This document shows positions 1-64,000 of a stretch of DNA of 64,000 bases, one piece after another. Position numbers and translations under genes: made by a program. The first letter of the stretch is position 1. Every line of letters begins with the position of its first letter. The DNA is taken from contig NZ_JAHSTY010000001.1 in NCBI RefSeq assembly GCF_019145355.1, positions 992,001 through 1,056,000 on the forward strand, in the 5' to 3' direction. Origin of the DNA: Pseudomonas azadiae. GTDB lineage: Bacteria > Pseudomonadota > Gammaproteobacteria > Pseudomonadales > Pseudomonadaceae. The notes under the pieces are model-generated. The model was not told the origin of the DNA and made no database searches. It worked only from the letters and a program-made list of their open reading frames with translations.

Positions 1-327
1 ATGGCCGTGGCGGCCTTTCGCATCACCCAGGAAGCGGTCACCAACATGCTGCGTCACGCCCAGGCGCGCAATCTGCTGGTCCGCCTGCAACGCCTGCCCG
101 AGGGCCTGTCGCTGAGTATCTGCGATGACGGCCAGGGCTTCTCGCCAGCCGCCGACCCAGGCCTGGAAGGCCAACGGGGCATGGCCGGCATGTCCGAGCG
201 GGTTGATCAGTTGGGCGGCACCTTGTCGGTCAGCAGCCAACCGGGCAAAGGGACCCGGATCGACGTACTCTTGCCCTGGGCGCCCCGCGCCCTCGAACGG
301 GCCAGTTCCCCTAAGGTTTTCGAGTGA
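1..327 (+). CDS. Sensor histidine kinase, C-terminal part (5' truncated by window edge)
   Basis: This is the catalytic ATP-binding (HATPase) domain of a NarX/DesK-type histidine kinase that would phosphorylate the response regulator encoded next to it. Visible motifs are the N-box (ITQEAVTNMLRHA, residues 8-20), the G1 box DDGQG (42-46) and a GQRGMAGM-type G2 box (57-64). That last sequence is characteristic of kinases paired with LuxR/NarL regulators. The sensor and dimerisation domains must lie upstream, so the ATG at base 1 is probably an internal methionine. The stop overlaps the next start in a GTGA arrangement, so the two are translationally coupled. The signal sensed cannot be told. 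Confidence 0.85.
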   Translation: MAVAAFRITQEAVTNMLRHAQARNLLVRLQRLPEGLSLSICDDGQGFSPAADPGLEGQRGMAGMSERVDQLGGTLSVSSQPGKGTRIDVLLPWAPRALERASSPKVFE

Positions 328-983
328 GCTGCACATTACTCCTGGTGGACGACCACGCACTGATCCGGGCCGGCGTACGCGCGCTGGTGCAGGACATTCC
401 CGGCTACACGGTGATCGGCGAAGCCAGCGATGGCGCGCAGTTGCTGGAGCAGTTCAGCACGCTGCTGCCCGATGTCGTGCTGCTGGACCTGTCGATGAAG
501 CACACCGGCGGCCTGGACGCCTTACAGCAACTCAAGCGTGCCTACCCCCAGAGCCGCGTGTTGATCCTGTCGATGCACACCGACCCGCAATTGATCATGT
601 GCGCGCTGGAGTCCGGCGCCCATGGCTACCTGCTAAAGGACACCACCGCCAACGAGCTGGAACACGCGCTGCGGGCGTTGTGCAATAACGAACGCTACCT
701 GAGCCCGGCGATTGCCCACACCGTAATCAACCAGGCACTGGAGCGCAGCCAGGGCCCGACCACGCCTGCGGCTCATAGTCATAACCTGACCGCTCGGCAG
801 TTGGAGATCCTGCGCCTGATCGTGCGCGGCAAATCCACGCGTGAAATCGCCCACGGCCTGGGGTTGAGCATCAAGACCGTGGAAGCCCACCGCTCGCAGA
901 TCATGAAACGCCTGCAGATCTTCGACGTGGCGGGCCTGGTGTTATTCGCGGTGCGCGAGCAGATCATCAGCCTTGACGACTAG
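324..983 (+). CDS. LuxR/NarL-family response regulator
   Basis: A 219-residue two-component response regulator. The receiver domain covers about residues 1-120, with acidic pocket residues DD at 9-10, the phospho-acceptor Asp55 (LLDLS) and a conserved Lys in LLKDT. The C-terminal LuxR helix-turn-helix covers about 150-210 (LTARQLEILRLIVRGKS...SIKTVEAHRSQIMKRL). It starts at a GTG that overlaps the kinase stop. It presumably controls genes in response to the kinase upstream; targets are unknown. Its last 42 bp overlap the 3' end of the convergent lipid kinase gene. Confidence 0.92.
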   Translation: MSCTLLLVDDHALIRAGVRALVQDIPGYTVIGEASDGAQLLEQFSTLLPDVVLLDLSMKHTGGLDALQQLKRAYPQSRVLILSMHTDPQLIMCALESGAHGYLLKDTTANELEHALRALCNNERYLSPAIAHTVINQALERSQGPTTPAAHSHNLTARQLEILRLIVRGKSTREIAHGLGLSIKTVEAHRSQIMKRLQIFDVAGLVLFAVREQIISLDD

Positions 984-1862
984 CGGCGAATCGACCGGCA
1001 GGTGCACGCGCAAAGCCTTGGGCAAGGCTTCGAAGTGCAGGTCATCGCCCTCCAGCGGCTCGCCATCGAGATTGATGTACAGGCCCTGCGCAACCTTGAT
1101 ATTCACCCAGGGCAGGCGCGCGCGGACGAACATGGTGTCCAGGCCCCAGCCGTTGGTCATCAGCTCGCGAAGCGTGCCGACCACCTCCTGAGGCGCCGGC
1201 AGGATGCTGACGTCCAGCAACCCGTCATCCGCCATGGCACCAGGACATAGCTCATGCCCGCCACCCGCCTGACGACCATTGCCGATGCCCAGCGCGAGCA
1301 GCTCGCCCTTCCAGTGAAAATCCGGCCCCTCCAGTTCGCCATAGGCGGCTTTCAACTCACTGAAGCGCGACAGCCCGGTGAACAGATACGCCGCGCCGCC
1401 GAGGATCTTCTTCAGGTCTTCCGAGGTATTGGCGGTGACCTGGCTGCCAAAGCCGCCAGTGGCCATGTTGAGGAAGATCTGCCCGCCGACCTGACCAAGG
1501 TCGATTGCCCGGGCCGGCACGTCCAGCAGCGCCAGCGCCGGACCGGGTTCCAGCGGTACACCGGCGGCCTTGGCGAAATCGTTGGCGGTGCCCAGCGGCA
1601 TCAACACCAGGCTGGCGTCGGTCTTGGCCAGCGCCATGGCTTCGGCCACGTCGCGCAAAGTGCCGTCGCCGCCACCGGCAATGATGTGGGTATAGCCGTC
1701 GGCCAACGCTTCGTTAACCAGCCGCCCGGCGTCACCGCCCTCCCAGGTCACCCGTACCGCCAGCTCCCCACCCTGCTCGCGCCGGGCCTGCACGGCCGCT
1801 CGCACGTCCTCGTTGAGGGCTTGCTTGCCGTGGAGGATCAACAGTGCCTTGGGGATGCTCAT
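942..1862 (-). CDS. yegS: YegS-like lipid kinase
   Basis: A 306-residue member of the diacylglycerol kinase catalytic family, close to E. coli YegS, which phosphorylates lipids such as phosphatidylglycerol in vitro. The nucleotide-binding motif GGGDGTLRDV is at residues 63-72, and the C-terminal beta-sandwich carries the family's NLDGEPL sequence. The length matches YegS (about 300). The ATG at 1862 has a GGAG ribosome-binding site 8 nt upstream. It converges on the response regulator with a 42-bp overlap of coding ends and is not part of the TPS operon to its right, being separated by 88 bp with no clear terminator. Confidence 0.85.
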   Translation of the reverse strand: MSIPKALLILHGKQALNEDVRAAVQARREQGGELAVRVTWEGGDAGRLVNEALADGYTHIIAGGGDGTLRDVAEAMALAKTDASLVLMPLGTANDFAKAAGVPLEPGPALALLDVPARAIDLGQVGGQIFLNMATGGFGSQVTANTSEDLKKILGGAAYLFTGLSRFSELKAAYGELEGPDFHWKGELLALGIGNGRQAGGGHELCPGAMADDGLLDVSILPAPQEVVGTLRELMTNGWGLDTMFVRARLPWVNIKVAQGLYINLDGEPLEGDDLHFEALPKALRVHLPVDSPLVVKADDLLAHRE

Positions 1863-1950
1863 GGGAAAACTCCTGGTTCATAGGTGCATGCAGGATGTTG
1901 ACCTTTAAGGAGTAGGAAAAAGTCAGTGAGCCTGGAAATTAATTGGCGGG

Positions 1951-2502
1951 CTAAAAATTGTCCATCGCATTGCACATGGCTATTTTCCCGGTGGGCGGGG
2001 GGTTCACGGCCACCCATTGCTTGGCGCCCGCCGGCAGTTCATGCAGCTGGAACGAGCAGTTCGCCGACATTGAGCCCTGCACCATGTAATCCGCACCGGG
2101 GCGCGGTACGAAGCTCATGGTGCTGAAGCATTGCCGGGAATACTGCAGGCGGCCCAGGTAGTGGAACGCAATCGGCTTGTTCGCCGGCACCAACAGCTCC
2201 GACGTCACCGCTGCGTTCCACGTGTAGACCGGTCCGGGCATGCCGAGTGTTTCGCCGTTATGGTCGGGGAAGCCGGATTTCACCGACGCCATCACTCCAG
2301 CGCCCGGCACATTCCAGTCCAGGCAATCACGCCCCGGCACCGCGCGCACCATGCCGTCGGTAATCACCCGGACGCGCGCGGTCTCACCCGATTGCGGCGG
2401 CGCATAGGCAGTGCTGAGGGAGCGAATATTCGCCACCTGGCCGCACCCGGTGAGCAGCACCAGCAGCGTCAGGGGAACGGCAGGTAAAACGGTCATGGGC
2501 AT
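1951..2502 (-). CDS. Putative lipoprotein, third downstream of TpsA
   Basis: A 183-residue predicted lipoprotein of unrecognised family. It begins with a hydrophobic signal ending in a lipobox (LLTGC, Cys about 20), so the mature protein should be lipid-anchored and periplasm-facing. The mature part has several cysteines and no motif I know. It is the last gene of the likely operon tpsB - acyltransferase - tpsA - three lipoproteins, 26 bp after the previous one. The start could be the ATG at 2502 or at 2496; the ribosome-binding site is weak for both. An immunity or maturation role for the toxin is inferred from position only. Confidence 0.75.
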   Translation of the reverse strand: MPMTVLPAVPLTLLVLLTGCGQVANIRSLSTAYAPPQSGETARVRVITDGMVRAVPGRDCLDWNVPGAGVMASVKSGFPDHNGETLGMPGPVYTWNAAVTSELLVPANKPIAFHYLGRLQYSRQCFSTMSFVPRPGADYMVQGSMSANCSFQLHELPAGAKQWVAVNPPPTGKIAMCNAMDNF

Positions 2503-2528
2503 TCAACTCAAAAAGGACAAGGCGCCGG

Positions 2529-2855
2529 TCAGGGCTGACGGCAGTTCTGGCTGACCGACAACTGCGGCGCCGGCTCGTAGCTCACGCGCTGCAGCCCATC
2601 GGTGCCCTGGAACATGAAGTACTTGATGCGGCAATCCTTGAACATTTTCGAATAGCCCTCGGCCCGAAACCCCTGGCCGTCGACCTGTTTGGTCACCGCG
2701 TTGTTGCGGCTCACCACCGCGAGCACCTGCTGGTAGCTGTCACCCATGTTCACCCCGGGCTCGCCGGTGATGGCCGCCGAAGACGCGCACCCACCCAGGG
2801 TGGCCGCCGCCAGCAGCAGTGCGCTGCCGTACAGTCCATTGCGTATCTTGCTCAT
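2529..2855 (-). CDS. Putative lipoprotein, second downstream of TpsA
   Basis: A 108-residue predicted lipoprotein. The start at 2855 (MSKIRNG) is preferred over upstream in-frame codons because a GGAAG ribosome-binding site precedes it and the signal sequence begins there. The lipobox is LGGCAS, with the acylated Cys near residue 23. The mature part contains two more cysteines (KDCRIKYF near the middle, QNCRQP at the end) that could form a disulphide. No family recognised. It lies 25 bp from each neighbouring lipoprotein gene, consistent with one operon with the large TpsA. Confidence 0.78.
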   Translation of the reverse strand: MSKIRNGLYGSALLLAAATLGGCASSAAITGEPGVNMGDSYQQVLAVVSRNNAVTKQVDGQGFRAEGYSKMFKDCRIKYFMFQGTDGLQRVSYEPAPQLSVSQNCRQP

Positions 2856-2880
2856 CTCTTGCTTCCTTTTTAGTCGAAGA

Positions 2881-3192
2881 TTAACGGCGGCCGTCGCACA
2901 CCGGGGACTCACCAATGCGGCCAAGCTTGCACAGGTCCAGGTCATCGTTGCGTTTGAAGCCTGCGTCCTTCATGCAATAAAAGCGCATAAGTTTTTCATC
3001 GATGGGCGAACGGTCCCCCGCGCCATCCAGGTTGGTATACCCGCAGGCCCGCATGGCGTCTTTGACGCCCTGCTGAGAAACCCCGCTTTTTTTCCATTGG
3101 GTGAATTCACCCGGCGGCGGCTGAAAGCCCCTGCCCGTGCAGCCAATCAGTGACAACACGCAAACACTCAACAGCAGTTTCATAGCGACCAT
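2881..3192 (-). CDS. Cys-rich lipoprotein immediately downstream of TpsA; candidate immunity protein
   Basis: A 103-residue predicted lipoprotein with the short signal MVAMKLLLSVCVLSLIGC and a lipobox Cys near residue 18. The start at 3192 has an AAGGAAGAG ribosome-binding site; an ATG at 3183 (MKLLL) is possible. The mature part has paired cysteines (ACGYTN, FYCMKD, DLCKLG, PVCDGR) suggesting a small disulphide-stabilised periplasmic protein, and a WKKSGVSQQGVKDAM segment. It starts 41 bp after the tpsA stop, the position normally held by an immunity gene in contact-dependent systems. That role is inference; the family is not recognised with certainty. Confidence 0.8.
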   Translation of the reverse strand: MVAMKLLLSVCVLSLIGCTGRGFQPPPGEFTQWKKSGVSQQGVKDAMRACGYTNLDGAGDRSPIDEKLMRFYCMKDAGFKRNDDLDLCKLGRIGESPVCDGRR

Positions 3193-3233
3193 GGGACTCT
3201 TCCTTATCAGCGACGTTGGTACAGGGGTATCCA

Positions 3234-6200
3234 TCATGACTGCGGTTTGACCCTGATGAACTCCGGTTGGCCGTTGGGCGAATTGGTCCAGTACTTGGCG
3301 CACTGTTGGCCGCCATTGGCATAGCAGTTATGCGCGGTGTGTTCGGCACCAAAGACCTTCAGCCATTCCCACACACGGTTACTGCCCTCGGGAATGTTAC
3401 CGCCGGTCCCGGGGTTGAAACCGACGAGGGGCGCGCGGGCCACCGGGTCGAAATTGTGATTCTGGTACTGCAGCCCCATATTCTCGCGTTGCTCTGCGGA
3501 GGTCACGCTGGAGCGATCCTGCAATACCCCCAGCAACGTATCGGCTTTTTGCACCCCATACGCGGCACCGAAGAAATTCATCGCCGTATCGCTCAGCATG
3601 CCCACGTTGGCGGGATCACGTGCCAGCGACTCCATGGCATTGCCCGTGGTCATGGTGCCCCGACTGTGACCGTCGATGTGCAGCCCGCCCTGACCGAACT
3701 GGACCATGTATTCCTTGGTCTGCACGGTCGCGTTGGACAAGCCCCAGAAATCGTTCTCGAGATTTTTCTGGTACGCCGCAATCATCAGCTCCGAGGTGAA
3801 GTTGTTGGCCTTCTCGAAGTGGATCAGGTACTGCGGCCCGGTACCAGCCGAGCTGTGCTGCTCGGCATATTTGGCCGCACCGTCGGCGTCGTTGAAGATG
3901 CCGTTGTTGGCGATGTGCACCTTGCCGTCCGGGCCGGGCTTGAGGTGCTGCTTCTCTTCGGCGCTCAGCTCGCGATAGCGAACCTTGTCGTTTTCATCGC
4001 GCATCGCATTGCCGTTCTCATCCTTCATGACCTCATAGACCCTGGCCTTCTCAAGGAAAATCTTGCGATACGCCTCATCCGCCAGCAACGAGACCTGGCG
4101 ATACAGCTCACGCTTGATCTCCTGCTCGGCCTCGACCTTGCGCCCCATTTCCGCCACATCCAGACGATCCACGGCGGCGTGGGCGGCCTCGGTGTTGCGG
4201 TTGAGGTCGGCAATGGTCTCGTCGACGCTCATGCCGGCGACCACGCGCTGGCGTTCGGCGTTGGTGATGACCAGGGTGCCGGCGCTGATGGCGCTGCGGG
4301 TGTCGGTGGCCTCGGAGTCGGACTCCGAGGCATTGTTCAGGCTATTGGCGAGCAGCGCCTTGGCGGTGCCGAGCTTGCCGTCGAGCATGTCCGAGCTGAG
4401 GTCGACACCGGAGGTCTTGGCACTGGCTTCGGACACGTTGCGGATGTCCGACACGGTCAGGGTGCCGGTGGTCAGACTGTTCTTGCCGTCGGCGATGGCC
4501 TTGTCGGAACTGGCGATCACGCCGCCCTTGAGGTCGGTATTGCCGCGCACATTCAGGTCGAACCCGCCGTCGCCGGCGCGGATGCCCGATTGTTCGATGA
4601 CACTGGCGAAGTTGGACTTCTGCTTTGTGTTCGTGGAACTGAAGCTGGCCGTGGCGGCACCGGCACACACCGGCGGGATGCAGATGCTGATCCCGGCGCT
4701 CATGCTCTTCTGCTCGGAGGCAAAGGTGCTGGTGTCCTGCAGGCTCTCGACATTCAGGTCGCCGCCGACATCGGCCTTGACCGTGGTGCCCGAGACCACC
4801 GCGCCGCGCAGGGTCGTGTCCTTGCCGGAAATCAGGCTGACCTGATCCCCCGCTGTCACGTGGGTGTTGCTCCAGACCAGGTCGTTGCCGTCGGCATTGC
4901 CACGGCTCTGGGACGCCGAGGCGTTGAAGCTCAGGCCGTTTTTCTCGCCACCGAACGAAATACCGATGCCGATGCTGCCATTGATGCTCTTGTTAGTGCT
5001 GTGCTGCTCCATGGTGTTCTCGGCGCCCACCAGCAGGATATTGCGGTCGGCCTGCAACAACGCATCGTTGCCGGCGGTGATCTGGCTGCCTTGCACCGTC
5101 AAGTCGTTATTGCGCGTGCCGCCGCTGGCAATGATCGAGACGTCGTTGCCTGCCGCGACGGTCGAGCCGGCGGCGGTGTTGCCGTTCTGTTCGCTCTTGC
5201 TCTGGCTCTGATTAGTGCCCAGGGAAATGCTCAGGTTGATTCCGCCCATGGCCGCCGGATCGGCCGCGACCTGGGTGTAGGCATCGCTGGCGGACCACGC
5301 GGTGCTCAGCGCGGCCAGGGTTTTCATGCGCTTGTCGTCGGTGCGCTCGGAGGCTTGCTTCATGCGCTGCGCGGTCTGCACCGCATTCACCACCGGGCTG
5401 GTCAGGGTCAGGCTCACGCCGGTCTGCTTGAAGCGTTGTTCCTGTTGCTGCGAGCTGAGGTTGCGCGCCTCGAGGATGTTGACCTCGGAGGCCTGGATCG
5501 ACACATCACCCTTGGGCGCCACGACGTTGCTGCCCACCTGGCGGTATTCGCCGCCCGCGCTGACCAGCACGTTGCCGTCGGTGGCGCCGAGGCTGCTGGC
5601 GGCTGCCGTGGTCTGCTGACTGCGGTCCTTGTTGGTCTGCTGCTGCGAGCCAATGGTGACGGCAATCGCACCGCCGCTGAACATCCCGCTCTTTTTCACA
5701 TCCTTGCTGTGGGATTCATCCAACTGTTCGGTGGCGGCGAGGACCTTGATGTCATTGCCCGCCGCCAGCACCGTGCCCGAGGTCGACACCACGTTGCTGC
5801 CGGTGAGGGTGATGTTGTTGCCGGCCTGCAGCACCGCCTGCTCGCCACTCAGGGTGGCGGCCTGGGCACGGGTCTGGCTGACCGTGTCACGGGTGGTGGT
5901 GGTCTTCTTGGAGAACATGCCGTTGCTGCCGGTGACCTTGTGCGCCTCATCGGCGCTGTCAAAACGCTCGCTGGCCTCGACATTGATGTCGCGTACCGCG
6001 CTGACCACCACGGCCCCCGCCTCGCTGTTGACCACCGCACCGCGCGCCTGCACGTCGCGCCCGGCCCCCAGGCGAATATCGTCAGTGGCTTTCACCGCGC
6101 TGCCGACTTCATTGCGCCCGGCTTCCTTGCGCCAGTTGCTGCCATCCCACTGGTTGGCCTGGGTGTAGGACTCGCTCACCGTGGTCAGGTTGATGTCGTT

Positions 6201-9200
6201 GCCCGCCACCAGCGAGGTCTTGCCGCCGACGCCGGTGTTGCTGACCTCGGCGCCTTGCAGGTTGATGTTGTTGCCGGCCGTGGCAATCAGGTTCGCCGCC
6301 GGGGCCGACACGTACAGCCCGGCCACCCGCGACAACGCGGTGCGCGTGCCCTGGTCGCTCTGGCTGTCGGTGCTGATCGAACGCACATTCAGGTCGTTGC
6401 CGGCATTGACGGCCAGGCTGCTGTTGGCGCGGATAACACCACCGATGTTATTCACGTCCCGGCTGGCATTCAGGCTGACGTCGTTGCCCTGGATACGGCC
6501 ACCGAGGTTGTCGAGGTTCTGCACGCTGATGTTTACGCCATCGCGCCCGGACATACTGCCGGAGTTGACCAGGTCGCCGCGCACATCGAGGTTCAACGTG
6601 CGCCCGGCCATCAGTGCACCGGAACCGTCCACATCGCCTTCGCGAACCCGCACATACACCTGCGGCACCAGCACCTGGCGGACTTCGCCGCTGGCCAGGG
6701 TGACGTCCTTGGACACCAGCCACACGATGTCACTGGTCAGTTGGGCCATTTGCGCGGCGGTCAGTGCCACGCCCGGAATCAGCTTCCACTGATCGGCCAG
6801 GGTCACCGCACTGTCGATCATGCCGCGGTACTGCTCTTCGTCACTGGCGTAGCCGTCGACAAACCGGCGCCCGGTGAGTTGCGCCACTTGCTCGCGGATC
6901 AGCTTCTGTTCGTAGAAGCCGTCGCCCAGGCGTTGCTGGGTCGCCGCCGGGTCCAGGTTCAGGCGCTGCAGCATGTAGTCCGAAGACAGCCACTGGCGGT
7001 AATTGGCGAAGCGCGGGTCGGTCTCCACCAGGTAGCCGACGGTGCTCGTCGGGTGGGTGTGGAACAGGCTGCTGTCGGGCAGGTCCGGGTTAAAACCGCC
7101 GGTGCGGATCTGCTCCACACCGCTGGTGGCATTCTGCTGGGTCAGCGCCTGCACTTGGCTGATCGGCGTAACCGCGTAGGTTCGACCAACCCCCGACAGG
7201 TCGCCGGTGCCGGCGGTCTGATCGGTGACGTTGGCCAACACCAACGCACCGACCTGTGTCCCGCTGCCGTTGATCGCCGCGTACTCGGTGAACACGGTCG
7301 GGGTCAGCTTGATTTGTTGGATCAGCGGTGCCGGGGTGTAGGTAGTGACGCTGCGGCCCTGACGGTCGCGGCCTTTGCGCTGGATGCGATAGAAGTTGGT
7401 CAGGGTTCCGTTGTCGGTGGTGATGCGCTGGCCATCCACCTCGGTATTGGTCATGCTGCCGATGCTGCCGTTCAGGGCCTGCCCCGCGATGATCCGGCTC
7501 TTGTCGTTGATGACCTGATCGGCGATCAGGGTGAGGTTGCCACCGGCCAGCATCTGCGCAGGGTCAGACTGGGTGATCCGGGTTTCGGTGACTTCACGGG
7601 TGTAGTCGTAGCGGTTCCAGCGGTCCCTCACGCCTTCCGGCGTGACCAGATGCTGCACTTCGTCGTTATAGGTGGACACGTCGCCAGGCCCGTAGCGGTT
7701 GGTCGAGCCTGATAGCTGGAACTCCTGCAATACCCCGCGCGATACCACCGCCGTCTCGGTTGCAAAGTGCTCGTTGGTGTTGCGAATCACCCTGGCGTTG
7801 ACCCCCAGATTCCCCAGGGCCTCAACGGTGGCGCTCGCGTTGTTGAGTTCCTGCGCCTGGCCGACGGCGTTACCGTTGGCGTCCAGCGCGCTGCCGATCA
7901 CCAGATCGCCGGCACTGAAGATCAAGCCATGCTCGCGGTTGTTCACGTACTGACTGGCGATGTCCAGGCGGTTGCGCGCGGCAACCGTCGCAGCGGCCCC
8001 GCCTTCAAGGGTGTTGTTCAGCGTGGTGGCGGCGATGGACAGGTGATCGCCGTAGATACGTCCGGTGCCCAGGTTGTTCACGGTCGCGGCGTTGACCCGG
8101 GTGATTTCACCGTCGATCAAGCCACGGTTGTCGAGCTGCCCGCCCGCATTGACTTCCACCTGGCGCGCGCTGATAAGGCCGCTGCCGGTGTTGTCGAGGG
8201 TGTTGCTGTTCACGCGCAACAAGTTAGCGGCCTGGAAGGTGCCCTGGTTGGTCAGGCGCCCGCCGGTCTCGACGGTCAGGCCGCCGTTGGCCTGGAACAG
8301 GCCGCTGTTGACGAAGTCGCCGGCCAGCCGGAACGTCAGGTCGCCCAGGCTCAAGGCCCGGCCGCTACCACTGTAGTTGGCACTGTCCACGCGCAGCGCT
8401 TGCCCGGCGATCAGCGTGCCGCCTTCGTTGCTCACGGCCAGGGCTTTCTGCGCCAGATCGCGGTCGGCCACGGTCAGCAGAATGCCGGCGGAGACGACGC
8501 CCTGGGTGTTATCCAGGGTGCCGCGACCGGTGACGCTCATGACCGCATCGGAAACGATGGAGCCGACGCGGTTGGTGAGGTTATCGGCATCGAGGGTGAT
8601 GGACTGGCCCTTGATGCCCTGGTTGGCGCCCTGGGTCGAGCTATTGTCGACACTCCCGGCGGTGAGCAGCAGATGGCCGTCGGCCCGCAGCAGGCCGGCC
8701 TGGTTACTCACCGATTGTGCACCGACATCCAGGGCCTTGGCGCTGCCGATAAAGCCCTGGTCGTTGAGCAATTGCCCGGCGCGTACCGTGACCGTGTCCT
8801 GGCCAAGAATGCCGCCGTTGCTGCCCGAGTTGCGGTTGCTCAGCAACTGGCCGTGGGTGTCCAGCAACAGGCTCGACTTGGCCTGCACGATGCCGCCGTC
8901 ATTGAGCAGCACACCGCTGTCGACCGTCAGCGTGTCGCTGGCGTTGAGCGTGCCCCGGTTGTTATTCAACTGCTGACCGTGGGTGTCGATCAGCAATTGC
9001 GCGCCGGTAATCACGCCGCCCGTATTGCTCAGGCCCTGGACGTTGAGGGTCAGGGCCTTGGTGGACTCCAGGCGGCCGCCCGTGTTGTCCAACGGCTGGG
9101 TGCGGCTGGTCAGCAGCAGGTCGCCCGCGACCGAACCGAGGGTGCCGCCGTTGTTGAGGATGCTGTCCGCGTTGACCGTCAAGGTCCGGGCCGCCGCGAC

Positions 9201-11015
9201 CGTGCCGGCGCTGTTGTTCAACTGGCCGGCATTGACGTCCATCGTGCCGCCGGCGGTGATTTGCCCGCCGCGGTTTTCGAGGGTGCCGCCATTGAGGTAC
9301 ATCTGCGCGGCGGTCAGCAGCTTGCCGCTCTGGTTATCCAGCCGCTCATGGGCGGTGACGTGCAGGTCCTCCAGGCCACCGGATTGCACCAGGCCGGCGC
9401 TGTTGACCAGGGCATTGGCCGTGACGTCCAGGCGCCCGCCGCTGGCGAGGGTGCCACTGCTGTTATCCAGGTTGCGCGTCACGGTGACACGCATGCCGGT
9501 CTTGCCGGTCTGCACCCATTTGCCGGCGACGTTGGAAAAGTCCAACGCGTTGACGGTGATCTGCGCCGCGCCGACCTGCGCCGCATCGCTGAGCAAGGTC
9601 TGACTCGCGTCTGCGCTGAGGGCCTGCGCGGCAGTGATGCGCGCACGCCTCAGGTCAAGGTTGCCGGCGGTGCTGGTCAACGCCACGTTGCCGGCAGAGG
9701 TGGTGCTGTCACTCAGATCAACCTGCGCCGCCGTGGCCGTGAGCTTCTCGGCCGCCAGGTTCTGGCCCTTGGCGCTCAAGGTTCCGGCCGAAGTCAGGGT
9801 CAGCGAGCCGGTGTCACCGAGCTTGCCGTCGCTGTCGACACCGGCGGCCAGTGCGGAACCGGCGTGGCTGCGAATCGCTGACTGCGCGCCCGTGGCCGTC
9901 ACGCGGGTATTGCCCTTGGCCGACACGATGCCGCTGTTGTCGATGTCCCCAGCGGTTTGCAGGTGCAGGTCGGTCTGGGCAAACAGCGTGCCGCTGTTGT
10001 CGATGCCTTTGTCGGCCGTGGCCGTCAGTTGCGTGGCGCTGCTGATCTGGCCACGGTTCTCGATACGCCCGTCACTGCCGATCACCACTTCACCGGCACT
10101 GGCGCCGATCTGCCCGGCATTGCGCACGCCGACACCGGCACCGTTGCCCACCAGGGTAATCTTGCCGGCATACATGCCGCCCAGTTGCGCCACATCGATG
10201 GCGACCGCCGGGACGTCCGACTGTGTGTTGTCCGTTGCCCCGGCCTTGATGCTCAGGTCCCTGGACCAGATCCCCGCGTTGACCTCGACGGTGCGCGCGA
10301 TGATCTCGGTGTAGTCGGCACGGGTGCTGTCCATGCCAGCACCGTTGATGCTGACCTTGCCGCCCGAGACTTGGTAACCGCTAATCAGGCCGTTCTCGAA
10401 CTGTGCGCGGCCGGTGGTCAGGGTCGCCCGGTCAGCGTTGATGAAGCCGCAACCGTCGCAGGCGATGCCCGACGGGTTGGCAATCACCACCTGGGCCTTG
10501 GAGCCGCCCACTTCGACAAACCCGCGCAATTGGCTGGGGTTGCTTGAATTGACTTCGTTGAGAATCACCCGCGCACTGCCGTTGGCCAACGCACGGTTGC
10601 CTTCGATCCAGCCACCCAGCTGGGTCTGGCTGTTGGTCGCGCCGTTGTTGAGGATCACCCCGCGCTTGTCCACATCAAACTGCGAGTAGGTGTTGCGCGA
10701 CACCCCTGCCCCGCTCGGCGCCGTGATGTTCACCACCGGGGCGCCGTTGCCGGCGGCACCGATGGTCGGGCGCTGGCCGGCGGGCGCCGAGCCGTCGGCC
10801 ACCACCTGGGCCTGGGCGGGCGCCACCAGGGCGACCCAGCCCATGCCGACCATCAGCGCAAAACGCAGCGGCGTAAAGGTCGCCACCACGCTGCCGGCGC
10901 CCGACACAGCGCCCATGGTGCCGGGTGCCTTGCACGCGCTCTTGACGTTTTCGGCCACGACCATCATCAGGCCGCGCGCCTTGTTGAATACAATTCGATA
11001 CAGATGCTTATTCAT
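3234..11015 (-). CDS. TpsA-type filamentous haemagglutinin / contact-dependent toxin with lipase-like C-terminus
   Basis: A 2,593-residue exoprotein of a two-partner secretion system. Domains in order: extended signal peptide (MNKHLYRIVFNKARGLMMVV, then a hydrophobic core ending in APAQAQ near residue 70); TPS secretion domain about 75-310 with the NPSG motif at 180-183 and ACDGCGFIN after it; more than 1,900 residues of short haemagglutinin beta-helix repeats (LDNSGT/NNGGT-type); then from about 2,200 a different, charged, non-repeat C-terminus. That end has GHSRG (2449-2453, Ser2451), Asp2523 in NFDPVA and His2559/His2562 in EHTAHNCY, resembling a Ser-Asp-His hydrolase triad. It is preceded by its TpsB and an HlyC-type acyltransferase and followed by three lipoproteins. 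An AAGGA ribosome-binding site supports the start. Adhesin plus toxin is the likely role; the lipase activity is inferred. Confidence 0.9.
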   Translation of the reverse strand: MNKHLYRIVFNKARGLMMVVAENVKSACKAPGTMGAVSGAGSVVATFTPLRFALMVGMGWVALVAPAQAQVVADGSAPAGQRPTIGAAGNGAPVVNITAPSGAGVSRNTYSQFDVDKRGVILNNGATNSQTQLGGWIEGNRALANGSARVILNEVNSSNPSQLRGFVEVGGSKAQVVIANPSGIACDGCGFINADRATLTTGRAQFENGLISGYQVSGGKVSINGAGMDSTRADYTEIIARTVEVNAGIWSRDLSIKAGATDNTQSDVPAVAIDVAQLGGMYAGKITLVGNGAGVGVRNAGQIGASAGEVVIGSDGRIENRGQISSATQLTATADKGIDNSGTLFAQTDLHLQTAGDIDNSGIVSAKGNTRVTATGAQSAIRSHAGSALAAGVDSDGKLGDTGSLTLTSAGTLSAKGQNLAAEKLTATAAQVDLSDSTTSAGNVALTSTAGNLDLRRARITAAQALSADASQTLLSDAAQVGAAQITVNALDFSNVAGKWVQTGKTGMRVTVTRNLDNSSGTLASGGRLDVTANALVNSAGLVQSGGLEDLHVTAHERLDNQSGKLLTAAQMYLNGGTLENRGGQITAGGTMDVNAGQLNNSAGTVAAARTLTVNADSILNNGGTLGSVAGDLLLTSRTQPLDNTGGRLESTKALTLNVQGLSNTGGVITGAQLLIDTHGQQLNNNRGTLNASDTLTVDSGVLLNDGGIVQAKSSLLLDTHGQLLSNRNSGSNGGILGQDTVTVRAGQLLNDQGFIGSAKALDVGAQSVSNQAGLLRADGHLLLTAGSVDNSSTQGANQGIKGQSITLDADNLTNRVGSIVSDAVMSVTGRGTLDNTQGVVSAGILLTVADRDLAQKALAVSNEGGTLIAGQALRVDSANYSGSGRALSLGDLTFRLAGDFVNSGLFQANGGLTVETGGRLTNQGTFQAANLLRVNSNTLDNTGSGLISARQVEVNAGGQLDNRGLIDGEITRVNAATVNNLGTGRIYGDHLSIAATTLNNTLEGGAAATVAARNRLDIASQYVNNREHGLIFSAGDLVIGSALDANGNAVGQAQELNNASATVEALGNLGVNARVIRNTNEHFATETAVVSRGVLQEFQLSGSTNRYGPGDVSTYNDEVQHLVTPEGVRDRWNRYDYTREVTETRITQSDPAQMLAGGNLTLIADQVINDKSRIIAGQALNGSIGSMTNTEVDGQRITTDNGTLTNFYRIQRKGRDRQGRSVTTYTPAPLIQQIKLTPTVFTEYAAINGSGTQVGALVLANVTDQTAGTGDLSGVGRTYAVTPISQVQALTQQNATSGVEQIRTGGFNPDLPDSSLFHTHPTSTVGYLVETDPRFANYRQWLSSDYMLQRLNLDPAATQQRLGDGFYEQKLIREQVAQLTGRRFVDGYASDEEQYRGMIDSAVTLADQWKLIPGVALTAAQMAQLTSDIVWLVSKDVTLASGEVRQVLVPQVYVRVREGDVDGSGALMAGRTLNLDVRGDLVNSGSMSGRDGVNISVQNLDNLGGRIQGNDVSLNASRDVNNIGGVIRANSSLAVNAGNDLNVRSISTDSQSDQGTRTALSRVAGLYVSAPAANLIATAGNNINLQGAEVSNTGVGGKTSLVAGNDINLTTVSESYTQANQWDGSNWRKEAGRNEVGSAVKATDDIRLGAGRDVQARGAVVNSEAGAVVVSAVRDINVEASERFDSADEAHKVTGSNGMFSKKTTTTRDTVSQTRAQAATLSGEQAVLQAGNNITLTGSNVVSTSGTVLAAGNDIKVLAATEQLDESHSKDVKKSGMFSGGAIAVTIGSQQQTNKDRSQQTTAAASSLGATDGNVLVSAGGEYRQVGSNVVAPKGDVSIQASEVNILEARNLSSQQQEQRFKQTGVSLTLTSPVVNAVQTAQRMKQASERTDDKRMKTLAALSTAWSASDAYTQVAADPAAMGGINLSISLGTNQSQSKSEQNGNTAAGSTVAAGNDVSIIASGGTRNNDLTVQGSQITAGNDALLQADRNILLVGAENTMEQHSTNKSINGSIGIGISFGGEKNGLSFNASASQSRGNADGNDLVWSNTHVTAGDQVSLISGKDTTLRGAVVSGTTVKADVGGDLNVESLQDTSTFASEQKSMSAGISICIPPVCAGAATASFSSTNTKQKSNFASVIEQSGIRAGDGGFDLNVRGNTDLKGGVIASSDKAIADGKNSLTTGTLTVSDIRNVSEASAKTSGVDLSSDMLDGKLGTAKALLANSLNNASESDSEATDTRSAISAGTLVITNAERQRVVAGMSVDETIADLNRNTEAAHAAVDRLDVAEMGRKVEAEQEIKRELYRQVSLLADEAYRKIFLEKARVYEVMKDENGNAMRDENDKVRYRELSAEEKQHLKPGPDGKVHIANNGIFNDADGAAKYAEQHSSAGTGPQYLIHFEKANNFTSELMIAAYQKNLENDFWGLSNATVQTKEYMVQFGQGGLHIDGHSRGTMTTGNAMESLARDPANVGMLSDTAMNFFGAAYGVQKADTLLGVLQDRSSVTSAEQRENMGLQYQNHNFDPVARAPLVGFNPGTGGNIPEGSNRVWEWLKVFGAEHTAHNCYANGGQQCAKYWTNSPNGQPEFIRVKPQS

Positions 11016-11039
11016 GCAAGTCCTTTGCGCAGTGGCAGA

Positions 11040-11561
11040 TCAGAGCGCGTCGCTGGGTAACGGGTGGGTGGCAAACCAGGCTTTCGCCTCCAGGTCCAAA
11101 ACGGCGATCCCCTGGAAATTCATCACGCGCAAACCGCGCTCTTCGCCCCGGTGGTACAACGAACGACAGATACGCGTGGCCCACACGCGCCGACGCAACA
11201 GGCTCATCACCCGTGGGGTGTGACCGAACGGCGCAACCCAGTCGTTGACCCACATACGGTCGCCGCTGTTCCAGTCTTCCGGCGGCAGGCACACCGCCGG
11301 CTCGCTCAAATAACGTGCCTCGGCCTCGGCACTGAGGTTGAGCCACGACAGGAAAAACACCGGCCGCCCGCCTTCGCTCATCAGAATGAACTGGCGCGCC
11401 TTGATGGCCGGCAGCAGCAAGGTCGGCAGGCTGTGCAACGGCGCATCGCGATGGGCGCTCGAGTGCATCCACAGCCACACCGCCGAACCCAGCACCTGCG
11501 CTTCGTCGAGGGAGGTGTCGGCCCGTTCGGGGGCGAGTACCTCAAGGCTGCCACGATGCAT
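11040..11561 (-). CDS. HlyC-type toxin-activating lysine acyltransferase
   Basis: A 173-residue protein of the HlyC/RtxC family, which transfers a fatty acyl group from acyl-ACP to internal lysines of RTX toxins. Family signatures seen are VWLWMHSSAHRDAP (candidate catalytic His37), PAIKARQFIL, PEDWNSGDRMWVNDWVAPFGH (Asp107 aligns with the catalytic Asp of HlyC) and a C-terminal domain of normal length. The start at 11561 (MHRGS) has an AAGGAG site 7 nt upstream; a TTG 15 nt earlier is less likely. It lies between tpsB (11-bp gap) and tpsA (24-bp gap), so its substrate is inferred to be the TpsA protein rather than an RTX toxin, none of which is in the window. Confidence 0.9.
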   Translation of the reverse strand: MHRGSLEVLAPERADTSLDEAQVLGSAVWLWMHSSAHRDAPLHSLPTLLLPAIKARQFILMSEGGRPVFFLSWLNLSAEAEARYLSEPAVCLPPEDWNSGDRMWVNDWVAPFGHTPRVMSLLRRRVWATRICRSLYHRGEERGLRVMNFQGIAVLDLEAKAWFATHPLPSDAL

Positions 11562-11572
11562 GCTGCGCTCCT

Positions 11573-13318
11573 TCAAAAGGACCAGTTGGCGCTGAAGCCA
11601 CTGGTTACGTCGGCGGTCTGGAAGCCCTTGGGTTTCTCCAGGGGCTTGCCGGTATAAATGTCATAGGAAAACTGTTTGTAGCCGCCGCGCAGACCCACCA
11701 CCGCCCCCGCCAGGCGCCGGCCCGAAAGGTACTGGGTGGAATGCCCGCCGACTTCGCCATAGTCCACGCCCAGGTAAAGTTCCTGGCCAGTGTTGGCCAG
11801 GCTCAGGCCCAGGTCGTTGCTGAACGTCCAACCCCGTTCGGCCGAGAGGATCTGCTCGCCGTCGAAACCACGCACGGTGTAACGTCCGCCGATCGAAAAC
11901 CGGTCCTGCGGGATCAGCGCCGTGCGGTTCCATTGCCCGCGCCAGCCGGCGACATAGCGCAGACGTTGGCTGGCCAGGGTAAATGGCACTTGCAATTGCG
12001 CGTTGGCAGAAATGATCTGGGAGCGAGAGGTGCCCTCGCCGGTGTCTTCTTCCGGTGCGCGCAACGCATCGCGGGCCCCGGTGCCGCGGCGATAGCCCAC
12101 GCCCAAATCGAGGGTACTGACACCGATGAATTCACGGTGGTTGATCCCGGCCTGCCAGCCGGCCATGCGCCGACGCTGCAACTCGATTTCCGTGTCTTCG
12201 ATAAAATTGCTGGAGGTGCGGCTCCAACCGCCGAAGGACACACTGGTCTTACGCACGGCATCGCGGTAGATCACCCGCGAGACCTGGATCTCATTGGTGC
12301 GGCTACGGCCCTGGTAGGAGTAAGTCTGGTTGGCACCGGCAATCGTCTGGTGGTAGTCGTATTCGCTGGAGGTGAGGCTCAACTGCCAATAGTCATAGGG
12401 CACCGAGTAATGCACGGTATGTCCCTTGGAGCCGCGGTCGCCGCTTTCGCCGCCGCCCAAGTCATGGTTGAAACTGATATAGAACAGGTCGTTGAGCGTC
12501 GCCAGGTTGTCCAGCGACAAGGCGACGTTGCCTTGGTATTTACCGGTTTGCTTGCTGCCGGAGTCGTCCACCGACAGGCTGACCCGTACCGGAATGGCCT
12601 GCTTCCAAGCGATCACCACGTCGCTCTCCCCAGGCTTCGCATCCTCGCCCTCGGCCGGTTTGATCTGCACATCGGCTTCGGCGGTGGGCACACGCTTGAA
12701 GTTCTCCAGTGCCTGCTCGATATCGCGCAGGTTAAGCACGTCGCCGGCGGACGCGGGCATCGCGTTCCAGTAATTGGCGCGTGAGGAGGTGCCTTCGGCG
12801 AAGCGGATTTGCTTGATGCGGCCGGGTACCAGTACCAGCGACAGGGTGCCCTGGTTCAGGTCCTGGGCTTGGGCCAGTACGCGGGTGGTGATGAAGCCCT
12901 TGGCGATAATTGCGTTCTGGATACGCTTCATCGTCAGATTTATGCCGCCGGCACCGATGCAACGCCCTTGCACCGGATCATTCGACGGGTTGGCGGCGCG
13001 CAGGGCCCACTGGAAATCTTCGGCCTGGTCGCCGGTGAGGATCACGCGGTTTATCTTGAAGCAGGGCGATTCAGTGCGCGACAACCGCAGGCTGCCGTCA
13101 GTGTCTTGCGGCGCTTGCAGACGTACATCCGGCGAAGGCTCCAACTGTTCGCGCTGCGCACGCTCACGCTGTTGCTGCAGGAGTAGTTGTTGAGCGGGCG
13201 CTACAGGCTCGGCCGCCAGCGCAGCAACGCTGGCGAGCAGACCGAACGTGATACCGGTGGCTACGCAGGAATGCAGCAAAACAGACGGCTTTGTTTTTGG
13301 TAACGCGTCGAAAGACAT
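11573..13318 (-). CDS. TpsB outer-membrane transporter (FhaC/ShlB/HecB family)
   Basis: A 581-residue Omp85-superfamily transporter that exports the TpsA partner across the outer membrane. A signal peptide ends at about residue 36 (VAALAAEP). Next come a Gln/Arg-rich helical segment (LLLQQQRERAQREQ), two POTRA domains at about 85-240, and a 16-strand beta-barrel with the conserved VRGF motif (YTVRGFDGEQ) in the loop that enters the pore. It ends in Phe (SANWSF), as outer-membrane barrels do. The start at 13318 was chosen for its AAGGA ribosome-binding site and signal peptide; the reading frame continues 26 codons upstream. It is the first gene of the TPS operon. The 186-bp region upstream shows no promoter I can call. 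Confidence 0.93.
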   Translation of the reverse strand: MSFDALPKTKPSVLLHSCVATGITFGLLASVAALAAEPVAPAQQLLLQQQRERAQREQLEPSPDVRLQAPQDTDGSLRLSRTESPCFKINRVILTGDQAEDFQWALRAANPSNDPVQGRCIGAGGINLTMKRIQNAIIAKGFITTRVLAQAQDLNQGTLSLVLVPGRIKQIRFAEGTSSRANYWNAMPASAGDVLNLRDIEQALENFKRVPTAEADVQIKPAEGEDAKPGESDVVIAWKQAIPVRVSLSVDDSGSKQTGKYQGNVALSLDNLATLNDLFYISFNHDLGGGESGDRGSKGHTVHYSVPYDYWQLSLTSSEYDYHQTIAGANQTYSYQGRSRTNEIQVSRVIYRDAVRKTSVSFGGWSRTSSNFIEDTEIELQRRRMAGWQAGINHREFIGVSTLDLGVGYRRGTGARDALRAPEEDTGEGTSRSQIISANAQLQVPFTLASQRLRYVAGWRGQWNRTALIPQDRFSIGGRYTVRGFDGEQILSAERGWTFSNDLGLSLANTGQELYLGVDYGEVGGHSTQYLSGRRLAGAVVGLRGGYKQFSYDIYTGKPLEKPKGFQTADVTSGFSANWSF

Positions 13319-13504
13319 TTCGCATCCTTGTAAGTGAAACTTCCTACATGCGCAGGCTTGGTCACCACAAAGACGAATAAGTGCCATGAAAAACATAGCA
13401 TTGTGACATGATCCGCAAAAGCAGCAGCGTTCAGCACCCTCAGGGTCGAGCGGGAAGGCTCTGGCTCAAGGGTTTGACACGTTGTTCAGCGAACCGGCGG
13501 CTGA

Positions 13505-13897
13505 TCAACTTTTATGCAACTTACTCATCAACTGCGCCTCGGCCTGGGTCAACCCACACGACTGCGTCAGCTCATCCACCGTAGCTCCCATCCCCACCAG
13601 CTTGGCAGCCTGGGCGAACGACACGCTCGAAGGATCACGCTGCTCGATCTGCGCCAGCTTATCCGGCAACGGCGCGAGAATGGCGCGCAGTTCATGCACT
13701 TCGTCACCGACCTTCACCGCACTCTGCTGGTAATGATCCACACGCTTGAGCAACTCGAGAATGCGCCGGTCACGCACGGCGTCACGCTCGGCCTGCTGCA
13801 GCAATAATTCGCGCTGCTGGCGCACATGGCGCAGCAGGAATGCCAAGGTCCCGGCCCACAACAGGGCCAGGACAATTACCACGGCCTCAAGAAACAA
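13505..13897 (-). CDS. DUF2802 domain protein of the chemotaxis operon
   Basis: A 130-residue protein with an N-terminal membrane segment (about 3-22, AVVIVLALLWAGTLAFLL), a coiled-coil rich in Arg/Glu/Gln (25-95) and a small C-terminal helical DUF2802 domain (FAQAAKLVGMGATVDELTQSCGLTQAEAQLM), which resembles a helix-turn-helix. The start appears to be TTG, directly abutting the cheW stop (TGATTG); a GTG five codons later is an alternative. In pseudomonads this gene normally ends the chemotaxis operon after cheW. Function is not established; a membrane-associated role near the polar array is plausible. Confidence 0.8.
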   Translation of the reverse strand: MFLEAVVIVLALLWAGTLAFLLRHVRQQRELLLQQAERDAVRDRRILELLKRVDHYQQSAVKVGDEVHELRAILAPLPDKLAQIEQRDPSSVSFAQAAKLVGMGATVDELTQSCGLTQAEAQLMSKLHKS

Positions 13898-14380
13898 TCA
13901 GATGCTCTCCAGTTCCGACCATTCTTCTTCGCTCATCATCTTGTCCAGCTCAACCAGAATCAGCAGTTCGCCGTTCTTGTTGCACACGCCCTGGATGAAC
14001 TTGGCGGATTCTTCGTTACCCACGTTCGGCGCGGTTTCCACTTCCGACTGGCGCAGGTAGACCACTTCCGCCACGCTGTCGACCATGATCCCGACCACTT
14101 GCTTGTCGGCTTCGATGATGACGATACGGGTGTTGTCGTTGACTTCGGTCGGTACCAGCCCGAAACGCTGGCGGGTGTCGATGACTGTCACCACGTTGCC
14201 GCGCAGGTTGATGATACCCAGCACGTAGCTGGGCGCACCCGGTACCGGCGCGATCTCGGTGTAGCGCAGCACTTCCTGCACGCGCATCACGTTAATGCCA
14301 TAGGACTCGTTGTCCAGTTTGAAGGTAACCCATTGCAGGATCGGATCATCCAAACCTTGTGCGGACGCTGACTTGTTCAT
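13898..14380 (-). CDS. cheW: Chemotaxis coupling protein CheW
   Basis: A 160-residue CheW that links chemoreceptors to the kinase CheA in the polar array. The whole protein is one CheW domain: LQWVTFKLDNESYGINVMRV opens the first beta-barrel, and the conserved LRGNVVTVIDTRQRFGL segment lies at about residues 57-73. It follows parP by 80 bp; that gap holds a short perfect hairpin with a GCGA loop (14431-14446). It abuts the DUF2802 gene. The length is typical. Confidence 0.95.
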   Translation of the reverse strand: MNKSASAQGLDDPILQWVTFKLDNESYGINVMRVQEVLRYTEIAPVPGAPSYVLGIINLRGNVVTVIDTRQRFGLVPTEVNDNTRIVIIEADKQVVGIMVDSVAEVVYLRQSEVETAPNVGNEESAKFIQGVCNKNGELLILVELDKMMSEEEWSELESI

Positions 14381-14460
14381 TTCTCTGACCCCTTCAAATA
14401 CCGTTCGACACGGCGTGTGTGCTTCTTTGACCGCACTCGCGTGCGGCCCTTATTGTTCAA

Positions 14461-15252
14461 TCAACTGCGTTTGGCCACCGGCATCGTCTTGACCGCACCG
14501 CTGGCGATCAACTCGGCCAGTTCGGCGACGTCGAGCAACGCGCACATGTGTTCGATCACGGTGCCCGCCAGCCAAGGCCGTTGGCCCCGGTGGCTGCGCC
14601 ATTTGATTTCGTTCGGGTCCAGGCGCAACGAGCGGCTGACTTGATGCACCGCCAGCCCCCACTCGTAGCCCTGCACCGAGATTACGTATTGCAAGCCTTG
14701 GCGGAAGTCGTCGCGGTAGCGGTCGGGCATGACCCAGCGCGCGGTATCGAGGACTTTCAAATTGCCGGCCTGGCTGGGCAGGATGCCGAGGAACCACTCC
14801 GGTTGCCCGAACAGCGGCGTCAGTTCCTGGCCTTCGAGCGAATAGATCGAGCCCAGGCACACCAGCGGCACCGCCAGGGTCAACCCGGCGACGTCGAACA
14901 GCAGGCATTCGAACGGCTCGGCCGCCCAGCTCGGGCGACCATCGCCCGTCACCGGCGGCGGCGTGATGCTCGGCGGCAGGTGCACTTGCACCAGCGGCTC
15001 GACCATCACCGGGGCAACCACGGCAGGCGCGGTCACAACCGGTGTGATCGGCACCACCACCTGCGCATCACGCGCCTGCTCTTCGAGCACCGCCAGCTGG
15101 AATTCATCCAGCGTGCTTGCAGGCTCCACGGCCGGCTCCAGCACCAGAATCGCTTCCGGCAGTTCTTCCGCGGTCGCTTCCTGCAACAAGGCATCCAGGT
15201 AGGATTCCAGTGCCAGTTGCGGCCGGGTCTTGAGTTCGGTAGGCCGATTCAT
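14461..15252 (-). CDS. parP: ParP-like CheW-domain array-positioning protein
   Basis: A 263-residue protein with an acidic, Pro/Val-rich N-terminal half (about 1-115) and a C-terminal CheW-like domain (about 118-255: FECLLFDVAGLTLAVPLVCLGSIY onward). This architecture matches ParP, which binds CheA and ParC and keeps chemotaxis arrays at the cell pole in Vibrio and Pseudomonas. The start at 15252 overlaps the parC stop by one base (TGATG); a GTG one codon earlier is possible. The ParC-ParP pairing and position between motD and cheW support the call. Confidence 0.85.
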   Translation of the reverse strand: MNRPTELKTRPQLALESYLDALLQEATAEELPEAILVLEPAVEPASTLDEFQLAVLEEQARDAQVVVPITPVVTAPAVVAPVMVEPLVQVHLPPSITPPPVTGDGRPSWAAEPFECLLFDVAGLTLAVPLVCLGSIYSLEGQELTPLFGQPEWFLGILPSQAGNLKVLDTARWVMPDRYRDDFRQGLQYVISVQGYEWGLAVHQVSRSLRLDPNEIKWRSHRGQRPWLAGTVIEHMCALLDVAELAELIASGAVKTMPVAKRS

Positions 15253-16040
15253 CACGCCACCTGCGCCACAAGCTGCTGCGACAGCAAATGCTTGAGCAAC
15301 ACGCGGTAGGCCTGCACACCACGGCTCTTGCCGTCGAACTGCGACGGCGTAAGCCCTGCGCGGCTGGCGTCACGCAGGCGCGTGTCCACCGGGATGTAGC
15401 CATTCCAGATGCTCTGCGGGTAGGCGTCGCGCAGTACCCGCAACGTGCCGAGCGAAGCCTGGGTGCGGCGGTCGAACAAAGTCGGCACGATGCTGTAGGG
15501 CAATGGCTGTTTGCGTGAGCGATTGATCATCGCCAGCGTACTGACCATCCGCTCCAGGCCTTTGACCGCCAGGTGCTCGGTCTGCACCGGGATCACCAAC
15601 TGTTGGCTCGCCGCCAAGGCGTTGACCATCAACACGCCAAGCAATGGCGGGCTGTCGATGATCGCGTAGTCGAAGTCCTGCCACAGCTGCGCCAGGGTCT
15701 TGGCGATCACCAGGCCCAGGCCGCTCTGCCCCGGCGACTGGCGCTCAAGGGTGGCCAGGGCGGTGCTGGACGGCAGCAGGAAAATGCGCTCGTGGCTGGT
15801 GGGCAACAGCAGTTGCCCAGGCAAATCGGCCGGCACGCTGCCTTTGTGCAGGAACAGGTCATAGTTGCTGTGTTCCAGCGCGTCCGGGTCGTAGCCGAAA
15901 TAGCTGGTCATGGAGCCGTGAGGGTCCAGGTCCACCACGACCACACGCTTGCCCGCCTCGGCCAGCAAACCGGCTAAGGCGATGGAGGTGGTGGTCTTGC
16001 CGACTCCACCTTTTTGATTGGCAACTGCCCAGACTCTCAT
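15252..16040 (-). CDS. parC: ParC-type ParA ATPase for polar chemotaxis array localisation
   Basis: A 262-residue ParA/MinD-family ATPase. The deviant Walker A KGGVGKTT is at residues 10-17, followed by VVVVDLDPHGSMTSYFG and a Walker B-like YAIIDSPPLLG. In Vibrio and Pseudomonas the ParC protein next to cheW-type genes directs chemotaxis arrays to the pole with ParP. It is not the plasmid or chromosome segregation ParA: no parB or parS is nearby and parP follows. The start at 16040 has a GGAGG site 9 nt upstream; the open frame extends 14 codons further without one. Confidence 0.88.
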   Translation of the reverse strand: MRVWAVANQKGGVGKTTTSIALAGLLAEAGKRVVVVDLDPHGSMTSYFGYDPDALEHSNYDLFLHKGSVPADLPGQLLLPTSHERIFLLPSSTALATLERQSPGQSGLGLVIAKTLAQLWQDFDYAIIDSPPLLGVLMVNALAASQQLVIPVQTEHLAVKGLERMVSTLAMINRSRKQPLPYSIVPTLFDRRTQASLGTLRVLRDAYPQSIWNGYIPVDTRLRDASRAGLTPSQFDGKSRGVQAYRVLLKHLLSQQLVAQVA

Positions 16041-16091
16041 TCGGTTGATTCCTCCCGGCAGGCACACGCGCGACCGAGACATTGCATAAGG

Positions 16092-16985
16092 TTATTGAGC
16101 CGGCGACGGAGAATTGACGGCACTCTGACGAACCGGCGGCTTTACAAGGGCCGGTGCAGTTTGTGTGCCAGCCCGCTTCAAGGCCGCATCCGGTGTTGCG
16201 TTGGCGGTGCCGGTGCCCGTCAGGCTGCGGCGCACTTCCAGGTTGCGTGACACCACCAGCACGACCCGGCGGTTGCGTGAGCGACCTTCCAGCGTGGCGT
16301 TATTGGCCACCGGCTGGAACTCCCCATACCCCACCGACGCCAGGCGACCCGGGTTGATGCCCTGCATCGCCAGCATGCGCACGATGCTCGCGGCGCGGGC
16401 CGACGACAGTTCCCAGTTGGTCGGGTACTGCGCGGTGCTGATCGGAACATTGTCGGTAAAGCCTTCAACATGGATCGGGTTCTCGAACGGCTGCAGAATC
16501 GCCGCGACCTTATCGATGATGGTGAACGCCTGGTCACTGGGCATCGCATCGGCGCTGGCGAACAGCAGGCTGGAATTGAGCTCGATCTCCACCCACAACT
16601 CGTTGCCGCGCACGGTCATCTGGTTGGAGCTGATCAAATCGCCAAACGCAGCGCTGATGTCATCGGCGATGCTTTTGAGCGGATCGCTGGTGCCCCCGAC
16701 GCCGGCGGCGGTTTCGTCGCTGTCGTTGACCAGCGGCTTGGCCGGGGTCACGGTCTTGGGTCGCTCGTCGCCAATCGGGATTGGCTTGAGCGCGCGATCA
16801 GAATCGGAAAACACCCCGATCAGCGCCTCGGAAATGACTTTGTACTTGCCTTCGTTCACCGAAGAGATGGAGTACATCACCACGAAAAACGCAAACAGCA
16901 AGGTAATGAAGTCGGCATAGGACACCAGCCAGCGTTCGTGGTTGACGTGTTCTTCAGGTTCGCGACGGCGACGGCTCACAGGCAA
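16092..16985 (-). CDS. motD: Flagellar stator protein MotD (MotB paralogue)
   Basis: A 297-residue MotB-family stator subunit. After a basic N-terminus it has a single membrane helix at about 20-42 (VSYADFITLLFAFFVVMYS) with the essential proton-binding Asp in SYADF, then a plug/linker region. A C-terminal OmpA-like peptidoglycan-binding domain follows (about 150-260, including GFTDNVPI and LSSARAASIVRMLA). With MotC it forms one of the two stators of pseudomonads. A Pro/Ala tail follows the OmpA domain. A REP-type palindrome separates it from motC. Confidence 0.93.
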   Translation of the reverse strand: MPVSRRRREPEEHVNHERWLVSYADFITLLFAFFVVMYSISSVNEGKYKVISEALIGVFSDSDRALKPIPIGDERPKTVTPAKPLVNDSDETAAGVGGTSDPLKSIADDISAAFGDLISSNQMTVRGNELWVEIELNSSLLFASADAMPSDQAFTIIDKVAAILQPFENPIHVEGFTDNVPISTAQYPTNWELSSARAASIVRMLAMQGINPGRLASVGYGEFQPVANNATLEGRSRNRRVVLVVSRNLEVRRSLTGTGTANATPDAALKRAGTQTAPALVKPPVRQSAVNSPSPAQ

Positions 16986-17006
16986 TTACCTCCACAAAAC
17001 GAATCA

Positions 17007-17110
17007 CCTGTAGGAGCGAGCTTGCTCGCGAAAAACCCGAGAGCAACGCGTTTATTCAGGATACCCGCGTTATCGTTGACGATTTTCGCGAGCAAGCTCG
17101 CTCCTACAGG
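17007..17110. repeat. REPIN-type palindrome between motC and motD
   Basis: Two 28-bp arms in inverted orientation (17007-17034 and 17083-17110), beginning CCTGTAGGAGCGAGCTTGCT and its complement, are separated by 48 bp. This is the classic P. fluorescens REP doublet (REPIN) form. It could fold into a long hairpin in the motCD transcript and reduce downstream expression of motD relative to motC. Confidence 0.9.
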
Positions 17111-17130
17111 GAAGCAGAGGTTCATGGCCA

Positions 17131-17871
17131 TCAGTCCATGAAGCCCTGGAGCTTCAATTCGATGGAACGCGGGTTCTCGCCCTCGGCAATCGACAGGATG
17201 CCTTCGAGCAACATTTCGCGATAACGGGACTGGCGCATGGCAATCGACTTGAGCTTGCTGGCCACCGGCAACAACACCAGGTTGGCACTGGCCACGCCGT
17301 AGATGGTGGCGACGAACGCCACGGCAATCCCGCTGCCCAATTGCGAAGGGTCGGCCAGGTTGCCCATCACGTGGATCAGGCCCATGACCGCACCGATAAT
17401 GCCGATGGTCGGCGCGTAGCCGCCCATGCTTTCATAGACTTTGGCGGCGTTGATGTCGCGGCTTTCCTGGGTGTAGAAGTCCACCTCCAGGATGCTGCGG
17501 ATCGCTTCCGGCTCGGCGCCGTCCACCAGCAATTGCAGGCCCTTGCGCGCGTAGCTGTCCGGCTCGGCATCGGCCACGCCTTCCAGGCCCAGCAGGCCTT
17601 CCTTGCGTGCGGTGAGGCTCCAGTTGACCACGCGGTCGATGCCGCCGGCCAAATCGACACGGGGTGGAAAGATGATCCAGATGAGGATCTGCATCGCCCG
17701 CTTGAACGAACTCATCGGCGCCTGCAGCAACGCCGCGCCCACGGTGCCGCCGATCACGATCAGCGCCGCCGGGCCGTTGGCCAGGGCGCCGAGGTGGCCG
17801 CCTTCGAGGTAGTTGCCGCCGATGATCGCGACAAACGCCATGATGATGCCGATCAGGCTCAGTACATCCAT
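17131..17871 (-). CDS. motC: Flagellar stator protein MotC (MotA paralogue)
   Basis: A 246-residue MotA/TolQ/ExbB-family membrane protein forming the second proton-driven stator with MotD. Membrane segments lie at about 3-22, 32-50, 148-170 and 180-202 (GGYAPTIGIIGAVMGLIHVM is the conserved proton-channel helix), with a large cytoplasmic loop between helices 2 and 3 that contacts FliG. Its start overlaps the cheB stop by one base (TGATG), so it is translationally coupled to the chemotaxis operon. Confidence 0.95.
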   Translation of the reverse strand: MDVLSLIGIIMAFVAIIGGNYLEGGHLGALANGPAALIVIGGTVGAALLQAPMSSFKRAMQILIWIIFPPRVDLAGGIDRVVNWSLTARKEGLLGLEGVADAEPDSYARKGLQLLVDGAEPEAIRSILEVDFYTQESRDINAAKVYESMGGYAPTIGIIGAVMGLIHVMGNLADPSQLGSGIAVAFVATIYGVASANLVLLPVASKLKSIAMRQSRYREMLLEGILSIAEGENPRSIELKLQGFMD

Positions 17872-19007
17872 CAGAGGCAGGCCTCCACCAGGTGCTTGCC
17901 GATGTCATCCAGGCTGTAGACGGCGTCGGCCAGGTCAGCCTTGACGATGGCCATGGGCATGCCATAAATCACGCAGCTGGCTTCGTCCTGGGCCCAGATG
18001 GCGCTGCCGCCCTGCTTGAGCAGGCGCGCGCCTTCCCGGCCGTCGGCGCCCATGCCGGTGAGCACCACCGCCAGAACTTTGTCGCCGTAGGACTTGGCCG
18101 CCGACCCGAACGTGATGTCCACGCACGGCTTATAGTTCAGGCGTTCATCGCCGGGCAGGATTTTGATCGCGCCACGACCATCCACCATCATTTGCTTGCC
18201 ACCCGGCGCCAGCAGCGCCAGGCCGGGACGCAGGATGTCGCCATCCTCGGCTTCCTTGACGCTGATGCGGCACAGCTTGTCCAGGCGCTCGGCGAAAGCC
18301 TTGGTGAACGCGGCGGGCATATGCTGGATCAACACGATCGGCGCCGGAAAGTTGGCCGGCAGCTGAGTCAAGACGCGTTGCAGGGCCACCGGGCCGCCGG
18401 TGGACGTGCCGATGGCGACCAGCTTGTAGGCTTTGCGCTTGGGCGCGGGCGAATGAGCAGCAGGCGCGGCGGTACGCACAGGCGCGGTCGCCGCCGGCCG
18501 CGCAATCGGCGCCGGGGCGGGACGTGCATAAGCACTCGTCGAGGCCGCTGGAGCAGGCGCTGGCACTGGGGTTGCGGCGGGCGTCGGCGCGCTGAACAGG
18601 CTGCGGCGGTTACTGCGCGAAATGCTGTGCACCTTCTCGCACAGCATCTGTTTGACCTTGTCGGGGTTGCGCGAGATGTCTTCGAAATTCTTCGGCAGGA
18701 AGTCCACCGCGCCGGCGTCCAGCGCATCCAGGGTCACCCGGGCGCCTTCGTGGGTCAGCGAGGAGAACATCAACACCGGGGTCGGGCAGCGCTGCATGAT
18801 GTGCCGAACTGCCGTGATGCCATCCATCATCGGCATCTCGTAGTCCATGGTGATTACATCGGGCTTCAATGCAATGGCTTGATCAATCGCCTCTTTGCCG
18901 TTGGTGGCCGTGCCGACCACCTGGATCGTTGGATCGGCGGAGAGAATTTCCGAGACGCGTCGGCGGAAGAAGCCCGAATCGTCCACCACCAGGACCTTGA
19001 CTGCCAT
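17871..19007 (-). CDS. cheB: Chemotaxis protein-glutamate methylesterase CheB
   Basis: A 378-residue CheB. The receiver domain (1-120) has DD at 9-10 and phospho-acceptor Asp55 ([12 protein letters not shown]). A long Ala/Pro-rich linker (about 140-185) is followed by the methylesterase domain with AIGTSTGGP (catalytic Ser), LIQHMP (His) and LTGMGADG (Asp region). It demethylates and deamidates receptors for adaptation. The start at 19007 ([10 protein letters not shown]) has a GGAG site; the frame is open 9 codons upstream. It follows cheA by 48 bp. Confidence 0.95.
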
Positions 19008-19055
19008 AAACACTCCGTTAGGTGGGGCGGGCAATACCGCCCTGACCCACCAGAA

Positions 19056-21278
19056 TCAAATACGCCGAGCGGCGTAACGCTTGAGCATGCTCGGAACATC
19101 GAGAATCAGCGCGATCCGACCGTCACCGGTGATGGTCGCGCCCGACATGCCCGGGGTTCCCTGCAGCATTTTGCCCAAAGGCTTGATGACCACTTCTTCC
19201 TGGCCCACCAGTTGATCGACGACAAAGCCGATACGCTGAGTGCCCACGGAGAGAATCACCACATGGCCCTCGCGCTGCTCTTCATGGGCAGCCGAGGCGA
19301 CCAGCCAGCGCTTGAGGTAGAACAGCGGCAATGCCTTGTCGCGCACGATCACCACTTCCTGGCCGTCCACCACGTTGGTGCGCGACAGGTCGAGGTGGAA
19401 GATCTCGTTGACGTTGACCAGCGGGAAAGCGAAAGCCTGGTTGCCCAGCATCACCATCAGGGTCGGCATGATCGCCAGGGTCAACGGCACCTTGATGACG
19501 ATCTTCGAGCCCTGGCCCTTGGTCGAGTAGATATTGATCGAGCCGTTGAGCTGGCTGATCTTGGTCTTCACCACGTCCATGCCCACACCACGGCCCGACA
19601 CGTCGGAAATCTCGGTCTTGGTCGAGAAGCCTGGGGCGAAGATCAGGTTGTAGCACTCGGTGTCGGTCAGGCGGTCGGCGGCGTCCTTGTCCATCACGCC
19701 ACGCTTGACGGCGATATTGCGCAGAATGGCCGGGTCCATGCCTTTGCCGTCATCGGTGATCGACAGCAGGATGTGGTCGCCCTCTTGCTCCGCCGCCAGG
19801 ATCACCTTGCCGCCACGGGACTTGCCCGAGGCTTCGCGTTCTTCCGGGGTTTCCACGCCGTGGTCGACGGCGTTGCGCACCAAGTGGACCAGCGGGTCGG
19901 CCAGGGCCTCGACCAGGTTTTTGTCGAGGTCGGTTTCTTCGCCCACCAGCTCCAGGTTGATCTCTTTCTTGAGCTGGCGCGCCAGGTCGCGAACCAGGCG
20001 CGGGAAGCGGCCGAAGACTTTCTTGATCGGCTGCATCCGCGTTTTCATCACGGCGGTCTGCAGGTCGGCGGTGACCACGTCGAGGTTCGACACGGCCTTT
20101 TGCATGGCTTCATCGCCGCTGCTCAGGCCCAGTCGCACCAGGCGGTTACGCACCAGTACCAGCTCGCCGACCATGTTCATGATGTCGTCCAGGCGCGCGG
20201 TATCAACCCGCACGGTGGTTTCGGCTTCAGTGGCGGGCTTGTCGGCCACCGGTGCCGCGGCGGCACGCGCCGGAGCAGGTGCGGCCGCAGGCGCTGGCGC
20301 AGGCTTGGCCACCGGCGCCGGGGCGGCCGCTTTGGCGGCAACCGGTGCGGCTGTAGCGGCCGGGGCCACTTCGCTGAACTTGCCCTTGCCGTGCAATTCG
20401 TCCAGCAGCGACTCGAACTCATGATCCGAAATCAGGCCATCGCCAGCCGGGGCGGCACCGGCAGCGGCAGGCGCTGCAGCAGTGGCACTAGCAGCCGTGG
20501 CGGCGACCTTCGGCAAGGCGTCGGCCACGAAAGTGCCCTTGCCATGCAGTTGGTCGAGCAAGGCTTCGAATTCGTCATCGGTAATGTCGGTGCTGGCCTT
20601 GGCGGCCGGCGCATCCGCAGCGGCGGCAGCGGCAGCCGCAGGTGCCACGGCGTCGGCCGCAAACTGGCCTTTGCCGTGCAACTGGTCGAGCAGGGATTCG
20701 AACTCTGCGTCGGAGATGTCTTCGCTGGTCGGTGCCGCGGCCGGCGCAACGGCGGCCGGTGCTTCTGCCTCGGCCTTCACTGCGCTGAGGGAGTTGAGCA
20801 GTTGCTCGAACTCACTGTCGGTCACATCCGGCTCGGCTTGCACTACAGGCTCGGGCTCGGCTTGCGCCACCGGCGCCGCGGACACATCGGCAGGCTCTGC
20901 ATAGCGCGCCAGGGCGGCCAGCAGTTCCGGGGTGGCGGCGGTAACCGGTGCACGTTCACGCACTTGGCTGAACATGCCGTTGACCGCATCCAGTGCTTCG
21001 AGAATCACGTCCATCAATTCCGAGTCAACCTGACGCTCACCCTTGCGCAGGATGTCGAACACGTTCTCGGCGATGTGGCAGCACTCCACCAGCTCATGGA
21101 GCTGGAGGAAGCCGGCGCCCCCTTTTACAGTGTGAAAACCGCGAAAAATTGCATTGAGCAGGTTCGCATCATCCGGTCGGCTTTCCAGCTCGACCAGTTG
21201 TTCGGACAGTTGCTCTAAAATTTCGCCGGCCTCTACAAGGAAATCCTGAAGGATTTCTTCATCGGCGCCGAAGCTCAT
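19056..21278 (-). CDS. cheA: Chemotaxis histidine kinase CheA
   Basis: A 740-residue CheA that phosphorylates CheY and CheB. Domains: P1/Hpt at 1-110 with phosphorylated His49 (FHTVKGGAG); a long Ala/Pro-rich region 111-352 in place of a recognisable P2 domain; P3 dimerisation from about 354 (TTVRVDTARLDDIMNMVGEL); P4 kinase with HAVDHG-like NAVDHGVE, DDGKGMD and GRGVGMDVV; and P5, the CheW-like domain, to the end. The 111-352 region carries four related peptides (151-163, 188-204, 232-248, 283-299) of the type ISDAEFESLLDQLHGKG. It lies 11 bp after cheZ. Confidence 0.96.
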   Translation of the reverse strand: MSFGADEEILQDFLVEAGEILEQLSEQLVELESRPDDANLLNAIFRGFHTVKGGAGFLQLHELVECCHIAENVFDILRKGERQVDSELMDVILEALDAVNGMFSQVRERAPVTAATPELLAALARYAEPADVSAAPVAQAEPEPVVQAEPDVTDSEFEQLLNSLSAVKAEAEAPAAVAPAAAPTSEDISDAEFESLLDQLHGKGQFAADAVAPAAAAAAAADAPAAKASTDITDDEFEALLDQLHGKGTFVADALPKVAATAASATAAAPAAAGAAPAGDGLISDHEFESLLDELHGKGKFSEVAPAATAAPVAAKAAAPAPVAKPAPAPAAAPAPARAAAAPVADKPATEAETTVRVDTARLDDIMNMVGELVLVRNRLVRLGLSSGDEAMQKAVSNLDVVTADLQTAVMKTRMQPIKKVFGRFPRLVRDLARQLKKEINLELVGEETDLDKNLVEALADPLVHLVRNAVDHGVETPEEREASGKSRGGKVILAAEQEGDHILLSITDDGKGMDPAILRNIAVKRGVMDKDAADRLTDTECYNLIFAPGFSTKTEISDVSGRGVGMDVVKTKISQLNGSINIYSTKGQGSKIVIKVPLTLAIMPTLMVMLGNQAFAFPLVNVNEIFHLDLSRTNVVDGQEVVIVRDKALPLFYLKRWLVASAAHEEQREGHVVILSVGTQRIGFVVDQLVGQEEVVIKPLGKMLQGTPGMSGATITGDGRIALILDVPSMLKRYAARRI
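20382..20828 (-). repeat. Four degenerate peptide-coding repeats in the cheA linker
   Basis: Within cheA, codons for VTDSEFEQLLNSL (151-163), ISDAEFESLLDQLHGKG (188-204), ITDDEFEALLDQLHGKG (232-248) and ISDHEFESLLDELHGKG (283-299) recur every 44-51 residues, separated by Ala/Pro-rich spacers. The unit is amphipathic and predicted helical. It resembles the CheY-binding peptides of FliM and CheZ encoded in this same window. The first copy lacks the HGKG end. Confidence 0.9.
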
Positions 21279-21289
21279 GGGTGTGCTCC

Positions 21290-22078
21290 TTAGAAGCCTA
21301 AACTGGATAACAGGTCATCGACATCATCTTGACCCGATACAACGTCTTCACGTTTATCGGCATGAATCTGCGGACCTTCACCCTTGGCGAGATGTTTTTG
21401 TGGATCTTTTTCCGAGAGGATCGCTTCGCGGTCATGTTCGATGCCTGCAAAGCGGTCGACCTGGCCTGCCATCAGCACTAATTTGAGCAAGTTGCTTTCC
21501 ACTTCGGTGACCAATTGGGTCACACGTTTGATCACCTGGCCGGTGAGGTCCTGGTAATCCTGGGCGAGCAGAATGTCGTTGAGGTTGCTGGAAACCGTGC
21601 GGTTTTCCTGCTCGCTGCGTGACAAGAACCCTTCGACCCGACGCGCCAATTCACGAAATTCTTCAGCCCCGACTTCGCGGCGCATGAAGCGGCCCCAGTC
21701 AACGCTGAGCGCCTGGGCTTCGGTGGCCATGCCATTGACCAGGGGCGTGGCGTTTTCCACCAGGTCCATGGTGCGGTTGGCCGCCGCCTCGGTCAGCCTG
21801 ACCACATAGGACAGGCGTTCGGTGGCATCGGTGATTTGCGAGATTTCTTCGGCCTGGGGCATATGCGGGTCAATCTGGAAATTGACGATCGCACTGTGCA
21901 GCTCGCGCGTGAGCTTGCCCACTTCCTGGTACAGGCCGCGGTCACGGGTCTGGTTGAGCTCATGGATTAACTGCACCGCGTCGCCGAACTGGCCTTTTTC
22001 AAGGCTGTCGACCAACTGGTGAGCATGCTTTTTCAGGGTCGACTCAAAGTCGCCCTGTGACGTTTCTTTATGCTCCAT
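21290..22078 (-). CDS. cheZ: CheY-P phosphatase CheZ
   Basis: A 262-residue CheZ, which dephosphorylates CheY-P. The long helical hairpin carries the catalytic segment LLAQDYQDLTGQVIKRV, with the conserved Asp and Gln of DxxxQ. The C-terminal peptide SGQDDVDDLLSSLGF is the family's CheY-tethering helix, joined by a charged flexible linker (EKDPQKHLAKGEGPQ). The length is longer than E. coli CheZ (214), as is usual for pseudomonads. It sits between cheY and cheA, 18 and 11 bp away. Confidence 0.95.
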   Translation of the reverse strand: MEHKETSQGDFESTLKKHAHQLVDSLEKGQFGDAVQLIHELNQTRDRGLYQEVGKLTRELHSAIVNFQIDPHMPQAEEISQITDATERLSYVVRLTEAAANRTMDLVENATPLVNGMATEAQALSVDWGRFMRREVGAEEFRELARRVEGFLSRSEQENRTVSSNLNDILLAQDYQDLTGQVIKRVTQLVTEVESNLLKLVLMAGQVDRFAGIEHDREAILSEKDPQKHLAKGEGPQIHADKREDVVSGQDDVDDLLSSLGF

Positions 22079-22096
22079 AGCTCCCCCGCGATGGCA

Positions 22097-22471
22097 TTAG
22101 CCGTGGATGCGTTCGAAGATTTTTTCGATCTTCTCTTTCAAGGCCAATGCAGTGAATGGCTTGACCACGTAACCGTTTACCCCGGCTTGGGCGGCTTCGA
22201 TGATCTGCTCACGCTTGGCTTCGGCGGTTACCATCAACACGGGAAGGCTGCGCAGTTTTTCGTCGGCGCGCACGTGGCGCAGCAAGTCGATACCGGTCAT
22301 GCCAGGCATGTTCCAGTCCGTTACCAGAAAGTCGATGCTCCCGCTGTTGAGGATCGGAATCGCCGTAATGCCGTCGTCCGCCTCGACCGTGTTAGTGAAC
22401 CCAAGGTCACGCAACAGGTTTTTTATGATCCGCCGCATCGTTGAGAAGTCATCAACGATGAGGATTTTCAT
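22097..22471 (-). CDS. cheY: Chemotaxis response regulator CheY
   Basis: A 124-residue single-domain receiver. DD at 7-8, phospho-acceptor Asp52 ([12 protein letters not shown]), Thr in MVTAEA, and Lys in VVKPFT are all present. It binds FliM/FliN when phosphorylated to switch rotation. The start at 22471 gives the usual CheY N-terminus [14 protein letters not shown] lies 17 nt upstream, which is far, and an upstream TTG (22495) in frame would add eight residues, so the start is not settled. The 169-bp gap to fliA contains two small hairpins (22619-22637 and one near 22572) but no promoter I can assign. Confidence 0.95.
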
Positions 22472-22640
22472 GTTCTTGTCCAATTCGACCTCCAAGCAGT
22501 CTTAAACGCGCCCAGCACCTGGACGCGCCATTTCAATCAACAGGCATTACACAAAAAGGACTGCCGGGGGCTCCACGGGCCGAACCCGCGAAGGCTCGGC
22601 GCCCTCGCGGTATCGTCTGCAGTGCCCCCCACACTGCCTG

Positions 22641-23381
22641 TCAGCGCGCTCGCCACTCTCCCAAACGCCCCCGCAAGCGGGCTGCGCACTGGCTATGCAA
22701 CTGGCTGACCCGCGATTCGCTGACCCCCAGGACCTCACCGATTTCCTTAAGGTTCAGCTCTTCGTCGTAGTACAGCGCCAACACCAGCCGCTCACGCTCC
22801 GGCAAATTGGCAATCGCGTCCGCCAACGCTCCCTGGAAGCGTTCATCTTCCAGGTCGCGCGATGGCTCCATATGAGCGCTCGCGCCGTCCTCGTGCAGCC
22901 CTTCATGCTCGCCGTCCTGCAACAGGTCGTCGAAACTGAACAGGCGGCTGCCCAAGGTATCGTTCAAAATCCCGTAATAATCGTCGAGACTCAATTGGAG
23001 TTCGGCCGCAACTTCGTGATCTTTAGCGTCGCGACCGGTTTTTGCTTCAATTGCGCGAATTGCGTCACTGACCATGCGCGTATTGCGGTGCACCGAACGC
23101 GGCGCCCAATCACCCTTGCGCACCTCGTCGAGCATCGCGCCACGGATACGGATCCCCGCATACGTCTCGAAACTGGCGCCCTTGCTCGCGTCATATTTGG
23201 TCGACACTTCGAGCAGGCCGATCATGCCGGCCTGGATCAAGTCTTCGACCTGGACGCTCGCGGGCAGGCGTGCCAACAGGTGATAGGCAATGCGCTTGAC
23301 CAAGGGCGCGTAGCGCTCGATCAACTCGCCCTGGCTGTCACGGGCGGATTTCTTGTAGGCGTTGTAGCCGTTCGCTGTCAT
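22641..23381 (-). CDS. fliA: Flagellar sigma factor FliA (sigma-28)
   Basis: A 246-residue sigma-28 for late flagellar genes such as fliC. Region 2 includes YAPLVKRIAYHLLARLPASV and EDLIQAGMIGLLEV; region 4 near the C-terminus carries LPERERLVLALYYDEELNLKEIGEVLGVSESRVSQLHSQ (read in parts). The start at 23381 (MTANGYN) overlaps the fleN stop by four bases (ATGA). The open frame runs 62 codons upstream inside fleN, but that part is not conserved sigma sequence. Confidence 0.96.
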   Translation of the reverse strand: MTANGYNAYKKSARDSQGELIERYAPLVKRIAYHLLARLPASVQVEDLIQAGMIGLLEVSTKYDASKGASFETYAGIRIRGAMLDEVRKGDWAPRSVHRNTRMVSDAIRAIEAKTGRDAKDHEVAAELQLSLDDYYGILNDTLGSRLFSFDDLLQDGEHEGLHEDGASAHMEPSRDLEDERFQGALADAIANLPERERLVLALYYDEELNLKEIGEVLGVSESRVSQLHSQCAARLRGRLGEWRAR

Positions 23382-24211
23382 AGCACCGGTCCTGCGCTCG
23401 TCTGATGCACCAATCGCTCGACGAAAAACTCCAGATGCCCCCGCGGATTGGCGGGCAACGGCCAGGTATCGACCTTCTGGGCAATAGCCTTGAACGCCAA
23501 GGCGCATTTGGAACGAGGGAACGCTTCGTAGACCGCACGCTGCTTTTGCACAGCCTTGCGCACACACTCGTCGTAGGGAACTGCGCCAACGTATTGTAAG
23601 GCGACATCGAGAAAGCGGTCCGTGACCTTGGTCAACTTGGCGAACAGGTTGCGCCCTTCCTGCGGGCTCTGGGCCATGTTGGCCAGGACGCGGAAGCGGT
23701 TCATGCCGTAGTCACGGTTAAGCAGTTTGATCAGGGCGTAGGCGTCGGTGATCGAGGTGGGTTCATCGCAGACCACCAGCAACACTTCCTGCGCGGCGCG
23801 CACAAAGCTGACCACGGACTCGCCGATCCCGGCGGCGGTGTCGATCACCAGCACGTCGAGGTTGTCGCCGATATCACTGAACGCCTGGATCAGGCCGGCA
23901 TGCTGCGCCGGGCTCAGGTGCACCATGCTCTGGGTGCCGGAGGCGGCCGGCACGATGCGGATGCCACCCGGGCCCTGCAACAGCACGTCGCGCAGCTCGC
24001 AACGGCCCTCGATCACGTCGGCGAGGGTGTGCTTGGGCGTCAGCCCCAGCAGAACGTCGACGTTCGCCAGCCCCAGGTCAGCATCCAGCAGCATGACGCG
24101 GCGGCCAAGCTCTGCCAGGGCCAGGGACAAATTCACTGACACGTTAGTTTTCCCGACGCCACCTTTGCCGCCGGTCACCGCGATCACCTGTACGGGATGC
24201 ATGCTGCCCAT
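23378..24211 (-). CDS. fleN: Flagellar number regulator FleN (FlhG), MinD-type ATPase
   Basis: A 277-residue MinD/ParA-family ATPase that binds FleQ and keeps the flagellum number at one. The deviant Walker A KGGVGKT is at residues 16-22, followed by the DADLGLANVDVLLGL segment, and a C-terminal amphipathic helix region. The start at 24211 has an AAGG about 11 nt upstream. It lies 105 bp after flhF and overlaps fliA. The intervening 105 bp shows no recognisable promoter. Confidence 0.95.
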   Translation of the reverse strand: MGSMHPVQVIAVTGGKGGVGKTNVSVNLSLALAELGRRVMLLDADLGLANVDVLLGLTPKHTLADVIEGRCELRDVLLQGPGGIRIVPAASGTQSMVHLSPAQHAGLIQAFSDIGDNLDVLVIDTAAGIGESVVSFVRAAQEVLLVVCDEPTSITDAYALIKLLNRDYGMNRFRVLANMAQSPQEGRNLFAKLTKVTDRFLDVALQYVGAVPYDECVRKAVQKQRAVYEAFPRSKCALAFKAIAQKVDTWPLPANPRGHLEFFVERLVHQTSAGPVL

Positions 24212-24316
24212 TTTATTTCTTTACCTTGTCTTGCTTAGACGCAGGCTACATGGCTTGGCCGCGTGAATCGCTTGCAGACCATCGATGTAGATACATTTCA
24301 CGGTGTTCATCCTGAC

Positions 24317-25633
24317 TTATCCCACCCGTTTTGCCGGGTTGTGGTAAAGGTCGGCGAACATATCGGCCATCGCTTCCTCGCTAGGCTCTTCTTGCATTTG
24401 CACGCTGACTGCACGGCTGACCAATTGATGACGGCGCGGCAGATGCAGATCATCCGGGATCCGCGGGCCGTCGGTCAGGTAGGCGACCGGCAATTCATGA
24501 CTGATGGCCAGGCTCAGCACTTCGCCCAGGCTCGCGGTTTCATCGAGTTTGGTGAGGATGCAACCGGCCAGGCCGCAGCGCTTGTAGCTATGGTACGCAG
24601 CGGTAAGAACCTGTTTCTGGCTGGTGGTTGCAAGCACCAGGTAATTTTTCGACTTGATGCCACGCCCGGCCAGGCTTTCCAACTGCATGCGCAATGCCGG
24701 GTCGCTGGCTTGCAGGCCGGCGGTATCGATCAGCACCACGCGCTTGCGCAGCAGCGGGTCGAGGGCATTGGCCAGGGATTGGCCCGGGTCGACGTGGGTC
24801 ACCGGCACATTGAGGATGCGGCCCAGGGTCTTGAGCTGTTCCTGGGCACCAATGCGGTAGCTGTCCATGCTCACCAGCGCGATATTCTGTGCGCCGTACT
24901 TGAGCACGTAGCGCGCGGCCAGCTTGGCCAGGGTGGTGGTCTTGCCCATGCCGGCGGGGCCGACCATGGCAATCACACCGCCCTCTTCCAGCGGTTCGAT
25001 TTCCGGCGTGGCGATCATGCGCGCCAAGTGAGCCAGCAGCATGCGCCAGGCCTGGCGAGGTTCCTGGATCTCGGTGGTCAAGGCCAGCAGGTCGCGGGAC
25101 AACGGGCCGGACAGGCCAATGCGCTGCAGGCGGCGCCACAGGTTGGCCTGTTGCGGCTTGCTGCCTTGCAGTTGGGTCCAGGCCAGCGAGCCAAGCTGCA
25201 CTTCGAGCAGCTCGCGCAGGCCGTTGAGTTCAAAGCGCATCGAGTCAAACACGCGCGGGTCGACAGCAGCGGCCGGTGCAGGCGCTGCCGGACGCGGCGG
25301 CTCCTTGAACGTCGGCTCGACCAAGGGTTCGGCCGCGGTCAGCGGCAGGCCGGCGAACAGTTGGCGGTTGGTGGTGGCATCGCTGTCACCGCGCATGCTC
25401 AGTTCAGCCTGGGCCGAGACAATGCGCGAGGCCGTCTTGCGCAGCTCGTCTTCGAGCTCCATGTTTGGCACACGCGGCGCCAGGGCCTGGGGGGTGTAGT
25501 CCAGGGCAGCCGTCAGCTCGACACCGCCGGCAATACGACGGTTACCGATAATCGCGGCGTCGGCGCCCAGCTCATCACGAACCAGTTTCATGGCCTGACG
25601 CATATCGGCGGCGAAAAAACGCTTCACTTGCAT
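24317..25633 (-). CDS. flhF: Flagellar placement GTPase FlhF
   Basis: A 438-residue SRP-type GTPase that places the flagellum at the pole. The N-terminal B domain (MQVKRFFAADMRQAMKLVRDELG) is followed by a variable Pro/Ala linker, then the NG domain with GPAGMGKTTTLAKLA (G1), LVSMDSYRIGAQEQL (G2 region), LIDTAGLQ (G3) and ILTKLDE (G4). It begins 12 bp after flhA and precedes fleN, the usual flhA-flhF-fleN order. Confidence 0.96.
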   Translation of the reverse strand: MQVKRFFAADMRQAMKLVRDELGADAAIIGNRRIAGGVELTAALDYTPQALAPRVPNMELEDELRKTASRIVSAQAELSMRGDSDATTNRQLFAGLPLTAAEPLVEPTFKEPPRPAAPAPAAAVDPRVFDSMRFELNGLRELLEVQLGSLAWTQLQGSKPQQANLWRRLQRIGLSGPLSRDLLALTTEIQEPRQAWRMLLAHLARMIATPEIEPLEEGGVIAMVGPAGMGKTTTLAKLAARYVLKYGAQNIALVSMDSYRIGAQEQLKTLGRILNVPVTHVDPGQSLANALDPLLRKRVVLIDTAGLQASDPALRMQLESLAGRGIKSKNYLVLATTSQKQVLTAAYHSYKRCGLAGCILTKLDETASLGEVLSLAISHELPVAYLTDGPRIPDDLHLPRRHQLVSRAVSVQMQEEPSEEAMADMFADLYHNPAKRVG

Positions 25634-25645
25634 AACCCACTACCC

Positions 25646-27775
25646 TCAGCCGTTGGGCCCTACTGTCGCGACGATAGTCACTTGCTTATTGTCAGGAATT
25701 TCCTGATAAGCCAAAACGTGCAAATTCGGTACTGCCAGACGTCCAAATCGCGACAACATCGCGCGGACCGGACCGGCCACCAGCAAGATCACCGGTTGGC
25801 CCTGCATTTCCTGGCGCTGTGCGGCGTCGATCAACGAACGCTGCAGCTTCTCAGCCATGCTTGGCTCCAGCAAAACGCCTTCTTCCTGGCCTTGACCTGC
25901 CTTCTGAATACTATTGAGCAATATCTGTTCCAACCTGGGTTCCAAGGTGATCACAGGCAGCTCGGAGTCAAGCCCTACAATGCTTTGCACGATTGCACGC
26001 GACAATCCGACGCGCACCGCGGCCACCAGCGCGGCAGTATCTTGACTCTTGGCGGCATTGTTCGCGATGGCCTCGGCAATGCTGCGAATGTCGCGCACGG
26101 GCACCTGTTCGGCCAGCAGCGCCTGCAACACCTTGAGCAACTGCGACAGCGACAGCACGCCCGGCACCAGCTCCTCGGCGAGTTTTGGCGAGGCTTTGCC
26201 GAGCAAACCCATCAATTGCTGGACTTCCTCGTGGCCGATCAGCTCATGGGAGTGCTTGTACAGAATCTGGTTGAGGTGCGTGGCGACCACGGTGCTGGCA
26301 TCCACCACGGTGTAACCCAGGGACTGCGCCTGGCTGCGCTGGCTGATTTCGATCCACACCGCCTCCAGGCCAAAAGCCGGATCTTTGGCGGTGATGCCGT
26401 TGAGGCTGCCGAACACCTGCCCCGGGTTGATCGCCAGCTCGCGGTCCGGGTAAATCTCGGCCTCGGCCAGGATCACGCCCATCAGGGTCAAGCGGTAGGC
26501 GCTGGGCGCCAGGTCGAGGTTGTCGCGGATATGCACGGTGGGCATCAAAAAGCCCAGGTCCTGGGACAGCTTCTTGCGCACGCCCTTGATCCGCGCGAGC
26601 AATTGGCCGCCCTGGTTGCGGTCCACCAGCGGGATCAGGCGGTAACCGACTTCCAGGCCGATCATGTCGATCGGGGTCACGTCATCCCAGCCCAGCTCCT
26701 TGGTTTCCTGGGCGCGGGCCGGGGATGGCAGCAGCTCCTGCTGACGCGCGACTTCCTGCAGGGCCTGGACCTTCACGGCGTTCTGCTTCTTCCAGAACAG
26801 GTAGGCACCGCCACCGGCCAGGGCCGCCATGCTCAGGAACGACACGTGCGGCATGCCCGGCACGATGCCCATGATCGCCATGATGCCCGCCGCCACGGCC
26901 AGTGCCTTGGGCGAGGCGAACATCTGGCGGCTGATCTGCTTGCCCATGTCTTCGGAGCCCGAAGCACGGGTCACCATGATGGCCGCTGCTGTGGATAACA
27001 ACAGTGATGGCAATTGCGCCACTAAACCGTCACCGATGGTCAGCAAGGCGTACACCTTGCCCGCATCGCCGAAGGTCATGCCGTGCTGGAAGATACCGAC
27101 CGCGATGCCGCCGATGAGGTTGATGAACAGAATCAGCAGGCCGGCGATGGCGTCACCGCGCACGAACTTGCTGGCACCGTCCATGGAGCCGTAGAACTCG
27201 GCTTCCTGGGCCACTTCCAGGCGGCGCGACTTGGCCTGGTTCTGGTCGATCAGGCCGGCGTTGAGGTCGGCGTCGATGGCCATTTGTTTGCCGGGCATGG
27301 CGTCGAGGGTAAAACGCGCGCTCACCTCGGAAATCCGCCCGGCGCCCTTGGTCACCACCACGAAGTTGATGATCATCAGGATCGCGAACACCACGATACC
27401 GACCACGTAGTTGCCGCCGATCACCACCTCACCGAAGGCCTGGATCACCTTACCGGCGGCGGCGTGACCGTCCTGGCCGTGGAGCATCACCACGCGGGTG
27501 GAAGCCACGTTCAGCGCCAGGCGCAACAGGGTCGCCACCAGCAGAATCGTCGGGAATACCGCGAAATCCAGCGGCCGCAGGGCGTAGACGCACACCAGCA
27601 GCACCACGACGGACAGGGCGATGTTGAAGGTGAAGAACACGTCCAAAAGGAACGGCGGCATCGGCAACATCATCATTGCCAGCATCACCAGCAACAACAA
27701 CGGCACACCCAGATTGCCTCGGGAGAGGTCAGTCAGGGTGGTACGGGCCGTGCCGAACATTTGAGAGCGATCCAC
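25646..27775 (-). CDS. flhA: Flagellar export gate protein FlhA
   Basis: A 709-residue export gate. The N-terminal half contains about eight membrane helices (from LLLLVMLAMMMLPMPPFL) and the FHIPEP-family signature region with GRISEVSARFTLDAMPGKQ. The C-terminal cytoplasmic half binds chaperone-substrate complexes. Start: two consecutive GTG codons (27778 and 27775); the second gives the usual MDRSQ N-terminus, and GAGG lies 7-10 nt upstream. A sigma-54 promoter lies at 27840-27856. A 15-bp inverted repeat pairs the ribosome-binding site and start codon with 27868-27882. Confidence 0.95.
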   Translation of the reverse strand: MDRSQMFGTARTTLTDLSRGNLGVPLLLLVMLAMMMLPMPPFLLDVFFTFNIALSVVVLLVCVYALRPLDFAVFPTILLVATLLRLALNVASTRVVMLHGQDGHAAAGKVIQAFGEVVIGGNYVVGIVVFAILMIINFVVVTKGAGRISEVSARFTLDAMPGKQMAIDADLNAGLIDQNQAKSRRLEVAQEAEFYGSMDGASKFVRGDAIAGLLILFINLIGGIAVGIFQHGMTFGDAGKVYALLTIGDGLVAQLPSLLLSTAAAIMVTRASGSEDMGKQISRQMFASPKALAVAAGIMAIMGIVPGMPHVSFLSMAALAGGGAYLFWKKQNAVKVQALQEVARQQELLPSPARAQETKELGWDDVTPIDMIGLEVGYRLIPLVDRNQGGQLLARIKGVRKKLSQDLGFLMPTVHIRDNLDLAPSAYRLTLMGVILAEAEIYPDRELAINPGQVFGSLNGITAKDPAFGLEAVWIEISQRSQAQSLGYTVVDASTVVATHLNQILYKHSHELIGHEEVQQLMGLLGKASPKLAEELVPGVLSLSQLLKVLQALLAEQVPVRDIRSIAEAIANNAAKSQDTAALVAAVRVGLSRAIVQSIVGLDSELPVITLEPRLEQILLNSIQKAGQGQEEGVLLEPSMAEKLQRSLIDAAQRQEMQGQPVILLVAGPVRAMLSRFGRLAVPNLHVLAYQEIPDNKQVTIVATVGPNG

Positions 27776-27882
27776 CACCGGTATTCCTCGTTTCCTTGAA
27801 GCAAAGTTTTGACGCCGCGGGGCGTCCTGGAGGCGGTATTGCAAGAAGCCTTCCAACTTTTGCTCTAGAGGAATACCGGTGG
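27775..27882 (-). promoter_or_regulatory. Long-range inverted repeat covering the flhA ribosome-binding site
   Basis: The 15-mer GAGGAATACCGGTGG on the coding strand (27775-27789), which contains the flhA Shine-Dalgarno and the first GTG, has a perfect inverted copy at 27868-27882, separated by 78 nt. In a transcript containing both arms the start site would be locked in a 15-bp stem. The distal arm lies upstream of the sigma-54 promoter start point, so only longer (read-through) transcripts would carry it. Confidence 0.7.
27840..27856 (-). promoter_or_regulatory. Sigma-54 promoter of flhA
   Basis: The minus strand reads TTGGAAGGCTTCTTGCA, with GG and GC ten bases apart as required for -24/-12 promoters. 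The -12 half (CTTGCA) is a perfect match and the -24 half a moderate one. The predicted start near 27829 leaves a leader of about 54 nt. FleQ activation is expected from the known pseudomonad hierarchy. Confidence 0.7.
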
Positions 27883-27908
27883 GGAATTCTCTCGAGGAGG
27901 TTTAACAC

Positions 27909-28103
27909 CTACGCGCGTTTTAGATGCTGAATTTGACCGCCGGCTCCTATTTCGTAAGACACCTCATCACCCATTTTAAGATCGGTCAAACCAGCTTCTC
28001 GAAGGCCTTGTTCGTCGACGGTGATAACCCCACCGCCACTGCGCGGGGAGATAATTACAAAGCCATTGTTTGAATCGACCACGCTTACGGTTCCAGTTGC
28101 CAT
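27909..28103 (-). CDS. Divergent cold-shock-domain protein 1
   Basis: A 64-residue protein with the size and N-terminal pattern of a CspA protein (MATGTVSVVDSNNGFVIISP) and the C-terminal MGDEVSYEI segment typical of the last CSD strands. The nucleic-acid-binding aromatic residues are missing: the position of RNP1 (KGFGFI) reads NGFVII and that of RNP2 (VFVH) reads ITVD. It may therefore not bind RNA in the normal way. The start at 28103 has an AAGGAG site. It lies upstream of flhA on the same strand, with a conserved palindrome 95 bp upstream of its start. Confidence 0.8.
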   Translation of the reverse strand: MATGTVSVVDSNNGFVIISPRSGGGVITVDEQGLREAGLTDLKMGDEVSYEIGAGGQIQHLKRA

Positions 28104-28189
28104 GATGACTCTCCTTGGTTCACTTGCGTTACCGCACCCCGTGTGCGGCACCACTCCCTTAGTCAACCCTAGAAAATTTGAGCGGACTA

Positions 28190-28205
28190 CTGTCAACGTT
28201 GACAG
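28190..28205. promoter_or_regulatory. Palindromic operator-like site, copy 1
   Basis: A perfect 16-bp palindrome CTGTCAACGTTGACAG, centred 95 bp upstream of CSD gene 1. The conserved block extends to 20 bp (CTACTGTCAACGTTGACAGG, 28187-28206) and is shared with the copies at 29855 and 30166. Each half contains TTGACA, so it might also act as a -35 element. Confidence 0.85.
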
Positions 28206-28305
28206 GTCGAATGAAATTTCAGATAGGCGGTGATTGGCAGGACGGTAGTCTTCGCGGCTCCCTCCCACGTAGAACGTCCACGTTGCCGGCTATGGCGCGG
28301 CTCCA

Positions 28306-28600
28306 GTGTGGGAGATTGCTTGCCTGCGATAGCCGTGGGTATCTACACATCTTTGTAGTGAGCGGGCTTGTCCCGCGCTGGGTGGCGAAGCCGCCCCAAT
28401 AAGGGCACCGCAGTGTTCTGATAAAACCGAGTCGCCTGGTTTGGGGCGGCTTCGCCACCCAGCGCGGGGCGAGCCCGCTCACTACAGGGAGATTTGATAG
28501 CTTTTGAAAGTTGTGTAGATACCCATGCTGCGATAGCGGTGTATCAGTGACAGATGCATTAGCTGACCCAGCGCTATCGCAGGCAAGCCAGCTCCCACCT
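28306..28600. repeat. REPIN interrupted by nested palindromic elements
   Basis: This covers much of the gene-free stretch 28104-28930. Outer REP halves at 28306-28331 (TGTGGGAGATTGCTTGCCTG...) and 28575-28598 (...CAAGCCAGCTCCCAC) are inverted. Inside them lies a 13-bp inverted pair GGGTATCTACACA (28337-28349) / TGTGTAGATACCC (28512-28524), and inside that the larger palindromic element 28354-28486. The order suggests successive insertions into an older REPIN. Confidence 0.75.
28354..28486. repeat. Palindromic boundary element R1
   Basis: A 133-bp element with 46-bp inverted arms (28354-28399 and 28441-28486). The arms begin TGTAGTGAGCGGGCTTG and end GCGAAGCCGCCCCAA, or their complement. The same element recurs at 35732, 39807 and 45842. 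The central 41 bp differ between copies. It has no coding capacity of its own. Confidence 0.92.
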
Positions 28601-28689
28601 TTGGATTTGTGTATAGCCCAGTGCTGCCGAGGAAATTTCCGACAGCGTTTTGAGGTTGCCCCTAGGAAACTCGATCTCTAGTCTCCGTA

Positions 28690-28920
28690 CACCGCTGCAA
28701 ACGCAGTGGTCGGGCGTCGCGGCCCGGTTTGCTACGGAACAAAAGCACCCTCTGCCTTTCAGTAAGCGGTTTTTTATCGTCTACTGTGCGGCGCTATGGC
28801 GGCTGTGCGCGGGATACCTTCGGGTATGCCGGGTTGTTGTTCCTGGACCGGTCCGCGAACCTGCGTACAGCTGCCACCCTCCATCGCGTCGCGGCGATCA
28901 GTGGCAGCTCCACTTTCTAG
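28690..28920 (+). ncRNA. Candidate structured leader RNA upstream of the DUF3077-like gene
   Basis: The region before the gene at 28931 holds several strong hairpins in a row: 28691-28710 (8-bp stem, AAAC loop), 28811-28830 (stem closed by a C-UUCG-G tetraloop, one mismatch) and 28869-28909. The last has a 9-bp perfect outer stem AGCTGCCAC/GTGGCAGCT enclosing a second 5-bp stem ATCGC/GCGAT. It ends 9 nt before the AGGAA ribosome-binding site. This density of perfect stems without an ORF suggests a cis-acting RNA. No named family is claimed. Confidence 0.5.
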
Positions 28921-28930
28921 GAACTTCACA

Positions 28931-29200
28931 ATGATCAAACCCACCCCAAATCCCCCACTCGACGCCAACGACGCACCCGTCGTGCTATTGCGTGTAAAAG
29001 ACGGTATCCCCACCGAAGACCTGCTGGTCAACCTCACCGAAACACTGGCGTCAGCCCACGCCCTGACCTGCAACTTTGCCTTCGAACTGGACAGCTCGCG
29101 GCGCGAAGGCGCATTGGGTGTAGCGCAGTTGATTGAAGTGGCGCAGTTACTGGCCGAGCGGGTGCTGGAGGGCGTTGAGCCGTCGACTGCGACGGGCTAA
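28931..29200 (+). CDS. DUF3077/DUF6124-like small protein
   Basis: An 89-residue protein starting MIKPTPNPP, a start I associate with the DUF3077/DUF6124 family common in the P. fluorescens group. The core VKDGIPTEDLLVNLTETLASAHAL...LGVAQLIEVAQLLAERVLE is predicted helical and acidic. No enzymatic motif is visible and the function is unknown. It has an AGGAA site 7 nt before the ATG. It is one of only two complete plus-strand genes supported in the window and is preceded by a structured leader. It is bounded by REP-type elements on both sides and is likely a mobile or lineage-specific insertion among the flagellar genes. Confidence 0.75.
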   Translation: MIKPTPNPPLDANDAPVVLLRVKDGIPTEDLLVNLTETLASAHALTCNFAFELDSSRREGALGVAQLIEVAQLLAERVLEGVEPSTATG

Positions 29201-29212
29201 CCCCGATTCAAG

Positions 29213-29301
29213 TGTGGGAGCTGGCTTGCCTGCGATTGCGGTGCATCAGTAACAAATGCATTAGCTGACCCACCGCTATCGCAGGCAAGCCAGCTCCCAC
29301 A
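29213..29301. repeat. REPIN-type palindrome
   Basis: An 89-bp doublet with inverted 24-bp arms (29213-29236 TGTGGGAGCTGGCTTGCCTG... and 29278-29301). It lies between the 3' ends of the convergent DUF3077-like gene and the canonical cold-shock gene, where its hairpin could end or shield both transcripts. Confidence 0.92.
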
Positions 29302-29329
29302 GGTTGACCCTGTTCGCCTTGAGACCGGG

Positions 29330-29533
29330 TCAGGCATTACGCACGTTCTCGGCCTGCAGGCCTTTTGGGCCCTGAGCCGTGTCGTACTCGACTCTTTGCC
29401 CCTCTTCCAAACTTTTGAAACCAGAACCTTGGATGGCTGAATAGTGGACAAAAACATCCGCACTGCCGTCTTCGGGCTGAATAAACCCAAACCCTTTTTC
29501 CGCGTTAAACCACTTCACCATACCTGTCGCCAT
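29330..29533 (-). CDS. Canonical cold-shock protein (CspA family)
   Basis: A 67-residue CspA-type RNA/ssDNA-binding protein. RNP1 KGFGFI (about 14-19) and RNP2 VFVHYSAI (about 28-35) are intact, as is [10 protein letters not shown] at the end. The start at 29533 ([10 protein letters not shown]) has an AGGAG site; the frame extends 12 codons upstream inside the intergenic region. It lies 22 bp after divergent CSD gene 3 and may be co-transcribed with it, since it has no copy of the palindrome of its own. Confidence 0.95.
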
Positions 29534-29555
29534 GACCGTTCTCCTGCCGTCACTT

Positions 29556-29777
29556 TCAAAGATTTGCACGGGGCATGCGAATGAGTTTCAGACGAAACGC
29601 ATAGATGCCCTTGGGACCATGGATTCTGGAAAATTGAACCCGCTGGCCCTTTCTAAACCGCCGACCTGCCGAGCTCCTCAGGTCCACCAGTACCGGCTCC
29701 CGCCCACCGTCCAGTTCGATCAAACCTTCTCCGGTGGCGCGGCTATAAGAACTGATCGTGCCCATCACCACTTCCAT
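29556..29777 (-). CDS. Divergent cold-shock-domain protein 3
   Basis: A 73-residue protein related to Csp[18 protein letters not shown] aligns with the first two strands, VLVDLRS with RNP2, and [12 protein letters not shown] with the [10 protein letters not shown] end of the canonical neighbour. The aromatic RNA-binding residues are replaced (EGLIEL for FGFI, VLVDL for VFVHY), and the protein is Arg-rich. The start at 29777 has a GGGAGG site; ATG at 29765 is an alternative. A one-mismatch copy of the palindrome is centred 85 bp upstream. Confidence 0.78.
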
Positions 29778-29854
29778 GATCACCCTCCCGCATCTCTTGA
29801 CTACCCGCGCGCAGTATCTGGCGTTATGGAACCGCAAGCGTCTAACGCTGACTA

Positions 29855-29870
29855 CTGTCAAAGTTGACAG
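29855..29870. promoter_or_regulatory. Palindromic operator-like site, copy 2
   Basis: CTGTCAAAGTTGACAG, one base from the perfect palindrome, with the flanking CTA...G conserved (29852-29871). It lies 85 bp upstream of divergent CSD gene 3, which precedes the canonical csp gene. Confidence 0.8.
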
Positions 29871-29918
29871 GTAGAAGGGGTTTAAGACGAATGGCACGGT
29901 GGCAATCCACGGTTCACT

Positions 29919-30095
29919 TCATGCATCCGATGACTTTTTGCGCTTGCGGGGTTTTCGCGGTTTGGTTGGGGCTGGCGGGACGTCACTGCGTTGAGTGCCG
30001 GTAGACTGAACGGCAACCTCGTTGCCATCGCGATCCCGGGCGATAAAGCCGATGCCTTTGACCGCATCAAACCACCTGACCGTAGGCCTCTCCAT
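29919..30095 (-). CDS. Short cold-shock-like protein 4 with basic tail
   Basis: A 58-residue protein found by reading the minus strand. MERPTVRWFDAVKGIGFIAR matches the first CSD strands with an RNP1-like KGIGFI. The RNP2 position reads VAVQS and the rest of the domain is missing, being replaced by a Pro/Lys/Arg tail (PTKPRKPRKRKKSS). The start at 30095 has a GGGAGA site. A perfect palindrome copy is centred 78 bp upstream. It is probably a functional small gene rather than a relic, since ribosome-binding site and operator are kept, but it may be a truncated CSD. It lies between flhB and the other csp genes. Confidence 0.65.
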   Translation of the reverse strand: MERPTVRWFDAVKGIGFIARDRDGNEVAVQSTGTQRSDVPPAPTKPRKPRKRKKSSDA

Positions 30096-30165
30096 CACCG
30101 TCTCCCGAGCCGCGCAGGGCCGCGCGCCTCATCGCTCTATCAAACCGTGCAGGCGGCGTATTGGC

Positions 30166-30181
30166 TACTGTCAACGTTGAC
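30166..30181. promoter_or_regulatory. Palindromic operator-like site, copy 3
   Basis: A perfect CTGTCAACGTTGACAG with the same flanks (30163-30182), 78 bp upstream of the short CSD gene and 32 bp past the flhB stop. Confidence 0.85.
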
Positions 30182-30212
30182 AGGCAAACGCTCAATTACA
30201 GGAGCGCGACCG

Positions 30213-31349
30213 TCAGGAATCGCGACGCAAATCCGGCGGAATCGGCAGGTCCTTGAGCGGGTCCGGGCGCTTGCCCTTGCCCGCGCGGTATTGGCGGATC
30301 TGATAGACGTACGCCAACACCTGGGCCACGGCCAGGTAGAGCCCGGCGGGGATTTCCTGGTCAAGGTCGGTGGAGTAGAAAATCGAGCGCGCCAGCTCCG
30401 GCGACTCCAACAGCAGGATGTCGTTGGCCACGGCAATTTCGCGGATTTTCAACGCGGTAAAATCACTGCCCTTGGCCAGCAGCATCGGCGCGCCACCCTT
30501 CTCCGGGTCGTACTTGAGCGCTACGGCGTAGTGTGTCGGGTTGGTGATGACCACGTCGGCGTCGGGCACCGCCGCCATCATCTTGCGCTGGGACATTTCA
30601 CGCTGCAGCTGGCGAATACGCTGTTTGACCTCGGGCCGGCCTTCGGAATCCTTGTGTTCGTCGCGCACTTCCTGCTTGGTCATCAGCAGCTTTTTGTGGC
30701 TCTCCCACAACTGGATCGGCGCATCCACCGCCGCGATGATGATCAGCCCGGCGGCCATCCACAGCGCGCTCCAGCCCACCACCTGCACACTGTGGATGAT
30801 CGCCGATTCCAGCGGCTCATGGGCGATCAGCAGCAGGTCGTCGATGTCGGACGACAACACCACCAGCGCCACAAACAGGATCAGGATAAATTTGGCCAGG
30901 GCCTTGAGCAGCTCCACCAGGGCCTTGGCGGAGAACATGCGCTTGAGCCCGGCGCCGGGGTTCATGCGGCTGAATTTGGGCGCCATGCTGCCCGCGGCAA
31001 ACAGCCAGCCGCCGAGGGCGACCGGGCCGATCAGCGCGGCCAGCAGCAAGGTGATCAGAATCGGCTGCACCGCCAGCAGCGCGATCTTGCCAGAGTGCAG
31101 CAAGTACTGGCCCATGGCGTCAGGGTTGAGCAGCACTTCGCGGGGCAAGGCAAAGTTGTGCTTCATCAACTCCATCAAGTCCAGCGCCAGGCCGCCGCCG
31201 TAGATCAACAAGGCGCCGGCGCCGGCCATCATGGTGGCGACGGTATTGAGTTCCTTGGAGCGCGCAATCTCGCCCTTTTCCCTGGAATCCTTTTTGCGTT
31301 TCTCCGTGGGGTCTTCTGTCTTGTCCTGACCACTCTCGCTCTCGGCCAT
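30213..31349 (-). CDS. flhB: Flagellar export switch protein FlhB
   Basis: A 378-residue export component that switches substrate specificity with FliK. The basic N-terminus (DKTEDPTEKRKKDSREKGEIARSKE, in parts) is followed by four membrane helices (about 36-58, 90-115, 145-167, 187-209). The cytoplasmic domain has the autocleavage site NPTH at 270-273. It begins 3 bp after fliR and ends the fliLMNOPQR-flhB operon. Confidence 0.97.
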   Translation of the reverse strand: MAESESGQDKTEDPTEKRKKDSREKGEIARSKELNTVATMMAGAGALLIYGGGLALDLMELMKHNFALPREVLLNPDAMGQYLLHSGKIALLAVQPILITLLLAALIGPVALGGWLFAAGSMAPKFSRMNPGAGLKRMFSAKALVELLKALAKFILILFVALVVLSSDIDDLLLIAHEPLESAIIHSVQVVGWSALWMAAGLIIIAAVDAPIQLWESHKKLLMTKQEVRDEHKDSEGRPEVKQRIRQLQREMSQRKMMAAVPDADVVITNPTHYAVALKYDPEKGGAPMLLAKGSDFTALKIREIAVANDILLLESPELARSIFYSTDLDQEIPAGLYLAVAQVLAYVYQIRQYRAGKGKRPDPLKDLPIPPDLRRDS

Positions 31350-31352
31350 GGC

Positions 31353-32138
31353 TCAGCGCGCCCGTGCCAGATCACGTAAGAACTGCAGGGCGTCAGTCGC
31401 CAGCGGTTGATACTGATTGAGAATGTCAGCCAGGCCGACCCAGAAAATCCACATGCCCAACACCAGGGTCAACGGGAAACCGATGGAAAAGATGTTCAAC
31501 TGCGGTGCCGCGCGGGTCATCACGCCAAAGGCGATGTTGATCACCAGCAGCGCAGTGATCGCCGGCAGCACCAACAACAGAGAGGCGCCGAACACCCAGC
31601 CCAGCCGCCCGACGATTTCCCATAAATGGTTAACCACCAGCCCCGACCCCACCGGCAAGGTGGTGAAGCTCTCGGTCATTACCTCAAAGGCCACCAGATG
31701 GCCGTTCATGGCCAGGAACAGCAAGGTCACCAGCATGGTCAGGAATTGCCCGATCACCGCCGCCGAGACGCCGTTGGTAGGGTCGACCATCGACGCGAAG
31801 CCCATGCCCATCTGGACCGAGATAATTTGCCCGGCGATCACAAAGGCCTGGAAAAACAGCGAAAGGGAAAAGCCCATGAGTGTGCCGATCAGGATCTGCT
31901 CGGCAATCAGCAGCAACGCGCTGAGGTCGATGGCATTCACCGGCGGCATCGGCGGCAACCCCGGCACGATCACCACGGTAATCGCCACCGCAAAGTACAG
32001 GCGCACCCGCCGCGGTACCAAGGTCGTGCCGAACACCGGCATGGCCATCAACATGGCCGTGACCCGGAACAGCGGCAGGATGAAGGACGCCACCCACGTA
32101 CTGATCTGGGTGTCGGTCAATGCCAGCAAGGACTGCAT
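31353..32138 (-). CDS. fliR: Flagellar export protein FliR
   Basis: A 261-residue polytopic membrane protein of the export gate (FliP5Q4R1 complex). About six hydrophobic segments, including FRVTAMLMAMPVFG near the N-terminus and LVLPAITALLVINIAFGVM. The length matches the family. It starts 4 bp after fliQ. Confidence 0.96.
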   Translation of the reverse strand: MQSLLALTDTQISTWVASFILPLFRVTAMLMAMPVFGTTLVPRRVRLYFAVAITVVIVPGLPPMPPVNAIDLSALLLIAEQILIGTLMGFSLSLFFQAFVIAGQIISVQMGMGFASMVDPTNGVSAAVIGQFLTMLVTLLFLAMNGHLVAFEVMTESFTTLPVGSGLVVNHLWEIVGRLGWVFGASLLLVLPAITALLVINIAFGVMTRAAPQLNIFSIGFPLTLVLGMWIFWVGLADILNQYQPLATDALQFLRDLARAR

Positions 32139-32142
32139 CGGG

Positions 32143-32412
32143 TCAGCCGATCAACTGCGGAATACTGCCGTACAACTGCAGGATGTATTCCATGAAGGTC
32201 TGCACCAGCCACGGGCCGGCGACGATCAGCGTGACCAGCATCACCAGCAGGCGCGGCAGGAAGCTCAGGGTCTGTTCGTTGATCTGCGTCGCGGCCTGGA
32301 ACATCGCCACCAGCAGGCCCACCAACAGGCTGGGTATGACCAGCACGGCGACCATCACGGTGGTCAGCCACAGCGCTTCACGGAACAGGTCGACGGCGAC
32401 TTCGGGTGTCAT
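32143..32412 (-). CDS. fliQ: Flagellar export protein FliQ
   Basis: An 89-residue export gate protein with two membrane helices (about 14-38 and 53-75) and the family signature ATQINEQTLSFLPRL. Typical length. It lies 4 bp from both fliP and fliR. Confidence 0.97.
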   Translation of the reverse strand: MTPEVAVDLFREALWLTTVMVAVLVIPSLLVGLLVAMFQAATQINEQTLSFLPRLLVMLVTLIVAGPWLVQTFMEYILQLYGSIPQLIG

Positions 32413-32416
32413 AGCC

Positions 32417-33160
32417 CTATACCCCGCCGAAACTGCCGGCCAGGGTGCCGATAATCAGCGCCCAGCCGTCCACCAGCACAAACAGCATGATCTTGAACGG
32501 CAGCGAGATGATCAGCGGCGAGAGCATCATCATACCCATGGCCATCAGCACGCTTGCTACCACCAGGTCGATGATCAGGAACGGAATGAAGATCATGAAG
32601 CCGATCTGGAACGCAGTCTTCAATTCGGACGTGACGAATGCCGGTACGAGAATGGTCAACGGCGCCTGGTCCGGCGTGGCGATGTCGGTCCGCTTGGACA
32701 GGCGCATGAACAGTTCAAGGTCGCTGGAGCGGGTCTGCGACAACATGAAGTCCTTGATCGGCACCTGGGCGCGGTCGATCGCCACCTGGGCGGTGATGGT
32801 TTCCGCCAGGTAGGGCTGCAGCGCTTGCTGGTTCACCTTGTCGAACACCGGCGCCATGATGAACATGGTCAGGAACAAGGCCATGCCGGTGAGGATCTGG
32901 TTCGACGGCGTCTGCTGCAGGCCCAGGGCCTGGCGCAGGATCGAGAACACGATGATGATGCGCGTGAAGCTGGTCATCAGCATGACAAACGCCGGAATGA
33001 AGCTCAGCGCGGTCATGATCAGCAGGATCTGCAGGCTGACCGAATATTCCTGCGCCCCTGCCGCATTGGTGCCCAGGGTGATCGCCGGGATCGACAACGG
33101 GTCGGCGCCAAACGCCAGCGGCGCGGCCAGCAACAGCATGAGCGCCAATAAAACGCGCAT
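32417..33160 (-). CDS. fliP: Flagellar export protein FliP
   Basis: A 247-residue export gate protein with a cleavable signal ([18 protein letters not shown]). Four membrane helices follow, with the signatures [24 protein letters not shown] (in parts) and [29 protein letters not shown]. Its start overlaps the fliO stop by one base (TAATG). Confidence 0.97.
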
Positions 33161-33594
33161 TACTTCTTATCCTTCTGATCCTTGCCCAGCAACTCCATCA
33201 GGCGTTGGGCGAATTCTGGCGTGGCGGCCTTGGTCTCGGCCACGTCCACCGGTGTCTTGAGCACGTGCAGGGGGGTGATGCGGCCCGGGGTGATGCCCAG
33301 CAGAATCTGCTCCTCGCCCACTTGCACCAACACCAGTCGATCGCGCGGGCCAAGGGCACGGGAGCCGATCATCTCGATCACCTGGCCGTTGCCCGGCCCT
33401 GCGTTCTGTAGCCGGCGCATCAGCCAGGCCAGCGCAAAGATCAAGCCGACCACCAGCAACAGGCCGAGCACCAGCTGCGTCAATTGCCCGCCGACACTGC
33501 CCACGGCAGGCGCGGCGGCGGCCTGAGCCACCGGCTCGGCTGCCCAGGCATCCAACGGCAGCGCGACAAGAAGTGCCACCAGCAAGCGTTTCAT
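33160..33594 (-). CDS. fliO: Flagellar assembly protein FliO
   Basis: A 144-residue membrane protein that helps FliP assemble. A signal-like N-terminus ([15 protein letters not shown]) is followed by a membrane helix at about 39-62 ([20 protein letters not shown]) and a cytoplasmic domain with [20 protein letters not shown]. It starts one base after the fliN stop and overlaps fliP. Confidence 0.94.
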
Positions 33595-33595
33595 A

Positions 33596-34063
33596 TCAGC
33601 GCAACTTCTTGATGCGTTCGCTCGGGCTGATCACGTCCGTCAGGCGGATGCCGAACTTTTCGTTGACCACCACCACTTCACCGTGGGCGATCAGGGTGCC
33701 GTTGACCAGCACGTCCAGCGGCTCGCCGGCCAGACGATCAAGCTCGATCACCGAACCCTGGTTGAGTTGCAGCAGGTTGCGGATGTTGATTTCGGTGCTG
33801 CCGACTTCCATGGAGATCGACACCGGAATGTCCAGGATCACGTCCAGGTTCGGGCCGTCGAGGGTCACCGGGTCGTTGTTCTTCGGCACGCTGCCGAATT
33901 CTTCCATGGTCAGGCGGTTGCCGGCCGGCGCGGTGGCGGCGTCGGCGGCCAGCAGCGCGTCGATGTCATCTTGGCCAACATCGCCGGTTTCTTCCAGGGC
34001 AGCCGCCCATTCGTCAGCCAGGGCCTGGTCTTCGGCGGAAGTGTTTTCGTGTTCGGTAGCCAT
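33596..34063 (-). CDS. fliN: C-ring switch protein FliN
   Basis: A 155-residue C-ring protein. The C-terminal SpoA domain (about 70-150) includes ILDIPVSISMEVGSTEINIRNLLQLNQGSVIELDR (in parts) and LVNGTLIAHGEVVVVNEKFGIRLTD. The acidic N-terminal extension contains a FliM-like peptide, GQDDIDALLAAD (about 30-41). The start at 34063 (MATEHEN) has a GAGG site; the frame is open seven codons upstream. Confidence 0.96.
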   Translation of the reverse strand: MATEHENTSAEDQALADEWAAALEETGDVGQDDIDALLAADAATAPAGNRLTMEEFGSVPKNNDPVTLDGPNLDVILDIPVSISMEVGSTEINIRNLLQLNQGSVIELDRLAGEPLDVLVNGTLIAHGEVVVVNEKFGIRLTDVISPSERIKKLR

Positions 34064-34109
34064 TACATGTCCTCGGCGGAGCAAACATTCATAAATTGAT
34101 TAGGGTGCA

Positions 34110-35078
34110 TCACCGACGGTTGATCGGTTCCACCACTTGCAGCGCCAGGTTGCCCTTGTGGGAACCCAGCTTGACCTTGAATGACGGCACGCCGTTGGCG
34201 CGCATGATCATTTCTTGTGGCAATTCGACCGGGATGATGTCGCCCGGCTGCATGTGCAAGATATCGCGCAGACGCAACTGGCGACGGGCAACCGTGGCGC
34301 TCAGCGGTACGTCGACGTCCAGCAGGTCTTCGCGCAGGGCCTTGACCCAACGTTCGTCCTGGTCGTCCAGGTCGGACTGGAAGCCGGCGTCGAGCATTTC
34401 GCGCACCGGCTCGATCATCGAGTACGGCATGGTGACGTGCAGGTCGCCGCCGCCGCCATCGAGTTCGATGTGGAAGGTGGACACCACAATGGCTTCGCTG
34501 GGCCCGACGATGTTGGCCATGGCCGGGTTCACTTCCGAGTTGATGTACTCGAAACTGACTTCCATGATCGCCTGCCAGGCTTCCTTCAAGTCGATGAAGG
34601 CTTGCTCCAGCACCATGCGCACCACCCGCAGCTCGGTGGGGGTGAATTCGCGGCCTTCGATCTTGGCGTGACGGCCGTCACCGCCGAAGAAGTTGTCCAC
34701 CAGCTTGAACACCAGCTTGGCGTCGAGGATGAACAGCGCGGTGCCGCGCAGCGGCTTGATCTTGACCAGGTTGAGGCTGGTGGGTACGTACAGCGAGTGC
34801 ACGTATTCACCGAACTTCATCACCTGCACGCCGCCCACCGCCACGTCCGCCGAACGGCGCAGCATGTTGAACATGCTGATGCGGGTGTAGCGGGCGAAGC
34901 GCTCGTTGATCATTTCCAGGGTCGGCATGCGTCCGCGGACGATGCGATCCTGGCTGGTCAGGTCGTAACTTTTGACGCTGCCGGGCTCGGCAGCCGTTTC
35001 GGTCTGTACCAGACCGTCGTCGACGCCATGCAACAGCGCGTCGATTTCATCCTGGGACAGCAGGTCTTGCACGGCCAT
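34110..35078 (-). CDS. fliM: C-ring switch protein FliM
   Basis: A 322-residue switch protein that receives CheY-P. The N-terminal CheY-binding peptide LLSQDEIDALLHG is at residues 6-18. The middle CheC-like domain has RIVRGRMPTLEMINERFARY, and the C-terminal SpoA domain resembles FliN (VPLSATVARRQLRLRDILHMQPGD in parts). It lies 9 bp after fliL and 46 bp before fliN. Confidence 0.97.
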   Translation of the reverse strand: MAVQDLLSQDEIDALLHGVDDGLVQTETAAEPGSVKSYDLTSQDRIVRGRMPTLEMINERFARYTRISMFNMLRRSADVAVGGVQVMKFGEYVHSLYVPTSLNLVKIKPLRGTALFILDAKLVFKLVDNFFGGDGRHAKIEGREFTPTELRVVRMVLEQAFIDLKEAWQAIMEVSFEYINSEVNPAMANIVGPSEAIVVSTFHIELDGGGGDLHVTMPYSMIEPVREMLDAGFQSDLDDQDERWVKALREDLLDVDVPLSATVARRQLRLRDILHMQPGDIIPVELPQEMIMRANGVPSFKVKLGSHKGNLALQVVEPINRR

Positions 35079-35087
35079 GTCGTGATC

Positions 35088-35591
35088 CTACTGCAATACG
35101 AAGTTAGTGAAGAGCGCCTGCTCGACCACGACTTTGCCGAGTTCTTTCTGGGCCACTTCCTGCACACTGGCGGTGACCTTCTGACGCAGCATTTCCTGGC
35201 CCACTGGCGTTGCGAGTGTGTCGAAGCCCTGGCTTGAGAACAGCATTACCAGGTTGTTGCGGATCACTGGCATATGCACCTTGAGGGCATCCAGGTCCGA
35301 CTGGTTTCGCGCCAGCAAGGTGATGCTCACCTGCAGGTAGCGTTGACGGCCGTTCTGATTGAAGTTGGCGACAAAGGCCGGAAGCATCGGCTCGAAGATT
35401 GCCGGTTGCTTGACGTTAGTGGCGGTTTCGGCGGCAGGCGCCGGTTTGGCGGCGCTGCTGTGCATGATGTACCAAGTGCCGCCCACCGAGGCGCCGATGG
35501 CCAGGAGCAGGCCTGCGACAATCATCAGGATAAGCTTGAGCTTGCCTTTGCCCGCGGGTGGTTTTGCTGCTGCGTCGTCGCTCTTCGCCAT
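35088..35591 (-). CDS. fliL: Flagellar stator-associated protein FliL
   Basis: A 167-residue inner-membrane protein near the stators. A membrane helix at about 20-44 (LILMIVAGLLLAIGASVGGTW) is followed by a periplasmic FliL domain with QRYLQVSITLLARN and a C-terminal helix ending TNFVLQ. First gene of the fliLMNOPQR-flhB operon, with a sigma-54 promoter about 50-65 bp upstream. Confidence 0.95.
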   Translation of the reverse strand: MAKSDDAAAKPPAGKGKLKLILMIVAGLLLAIGASVGGTWYIMHSSAAKPAPAAETATNVKQPAIFEPMLPAFVANFNQNGRQRYLQVSITLLARNQSDLDALKVHMPVIRNNLVMLFSSQGFDTLATPVGQEMLRQKVTASVQEVAQKELGKVVVEQALFTNFVLQ

Positions 35592-35641
35592 GCCAATAAT
35601 CCGTCACTATTCGGGGATTCATAGATCTACGGGAAGGCAAG

Positions 35642-35657
35642 AGCAAGTGTTATGCCA
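35642..35657 (-). promoter_or_regulatory. Sigma-54 promoter of fliL
   Basis: The minus strand reads TGGCATAACACTTGCT, with GG-N10-GC spacing and near-consensus -24 and -12 boxes. The predicted start near 35631 gives a leader of about 40 nt. A 7-bp inverted repeat TGCCAGA-GTTG-TCTGGCA (35653-35670) overlaps the -24 box. Confidence 0.85.
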
Positions 35658-35702
35658 GAGTTGTCTGGCACTTAAGGGAAGAAGCAAAACCACAAACCCA
35701 AT

Positions 35703-35887
35703 GTAGGAGCTGCTTGCCTGCGATGGCGGTGTGTAGTGAGCGGGCTTGCCCCGCGCTGGGCGTGAAGCGGCCCCAATAAAAACACCGCCGACCTCCAGGT
35801 AGAACCGAGTCGCCTGGTTTGGGGCGGCTTCGCCACCCAGCGCGGGCAAGCCCGCTCACTACAGGCCGCAGGCAAGCCCGCTCCCAC
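35703..35887. repeat. REPIN split by boundary element R2
   Basis: REP halves at 35703-35728 (TGTAGGAGCTGCTTGCCTGC...) and about 35868-35887 (GCAGGCAAGCCCGCTCCCAC) flank element R2, the same nested arrangement as at 28306-28600. Together with the fliL promoter it fills the 320-bp gene-free stretch 35592-35911. Confidence 0.75.
35732..35863. repeat. Palindromic boundary element R2
   Basis: A 132-bp second copy of the R element, with arms TGTAGTGAGCGGGCTTGCCC... and its inverse. The left arm has small differences (GGGCGTGAAGCGG in place of GGGTGGCGAAGCCG). It sits between the fliK stop and the fliL promoter. Confidence 0.92.
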
Positions 35888-35911
35888 ATTTTGGCCTGCG
35901 TTTGGTTCAAA

Positions 35912-37243
35912 TCAGGCGTAGTAATCGACGGCGCTGGAGCCGACCACGGTGGAGGTCACCGGCGTTACCGCTTCAGCCACATCAATGGCATTGCCGCTGT
36001 CGCCGTTGTCGCCACCGCGTCCACCGCCGCCACTCACACCACGGGCCTGCGCCTGTTGCTGTTGTTCCTGGCCACGGGACTGGTCGGACACATTCACATC
36101 CACTTGCCCCATGCCCTGCTGGGCAAACATTTCCCGCAATCGGCCGGACTGGCTTTCCAGGGCTTCACGCACCACCGGGTGCGCGCTCATGAAGTTGACC
36201 TGGGCCTGCTGGTCGGCGGTCATGTTGACCTTGATGTCCAGGCGGCCGAGTTCAGCCGGCTGCAACTGGATCTCCGCCGACTTGAGGTTGGCGCTGGACA
36301 GGTACATCACGCGGTTGACGATCTCGTCGGTCCAGCCGCTCTGGTGCATGGCCAATGGTGCGTTGGCTACCGGCGGCAAGGCATTGGCGGTTTTCGGCGT
36401 GGCGGCCTGGGTCAGCGCGGCCAGGCGATTGGCGAAATCATCGACACGGGTGTCGCTGCTGGCGCCCTTCAGGTCCTTGAGGCCCTCTTCGATCAGCCCG
36501 CTGAAGGCCTTATCGCCGCCCTCGGTGCTGTCCTTGGTGGCTTGCTGGTCGACCATAGCGGCCAGACCTGCGGTGAAGTTCTGCGCGGCGGTTGGTTGAT
36601 CCTGGGACGCGGGCGGCGCGGTTTTCGCCGCGGCCTGGCTGCTGGCCGACACGTGCCCGCCCTGCTCCATCGCCAGGCGTACAGCCGGCATGGCGTCCAG
36701 GGGATCGGCTTGCGGATCGAAAGTCGGCTTGGCCGGCTCGGCCGCCGTGATCGGCGCTGCCACCACCGGCAGGGCCTGGTCATCCGTGGTGGCGGCGGGC
36801 GCCGGGGTTTGCGCCGGAACCGGCACGGCCACCGGGGTGACGCTGGCGATCAACGCCGGGTCGACCACCGGCTCAACCGGGGGCAGTTGTACCAGGCTCG
36901 GGTCGACAGCTGCGTCGTCATCACTGCTGGCACTGTCATCGGTCTTGGCCGGCGGGCTGGCAGGCAAGGTATTGCCGCTATCGGCAACCGCTGGCGTACT
37001 GGCGGCAGGCTTGTCGCCGCCCGCCACAGGCTTGGCGCTGGCGTCGGCCGGCTTGTCCCGCGCGGGTTTGGCCACGCTGTCGTCAGGCTTGGCGGAGGGC
37101 TTGGCACCCTGGCTGGCATACACTTGAGCGAAGCCAGGGCCCTTGTCCCGTGGGTCCGCAGCCACTGCCGGAGGATTGGCGGCGGGCGCTTGAGGCTTGG
37201 CCGCAGGGGCAGCCTGAAGGAGCGAATTCGGGGCGACTGGCAT
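35912..37243 (-). CDS. fliK: Flagellar hook-length control protein FliK
   Basis: A 443-residue secreted ruler protein. A Pro/Ala/Lys/Asp-rich low-complexity N-terminal two-thirds is followed by the conserved C-terminal FliK domain (about 310-405) with LQPAELGRLDIKVNMTADQQAQVNF and LREMFAQQGM, then a Gln/Gly-rich tail. The start at 37243 (MPVAPNSLLQ) has a GGAG site 10 nt upstream and follows a sigma-54 promoter; the frame extends much further upstream without FliK features. Confidence 0.92.
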   Translation of the reverse strand: MPVAPNSLLQAAPAAKPQAPAANPPAVAADPRDKGPGFAQVYASQGAKPSAKPDDSVAKPARDKPADASAKPVAGGDKPAASTPAVADSGNTLPASPPAKTDDSASSDDDAAVDPSLVQLPPVEPVVDPALIASVTPVAVPVPAQTPAPAATTDDQALPVVAAPITAAEPAKPTFDPQADPLDAMPAVRLAMEQGGHVSASSQAAAKTAPPASQDQPTAAQNFTAGLAAMVDQQATKDSTEGGDKAFSGLIEEGLKDLKGASSDTRVDDFANRLAALTQAATPKTANALPPVANAPLAMHQSGWTDEIVNRVMYLSSANLKSAEIQLQPAELGRLDIKVNMTADQQAQVNFMSAHPVVREALESQSGRLREMFAQQGMGQVDVNVSDQSRGQEQQQQAQARGVSGGGGRGGDNGDSGNAIDVAEAVTPVTSTVVGSSAVDYYA

Positions 37244-37294
37244 AAGTAAAGGTCTCCACTGCATGGGGATCGGGGATGCAGTACGAAGACATAG

Positions 37295-37310
37295 AGCAAA
37301 AGTCGGGCCA
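37295..37310 (-). promoter_or_regulatory. Sigma-54 promoter of fliK
   Basis: The minus strand reads TGGCCCGACTTTTGCT, with GG-N10-GC spacing and a perfect TTGCT -12 box. The predicted start near 37284 lies about 41 nt before the fliK ATG, inside the 85-bp gap after hptB. Confidence 0.85.
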
Positions 37311-37328
37311 GGTTTGAAAGCGGTTGGG

Positions 37329-37673
37329 TCAGAGCTGAAAGCGCTGGCGCTCCGACTCATACAACGGCCTGACGAACGCAAACTCCTGATCAATCTGGTC
37401 CACCAATGCCCCCAGGTCCGCAGTGGCGCCGGCGGACTCCGCCTCAAGTCGCTGGCACAACTGCGCCAGCCGCACCGCCCCGAGATTTCCACTGCTGCCC
37501 TTGAAGCTATGCGCGATCCGCCCCAACGCCTTGGCGTCATCGCGCGCCGTGCGCAGGGCCTCGACGCGCTTCTCGGAATCATCAAGAAAGGTCTCGAGCA
37601 GCTTGGGATACTCGCTTTCCATGACCTCCTGCAAACTCGACAACACCGCCGGGTCCAGATGCATATCAACCAC
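37329..37673 (-). CDS. hptB: Histidine phosphotransfer protein HptB
   Basis: A 114-residue single Hpt domain with the phosphorylatable His55 in AHSFKGSSGNLGA. In P. aeruginosa HptB passes phosphate from hybrid sensor kinases to HsbR and tunes the switch between motility and biofilm. A GTG start at 37673 has AAGGAG 7 nt upstream; ATG three codons later is possible. It lies 30 bp after hsbR. Confidence 0.92.
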   Translation of the reverse strand: MVDMHLDPAVLSSLQEVMESEYPKLLETFLDDSEKRVEALRTARDDAKALGRIAHSFKGSSGNLGAVRLAQLCQRLEAESAGATADLGALVDQIDQEFAFVRPLYESERQRFQL

Positions 37674-37703
37674 TTGTTCGCTCCTTGATCAAGAATCGGT
37701 GGA

Positions 37704-39419
37704 TTATGCCAGAGCCTCCCAGGAAAACTCCACGCAGACACGGCGCCCGCCTTCCGACCAGCGTACAGCGCTGCACAGCTGGCGCACCAGGCTCAGGCCC
37801 CGGCCAGACAGACGGTCGATGTCCAGCGTCCGCGCCAGTACCTGTTCCACGTCAAAACCTGGCCCGCTGTCTTCGATACACAAGCTCAGGCGACCGCCCC
37901 CTTCCGTCGGCAGCACCTGCAGCTGCACGCGCACGTGACCACTGCTCAAGTGCGCCAGGCGTTCATTGCGCTGGCGATAATACTCGGCGAACCCCGCGGC
38001 ATCGCGCTTGAGCCGCGAATCCAGGCCCAGCACGCCGTGTTCCAACGCATTCGAATACAGCTCGGCCATCACGCTGTAGAGCGCCCCGCTTTGCTCACGC
38101 AGGCCGTGGATCTCCAGCAGCAATTGCAGCAGGTACGGCAACGGGTTGTAGCGTTTCAAGGTCTCGGCGCGAAACTCGAAGTTCGCCGACCAATTCAGCG
38201 GACACGACTGCCCGCTGTCGGCGTACAACGGCCCCGCCGCGCGAAGCGACTCGCCGGGTTGCAGGGTGATTTCCAGCATGCTCACGTCATCGCGCGCCAC
38301 ACCTCGAAACGCCGCCAGGGCCTGCTCGATCTCGTCAAATAACCGATCAGGCTCGCGATTGGCGGCGAACACCTGCTGCAAGCGCTCTGCGCCAAACAGC
38401 TGGTCATTGGGGTCGGCGGTGTCCAGCACGCCATCGGAGAGCAGGAACACCCGGTCGCCCAGGGCCATGGGCCAGACTTCGGTGCGATCATCAAAGGCGT
38501 CGGCCGACAGCACGCCCAAGGGCAAATGCCGCGATTCCAGCGGCGTGCGCGTGCCGGTGGCAATGTCATGCACATAGCCTTCAGGCATGCCGCCGTTCCA
38601 CACTTCCACCACGCGCCGATGGGTGCTCAGGCTCAACAGCGTGGCGCAGCAGAACATGTCCACGGGCAGGATGCGCTTGAGCTTGGCGTTCATCTCGCGC
38701 AGGGTCTGCGCCAGGCCGTAGCCCTTGGCAGTCATGCCGTAGAACACCTCCGCCAGGGGCATGGCGCCCACTGCGGCCGGCAGCCCGTGGCCGGTGAAAT
38801 CGCCGAGCAGCACGTGCATGTCACCCGAAGGCGTGTAGGCCGCCAACAGCAAGTCGCCGTTGAACAGCGCATAAGGCGATTGCAGGTAGCGAATGTTCGG
38901 CGCGGCATTGATGCAGCCCGAATGCGCGACCTTATCGAACACTTCCTTGGCCACCCGCTGCTCATGCAGCAGGTAGTCGTGATGCTTGGCGATAAGGTCA
39001 CGCTGCTCCAGCACCGTGGCCTGCAACCGACGCAAGCGGTCCATGGCGTTGATCTTGGCCGCCAGGATCAGCGGGTTGTAAGGCTTGGGCAAAAAGTCAT
39101 CGCCGCCGGCATCCAGGCACTCGGCCAGGTCGGCGCTTTCGCGCAAGGAGGTGAGGAAGATAATCGGAACCAGCGCTTCACCGGCCAACTGCTTGATCCA
39201 TCGCGCGGCGGCAAAGCCATCCATCACCGGCATCAAGGCATCCATCAACACCAGTTGCGGACGCTCGCGGGCGAAGATCTCAACGGCTTGCTCGCCGTTG
39301 GTGGCAGTGAGTACCTGGTGACCCTGGCGGCGCACGATGGTCGACAACAGCAGCAGGTCGGCGGCGCTGTCTTCGGCGATCAGAATCGTCAGCGTCTCGA
39401 GGGGGGCCAGGACGCTCAA
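37704..39419 (-). CDS. hsbR: Response regulator / PP2C phosphatase / anti-sigma kinase HsbR
   Basis: A 571-residue three-domain regulator. The receiver domain has ED at 16-17 and phospho-acceptor Asp60 (LVLMDALMP). A PP2C/SpoIIE phosphatase domain covers about 170-390 (LLGDFTGHGLPAAVGAMP, LLSDGVLDTAD). A C-terminal RsbW-type HATPase covers about 425-565 (YSNALEHGVLG, EDSGPGFDVE, GRGLSLVRQL). It controls the phosphorylation of HsbA. It overlaps hsbA by 4 bp. Confidence 0.93.
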   Translation of the reverse strand: MSVLAPLETLTILIAEDSAADLLLLSTIVRRQGHQVLTATNGEQAVEIFARERPQLVLMDALMPVMDGFAAARWIKQLAGEALVPIIFLTSLRESADLAECLDAGGDDFLPKPYNPLILAAKINAMDRLRRLQATVLEQRDLIAKHHDYLLHEQRVAKEVFDKVAHSGCINAAPNIRYLQSPYALFNGDLLLAAYTPSGDMHVLLGDFTGHGLPAAVGAMPLAEVFYGMTAKGYGLAQTLREMNAKLKRILPVDMFCCATLLSLSTHRRVVEVWNGGMPEGYVHDIATGTRTPLESRHLPLGVLSADAFDDRTEVWPMALGDRVFLLSDGVLDTADPNDQLFGAERLQQVFAANREPDRLFDEIEQALAAFRGVARDDVSMLEITLQPGESLRAAGPLYADSGQSCPLNWSANFEFRAETLKRYNPLPYLLQLLLEIHGLREQSGALYSVMAELYSNALEHGVLGLDSRLKRDAAGFAEYYRQRNERLAHLSSGHVRVQLQVLPTEGGGRLSLCIEDSGPGFDVEQVLARTLDIDRLSGRGLSLVRQLCSAVRWSEGGRRVCVEFSWEALA

Positions 39420-39721
39420 TTGATGTCGAACAGCTTGTCGAAGTTGGAGATCGCCAGGATCTTGCGCACGTCGGGGTTGCTATTGATCACGCTGACATCT
39501 GACTCATCGCCACCGGCGTGGTCCCTTAGCAACAGGAGCATGCCCAAGGCCGAACTGTCGATGTACGTGGCTTCCTTCAAATCGACGACGTATGCCTCAG
39601 GCACCTTGTAGAACCGCTCGTAGGCTTCACGAAAGGCCTGGTGGCTGCCGAAATCGAACCGGCCCTTGATGGCGATTATCAACTTCTTCCCGTCCAGGGA
39701 GACTTCTGACTCGATTGACAT
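39416..39721 (-). CDS. hsbA: Anti-sigma factor antagonist HsbA (STAS domain)
   Basis: A 101-residue STAS-domain protein with the phosphorylatable serine pair in YIDSSALGML (Ser56/57). In P. aeruginosa it binds the anti-sigma factor FlgM or a diguanylate cyclase depending on phosphorylation, linking HptB to flagellar sigma-28 and c-di-GMP. First gene of the hsbA-hsbR-hptB operon. Element R3 lies upstream; I see no convincing promoter. Confidence 0.92.
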   Translation of the reverse strand: MSIESEVSLDGKKLIIAIKGRFDFGSHQAFREAYERFYKVPEAYVVDLKEATYIDSSALGMLLLLRDHAGGDESDVSVINSNPDVRKILAISNFDKLFDIN

Positions 39722-39806
39722 GCGACTGCTTCCTTGTCATTGGCAATGAAGGAAGGTTTAGCAGGTGAACCGGACCTGAGCAAACCCGGAAGGCGCATAA
39801 GCTATC

Positions 39807-39942
39807 TGTAGTGAGCGGGCTTGCCCCGCGCTGGGTGGCGAAGCCGCCCCAAACCAGTCGACTCAGATTTTTCTGAAACACCGAGGTGTCTTCTTTATGG
39901 GTCGGCTTCGCCACCCAGCGCGGGGCAAGCCCGCTCACTACA
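39807..39942. repeat. Palindromic boundary element R3
   Basis: A 136-bp third copy of the R element, arms 39807-39851 and about 39901-39942, with an unrelated centre. It lies between fliJ and hsbA, separating two operons on the same strand. No REPIN halves flank it. Confidence 0.92.
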
Positions 39943-39977
39943 ACAAAATGGACCACAACAGGCAAGGCAGCACACCG

Positions 39978-40427
39978 TTAGAACTGCGATTGTCGCGGCA
40001 GTCGCTGTGACAGCTCGTCCAACAGTTTTTGCTCGCGCTTGTCTTCCAGCGCTCTTGCCTCGTCGATGTAACGCTGCACCAGCTTGCGCAGCCCTTCGAC
40101 ACGGGCGAACGCCTGTTGCCAACTTTCGCGGGCTTTATCCAGGTTGTTCTGGTGCCATGCCAGGCTCTGGCGCTGCTGGCCGACGGCGGTTTCCAGCTGA
40201 TTGAGAAAGCCCTGGTAACCCATCAGCCATTGGCCCGATACGCCTTTGGCACCACGGTCGATCCATTGCTGCTGGTACTCACTGCGAAAACGCTCCAGGT
40301 CGCCCAGCTTGCTTTCGGCCAGGCGCACCTGGCCCTGGAAGTAGCCCAGGCGTTGCACGGCGGTTTTCTCGGCCTTCTCGGCCATGTCCACCACCGGAGC
40401 CAGGCGTGCGGCGCGGCTGTTGGCCAT
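39978..40427 (-). CDS. fliJ: Flagellar export chaperone FliJ
   Basis: A 149-residue coiled-coil protein of the export ATPase complex, which docks in the FliI ring and contacts FlhA. It is almost wholly helical and charged, with the typical AQRLGYFQGQVRLAESKL-like first helix and RQSLAWHQNNLDKARESWQ. Starts 3 bp after fliI, last gene of fliEFGHIJ. Confidence 0.94.
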   Translation of the reverse strand: MANSRAARLAPVVDMAEKAEKTAVQRLGYFQGQVRLAESKLGDLERFRSEYQQQWIDRGAKGVSGQWLMGYQGFLNQLETAVGQQRQSLAWHQNNLDKARESWQQAFARVEGLRKLVQRYIDEARALEDKREQKLLDELSQRLPRQSQF

Positions 40428-40430
40428 GGC

Positions 40431-41789
40431 TTAGCCGCCCGGCGCGGGGGCGAAGATCGACTGCAGGTGCGCTTCGCTCTCGCCCATGCTGATGTTGTCG
40501 TTGAGGCCCTGGCGCAGGTAGGTCACCAGTTGCGGTTGCAGGGCGATGGCCAGGTCGGTCTCGCGATCACCACCGGCCACGTAGGCGCCGACGCTGATCA
40601 AATCGCGGCTTTGCTGGTAGCGCGACCACAACTGCTTGAACTGTTGCGCACGGGCCATGTGCTCCGGGGTGACCACCGCCGGCATCACCCGGCTGATGGA
40701 CGCTTCGATGTCGATGGCCGGGTAATGCCCTTCCTCGGCCAGCCGCCGCGAGAGCACGATGTGCCCGTCGAGCACGCCCCGCGCCGAGTCGGCAATCGGG
40801 TCCTGCTGGTCATCGCCTTCGGACAGCACGGTGTAGAACGCGGTGATCGAACCACCGCCGGCCTCGGCGTTACCGGCGCGCTCCACCAGCTTGGGCAGCT
40901 TGGCGAACACCGACGGCGGATAGCCCTTGGTCGCCGGCGGTTCGCCGATGGCCAGGGCGATTTCCCGCTGGGCCTGGGCGAAACGCGTGAGCGAGTCCAT
41001 CAGCAACAGGACGTTCTTGCCCTTGTCGCGAAAATATTCGGCGATGCGCGTGCAGTACATCGCGGCGCGCAGGCGCATCAGCGGCGCATCGTCCGCCGGC
41101 GAGGCGACCACGACCGAGCGCTTGAGGCCTTCTTCGCCGAGGCTGTGCTCGATGAACTCCTTCACCTCACGGCCCCGCTCGCCGATCAGCCCCACCACAA
41201 TGATGTCGGCCTCGGTAAAGCGCGTCATCATGCCCAGCAACACCGATTTACCCACGCCGGTACCGGCGAACAGGCCCAGACGCTGGCCACGGCCGACCGT
41301 CAATAAACCGTTGATGCTGCGAATACCCACGTCAAGCGGCTGGCTGATGGGGTTGCGGTTGAGCGGGTTGATGGTGGGCCCGTCCATCGGTACCCAGTCT
41401 TCGGCCTTCATGCCGCCCTTGCCGTCCAACGGACGGCCGGCGCCGTCGAGCACGCGGCCGAGCATGCTCATGCCCATCGGCAGGCGGCCGGTGTCGGCCA
41501 ACGGCACCACGCGGGCACCGGGCGCAATGCCGGCGATACTGCCCACCGGCATCAGGAAAATCTTGTTGCCGGAAAAGCCCATCACTTCGGCTTCGACCTG
41601 CACCGGGTGGTAGCTGTCGTCGTTGATCACCATGCAGCGGCTGCCCATGGCGGCACGCAGGCCCTCGGCTTCGAGGGTCAGGCCGACCATGCGCAACAAG
41701 CGTCCTTCGAGGATTGGCTGGCCGGGCAACTGCGTGGCGTCGGTGTAACCGCTCAAGCGCCTGGCGAAGCTGGTGCGATCAAGGCGCAT
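40431..41789 (-). CDS. fliI: Flagellum-specific ATPase FliI
   Basis: A 452-residue F1-beta-like ATPase energising flagellar protein export. Walker A AGTGVGKS is at residues 175-182. [34 protein letters not shown] (in parts) is the Walker B and downstream signature. The N-terminal beta-barrel and C-terminal helical domain are both present. The start overlaps the fliH end by 11 bp. Confidence 0.96.
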
Positions 41790-42543
41790 CGGCGGCGTCC
41801 AGGTCCAGGCTCAGGTCGGGTTCGGCCGGGTTCAACACCTGCTCGTGGGCCTGGTCCAGCAGCTTGGCCATGATCTGGCTGATGCGGGTTTCCACCGTGG
41901 CATCGATGCGGCTATGCTCGGTCTCGACGCGACAGCCACCGGGCTGCAACGCGGCGTCCTCGACGATGCGCCAGGTTTCTTCATGGCGCTCGCGCAGGGC
42001 CTTGACCTGTTCGAAATCCTGCGGATTGATGTACAGCCGCACATTGCCGACGCCCAGGGGCAGCAGCTTGAGGGCTTCGCGCATGACGCTTTCGATCTGG
42101 CTGGAGTCGAGCACCAGTTCACGCTGGATCACCTGGCGAGCGATGTGCTGCACCAGGCCGACCATGGCTTTTTCGATCTGTGAGTCCTGCTCGGCGATGG
42201 GGTCGAACAGGCCGCCCATCAAGCGCTCCAGGCTGGCCAGCTTGACGCTCAGCGCCGCCTCCGCTTCCTGGCGCACCTTGAGGGTGGTGCTGCGAAAACC
42301 GTCTTTTTCACCGGCGGCGAAGCCTTCGTTGTAGGCCTCCTGGCGGATGCTTTCCAACTCTTCCAGGGTCAGTGGCTGGACTTCGTCCAGGGGCACTTCT
42401 TCCATTTCCACCGGCGGTTCGATCACCGGTTCCGGCTCGGGCTCCGGCACGTGCGGATCGAAACTGGGCAGCGACCAGATGTCGAACCCGCCGACGTCGC
42501 GGGCGCGAATCAGGTCGCTGGGTGCCTCATCTTTGCTCGACAT
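41779..42543 (-). CDS. fliH: Flagellar export ATPase regulator FliH
   Basis: A 254-residue FliH. A short N-terminal region is followed by a Glu/Pro-rich stretch ([17 protein letters not shown]), a long helix with [20 protein letters not shown] (the GxxxG-type FliH motif region), and the C-terminal V-ATPase-E-like domain ([19 protein letters not shown]). It binds FliI and FliN. It starts 10 bp after fliG and overlaps fliI. Confidence 0.94.
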
Positions 42544-42553
42544 CAGAGGCGCC

Positions 42554-43570
42554 TTAAATCATTTCTTCGCCGCCCTTCCCGCCGAGAACGATTTCTCCGG
42601 CTTCGGCCATACGGCGGGCAATGGTGAGGATTTCTTTCTGTGCGGTTTCCACGTCGCTGACGCGCACCGGGCCCTTGGCTTCCAGGTCGTCGCGCAACAG
42701 TTCCGAGGCGCGCTTGGACATGTTCTTGAAGATCTTTTCCTTGACGCCTTCGTCCGAACCCTTGAGGGCCAGCACCAGCACGTCGGAGGACACTTCGCGC
42801 AGCAACGCCTGGATGCCACGGTCGTCGACATCGGAGAGGTTGTTGAACACGAACATGAGGTCTTCGATCTGGCCGGACAGGGTGTCGTCGATCTCGCGGA
42901 TCGAGTCCATCAACTGGCCTTCGACCGAGCTGTCGAGGAAGTTCATGATGTCGGCCGCACGCTTGATACCGCCCAAGGTGGTACGCGAGGCGTTCGAGTT
43001 GCCGGAGAACTGCTTCTCCAGGATGGTGTTCAATTCTTTCAAGGCCGCCGGCTGCACGGTGTTCAGCGACGACACGCGCAAGATGATGTCCAGGCGCACT
43101 TTATGGTCGAAGTGGCCGAGGACTTCACCGGCCTGGTCCGGGTCGAGGTACGCCACCACGATCGCCTGGATCTGCGGGTGCTCGTAGCGGATCACATCGG
43201 CGACGGCGCGTGGCTCCATCCATTTCAGGCTGTCGAGGCCGCTGGTGTTGCCACCGAGCAGGATGCGGTCGATCAGGCCGTTGGCCTTGTCTTCGCCCAG
43301 CGCCGAGGTGAGCATTTTGCGAATGTAGCTGTCGGAGCCGACGCCCAGGCTGGTCTGGTCGCCGACGATCTCGACGAACTCGCTCATCACCTGCTCGACT
43401 TGCTCGCGGTGCACATTGCGCATTTGCGCCATGGCCACGCCGACGCGCTGGACTTCTTTGGGGCCCATGTGACGCAGCACTTGGGCGGCATCGGTTTCGC
43501 CCAGCGACAGCAGCAGCACGGCGGCTTTGTCGACCCGGGAGAGCTTGGCAACAGCGGCTCGATCACTCAT
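42554..43570 (-). CDS. fliG: Motor switch protein FliG
   Basis: A 338-residue C-ring protein that contacts the stators. The N-terminal domain binds FliF. The middle domain has MEPRAVADVIRYEHPQ (the EHPQ motif region), and the C-terminal domain carries the torque helix charges (EVSSDVLVLALKGSDEGVKEKIFKNMSKR, in parts). It overlaps the fliF end by 8 bp. Confidence 0.97.
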   Translation of the reverse strand: MSDRAAVAKLSRVDKAAVLLLSLGETDAAQVLRHMGPKEVQRVGVAMAQMRNVHREQVEQVMSEFVEIVGDQTSLGVGSDSYIRKMLTSALGEDKANGLIDRILLGGNTSGLDSLKWMEPRAVADVIRYEHPQIQAIVVAYLDPDQAGEVLGHFDHKVRLDIILRVSSLNTVQPAALKELNTILEKQFSGNSNASRTTLGGIKRAADIMNFLDSSVEGQLMDSIREIDDTLSGQIEDLMFVFNNLSDVDDRGIQALLREVSSDVLVLALKGSDEGVKEKIFKNMSKRASELLRDDLEAKGPVRVSDVETAQKEILTIARRMAEAGEIVLGGKGGEEMI

Positions 43571-45344
43571 CTGCGTTAATCCACTCTTTCACGACCTGGG
43601 CCACACGGCCCGGGTCTTCTGCTACCAGACTCTTGATTGCGTTCAACTGAGCGTCATAGCCTTCGCTCGGGCTCGGCAACAGGATGCTTTGCGGGCCACC
43701 GAGGCTGACGCGGTCGTTGGCCAGTTCGCCGTCCAGGCCGCCCATGCCACCCAATTCGACGTCGCTGCCGCCAAAGGCCGCCAGTTGCTTGTTCTTGCCA
43801 TTGCCGGTGATGTTGTTGAGCACCGGACGCAGCACGCCGAACACCAGTACCAGGATGAACAACACACCCAGCACTTGTTTGACGATGTCCCAGAACCACG
43901 GCTGCGTGTAGAACGCGGCTTCGGCAATGACTTCGCCACGCTCGGCGGAGAACGGCATGTTGATCACGCTGACGCTGTCGCCACGGCTGGCGTCGAAACC
44001 GACGGCGTCCTGCACCAGGCGGGTGAAGCGCGCCAATTCGTCGGCGCTCCACGGCGCACGTGTCACCGCGCCGTCAGCCGCATTGACCTTGACCTGGTCA
44101 TCGACCACCACCGACACCGACAGGCGATTGACGCGGCCTTGCTGCTGCTTGACGTGGCTGATGGAACGGTCGAGCTCGAAGTTCTTGGTGGACTGGTTAC
44201 GCTTGTCCGCCGGGTACGGCGCGAGCATCGGCTGGCCGGTGGCCGGGTCCATGATCTGCTGGCCGTTGGCGTCCAGCAAAGGCTGGCCCGCCGCAATCGC
44301 GCCGGCGGTCGCCGCGGCGCCACCGGTGGTTTGCGGGGCTGACGCTGGCGCCGGCGGCTGGTTGCTCAGGGCTCCCGGCACACCTTGCGGGCCATTGCTG
44401 GCGGTACGTTGTTCGCTGGTGGACTGCTCGCTGCGCAGCGCGGGCTGGTCCGGGTTGAACTGCTCGGACGTCGACTCGACGGCGCTGAAGTCCACGTCGG
44501 CGGACACTTCAGCCTTGTAGCGGTCGTTGCCCAATACCGGCTGCAGGATGTTATGCACACGCTGGGTGAGCATGCTTTCCATGCGGCGGCTGTAATCGAA
44601 CTGCTTGCCGGCCTGGGTCAATGCGGAGTTCTCCGCCATGTCGGACAGCAGGTTGCCCTTCTGGTCGACCACGGTGATCTGCGATTTGCTCAATTCAGGC
44701 ACGCTGGTGGCGACCAGGTTGATGATCGCCAACACTTGGCCAGGCTCCAGGGAGCGGCCGGAAAACAGTTCCACCAAAACCGAAGCGCTCGGCTTGCGCT
44801 CATCGCGCACGAACACCGAGCTTTTCGGAATGGCCAAGTGCACGCGGGCGCCCTTGACGTTGTTCAAGCTGGAGATGGTGCGCGCCAGTTCGCCTTCCAG
44901 CCCACGACGGTAGCGGGTGGCTTCCATGAACTGGCTGGTACCCAGGCCCTGGTCCTTGTCGAGGATCTCAAAACCGATGTTGGCATCCGACGGCGTCACA
45001 CCGGCGGCCGCAAGCTTCATGCGCGCACGGGCCACATCGTCGGCCTTGACCAGCAGGGCGCCGGAGTTGGGCTCCACGGTGTAGGCGATGTCGGCGGCGG
45101 CGAGGGTTTCCATGATCTGCTTGGAATCCATGCCCGCCAGGCTACCGTACAGCGGCCGGTAATCGGGCTGCTGCGACCACAACACCACGGCAAAACCAAT
45201 CGCCACGCTGGCAGCCAGGCCGACCATCAGGCCGACCTGACGCAACATGGTCATTTCCGAGAGGTTTTCCAGGAACGACAGGCCAAACAGCGGCGCCTTG
45301 CCTTCTGCCTTGGCGGGTACGTTGTCCACGACTGCTTCTGCCAT
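43563..45344 (-). CDS. fliF: MS-ring protein FliF
   Basis: A 593-residue MS-ring protein. The first membrane helix is at about 35-56 (VGLMVGLAASVAIGFAVVL). Periplasmic ring-building domains follow, with RGLEGELARTISSLNNVKGARVHLA. A Pro/Gln-rich insert lies at about 300-380, the second helix near 470-490 (VLGVLFILVLVFGVLRPVL), and a C-terminal FliG-binding peptide is present. It follows fliE by 16 bp. Confidence 0.96.
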   Translation of the reverse strand: MAEAVVDNVPAKAEGKAPLFGLSFLENLSEMTMLRQVGLMVGLAASVAIGFAVVLWSQQPDYRPLYGSLAGMDSKQIMETLAAADIAYTVEPNSGALLVKADDVARARMKLAAAGVTPSDANIGFEILDKDQGLGTSQFMEATRYRRGLEGELARTISSLNNVKGARVHLAIPKSSVFVRDERKPSASVLVELFSGRSLEPGQVLAIINLVATSVPELSKSQITVVDQKGNLLSDMAENSALTQAGKQFDYSRRMESMLTQRVHNILQPVLGNDRYKAEVSADVDFSAVESTSEQFNPDQPALRSEQSTSEQRTASNGPQGVPGALSNQPPAPASAPQTTGGAAATAGAIAAGQPLLDANGQQIMDPATGQPMLAPYPADKRNQSTKNFELDRSISHVKQQQGRVNRLSVSVVVDDQVKVNAADGAVTRAPWSADELARFTRLVQDAVGFDASRGDSVSVINMPFSAERGEVIAEAAFYTQPWFWDIVKQVLGVLFILVLVFGVLRPVLNNITGNGKNKQLAAFGGSDVELGGMGGLDGELANDRVSLGGPQSILLPSPSEGYDAQLNAIKSLVAEDPGRVAQVVKEWINADE

Positions 45345-45360
45345 GACTTAAATCTCGTCC

Positions 45361-45690
45361 TTAAACCGGCATCTGCATGATGTCTTGATAGGCCTGAACC
45401 AGCTTGTTACGCACCTGGGTCAAGGCCTGGAAGGACACGCTGGCTTTTTGCGAAGCGACCATCACGTCGGTGAGGTCCACGCCGCTTTTACCGATCTCGA
45501 AGGCGTTGGCCAACTGGCTGGACGCTTGTTGGGTGTCACTGACTTTATTGATGGCCGAACCCAGCATGTCGGCAAAACTGCTTTGGCCCAGTTGCGGCAC
45601 CTGCGCGACGGATTTCGGCTGAGCCATGGCGTCCATTTGCATGGAGCGCATATCCAACATCAACCGATTGAACTCAATACCTTGGCTCAT
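45361..45690 (-). CDS. fliE: Hook-basal body protein FliE
   Basis: A 109-residue rod-MS-ring junction protein with the C-terminal signature [34 protein letters not shown]. First gene of fliEFGHIJ, with a sigma-54 promoter about 60-75 bp upstream. Confidence 0.96.
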
Positions 45691-45751
45691 GACCTTCTCT
45701 CTCCGACAACCCGCAAATTTTTGACACTACGCAGCGATTACTAAGGGAGGT

Positions 45752-45767
45752 AGCAACAAGGGTGCCA
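45752..45767 (-). promoter_or_regulatory. Sigma-54 promoter of fliE
   Basis: The minus strand reads TGGCACCCTTGTTGCT, a near-perfect -24/-12 promoter with GG-N10-GC spacing. The predicted start near 45741 gives a leader of about 51 nt. FleQ and FleR dependence is expected from the known hierarchy. Confidence 0.9.
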
Positions 45768-45841
45768 GCTCTGGTTCAGCTCGTAAGAAAAGGCGACAAA
45801 CCTTGTCGGCCCGGTTACCGGCACGCCGCTAGAAATCGCCC

Positions 45842-45990
45842 TGTAGTGAGCGGGCTTGTCGAATCGTCGCACCGCCCGCGCTGGGTGGCGAAGCCGCCCC
45901 AATCCAGGCGACCTTGTTCTATCTGGTACTCGGCGGTGTCTACATTGGGGCGGCTTCGCCACCCAGCGCGGGGCGAGCCCGCTCACTACA
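45842..45990. repeat. Palindromic boundary element R4
   Basis: A 149-bp fourth copy of the R element. Its left arm carries an extra ~14 bp (GAATCGTCGCACCG) that breaks the palindrome after CGGGCTTGTC. It lies between the fleR stop and the fliE promoter, and with that promoter fills the 333-bp gene-free stretch 45691-46023. Confidence 0.9.
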
Positions 45991-46023
45991 AGGTGTGTAG
46001 GGAGCTATGGCTATGGGGTGAAG

Positions 46024-47400
46024 TCAGGTGGCGAACAGATACGCTTCCACGTCCATCCCGGCGTCGCGCATCTGCGCCAGCTTGTAGCGCAGGGTGCGCG
46101 GGCTGATCCCCAGGCGCTCGGCGGCCTCTTTGCGGCGGCCGCGCTCGGCACGCAGGGTGTCGATGATCATCTGGAATTCGCGGCGGCGCAGGTCGTCGCC
46201 CAGGGCACCGGCGGGCTCCGCCTCCGCCACCAGTGGCGCGGGCGCCAGCGTGGGCAAGGGCGCCGCGCCGCTGCCCATGGCCAGGCAGAAATCCTGGGGT
46301 TGGATCAGGCCGCCCTGTTGCAGGATCAGCGCGCGCTGGATCGCGTTGTCCAGTTCGCGCACATTGCCCGGCCATGGATACGCGATCAGGCACGCCTGGG
46401 CCTCGGCCGACAGGCGCGCCTGGGCATGCTTCATTTTTTTGACGTGATTGTTCAGCAGACGCTCGGCCAGCGGAATAATGTCTGCCGGGCGCTCGCGCAA
46501 TGGGCGCCAGGCCAGGGGGAACACCGACAGCCGGTAGAACAGGTCTTCACGGAAGCGCCCCGCCGTCACTTCGCCCGCCAGGTCGCGGTTGGTGGTAGCG
46601 ACCACGCGGATATCCAGCTGGATCGGCTTGCGTGCGCCCACGCGTTCCACTTCGCGCTCCTGCAATACGCGCAGCAACTTGGCTTGCAGGCCCAGGGGCA
46701 TTTCCGAAATTTCATCGAGCAGAATGGTGCCACCGTCAGCCTGTTCGAACTTGCCCGCCTGGGCGGCGATGGCGCCAGTGAACGAGCCTTTTTCATGGCC
46801 GAACAGCGTGGCTTCAAGCATGTTGTCGGGGATCGCCGCGCAGTTGATCGCGATAAACGGCTGCTTGGCACGGGTCGATTGCTGGTGGATATAACGCGCC
46901 AGCACCTCCTTGCCGGTGCCCGACTCGCCGGAGATCAACACGGTGGAATCGCTGCGCGCCACACGGGCCGCCAGCTCCAGCAATTGTGCGCTGGCCGGTT
47001 CGAAGGCAATCGGGCCCTCGCCTTCAGTGGCCGGGATCACGCCCAGGGCATGCCGCGCGACCAGCTCGATCAGCGCCTTGGGTTCGAACGGTTTGACCAG
47101 GTAATCCGCCGCGCCTTGGCGCATCGCGTCGACCGCGCGTTCGACGGCGCCGTGGGCGGTCATCAACAGCACCGGCAACTGCGGCTGGCGCGCGCGCAGC
47201 AGGCCTAGCAATTGGTGACCATCCATGCCAGGCATGTTCACGTCGCTGACCACCAGGCTGAAGGACTCCTGCTCCACCGCTTCCAAGGCGTCCTCGGCAG
47301 AACCGACCGCCCGGTAGTCATGGCCCGCCAACAGCAGCGTGTCAGCCAATGCTTCACGCAGGGCGCGATCGTCTTCCACCAACAGAACCTTGATAGCCAT
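46024..47400 (-). CDS. fleR: Sigma-54-dependent flagellar response regulator FleR
   Basis: A 458-residue NtrC-type regulator that activates class III flagellar genes. Receiver domain with phospho-acceptor Asp53 (LVVSDVNMPGMDG). AAA+ domain with Walker A GESGTGK (158-164) and the sigma-54 contact GSFTGA. C-terminal Fis-type helix-turn-helix (RRKEAAERLGISPRTLRYKLAQM). It starts 7 bp after fleS. Confidence 0.95.
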   Translation of the reverse strand: MAIKVLLVEDDRALREALADTLLLAGHDYRAVGSAEDALEAVEQESFSLVVSDVNMPGMDGHQLLGLLRARQPQLPVLLMTAHGAVERAVDAMRQGAADYLVKPFEPKALIELVARHALGVIPATEGEGPIAFEPASAQLLELAARVARSDSTVLISGESGTGKEVLARYIHQQSTRAKQPFIAINCAAIPDNMLEATLFGHEKGSFTGAIAAQAGKFEQADGGTILLDEISEMPLGLQAKLLRVLQEREVERVGARKPIQLDIRVVATTNRDLAGEVTAGRFREDLFYRLSVFPLAWRPLRERPADIIPLAERLLNNHVKKMKHAQARLSAEAQACLIAYPWPGNVRELDNAIQRALILQQGGLIQPQDFCLAMGSGAAPLPTLAPAPLVAEAEPAGALGDDLRRREFQMIIDTLRAERGRRKEAAERLGISPRTLRYKLAQMRDAGMDVEAYLFAT

Positions 47401-47407
47401 ATCCTCT

Positions 47408-48622
47408 TTACTCCGCGCTTGCCGCGCATGAAAACAGCGGCAAGGTCATCAATGCACAGGTACCACGCCCCAGGCGCGAATGCAGCTGCAATTCTCCCTG
47501 ATGCGCACGTGCCACGGCCTTGACCACGGTCAGGCCCAGGCCGGTGCCGTTGGTCTTGGTGGTAAAAAACGGCTCGCCCAAGCGGCGCAACACGGCCGGC
47601 TCGATACCGCTGCCGCTGTCGCTGATGCACAGGCGCAGGGTTTGCCCGCGGTTGTACAGGTGCACCTTGAGCCGCGCGCCGGTGCCGCTGGCCTGGGTGG
47701 CGTTTTCGATCAGGTTGAGCAGTGAACCGACCAGCGTGTCGCGGTTGCACAGCAGCTCACCGAGGTGGCTGTCGCATTGCCAGCGCACCTGGGCTTCATG
47801 AATATGGGTGGCGGCGGCCGCTTGCAGGGCCTGCATCAACTCGGCCGGCGTGAGGCGCTCGGTCAGCGGCAATTCACCCCGGGCGAACACCAGCATGTCG
47901 CGCACTTGGTGCTCCAGCTCATGCAGGCGCTCCTTGAGGCGACCGGCGAAGCGCTGGTGGGTCGCGGCGGGCAGTTGTTCGTCAGTCAAATGACTGGCGT
48001 AGATCAATGCAGCCGACAGCGGCGTGCGGATCTGATGCGCCAGGGAAGCGACCATGCGCCCCAGGGACGACAGCCGTTCGTGGCGCGCCAACTGGTCTTG
48101 CAGGTGCCGGGTTTCAGTCAGGTCGTTGAGCAGCACTAGCTGGCCGGGCTCCGCGTCCAGGGAACGGGTGGCGATGGACAACCGGCGGCCGTCCTTGAGG
48201 GAAATTTCATGGCCGTCGTCTTCACGCGGCGCAAAGCAGCGGGTGATCACATGGCGCCACAGCTGCCCTTCCAGCGGCAGGCCGAGCATGTCGCAGGCGG
48301 CCGGGTTGGCTTCGCGCACGCGGCCCTCTTCATCGATGACGATCACGCCGCCCGGCAACAGCGAGAGCAGGTTTTGCAGGCGGTTGGCCAGGCGTTCCTT
48401 TTCGGCCAGTTCTTGCATGCGCTGGGCGCTGACCACGGCCAGCTCGCCCTTGAGCTCGGAAACCCGGGCTTCGAGCAGGCTGTAGGAGTCGGTCAGTTGG
48501 CTCGACATCTGGCTGAACTGCGAGAACGCGTGTTCAAGCCCCTGGCGGGCCAGCGGCTCTACAGACGGAACGAGCCCCGGGATGGCTGGGGTTGAAGATA
48601 CTTGGGCGGCGTGGGGCATCAT
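47408..48622 (-). CDS. fleS: Flagellar sensor histidine kinase FleS
   Basis: A 404-residue cytoplasmic NtrB-like kinase. A coiled-coil N-terminus (about 30-85) leads to a PAS domain (about 85-180). The H-box is LASLAHQIRTPLSAAL, followed by the N-box LLNLIENATQAS, G1 DSGSGI and G2 GTGLGLTVVKAVA. It has no membrane helix. It phosphorylates FleR. Sigma-54 promoter immediately upstream. Confidence 0.94.
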   Translation of the reverse strand: MMPHAAQVSSTPAIPGLVPSVEPLARQGLEHAFSQFSQMSSQLTDSYSLLEARVSELKGELAVVSAQRMQELAEKERLANRLQNLLSLLPGGVIVIDEEGRVREANPAACDMLGLPLEGQLWRHVITRCFAPREDDGHEISLKDGRRLSIATRSLDAEPGQLVLLNDLTETRHLQDQLARHERLSSLGRMVASLAHQIRTPLSAALIYASHLTDEQLPAATHQRFAGRLKERLHELEHQVRDMLVFARGELPLTERLTPAELMQALQAAAATHIHEAQVRWQCDSHLGELLCNRDTLVGSLLNLIENATQASGTGARLKVHLYNRGQTLRLCISDSGSGIEPAVLRRLGEPFFTTKTNGTGLGLTVVKAVARAHQGELQLHSRLGRGTCALMTLPLFSCAASAE

Positions 48623-48671
48623 GCTCTCTCGCTGGCTGACCGTCAGTTAAACGGAACGTTGCGAGGGCTGT

Positions 48672-48687
48672 AGCAATACCCGTGCCG
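48672..48687 (-). promoter_or_regulatory. Sigma-54 promoter of fleSR
   Basis: The minus strand reads CGGCACGGGTATTGCT, with GGCACG and TTGCT boxes and GG-N10-GC spacing. It starts directly after the T-run of the fleQ terminator. The predicted start near 48661 leaves a leader of about 39 nt. Confidence 0.9.
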
Positions 48688-48861
48688 AAAAAAAACCAGG
48701 GTGCCCGGCCTCGCCAATACAGTTTCGTTTTGACGAGTGGCTGTTGCCGTCAGACAAGGCGCAGCGACGACTCATAGCTGGCTATGGGGAGGAGCTGCAA
48801 CGCAGTATGACGGCAACAGACGCCGTCAAAAACGGAACAGTATTGGCGAGGCCGGACACCC
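48688..48861 (-). terminator. Large inverted repeat forming the fleQ terminator
   Basis: Arms of about 55 bp (48699-48753 and about 48808-48861) are near-perfect inverted copies beginning GGGTGCCCGGCCTCGCCAAT and its inverse. The loop contains a further CATAGC-TG-GCTATG hairpin. On the minus strand the structure ends in CCTGGTTTTTTTT, a Rho-independent signal for fleQ. The whole 163-bp palindrome resembles a small non-coding mobile element used as a terminator. It occupies most of the 265-bp fleQ-fleS gap. Confidence 0.75.
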
Positions 48862-48887
48862 AAAATCAGTGGCTTGAAAAACAGGCG

Positions 48888-50363
48888 TCAATCATCCGCC
48901 TGTTCATCACCTTCTTTGCGGCTCATGCCGTACTTGCGCATCTTCTCCACCAGGGTGGTGCGACGGATACGCAGGCGCTCGGCGGCACGGGCGACGATGC
49001 CGTTGGCGTCGTCCAGGGCCTGCTGGATAAGGCCCTGCTCCAGGTTGCCGAGGTAGTCTTTCAGGTCCAAGCCTTCTGGCGGCAGCATGGCGGTGGAACC
49101 GAAGTCCGGGGTATGGCCGTTGATGGCAACCCGCTCTTCCATGTCGCTGCGCAAGCTGTCGACCAGTTGCTCGTCTTCATCGTCGACATAGCGGAATTTC
49201 TTCGGCAACTCGACCACACCGATCACCCCGTAAGGGTGCATGATCGCCATGCGCTCCACCAGGTTGGCCAGCTCTCGCACGTTGCCCGGCCAGGCGTGGC
49301 GGCACAGGGACATGATCGCGGCGGAATTGAAACGGATCGAGCCGCGCTTTTCGTGTTCCATGCGCGAGATCAGTTCGTTCATCAGCAGCGGGATGTCTTC
49401 CACGCGCTCACGCAGCGGAGCCATCTCGATGGGGAATACGTTAAGGCGGTAGTACAGGTCTTCGCGAAAGCTGCCGATCTCAATCATGCTTTCGAGATTT
49501 TTGTGGGTCGCCGCGATGATGCGCACGTCGACGCTCTGGGTCTTATTGCTGCCCACGCGCTCGAAAGTGCGCTCCTGCAACACGCGCAGCAGCTTGACCT
49601 GCATCGGCAGCGGCATGTCGCCGATTTCGTCGAGGAACAATGTGCCGCCGTTGGCCAGCTCGAAACGCCCGGCACGGCTGGTGATCGCCCCGGTAAAGGC
49701 ACCCTTCTCGTGGCCGAACAATTCGCTTTCGAGCAGCTCCGCAGGGATCGCCCCGCAGTTGACCGGCACAAAAGGCCCGTCGCGGCGCTTGGAGTGATAA
49801 TGCAGGTTGCGCGCAACCACTTCCTTGCCGGTGCCGGACTCGCCGAGGATCAGCACGCTGGCGTCGGTGTCGGCCACTTGCTGCATCATCTGGCGTACAT
49901 GCTGGATGGCGCGGCTGGTGCCCACAAGGCTGCGGAACAGGTTGGGTTCGCGGTGGCGACCGCGCTCGCGGGCCTGATCGTACATCTCGCGATAGACCTG
50001 GGCGCGGTGCAGGGAGTCGAGCAATTTGCTGTAGCTGGGCGGCATTTCCAGGGTGGAGAGCACGCGGCGGCGCTGGTCTTCCGGCAGGTCGACAGAAGAA
50101 ATATCGCCCATTAGCAACACCGGAAGGAACTCATCCCAGGAAGACAGTGTCTTTAACAAGCCCAAAATAGCGCCAGGAGCGTTTACCGTCCCGATCAGCA
50201 CACAGATGACTTCACGGCTCGATGACAACGAGCTGACCGCCTGCTGCCAATCATGGCTGCCGCAGGGCAAATTTTCTTCCCCAAGAAAATTCAAAATCAC
50301 CGCCAAATCGCGGCGGCGGACGCTATCGTCATCGATCAGCAGAATTTTGGTTTCACGCCACAT
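48888..50363 (-). CDS. fleQ: Flagellar master regulator FleQ
   Basis: A 491-residue sigma-54 activator and c-di-GMP-responsive repressor of matrix genes. The N-terminal receiver-like domain lacks a clear phospho-acceptor. AAA+ domain with Walker A GESGTGKE (174-181) and the sigma-54 contact GAFTGA (221-226). C-terminal Fis-type helix-turn-helix ([21 protein letters not shown]). The start at 50363 has an AGGGAAG site about 10 nt upstream. The 167-bp region upstream has no -10/-35 pair that I would assign with confidence. Confidence 0.96.
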
Positions 50364-50530
50364 GCAATAGCAACTTCCCTAGTAAAACTTCCTGCTCGGT
50401 GAGAGCAATCGAGACGGCTGTAGGACTTCTTACTCTATAGACGTCTGAAATCTTAAAACAGCACTAGTTAAGTCAAAAAAGCTGGCACGGTCAAATTTAT
50501 GACGCGCCGGTCGGATTAACTGCGCCTGCT

Positions 50531-50827
50531 TCAACCGAACAGATGGTAGACCTTTGACGCGTTCTTCGCTTGGTTGATCTGCGACATCTCTTCGAAAATC
50601 GCCTGGCGCTCGCCCGTCGTCACCTCAAGCAACTGCTGGTACACCGTCAACAGGCTCTCAAGCTTCTCGCGCAGCGCATCTTCATCCACCGGCACTTCGC
50701 TGAGCACTTCGTCAATCACGCCACGACAGCCCATGTCCAGCTCGCCGATGGCGTCCCAGTTACGGTCCGCCAGCGCGCCGATCAGCGCCTCACGGGTTTC
50801 ATCAATGCGTTGCAGTGCTTGGCTCAT
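50531..50827 (-). CDS. fliT: Flagellar cap chaperone FliT
   Basis: A 98-residue helical protein ending the fliD-fliS-fliT set, acting as chaperone for FliD and feedback regulator. It has the size and three-to-four-helix pattern of FliT (REALIGALADRNWDAIGELD ... EKLESLLTVYQQLLEVT). The sequence is weakly conserved, so the call leans on position, 25 bp after fliS. Confidence 0.82.
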   Translation of the reverse strand: MSQALQRIDETREALIGALADRNWDAIGELDMGCRGVIDEVLSEVPVDEDALREKLESLLTVYQQLLEVTTGERQAIFEEMSQINQAKNASKVYHLFG

Positions 50828-50852
50828 GACGTGTTCCTCAAGGCCCGAGGCC

Positions 50853-51257
50853 TTATTCTGCTGCTGCCTGTGGCGCCGCGATGGCGTCCCAGCCTTCTTT
50901 TACGGTGATCAGCAAGCGCGCCACTTCGTCGATCATGTCGGCGTCGTTATGCAGGTTCGCTTCCATCAGTCGGTTTGTCATATATGCATACAAACTTTCT
51001 AACTGCTGGACGTAAGCCGGGTTATCACTTTTTTCTGCATCCAGGCCGTCACGCAGGCCGATCACGATATCGATCGCCTTGCCGAGCATCAGGCCCTTGG
51101 CGGCGATATCACCTCGCGCCAGCGCACCCTTGGCCTGGGCCATGCGATCCAGCCCGCCTTCCATCAGCATCTGCACCAGGCGATGCGGGCTGGCTTCGGA
51201 GATCTGAGCATGGGAATTGACCTTCTGGTATTGGCGAAGGGCTCTCATGGGATTCAT
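50853..51257 (-). CDS. fliS: Flagellin export chaperone FliS
   Basis: A 134-residue four-helix chaperone that keeps flagellin unpolymerised. Signatures: MRALRQYQKVNSHAQISEASPHRLVQMLMEGG (in parts) and LYAYMTNRLMEANLHND. The start at 51257 has a GAGGTAG site. Confidence 0.95.
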   Translation of the reverse strand: MNPMRALRQYQKVNSHAQISEASPHRLVQMLMEGGLDRMAQAKGALARGDIAAKGLMLGKAIDIVIGLRDGLDAEKSDNPAYVQQLESLYAYMTNRLMEANLHNDADMIDEVARLLITVKEGWDAIAAPQAAAE

Positions 51258-51310
51258 GTTTCTACCTCGTGACAGGCGACAGCGAAAAGGAATTCAGTAA
51301 CCAATATGTC

Positions 51311-51341
51311 GACTGGCCCGCAAAAAGCTTTAGGGCCAGTC
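51311..51341 (-). other. Hairpin between fliD and fliS
   Basis: A perfect 9-bp stem GACTGGCCC / GGGCCAGTC (51311-51319, 51333-51341) with a 13-nt AT-rich loop, directly after the fliD terminator. It lacks a T-run on the minus strand. It may be a second transcript-end or attenuating structure. Confidence 0.6.
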
Positions 51342-51350
51342 GTCAACGAT

Positions 51351-51377
51351 AAAAAAAGGCCAGACAAGTGTCTGGCC
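51351..51377 (-). terminator. Rho-independent terminator of fliD
   Basis: A 9-bp stem GGCCAGACA/TGTCTGGCC (51358-51366, 51369-51377) followed on the minus strand by seven T residues, starting 18 bp after the fliD stop. Read-through would be needed to reach fliS and fliT, unless these have their own promoter. Confidence 0.92.
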
Positions 51378-51394
51378 GTTATCCACTCAAGGGA

Positions 51395-52792
51395 TCAATT
51401 ATTGGTCTTTGGGTTGTTCAAGGCATTGAGCGTGGTCATGACGCTGGTGCTTTGCTGGCGCAGCTGAGCGACCAGGGTGTCCATGGCGTTGTATTTGGCG
51501 GAGAGGCTGCTGGTGAGCAGGGTCATGCGCTCTTCCAGGGCCGCTTGCTGCTTGCCGATGTCTCTCAACGAATCCGATAGAGATGACGAGCGCGTGGCCA
51601 AGACGCCAGTGGTGGCCTTGGCGTAATCTTCGGTAGCACTTTTCATGCGCGCCAGCATACCGGTAGGGCCGGTGAACATACTGTTGATATCGGCCGCGTT
51701 GGTCTTCACCGCCGCGTCCCACTTCTTATCATCCAGCGTCAGCAAACCCGTGGTGGAACTGGTCGTCATACCAAACTGAGCCAGGGACTTGAGCTGGCCT
51801 GTCCCGGAGAGCATGTTGAACTCGTTGCGAATCGCAGACTGCAGCGAGCGCATGGTTGAATCGCCGGTCAGGGTCGCCGGGGTCGTGCTGCCATCCGCGT
51901 TCTTGGTGACCTTGGTTTCTGCGTTTATGGCGGTCATCAGCGCATTGTAGGTATCCAGGAAACCCTTCACGCCGGACTTGAGTGCCGTGTTGTTGGTGCT
52001 GACGGTAATAAGCGTGGCAGTGCGCTCAGAGTCAGGATCATTGGCAATCTTGGTCGGCGAAACCGTTACCAACGTGATGTCCACGCCACTCAAGGCGCCC
52101 GTGATGGTGTTGCTCGTGGAAACAGCCGGAATGCCATCGATGCTGTATTTGGCATCTTTGGGTGGGTCGATCACGGTCGCACCGACATCGAGCCCGGAGT
52201 TGCCGGACAGGGTGATGTCAGAACCGGTACCCATCTTGGTGGACGTCAGGATCAACCGCGAACCGTTCGAGTCGGTGAGAATGTTGGCACTCAGGCCCGC
52301 AGTCGAAAACTGCGTGTTGATCGAGTCGCGCACCTGCTGCAGGGTCGCCCCGGCAGGTATGCTCAGGTCGTAGCTCTTGCCAGACTGGGCAATGGTCAGC
52401 TTGGTCGCCGCGCCAGTGGCATTGACCACCGAAGAGGTACCATTCTTGAAAGTGGTGGTCGACAGCTTCGACGCTTGGGCCAGCTGATCGATAATCAGAC
52501 GGAAACTGCCATTGGACGCCGTATTGCTGGCCTTCATGGTGGCGACTTTTTCATCCGAGGACGAGCCGGTCAACCCAGTGAAACTGCTGTCCTTGGCCAT
52601 TGTGTCCAGGGCGCCACGGAAGGCATCCAGCGCCGCCTGAATCTTGCCGATCGAAGACAGCTGAGTGGTTGCCTTCGCAGAAGCGGTATTGATCTGCGAT
52701 TGCTTGGGCACCTTTTCGGCATCGACCAAGGCAGTCACGATCTTTTGCGTATCGATGTTCGAACCGATACCACTTATGGTTGGACCTGCCAT
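51395..52792 (-). CDS. fliD: Filament cap protein FliD
   Basis: A 465-residue cap protein. The N-terminal coiled region has GPTISGIGSNIDTQKIVTALVDAE (in parts). The variable central domains are followed by the C-terminal helical region with LRDIGKQQAALEERMTLLTSSLSAKYNAMD. The start at 52792 (MAGPTISG) has AGGAGA; the frame is open 14 codons upstream. It lies 81 bp after flaG. Confidence 0.95.
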   Translation of the reverse strand: MAGPTISGIGSNIDTQKIVTALVDAEKVPKQSQINTASAKATTQLSSIGKIQAALDAFRGALDTMAKDSSFTGLTGSSSDEKVATMKASNTASNGSFRLIIDQLAQASKLSTTTFKNGTSSVVNATGAATKLTIAQSGKSYDLSIPAGATLQQVRDSINTQFSTAGLSANILTDSNGSRLILTSTKMGTGSDITLSGNSGLDVGATVIDPPKDAKYSIDGIPAVSTSNTITGALSGVDITLVTVSPTKIANDPDSERTATLITVSTNNTALKSGVKGFLDTYNALMTAINAETKVTKNADGSTTPATLTGDSTMRSLQSAIRNEFNMLSGTGQLKSLAQFGMTTSSTTGLLTLDDKKWDAAVKTNAADINSMFTGPTGMLARMKSATEDYAKATTGVLATRSSSLSDSLRDIGKQQAALEERMTLLTSSLSAKYNAMDTLVAQLRQQSTSVMTTLNALNNPKTNN

Positions 52793-52873
52793 CTTCGTCT
52801 CTCCTGTTCGGTGGCTGCCGTTATCTTGACTCATGACACCTCAAGACAGTACAGCAACAAATTTCATGCCAGC

Positions 52874-53224
52874 TCAGACCTTGTCGTCAAACAACAAGTG
52901 ACTTGCGCTGGAAAGGTTCTGGGCCAGTTTCAATGCCGTTTCCGACGGAATCTGGCGAATCACTTCACCGCTGTCGGTGGCGATGACCTTGACCACCACG
53001 CGATGAGTGGAGTCATCGATTGAAAAGTCCAGTTTACGCTCGGAAGCTTGTACGAATTCGCGAATATCAGTGACGGCTTTTTCCAGGTCGGCACGCTCAG
53101 CCTCTTTGCCTGCGGGCGCCACTTCCTGAACCTTGGCAATGCTCTTGTCGGCGGTCACCTGCACAGGTGCGCCTTGGGGGGCAACCGGCGGATAAGACTG
53201 GTTCAGCTTTACACTCATGTCCAT
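52874..53224 (-). CDS. flaG: Filament-length protein FlaG
   Basis: A 116-residue FlaG. The variable N-terminus is followed by the conserved C-terminal domain (LDFSIDDSTHRVVVKVIATDSGEVIRQIPSE), which resembles a FliD/flagellin accessory. In P. fluorescens FlaG influences filament length. The start at 53224 has GAGGAG 7 nt upstream; ATG at 53218 is an alternative. Confidence 0.92.
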   Translation of the reverse strand: MDMSVKLNQSYPPVAPQGAPVQVTADKSIAKVQEVAPAGKEAERADLEKAVTDIREFVQASERKLDFSIDDSTHRVVVKVIATDSGEVIRQIPSETALKLAQNLSSASHLLFDDKV

Positions 53225-53243
53225 GTCCAATCTCCTCTAAACC

Positions 53244-53280
53244 GAAAAAACGGAAGGGCACGTAGACGCGCCCTTCCGTT
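53244..53280 (-). terminator. Rho-independent terminator of fliC
   Basis: An 11-bp perfect stem AACGGAAGGGC/GCCCTTCCGTT (53249-53259, 53270-53280) with a 10-nt loop and a T-run on the minus strand, 19 bp after the fliC stop. It would separate abundant fliC mRNA from flaG-fliD. Confidence 0.95.
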
Positions 53281-53298
53281 AGTTACCAAGCGCTGGTG

Positions 53299-54723
53299 TT
53301 ACTGAAGCAGCTTCAGTACAGCGGATGGCAGCTGGTTAGCCTGCGACAGGATCGCGGTGGAAGCCGATTGCAGGGTTTGTTGCTTGGTCAGCTCGGCGGT
53401 TTCGGAAGCGAAGTCGACGTCCTGAACAGTGGAGCGTGCAGCGGTGGAGTTCTTCTGAATGTTCTGCAGGTTGTCTGCAGTGGTCGTCAGACGGTTCTGG
53501 GTAGCACCCAGGCCCGAACGAACGCTGTCGATGGTGCCGATGGCTTTGTCGATGACAGCCAGGGCGTTTTGGGCCTTGGCGGCGTCGGTCACGTCGGTTT
53601 GAGCGATGGTGGTTTTGGTCGACGACACGGTAGCGGCAGAGAACAAGTCCGAAACACCTGTACCGGCATCGCTCAGCGAGTAGCCTTTGGCAGAATCGAG
53701 GGAGACCTGACCGGTCACAACGATCGCGGCAGCACCCAATGCAGCTGGGGTTGCGAATGCACCTGCGCCATCTTTCGCGCCAACCAGGATGTTGGCCTGA
53801 GCGTTGGCATCAGCGCCAGCGAACGACAGGTTTTCGCCGGAATCCGACTTAACCGACAGGCTCTTGTTAGCTTCGTCGTAGTTGACGCTGATACCCAGCT
53901 TGGCAGCGTTGGATTTCAGTTGGTCAGCCAGACCAGCCAGGTCGGTAACGCCCACGAAGCTCACTGCACCGCTAGAACCTACAGCCAGGGTGAAGTTCGA
54001 CGGAGTTGCAGCACCCACTTCCAGCTTAACTTCAGTGCTGGCGGTAGCGGTCAGGCCGCCGATAGAACCGTTCAGGCCGGCAGCGATATCTTTTGCCGAG
54101 GCAGCAGCAGCGTAGTTAACGGTTTTGGTTTGGCCATTACCGGTAACAGTGATGGCGCCGCCAGCCAAGCCAGTTGCGCTAGGCACGATGGCTTTGCTTT
54201 TGACTTGCTGCGAACCAATGGTGTTGGCCGAAACGTTTTCCAGGCTCAGGTTGATGGTTTCGTTAGCGTTTGCGCCAACCTGGATGGCTTTGGTACCGTA
54301 CGAACCGTCCAGCAGCTTCTGGCCACCGAAAGTAGTGGTTTGCGAGATACGGGTCAGTTCCGAAGTCAGAGCCTGGTATTCGTCGTTGTTCGACTTACGG
54401 TCGTCAGGGCTGAGGGAGCCAGTTGCCGAAGACAGAGCCAGGGTACGCATTTTTTGCAGGATGTCGGTCGAAGCCTGCATCGCGCCTTCAGCGGTCTGAG
54501 CGATCGAGATACCGTCGTTCACGTTCTTGACTGCTTGGCCCAGGCCGTTGATCTGGCTGGTCAGACGGTTAGCGATCTGCAGGCCGGCAGCGTCGTCTTT
54601 AGCGCTGTTGATACGCAGGCCGGAAGACAGGCGCTGCATGGAAGTGGCCAGGGCGCCGCCAGCTTTGTTCAGGTTGCCCTGAGTAGTGATCGAAGCAATG
54701 TTGGTGTTTACTGTTAAAGCCAT
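53299..54723 (-). CDS. fliC: Flagellin FliC
   Basis: A 474-residue flagellin. The conserved N-terminal D0/D1 (ALTVNTNIASITTQGNLNKA...LSSGLRINSAKDDAAGLQIANRL) and C-terminal D1/D0 (TRSTVQDVDF-like STVQDVDFASETAELTKQQ, ending SAVLKLLQ) flank an Ala/Ser/Thr-rich variable centre (about 180-380), where glycans are usually attached in pseudomonads. The start at 54723 has a GAGGA site; the frame is open 58 codons upstream through the leader. Sigma-28 promoter upstream and strong terminator downstream. Confidence 0.97.
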   Translation of the reverse strand: MALTVNTNIASITTQGNLNKAGGALATSMQRLSSGLRINSAKDDAAGLQIANRLTSQINGLGQAVKNVNDGISIAQTAEGAMQASTDILQKMRTLALSSATGSLSPDDRKSNNDEYQALTSELTRISQTTTFGGQKLLDGSYGTKAIQVGANANETINLSLENVSANTIGSQQVKSKAIVPSATGLAGGAITVTGNGQTKTVNYAAAASAKDIAAGLNGSIGGLTATASTEVKLEVGAATPSNFTLAVGSSGAVSFVGVTDLAGLADQLKSNAAKLGISVNYDEANKSLSVKSDSGENLSFAGADANAQANILVGAKDGAGAFATPAALGAAAIVVTGQVSLDSAKGYSLSDAGTGVSDLFSAATVSSTKTTIAQTDVTDAAKAQNALAVIDKAIGTIDSVRSGLGATQNRLTTTADNLQNIQKNSTAARSTVQDVDFASETAELTKQQTLQSASTAILSQANQLPSAVLKLLQ

Positions 54724-54802
54724 GACGAAATCCTCGTTGGATGGATACTGCGGCTTCCGGCCCTGGCAACCGCCGGGTGTGGCCTGAGAACCTACGTAAT
54801 AG

Positions 54803-54829
54803 TTATCGTCGTGGGAGCCGGTTGCTTGA
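54803..54829 (-). promoter_or_regulatory. Sigma-28 (FliA) promoter of fliC
   Basis: The minus strand reads TCAAGCAA, then 11 bases, then GACGATAA. This fits the pseudomonad FliA consensus (TCAAG-type -35, GCCGATAA -10) with correct spacing. It lies about 80-106 bp upstream of the fliC ATG. Confidence 0.9.
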
Positions 54830-55057
54830 GGGTTTTTTTGAAATTTTTTACTAGCACCGTGCCACCCCTTGCATTTCAATGGGTTACAGCAGCCCAAAGC
54901 CCCGGATTCATTGACCTTTCTGGCGCCAATAAAAAACGCCGGTGATTACACGATCAGTATCACCACTGAGGCGGACGACATTTCACACCTCTCCCCCACC
55001 TCCTGACCTATAAGCCTGCCTTGAGTGGACATAACTTTCAGTAGCTTGCGAATCTCT

Positions 55058-55097
55058 TGTGGCGAGCGGGCTTGCCACAACAAGCCCGCTCGCCACA
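55058..55097. repeat. REP-like hairpin between fliC and the KASIII gene
   Basis: Perfect 17-bp inverted arms TGTGGCGAGCGGGCTTG (55058-55074) and its complement (55081-55097) with a 6-nt loop. It lies in the 461-bp gene-free stretch 54724-55184, which otherwise holds the fliC leader and promoter and the KASIII terminator. Confidence 0.92.
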
Positions 55098-55127
55098 GAC
55101 CCACAGAGATGTAGGGCGATCGCCCAA

Positions 55128-55168
55128 TAAAAAACGCCCATCACCTTTCGGTCATGGGCGTTTTTTAT
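55128..55168 (-). terminator. Terminator after the KASIII gene (bidirectional)
   Basis: Stem ACGCCCAT/ATGGGCGT (55134-55141, 55153-55160), extended by ACC/GGT across one C-C mismatch, with A-runs and T-runs on both sides. It could therefore stop transcription in either direction. It begins 17 bp past the KASIII stop. Confidence 0.93.
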
Positions 55169-55184
55169 ACAGCCTGTTAGCGTG

Positions 55185-56114
55185 TCACGGGCGATAAAGA
55201 ATCGCCGAACCCCACGACAGGCCCACACCAAAACCGCTGATGGCCACGCGCTTCCAGGTGGCGTCCATCACGTGCTTTTCCAGCAGCAATGGAATGCTCG
55301 ACGACACGGTGTTGCCGGTCTCGACCATGTCCTTGATGAACTTGTCCACCGGCGCATCTTCAAAACGCCGCGCCACGGCATCGACGATGGCCGCACTGCC
55401 CTGATGAATACAGAACGCATCGATGTCGTCAGCCTTGAGATCCGACTCATTAAGCAGCTCGTGCAGGTGCGCGGGCACCTTGAGCAAGGCGAAGTTGAAC
55501 ACCTGGCGGCCGTTCATGAAAAACACGCCGTTGCTGACCTTCAGGTGCGGCGCGCCGGAGCCGTCGGTGCCGAACTTGGCTTTGCCCAACAACCACGGCG
55601 CATCTTCGCCCATCCAGGTGGCGGTGGCCGCATCACCAAACAACATGGTGGTGTTGCGATCTTCCGGGTCGACAATCTTCGAGTACGGGTCGGCAGTGAC
55701 CAGCAGGCCGTTTTTCAGGCCGGCGGCTTCCATGAAGCCCTTCATCGCGTAGATGCCGTAGACGTAGCCGGAGCAGCCCAGGGAAATATCAAACGCCGCG
55801 ACATGCGTCGGCAGGCCCAGTTTGTCCTGGACGATGGCCGCGGTGTGGGGCAAGCCCTCTTCGTCACCGTTCTGGGTGACGACGATCAGCGCGTCAATCG
55901 ACTCGCGCTTCAAATCGGGGTTGTTGGCAAACAAAGCGTTGACCGCCTCGACACACAGATCGGAGGTTTCCTGCGCAGCTTCCTTGCGCGGCAGGAATGC
56001 TGAACCGATCTTGCCAATGATGAATTCTTCATCCTTGGCGAACTTCGCACCCTGGGCGTAGTTATCGATACCGTCTGCCGGCACGTAACTGGCGATGCTT
56101 TTTATGCCAATCAT
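55185..56114 (-). CDS. 3-oxoacyl-ACP synthase III-like protein of the flagellin locus
   Basis: A 309-residue FabH-type condensing enzyme with the full catalytic triad: Cys114 (SLGCSGYVYG), His237 (FCIHQGS) and Asn268 (ETGNTVSSSIP). Its place between fliC and flgL matches the KASIII homologue (orf3) of the P. syringae flagellin glycosylation island, which is needed for the terminal modified sugar of the glycan. I therefore infer a role in making an acyl group for flagellin glycan rather than in general fatty acid synthesis. Unlike P. syringae, no glycosyltransferase gene lies beside it in this window. The start at 56114 has a GGGAAG-type site. Confidence 0.88.
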   Translation of the reverse strand: MIGIKSIASYVPADGIDNYAQGAKFAKDEEFIIGKIGSAFLPRKEAAQETSDLCVEAVNALFANNPDLKRESIDALIVVTQNGDEEGLPHTAAIVQDKLGLPTHVAAFDISLGCSGYVYGIYAMKGFMEAAGLKNGLLVTADPYSKIVDPEDRNTTMLFGDAATATWMGEDAPWLLGKAKFGTDGSGAPHLKVSNGVFFMNGRQVFNFALLKVPAHLHELLNESDLKADDIDAFCIHQGSAAIVDAVARRFEDAPVDKFIKDMVETGNTVSSSIPLLLEKHVMDATWKRVAISGFGVGLSWGSAILYRP

Positions 56115-56346
56115 TGTGGCTTCCCAATACTAAATAGCTGGAGAACACCCCAGGACCTACGCCCGGCGTGCTGACAATAAAGGGGATAACCCCATAAAAA
56201 TCTCGCTGAAAGCCGTCCCGCAAGGATCCTGTGACGACTTGTCCTTCTCACACGATACAGTGAAGATGCGCTTTATGACCCGCAGGTCACCTAATTTTGT
56301 GTGCTTTATGCAAAACCTTCAAACCATTAACCCCCACAAACGACAA

Positions 56347-56374
56347 CGGCCCGCCCTGTTTCCAGGGCGGGCCG
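56347..56374 (-). terminator. Probable terminator after flgL
   Basis: A perfect 12-bp GC-rich stem CGGCCCGCCCTG/CAGGGCGGGCCG with a 4-nt loop, starting 16 bp after the flgL stop. The following minus-strand sequence TTGTCGTTTG is a weak T-run, so termination may be partial. The rest of the 276-bp gap to the KASIII gene shows no gene. Confidence 0.8.
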
Positions 56375-56390
56375 CTTGACGTAACGCCGC

Positions 56391-58013
56391 TTACATCTTG
56401 TTGAACAGGCTCAACTGCGAGATTTTCACGAAGGCCAGCTGCGAGGCTTCCAGCATGGTCTGCTGCAGGGTCAGGTTGATCGCCGCTTCGCCCATGTCGA
56501 TGTTCGCCAGGGCACTCATCGTGGTCTTGTTGGCCAGGCCCACGCTTTGATTCTCGGAGGCCTGCACATTTAGCGCGTTCTGCCGGGCACCGAGGGAGCC
56601 ACGCACGTTGTCGACCTGGTCGGCCGAACTGGTCAGGTTACTGACCGCCGCGTTCAAAGCATCCTGCAGCTTCACCCGTGCACCGGGGATGCCATCGGCC
56701 GGCAGTTCAAGGGCCTTGCGCAACTGGCTCAGGGTGTCGAGGGCGCTCTGGGTTTTCTGGGTGCTGGCGCCGACCGAAAACTGATCGCCGACCGCAGGCG
56801 CGGCACTCAGGCCAAAGGTCACACCGGCCGCCGTGATGGAATTGGGCGTGGTCGTCGTGTCGATGACACCCGAGTCAATCGCCTTGCTGTTGGCGCTGTA
56901 CGGCTGCGCAAACACCTGGAACGCCGACGGGTCAGTGTCGCTGAACTTGATCAGCACACCGCTGTTGGCCGGAAAGGTGCTGGCATAGTTGGCCGGGCTG
57001 CTGACCGTGGCGTTGGTCAACTGGGTCGCCGAGGCGTTGCTCGCGGTTCGCGACACGTTGAACACGTCCGGCTTGGCCGCCAGGCTGAACTCGCGGCCTG
57101 CAACCATCGCATCGGCAACAGGCCCGGTGGATATGTCGGTGAGGTCGACGGCTATATCGAACTTGACCCCGCGCAGGTTGATGCTGGCGCTGCCTTCCTT
57201 GGTGGCATCAAAGGTACCGTTGCCTGGGAGCTGCGAGGTGATGTCGTTGTTGTCTTTGTCGCGCACCACGTATTGGGTGCTGCTGGTGAAGGTCAGCTTG
57301 TAGGGCTGGCCGTCGGCGAACGACTTGGTGTAATCGACACTGGAGGTCACCAACCCGGCCGAAATGGAGACTTTCTTGTCATCCACCGCAGACGGCGTGG
57401 TCGCAGGTGGCACCGGCGCAGGCGTGGTGTACTGGGTCTGGGTGCGACTGTTGTTGGCCGCCCCTTCCAGAATGGTCTTGCCGGTGTCGCCCGTGCGCAC
57501 GCTCAGGGTTTCGGACACTTGCAGGCTCAGCTCGTTTTCGTCGCCTTGATAGTTGTAGGTGCCGTCAATGTTGCGCGCGTACGGCGGGGTGTCGGTCTTG
57601 GAGCCGGAGAACAGAAAGTTGCCCGACGCATCCTTACTGTTGAGCAAGCCCAGCAGTTGGTCCTCAAGGGCACCCACCTCCACCGAGATGGATTTGCGGT
57701 CGGCATCGCTGGTCACGCCACCGGCCTTCAACGCCAACTGGCTGGCCGCCTGGATCGTCTGGGTGACTGCCTGCAGCACGCTTTCTTCGTTGGTCAGCGC
57801 ACTCTGGATGTTGGTGATATTGCCGCTGAACTGCGCCAGCATATCTTTCTGCTGCTGCAACATGAGCAAACGCTGCGCGGCCACCGGGTCATCCCCAGCG
57901 GTTTGCACGCGCACGCCGGAGCTCGCCTGCTCTTGTGCCTTGACCACACCGGAATAGTTGTTCTGGTACTTGGCGGCACTGGTGTCGAAAAATTGCTGTG
58001 TAGAAATGCGCAT
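56391..58013 (-). CDS. flgL: Hook-filament junction protein FlgL (HAP3)
   Basis: A 540-residue junction protein. The conserved N-terminus (MRISTQQFFDTSAAKYQNNYS) and C-terminus (LGARQNALNVQASENQSV, NLTLQQTMLEASQLAFVKISQLSLFNKM in parts) are flagellin-like D0/D1 helices. The long central insert makes it larger than E. coli FlgL (317), as seen in P. fluorescens. It lies 14 bp after flgK. Confidence 0.95.
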   Translation of the reverse strand: MRISTQQFFDTSAAKYQNNYSGVVKAQEQASSGVRVQTAGDDPVAAQRLLMLQQQKDMLAQFSGNITNIQSALTNEESVLQAVTQTIQAASQLALKAGGVTSDADRKSISVEVGALEDQLLGLLNSKDASGNFLFSGSKTDTPPYARNIDGTYNYQGDENELSLQVSETLSVRTGDTGKTILEGAANNSRTQTQYTTPAPVPPATTPSAVDDKKVSISAGLVTSSVDYTKSFADGQPYKLTFTSSTQYVVRDKDNNDITSQLPGNGTFDATKEGSASINLRGVKFDIAVDLTDISTGPVADAMVAGREFSLAAKPDVFNVSRTASNASATQLTNATVSSPANYASTFPANSGVLIKFSDTDPSAFQVFAQPYSANSKAIDSGVIDTTTTPNSITAAGVTFGLSAAPAVGDQFSVGASTQKTQSALDTLSQLRKALELPADGIPGARVKLQDALNAAVSNLTSSADQVDNVRGSLGARQNALNVQASENQSVGLANKTTMSALANIDMGEAAINLTLQQTMLEASQLAFVKISQLSLFNKM

Positions 58014-58027
58014 CGTCCCAGACTCCC

Positions 58028-60079
58028 TTAAAGACTATTGATCAGCGTGCTGAAGGTTTCTTGCGCAGCCTTGATGATCTGCGACGACGCTGTGTAGTAC
58101 TGCTGGAACTTGATCATGTCGCCCGCCTCTTCGTCCAGGTTGACCTGGGACACGGAGTTGCGCGCATTTTTGTTGGCCGCCAACAACGCGTTGGTGGCGG
58201 TGGTGTCCGTGGTGGCCGCAGCGGCCTTGGCGCCTACCGTGGACACCAACTTGCTGTTGGCACCCACCAGGCTGGTGCCGCCGGTGCCATCCGTCGCCAC
58301 GCCCACGGTCGCCTTGGTTTGCAGGTTAAGCAGTTGCTGGGCGTTGCGGTTGTCGGACTCGCCCGTGGCATTGAACGAAAACGTGGTGCTGTCACCCGGC
58401 GCCGGCGAACCCGCAACCGAGGTATCAAAGCCGAAGCTCTTGGCCGGCACCACCAGGGCGCCGCTGGCATCACGCATCGGCACGTTGATGGTGATCTTGT
58501 TCGACTGCCCCGGAATGATGGTGCCGGAGCCGATCGGATCGCCCTTGGCGTCATTGAGCGTATAGGCCTGGGTGCCATCGGCCGCAGGCTTGGCGAAGAC
58601 CATCTTCACCGGCATCGAACTCTCGATGCCGACGCGCAGTTGCGCGGTATCGGCGCCGCCCTGGATATCCAGGGGCAGGGTCAGAGTCGGCGGGGTAAAG
58701 CTGCCGGTGCCCTGGTTGGTTTTACTGGCCTCCCCTTTCAACGGCGCGGCAAACGCAACCTTGTTCGGGTCGGTGAGGACGGTACCGATGTCCTTGGCGC
58801 CGCTGGCGGTCGGGCTGACCTTGAAACTGTCACCGGCCTGCATCGGGCCATTCTTGAGTTCCAGGGTAAAGCCGTCGATCACCGCGGGCGGTGTGGCGCT
58901 GATATCAAAGTTACCCATGGCCTTGCCATCGGAACGCAGCACGGTGACCTTGTTGAGGTCGGCCGGGTCGTTGAAGCTGACCTTGTAATCGAAGTTGGTC
59001 AGCTTGCTGGTGTCCTTGATCGTCACACCCAGGCTACCGGCGCCCTGGTTACCCTGGGCGCCCACGCTGCGCAGGGCGACGGACGCCGCGTTGTTGATGT
59101 CCTTGAACATCGACGCACCGAACTCGCCGTTCAGGTCGAGACCCTGGCCCAGTTGGCTGTTGATCGTGTCGGCAGTGACGATCGCAATGCGGCCCAGGTC
59201 ATTGATGGCCGGCGTCAGGACATCGCTGCGATAGCGCAGCAAGCCGCCGATGCTGCCCCCACTGATTACATTGCCCAGGTCCATGGTCGTACCGCCGCCT
59301 GCGGCATTGAGCTGGATCGTGTACTGGCTGGCGTCGCTCTTGCTCGGTACGGCGGACAGGGTGTTGGACCGATCGCCCAGCACCAGGGATTGGCCGCTGC
59401 CGGTGCTGACACTGAACACGCCATTCTTTTCGCCGACGGTGACACCGACCAGTTCATTGAGCGAACGCACGGCTTCGGCGCGCGCATCCAGCAGGTTGGC
59501 CGGCGTGGTGTTCGAAGAACCCTGCACCTGATTGATCTGTTTATTGAGCGAAGCAATCGACGACGTCAGTTGGTTGACCTGATCGGTCAGGGAGGTCAGC
59601 TGGCTGTTGATGGTTTCTTTCTGCTGGCTCAACTGACTGGAGATCGAGTTGAACCGGTTGCTCAACGTCTGGGCGCTGGTCAGCAGGATCTGGCGGGTCG
59701 ACGTATTGTTCGGGCTGGCCGAGGCGGACTGGACCGCGGCGAAGAAATCGCTGAGCACCGCCGACATACCGGTGGTCTTGTCCGACAGCGTCTTATCCAC
59801 TGCACTCACCTGGTCCAGGTACGCCTTGGCATCAGCGTTGAGCGAGGTGCTGTTCTGGTAGGCCGTGTCCAAGTATTCGTTGTACACCCGGCGCACGTCG
59901 GCCAGGGTGGTGCCGCTGCCGATGAATACGCCGCCGAACGGGTTCGACGCATTCGCGCTCTGGGTGGTCTGCTGACGCGAATAGCCGGCCGTATTGGCGT
60001 TGGCGATGTTGTTACTCAAGACCGTCAACGATCCTTGAGCGGCGTTAAGCCCCGACATCCCGATATTGAGCAAACTCAT
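58028..60079 (-). CDS. flgK: Hook-filament junction protein FlgK (HAP1)
   Basis: A 683-residue junction protein. The N-terminal rod/hook signature is SLLNIGMSGLNAAQGSLTVLSNNIANANTAGYSRQ (in parts), and the C-terminal helix FQQYYTASSQIIKAAQETFSTLINSL (in parts). The extra central domains relative to E. coli (547) are usual in pseudomonads. It lies 10 bp after flgJ. Confidence 0.96.
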   Translation of the reverse strand: MSLLNIGMSGLNAAQGSLTVLSNNIANANTAGYSRQQTTQSANASNPFGGVFIGSGTTLADVRRVYNEYLDTAYQNSTSLNADAKAYLDQVSAVDKTLSDKTTGMSAVLSDFFAAVQSASASPNNTSTRQILLTSAQTLSNRFNSISSQLSQQKETINSQLTSLTDQVNQLTSSIASLNKQINQVQGSSNTTPANLLDARAEAVRSLNELVGVTVGEKNGVFSVSTGSGQSLVLGDRSNTLSAVPSKSDASQYTIQLNAAGGGTTMDLGNVISGGSIGGLLRYRSDVLTPAINDLGRIAIVTADTINSQLGQGLDLNGEFGASMFKDINNAASVALRSVGAQGNQGAGSLGVTIKDTSKLTNFDYKVSFNDPADLNKVTVLRSDGKAMGNFDISATPPAVIDGFTLELKNGPMQAGDSFKVSPTASGAKDIGTVLTDPNKVAFAAPLKGEASKTNQGTGSFTPPTLTLPLDIQGGADTAQLRVGIESSMPVKMVFAKPAADGTQAYTLNDAKGDPIGSGTIIPGQSNKITINVPMRDASGALVVPAKSFGFDTSVAGSPAPGDSTTFSFNATGESDNRNAQQLLNLQTKATVGVATDGTGGTSLVGANSKLVSTVGAKAAAATTDTTATNALLAANKNARNSVSQVNLDEEAGDMIKFQQYYTASSQIIKAAQETFSTLINSL

Positions 60080-60089
60080 GGTTCAGACC

Positions 60090-61355
60090 TTATAAAAGAG
60101 TGGTCGCGCCCGCGGCAGCGTAATTCTGGTAACTGTTCATGTTCTTGGCGATCTGCGAAATCTTGCTGGCGTAGGCCGGGTCGGTGGCGTACCCGGCTTT
60201 CTGCAACTCGCGTACAAACTGTTCCGGGTTATCGGCCGAACTCAGCACGTCTTTATAGCGATCATTGCTTTGCAACAACGTCACCAGGTCATGGAAGCTG
60301 TCCTGGTAGGAGTCGTAGGAACGGAACTGCGCCGTTTCCTTGACCATTGCCCCGTCACGGAACTCGCTGGTGATTGCACGCGCCTTCTCACCCTGCCAAC
60401 TCTGGCCGGCCTTGATGCCGAACAGGTTATGGCTGCTGGTGCCGTCCTGGGCGCGCATCACCGATTTGCCCCAACCGGTTTCCAGCGCGGCCTGGGCCAC
60501 CAGGTACTTGGGATCGACACCAATGCGCTTGGCGGCCGCTTCGGCCATCGGCAACATGGTGGCGACAAATTCATCCTGCGAACTGAAGGCTTTCTTCGCC
60601 GGCGCCAACGGAGGCTGGGCCACGGCGCGGCTGTAAACCTGCATGCGGTCGCTGGGCACGCCAACGCGGCGCGCGGCGCTGTTGACCACATTGTCTTGCA
60701 AGGCGCTGTTGCGCAGCGGCGCGGCCTTGGCTTCGGTGGCGACCTGGGTGGTCGGCACGATGCCGGCGAGCAAGCGATCGGCCAGCTTGCTCGGCAACGC
60801 GATACGCCGCTGGTTCATCAAGGCGATGTCGTTGCTGTGGGAGGCTGCGGCGCCGCCCTGCGGTTCAGCCACACGTATCGCCCACAGCGGCCGCTGGCCG
60901 TTGGAGCGGCCCAGTGGACCTTGCGCCTGGGTACCGGCAGCAATCTCGGTCGGCACATTGGCCTTCTTCACAGGCTCAACCGCTGCCGGGCCCTGCAGGG
61001 TGGCGGCCTGGGCCTCCACCGGTTTGTTTTTTTGCATCTGGCGCATCAGCACATCGGCCAGGCCGATACCGCCGCCTTCGCGGGACATCGAGACCGCCAG
61101 CTGCTGGTCGTACATTTCCTGATACTGTTTGGCCGCAGACGTGTTCATCGGGTTATCTTTGCCCAACGTCTCGGTAGCCGAACGCATGGATTTGAGCATT
61201 TCGTTCAAAAACAGCGACTCGAACTCCTGCGCCACTTTGCGCATGTTGCCTTCGCTGTTTTTGTCGTCGCCGACCTTGAGCTGGTTAAGCCGGTTCAAGT
61301 CGGAGTAAGACCCCGAGTCCGCCGTGCTGCTGATACCACTTTTGCGCATGTCCAT
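60090..61355 (-). CDS. flgJ: Peptidoglycan hydrolase / rod scaffold FlgJ
   Basis: A 421-residue two-domain protein. The N-terminal rod-scaffold domain (about 35-110) has FESLFLNEMLKSMRSATETLG. The C-terminal glucosaminidase domain (about 255-400) has LVAQAALETGWGKSVM, where Glu is the catalytic residue, and FGIKAGQSW. It opens the peptidoglycan for the rod. The start at 61355 (MDMRKSG) is 7 nt from GAGGC; the ATG at 61361 is too close to it. Confidence 0.95.
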   Translation of the reverse strand: MDMRKSGISSTADSGSYSDLNRLNQLKVGDDKNSEGNMRKVAQEFESLFLNEMLKSMRSATETLGKDNPMNTSAAKQYQEMYDQQLAVSMSREGGGIGLADVLMRQMQKNKPVEAQAATLQGPAAVEPVKKANVPTEIAAGTQAQGPLGRSNGQRPLWAIRVAEPQGGAAASHSNDIALMNQRRIALPSKLADRLLAGIVPTTQVATEAKAAPLRNSALQDNVVNSAARRVGVPSDRMQVYSRAVAQPPLAPAKKAFSSQDEFVATMLPMAEAAAKRIGVDPKYLVAQAALETGWGKSVMRAQDGTSSHNLFGIKAGQSWQGEKARAITSEFRDGAMVKETAQFRSYDSYQDSFHDLVTLLQSNDRYKDVLSSADNPEQFVRELQKAGYATDPAYASKISQIAKNMNSYQNYAAAGATTLL

Positions 61356-61365
61356 GGCCATTGCC

Positions 61366-62481
61366 TCAGATCACGATCAGGTCGGCTTGCAAGGCGCCGG
61401 CCTGTTTCAAAGCTTCAAGGATCGCCATCAAGTCGCCGGGCGCTGCGCCCACCTGGTTCACCGCGCGGACAATCTCATCCAGGGTGGTGCCGGGACCGAA
61501 CTTGAACATCGGCTTGGCTTCTTGCTGGGCATTGACCCGCGAACGTGGCACCACCGCCGTCTGGCCGTTGGACAACGGCCCAGGCTGGCTGACGATCGGG
61601 TCTTCGGTGATGGTCACGGTCAGGCTGCCGTGGGTCACCGCCGCCGGCGAGACCTTGACGTTCTGGCCGATCACGATGGTGCCGGTACGCGAGTTGATGA
61701 TGACTTTGGCCACCGCCTGGCCCGGGTCGACCTCGAGGTTTTCCAGGATCGACAAGTAATCGACGCGCTGGCTTGGGTCCAGCGGCGCCGTCACACGGAC
61801 CGAGCCGCCGTCGATGGCCTGGGCCACGCCAGGGCCGAGCATTTCGTTGATCTTGTCGACCACGCGCTTGGCGGTGGTGAAGTCGGAGCGGTTAAGGTTC
61901 AAGGTCAGGCTGTTGCCCTGGTTGAAACCACTGGGCACGGTGCGTTCAACCGTGGCGCCGCCGGGAATACGACCCGCCGAGGGCACGTTGACGGTGATCT
62001 TCGAACCGTCGCGACCTTCGGCATCAAAGCCGCCCACCACCAGGTTGCCCTGGGCGATGGCGTAGACGTTGCCGTCGATACCCTTGAGGGGCGTCATCAG
62101 CAAGGTGCCGCCACGCAGGCTTTTGGAGTTACCGATGGACGACACGGTGATGTCCACCACCTGGCCCGGCTTGGAGAACGCCGGCAGGTCGGCGCTGATC
62201 GACACCGCCGCGACGTTTTTGAGCTGCACGTTGCCCGAACCCGCCGGCACCTTGATGCCGAACTGCGAGAGCATATTGTTGAAGGTCTGCAGGGTGAACG
62301 GGGTCTGGGTGGTCTGGTCACCCGTACCGCTGAGCCCCACCACCAGGCCGTAGCCGATCAACTGGTTGGAGCGCACGCCCGAGATGCTGGCGATGTCTTT
62401 CAGGCGTTCGGCCTGGGCAACGGCGCTCAGGCTCAGCAACAATGCGGCCGCCATCAGCTGTTTGAGTTTCAAAGTGGCCAC
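61366..62481 (-). CDS. flgI: Flagellar P-ring protein FlgI
   Basis: A 371-residue P-ring protein with a Sec signal ([16 protein letters not shown]) and the conserved [28 protein letters not shown] (in parts) and C-terminal [22 protein letters not shown]. The start is either the GTG at 62481, which abuts the flgH stop, or the TTG at 62472, which has AGGTGG 4 nt upstream and gives the more usual N-terminus. Confidence 0.96.
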
Positions 62482-63177
62482 CTAGAAAGGGAACAGCGGG
62501 CTAAGGAAGAAACGGTCGAACCAGCCTGGCTGACTCGCATCGGCAAAAGCACCGGTACCGGAGTAGGTGATGCGCGCATCGGCAATCCGCGTGGACGGTA
62601 CAGTGTTGTCGGTGGAGATGTCATCGGCGCGGACCATGCCGGCAATGCGCACCAGCTCATCGCCGGTATTGAGGGTCATCCACTTCTCACCGCGCACGGC
62701 AATGATGCCGTTGGGCAATACATCGGCGACGGTCACGGTGATCGAACCGGTCAAGCTGTTGCCCTGCCCTGCCGCGCTCTTGCCGTTGGTGGCACGGTCA
62801 CCGCTGTAGCCGGCGTTCAAGCTCAGGTCGCCATCGCCCAGCGGGTTGTTGACGTTGGGCACGGCGCCGAACAGCGAGGTCAGGCTCAGTCCTGCCTTGC
62901 TGGTCTTGCCGACCTGGGAGTTGGCGTTCTTGCTGGCCTGGGTACGCTCGTTCAGGGTGATGGTAATGATGTCACCGACCCGGAACGCCTTGCGGTCGCT
63001 GTACAGGTTCTGCTCGAAACCTGCCTGGTAAATCGAGCCATTATTGGCCGCCGCCGGCAACGGCGTGCGCGGCAACACCGGCGCGTAGTACGGGTCATTG
63101 GGTTTCGGCGTCGGGGCGACACAGCCCGCAAGCACGGCGATCCCACTCAATGCCAGAACAGAAACAAAGCGATTCAT
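62482..63177 (-). CDS. flgH: Flagellar L-ring lipoprotein FlgH
   Basis: A 231-residue outer-membrane L-ring lipoprotein. The signal ends in the lipobox VLAGCVAP (Cys about 19). Conserved L-ring sequences are [38 protein letters not shown] and IRPDDI-like [14 protein letters not shown]. It abuts flgI and lies 52 bp after flgG. Confidence 0.97.
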
Positions 63178-63229
63178 GACCCTAACCTCACGGTGTTGCC
63201 GGCGCCCCCGAGGGCGCCCATAGACTTGA

Positions 63230-64000
63230 TTACAGATTCTGCGTGACGAACGAGAGCATCTGGTCGGCGGTGGAGATCACCTTGGAGTTCATCTCGTAGG
63301 CGCGCTGGGTGGTGATCATGTTGACCATCTCCTCAACCGTGCTCACGTTGGAGGTTTCCAGGGTGCTTTGCAGCGTGGTGCCGAAACCGTTCAGGCCGGG
63401 GGTGCCGATTTGCGGCGCGCCGCTGGAAGCGGTTTCCAGGAACAGGTTGCCACCCATGGCCTGCAGGCCGGCCGGGTTGATGAAGTCGGCGGTCTGCAGG
63501 TTGCCGATCACCTGGGACGCCGGGTTGCCGGCCACGGTGATAGAGACGGTGCCATCATTGCCGACGGTGAAGGTCTGCGCATCGGCAGGCACCACAATCG
63601 CAGGCTCCAGGGCGAAGCCGCTGGCGGTGACGATCTGGCCGTTGGAATCCAGGTGGAAAGTACCGTCACGGGTGTAGGACGTGGTCCCATCCGGCTGCAG
63701 GATCTGGAAGAAGCCTTTGCCGTTGATCGCCATGTCCAGCGGTTGGCCGGTCTGCTGCAGGTTACCGGCGGTGAAGTTCTTCTGGGTGCCGACGATCTTC
63801 ACACCAGTACCCAGTTGCAGGCCCGATGGCAGCTCGCTGTCCTGAGTCGACTGGGCACCAGGCTGGCGCTTGATCTGGTAGAGCAAGTCCTGGAACTCGG
63901 CGCGATCACGTTTGAAACCCGTGGTCGATACGTTGGCCAAGTTGTTGGAAATAGTGGTCAGGTTGGTGTCCTGAGCGGACAAACCTGTTTTGGCAACCCA
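63230..64000 (-). CDS. flgG: Distal rod protein FlgG (N-terminus cut by window edge)
   Basis: The last 256 codons of flgG. The reading frame runs off the right edge at [20 protein letters not shown], so only about five N-terminal residues are missing. The rod signature [22 protein letters not shown] and the C-terminal [21 protein letters not shown] are present. It forms the distal rod. The operon continues to the right. Confidence 0.96.

Follow-up and report, generated by a model that had tools for sequence, protein, structure and literature searches.

The question raised by this part of the Pseudomonas azadiae genome is which regulator reads a palindrome that recurs upstream of small cold-shock-domain (CSD) genes lodged between flhB and flhA. 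A first-pass annotation of the 64,000-nucleotide stretch analysed here (the window) had described three copies of the palindrome and proposed a regulon dedicated to the CSD genes.

Palindromic boxes and CSD genes between flhB and flhA

The palindrome before the CSD genes is real, with two exact copies and one copy carrying a single mismatch (Table 1). Two of the starts first reported, 28190 and 29855, are correct, and the third, 30166, is two bases off the correct start at 30168; 30166 may be the start of the 20-bp block within which the annotation had placed the palindrome. A search of the window within three mismatches returned a fourth match, a three-mismatch copy at 9163, and none of 100 shuffled windows reached these four matches (mean 0.29, largest 2). 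Distances from box centre to start codon are 94.5 nt for csd1, 85.5 nt for csd3 and 77.5 to 80.5 nt for csd4, in agreement with the 95, 85 and 78 bp originally claimed. The site is a two-fold symmetric 16-bp palindrome with CTG...CAG ends; lux-type operators are two-fold symmetric sites of 16–20 bp with CTG...CAG ends and the dyad form CT-N12-AG.

Table 1. Features in and around the flhB–flhA interval, in window coordinates
Feature	Position	Strand	Description
flhA	25646..27778	-	downstream neighbour; open reading frame, start codon uncertain
csd1	27909..28103	-	divergent cold-shock-domain protein, 64 aa; CSD E 3e-4, under cut-off
-10-like hexamer TTGACT (putative)	28161..28166	-	23 nt after box 1, coding strand
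box 1 (putative lux-type), CTGTCAACGTTGACAG	28190..28205	-	upstream of csd1; pattern match and oriented profile
csp2	29330..29533	-	canonical Csp (CspE-like), 67 aa; 22 nt downstream of csd3
csd3	29556..29777	-	divergent CSD protein, 73 aa; weak CSD match, under cut-off
-10-like hexamer TTCCAT (putative)	29826..29831	-	23 nt after box 2
box 2 (putative lux-type), CTGTCAACTTTGACAG on coding strand	29855..29870	-	upstream of csd3-csp2; one mismatch
csd4	29919..30098	-	short CSD-like protein with basic tail, 58-59 aa by start codon; weak CSD match
-10-like hexamer TTTGAT (putative)	30139..30144	-	23 nt after box 3
box 3 (putative lux-type), CTGTCAACGTTGACAG	30168..30183	-	upstream of csd4; pattern match and oriented profile
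flhB	30213..31349	-	upstream neighbour; open reading frame

The genes are of CSD type as described, to different degrees. Against the CSD profile (PF00313), csp2 scored 110.1 bits (E 4.8e-32), above the Pfam cut-off, and is a canonical CSD protein like those of the CspA/CspE family. Unlike that family, csd1, csd3 and csd4 are divergent, their 21, 21.5 and 20.1 bits not reaching the cut-off of 27, and their promoters carry the putative lux-type box. Database searches returned five matches for csd1 and nine for csd3, and those named by their source are cold-shock or cold shock CspA family proteins.

Matches to csd3 at E<=7e-7 were found in 13 of 149 Pseudomonas genomes, that of P. azadiae included, and all 13 carry the box somewhere in the genome; of eight additional, weaker matches (E 2e-5 to 9e-5), only those in G073 and G031 fall in box genomes. 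In 19 genomic stretches selected for a CSD3 match or a box, flhB and flhA with a box in between were present in 17, comprising P. azadiae and 16 other genomes with CSD genes. One of these intervening boxes carries one mismatch (G142), and in the two stretches without flhB or flhA (G060 and G146) the box precedes a Csp gene. The distance from box start to the start of the directly downstream CSD frame was 84–92 nt in 11 cases, and 56 and 97 nt, counted from the called start, for two other CSD frames. Over 60 downstream bases the window promoters share 21–24 identical positions pairwise when ungapped and 34–35 when gapped, and this dissimilarity outside the box speaks against recent duplication. 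Recent duplication without conservation in related species, which the annotation had named as one finding that would overturn its reading, is disfavoured both by the three dissimilar promoters and by the CSD boxes in 16 other genomes.

Recurrence of the box and geometry of its promoters

The statement that nothing else carries the palindrome holds within the window but not genome-wide, where 15 sites with up to two mismatches were found in 6.1 Mb, compared with one for a reversed control. The form with both halves exact, CTGTCAANNTTGACAG, occurs six times in this genome versus 0.02 expected at equal base use. Within the genus, 10 of 36 genomes carried it (P. azadiae included), compared with none of 21 drawn from the order's other families; larger sets gave 44 box genomes out of 149 Pseudomonas (reversed control, 3 of 149) and, with 249 further Pseudomonas genomes added, 120 out of 398 (reversed control, 6 of 398).

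The six exact-half sites in P. azadiae include the three CSD boxes. Of the others, one precedes a 943-aa frame that adjoins a frame judged NRPS-like by eye, one a gene with a VRP1 domain (Pfam E 6.1e-38), and one falls among clustered small frames that lack annotation at C1:2.446 Mb. Downstream of boxes in the fetched loci are CSD genes, large proteins, small proteins and, in two genomes (loci L031 and L067), a LuxR-type gene with only a helix-turn-helix (HTH) domain; further targets were autotransporter-like and SET-like on our reading of their sequences. A Pfam scan of 14 targets, four of them truncated at the locus end, gave three with a match at E<=0.01, namely VRP1 (L019), GerE (L031, plus a second match below cut-off) and a peptidase below cut-off (L029), and the rest had no family at that level. 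Most box targets beyond the CSD genes could be assigned to no Pfam family, and the idea of a regulon dedicated to CSD genes finds no support, as the box also stands before unrelated genes in this genome and in many relatives.

Promoter layout was compared over 97 different exact sites, of which 81 were oriented, 14 were kept as later sites and two (L030 and L173) were omitted as unclear. In the 81 sites, which we oriented by the nearest plausible downstream frame after viewing the flanks and not blind, the hexamer T[AT]NNNT occurred at offset 23 in 33 and at offset 24 in 11, giving a union of 42 as the offsets coincide in two sites; 39 sites had it at neither offset, and on the opposite side of the box it was found in 4 of 81. 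The highest count at any offset from 10 to 44 in 2000 shuffles, which preserve base composition only, was 10, compared with the 33 observed. Many of the 81 sites are related promoters; with recurring promoter families removed by a list of our own making, the hexamer was present in 21 of the 43 remaining sites. Among the 14 later sites, it was on the clear coding side in six, it was present in two more where the direction was unclear, and it was on the other side in three and on neither in three. All three window sites carry it on the coding strand only, and outside the fixed core the oriented sites share [A][A/C] ahead of the box and T[A/T]G behind it.

The palindrome behaves like the operator it had been taken for, within a fixed promoter geometry. 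With the hexamer taken as a -10 element (-12 to -7), the box would be centred near -43.5; passages of PMC7585371 place the lux box, 20 nt long, 42.5 nt upstream of the start. Judged from the -10-like peak, the box would sit near -42.5 with a -10 element downstream, as a lux box does, and the predicted layout is that of a LuxR-type activator promoter. It shares with lux/las-type boxes the CT-N12-AG dyad, a centre at about -43, a -10-like element and the lack of a properly spaced -35, and differs from them in its CTGTCAA half-site and in targets that are unlinked and mostly family-less.

The right half of the box reads TTGACA towards the gene, so a strong -35 with a repressor site laid over it, or with a palindrome arising by chance, could be envisaged. 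The usual spacing between -35 and -10 is 16–18 nt, and the -10-like hexamer lies 24 nt from TTGACA, too distant for a normal -35; the flanks on both sides are also conserved. TTGACA as a -35 element was rejected on this distance, and the reading is highly improbable. The halves also resemble FleQ half-sites, to which the annotation had pointed, and use of the palindromes by FleQ or another flagellar regulator, with the CSD genes as flagellar accessories, would suit their position between flhB and flhA, the GTCAA/TTGAC halves (GTCA/TGAC being common to both sites) and the FleQ ChIP peaks at flhA of P. fluorescens F113 reported in passages of PMC6120874. Against it, the FleQ consensus given in passages of PMC6120874 and PMC8125075 is GTCaNTAAAtTGAC, with halves 2 bp wider apart than in GTCAANNTTGAC here, a spacing that the window palindrome does not have. 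Box distribution (120 of 398 Pseudomonas genomes) and the other targets examined, which are not flagellar genes, likewise speak against FleQ, a reading we regard as extremely improbable. The LuxR family fits the box better than FleQ does, and it is very probable that the palindrome is a LuxR-type box with a recurrent regulon that includes the CSD cluster. In the PMC literature searched, the box strings (spellings, 14-mers and consensus) were not found, and among papers on flhB, cold shock, Pseudomonas and LuxR none concerned this box by title.

Candidate readers of the box

In the P. azadiae genome, 27 matches to GerE reach E<=0.001, and an autoinducer-binding domain is present in two proteins. 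One of the two, a PpoR-type LuxR, is encoded at C1:2040097-2040804, between fpr-like and rRNA-methyltransferase-like (rlmG) genes, and combines Autoind_bind with a GerE HTH, as do PpoR and subgroup A solos (Subramoni 2009, PMC2703642; Bez 2021, PMC8546723). The same gene context is given for ppoR in passages of PMC10134790 and for 'subgroup A' LuxR solos in passages of Bez 2021 (PMC8546723); because this context is shared, we equate PpoR with subgroup A, while Bez et al. mention PpoR under subgroup C in part of that paper (PMC8546723).

Observed directly, the box and PpoR are co-distributed. At a threshold of E<=1e-20, 103 of 149 genomes had a PpoR-type match, every one of the 44 box genomes among them, and none of the 46 genomes without a match carried the box. 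For the 249 further genomes, seven first-look candidates were scored in each, so that PpoR-type counts there are minimum values: at least 74 of 76 box genomes had a match, and 2 of 70 genomes without a match carried the box, near the control rate of 6 of 398. In all 398 genomes, by counts that ignore kinship, the box was found in 118 of 282 genomes with a PpoR-type match versus 2 of 116 without (G203, 100% complete, and G244, 73% complete), and 164 of the 282 were without an exact box. The co-distribution may be shared phylogenetic signal alone. In several box genomes the gene looks altered: ppoR contains an in-frame TGA in G111, G095 and, among the matches listed, G207; it is frame-broken into two frames at the right locus in G109; and among the matches listed G284 and G379 gave partial matches only. 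One genome without a box, G211, also has an in-frame TGA among the matches listed.

Both neighbours, fpr and rlmG, were present in 91 of the 93 PpoR loci extracted from the 103. No box site with up to two mismatches was found in these 93 loci, and PpoR autoregulation through the box was rejected on this ground. The recognition-helix residue before TV was counted in 89 of the 93 sequences (two disrupted and two non-syntenic ones omitted). Arginine (R) was found in 40 PpoRs from box genomes and 28 from genomes without a box, serine (S) in 1 and 20, respectively; the association looks clade-like and G105, with eight boxes and an S-type helix, breaks the pattern, so that it was set aside. The LuxI profile PF00765 found nothing in P. 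azadiae, but control genomes were equally silent.

Passages of four PpoR papers describe AHL binding and expression changes (PMC2703642, PMC8546723, PMC10134790, PMC11543582), and none of these passages states a box for PpoR; 'lux box' is absent from the text of PMC2703642, and the part of its PpoR overexpression microarray examined lists other genes. For the subgroup A member Ppu16R, a passage of Bez et al. (PMC8546723) reports no dependent promoter activity at its own neighbours. 'Cold shock' is absent from the main text of the pplR mutant paper, whose abstract includes flagella-dependent motility in its list of altered functions. The present proposal differs from this work on PpoR and subgroup A solos in offering a candidate box and unlinked targets. 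We think it probable that PpoR reads the box regulon.

A second LuxR-type candidate is an HTH-only protein, GerE-like without a ligand domain, which would act constitutively or as set by its own expression level. In P. azadiae it is a 112-aa protein at C1:916839-917138 in a DUF3509-luxR-MFS locus; an aroC-like frame follows (by eye). Matches at E<=6e-22, a cut picked after viewing the list and applied to the 149 genomes, occurred in 28, of which 25 carry the box (Fisher 1.7e-13), and all 13 good CSD3 matches fall in genomes with this protein. Its HTH is conserved and its N-terminus divergent, and the 28 loci fetched hold DUF3509 in 27 and MFS in 22, and the genes preceded by a box at L031 and L067 are other HTH-only LuxR genes. 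Yet the box is also found in 19 of 121 genomes without a match at that level, including G105 (8 sites) and G074 (4), it is absent from three genomes that have the protein (G116, G080 and G091), and the 30 loci from the HTH-only search show no site with up to two mismatches near the gene (best, three mismatches), so that autoregulation through the box was rejected here as well. In two further genomes without a box (G077 and G147) the DUF3509 locus holds a longer LuxR frame, of 264 and 244 open codons. We consider it unlikely that this protein is the reader. Use of the box by both proteins, with the ligand-free one competing with or replacing the AHL-responsive one, would be consistent with the GerE domain in each and with 27 of the 28 HTH-only genomes being among the 28 with the closest PpoR; as their recognition helices differ and this co-distribution may reflect phylogeny only, such dual use seems less probable still.

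A proposed LuxR-type regulon and its meaning

From sequence we infer binding at the site, activation rather than repression, the reader and its ligand. In the proposed mechanism, a dimeric LuxR-family activator would bind CTGTCAANNTTGACAG just upstream of a sigma70 promoter without a properly spaced -35, with the box centre at about -43.5, and the bound activator would recruit RNA polymerase. In P. azadiae the activator would turn on unlinked genes as well as the three CSD promoters in the flhB–flhA interval, and the likeliest reader of the box would be PpoR, a LuxR solo encoded within the fpr-luxR-rlmG locus. We lean modestly towards this proposal as a whole, with lux-type box, LuxR-family activator and PpoR as likeliest reader. 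The P. putida PpoR binds 3-oxo-C6-HSL, so the genes here would respond to AHLs that neighbours make. A broader scheme, in which a PpoR-read eavesdropping regulon in much of Pseudomonas would activate divergent CSD and mostly family-less proteins on neighbours' AHLs, with the ligand-free HTH-only LuxR competing with or bypassing it in one genome group, is tentative and on balance doubtful.

The target genes of the proposed LuxR-type orphan receptor are poorly known, and with a box of fixed geometry and a set of target promoters the question can be put to a gel shift and a reporter. The regulon proposed here would place divergent cold-shock-domain proteins, along with many proteins that belong to no known family, under LuxR-type control.

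Box sites elsewhere in the genome

At the VRP1-domain gene of locus L019, the promoter carries a TAGATT hexamer 23 nt past the box. A genome-wide palindrome search placed three further sites in a second cluster (locus L021), each differing from the query palindrome by one or two mismatches. This cluster contains small unannotated genes along with frames that are CsrA-like by eye, and a Pfam scan of one frame found no family.

Coordinates of features in the window, elsewhere in the genome (C1, L019) and at fetched locus L153
Feature	Position	Strand	Remarks
Second cluster of palindrome sites (L021)	C1:2437500-2457400		
VRP1-domain gene, 1183 aa	L019:5550-9101	+	Tc-toxin-A-like; box upstream
Inverted-repeat-rich stretches	window 28320-28500, 28540-28610, 29205-29310		Between CSD genes; REP-like by eye
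C4 antisense RNA (RF01695)	window 28792-28881	+	Rfam match, 75.2 bits
DUF6124 gene	window 28932-29200	+	Within CSD cluster
HTH-only LuxR	L153:6837-7175	-	DUF3509 and MFS genes nearby

A C4 antisense RNA in the CSD cluster

Inside the cold-shock-domain (CSD) cluster, the C4 antisense RNA lies immediately 5' of the DUF6124 gene. At L021 and a further locus, L302, a leader resembling this stretch by eye adjoins box sites.

Candidate LuxR-type readers

The frame of ppoR, the LuxR solo favored as reader of the box, is broken by a frame change or in-frame stop, through sequencing error or real loss, in L305 (genome G109), L135 (G111) and L229 (G095), and boxes are still present in these three genomes. 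For the rival HTH-only LuxR, a longer LuxR frame at the DUF3509 locus in G077 and G147 suggests that the ligand domain was lost in one lineage.
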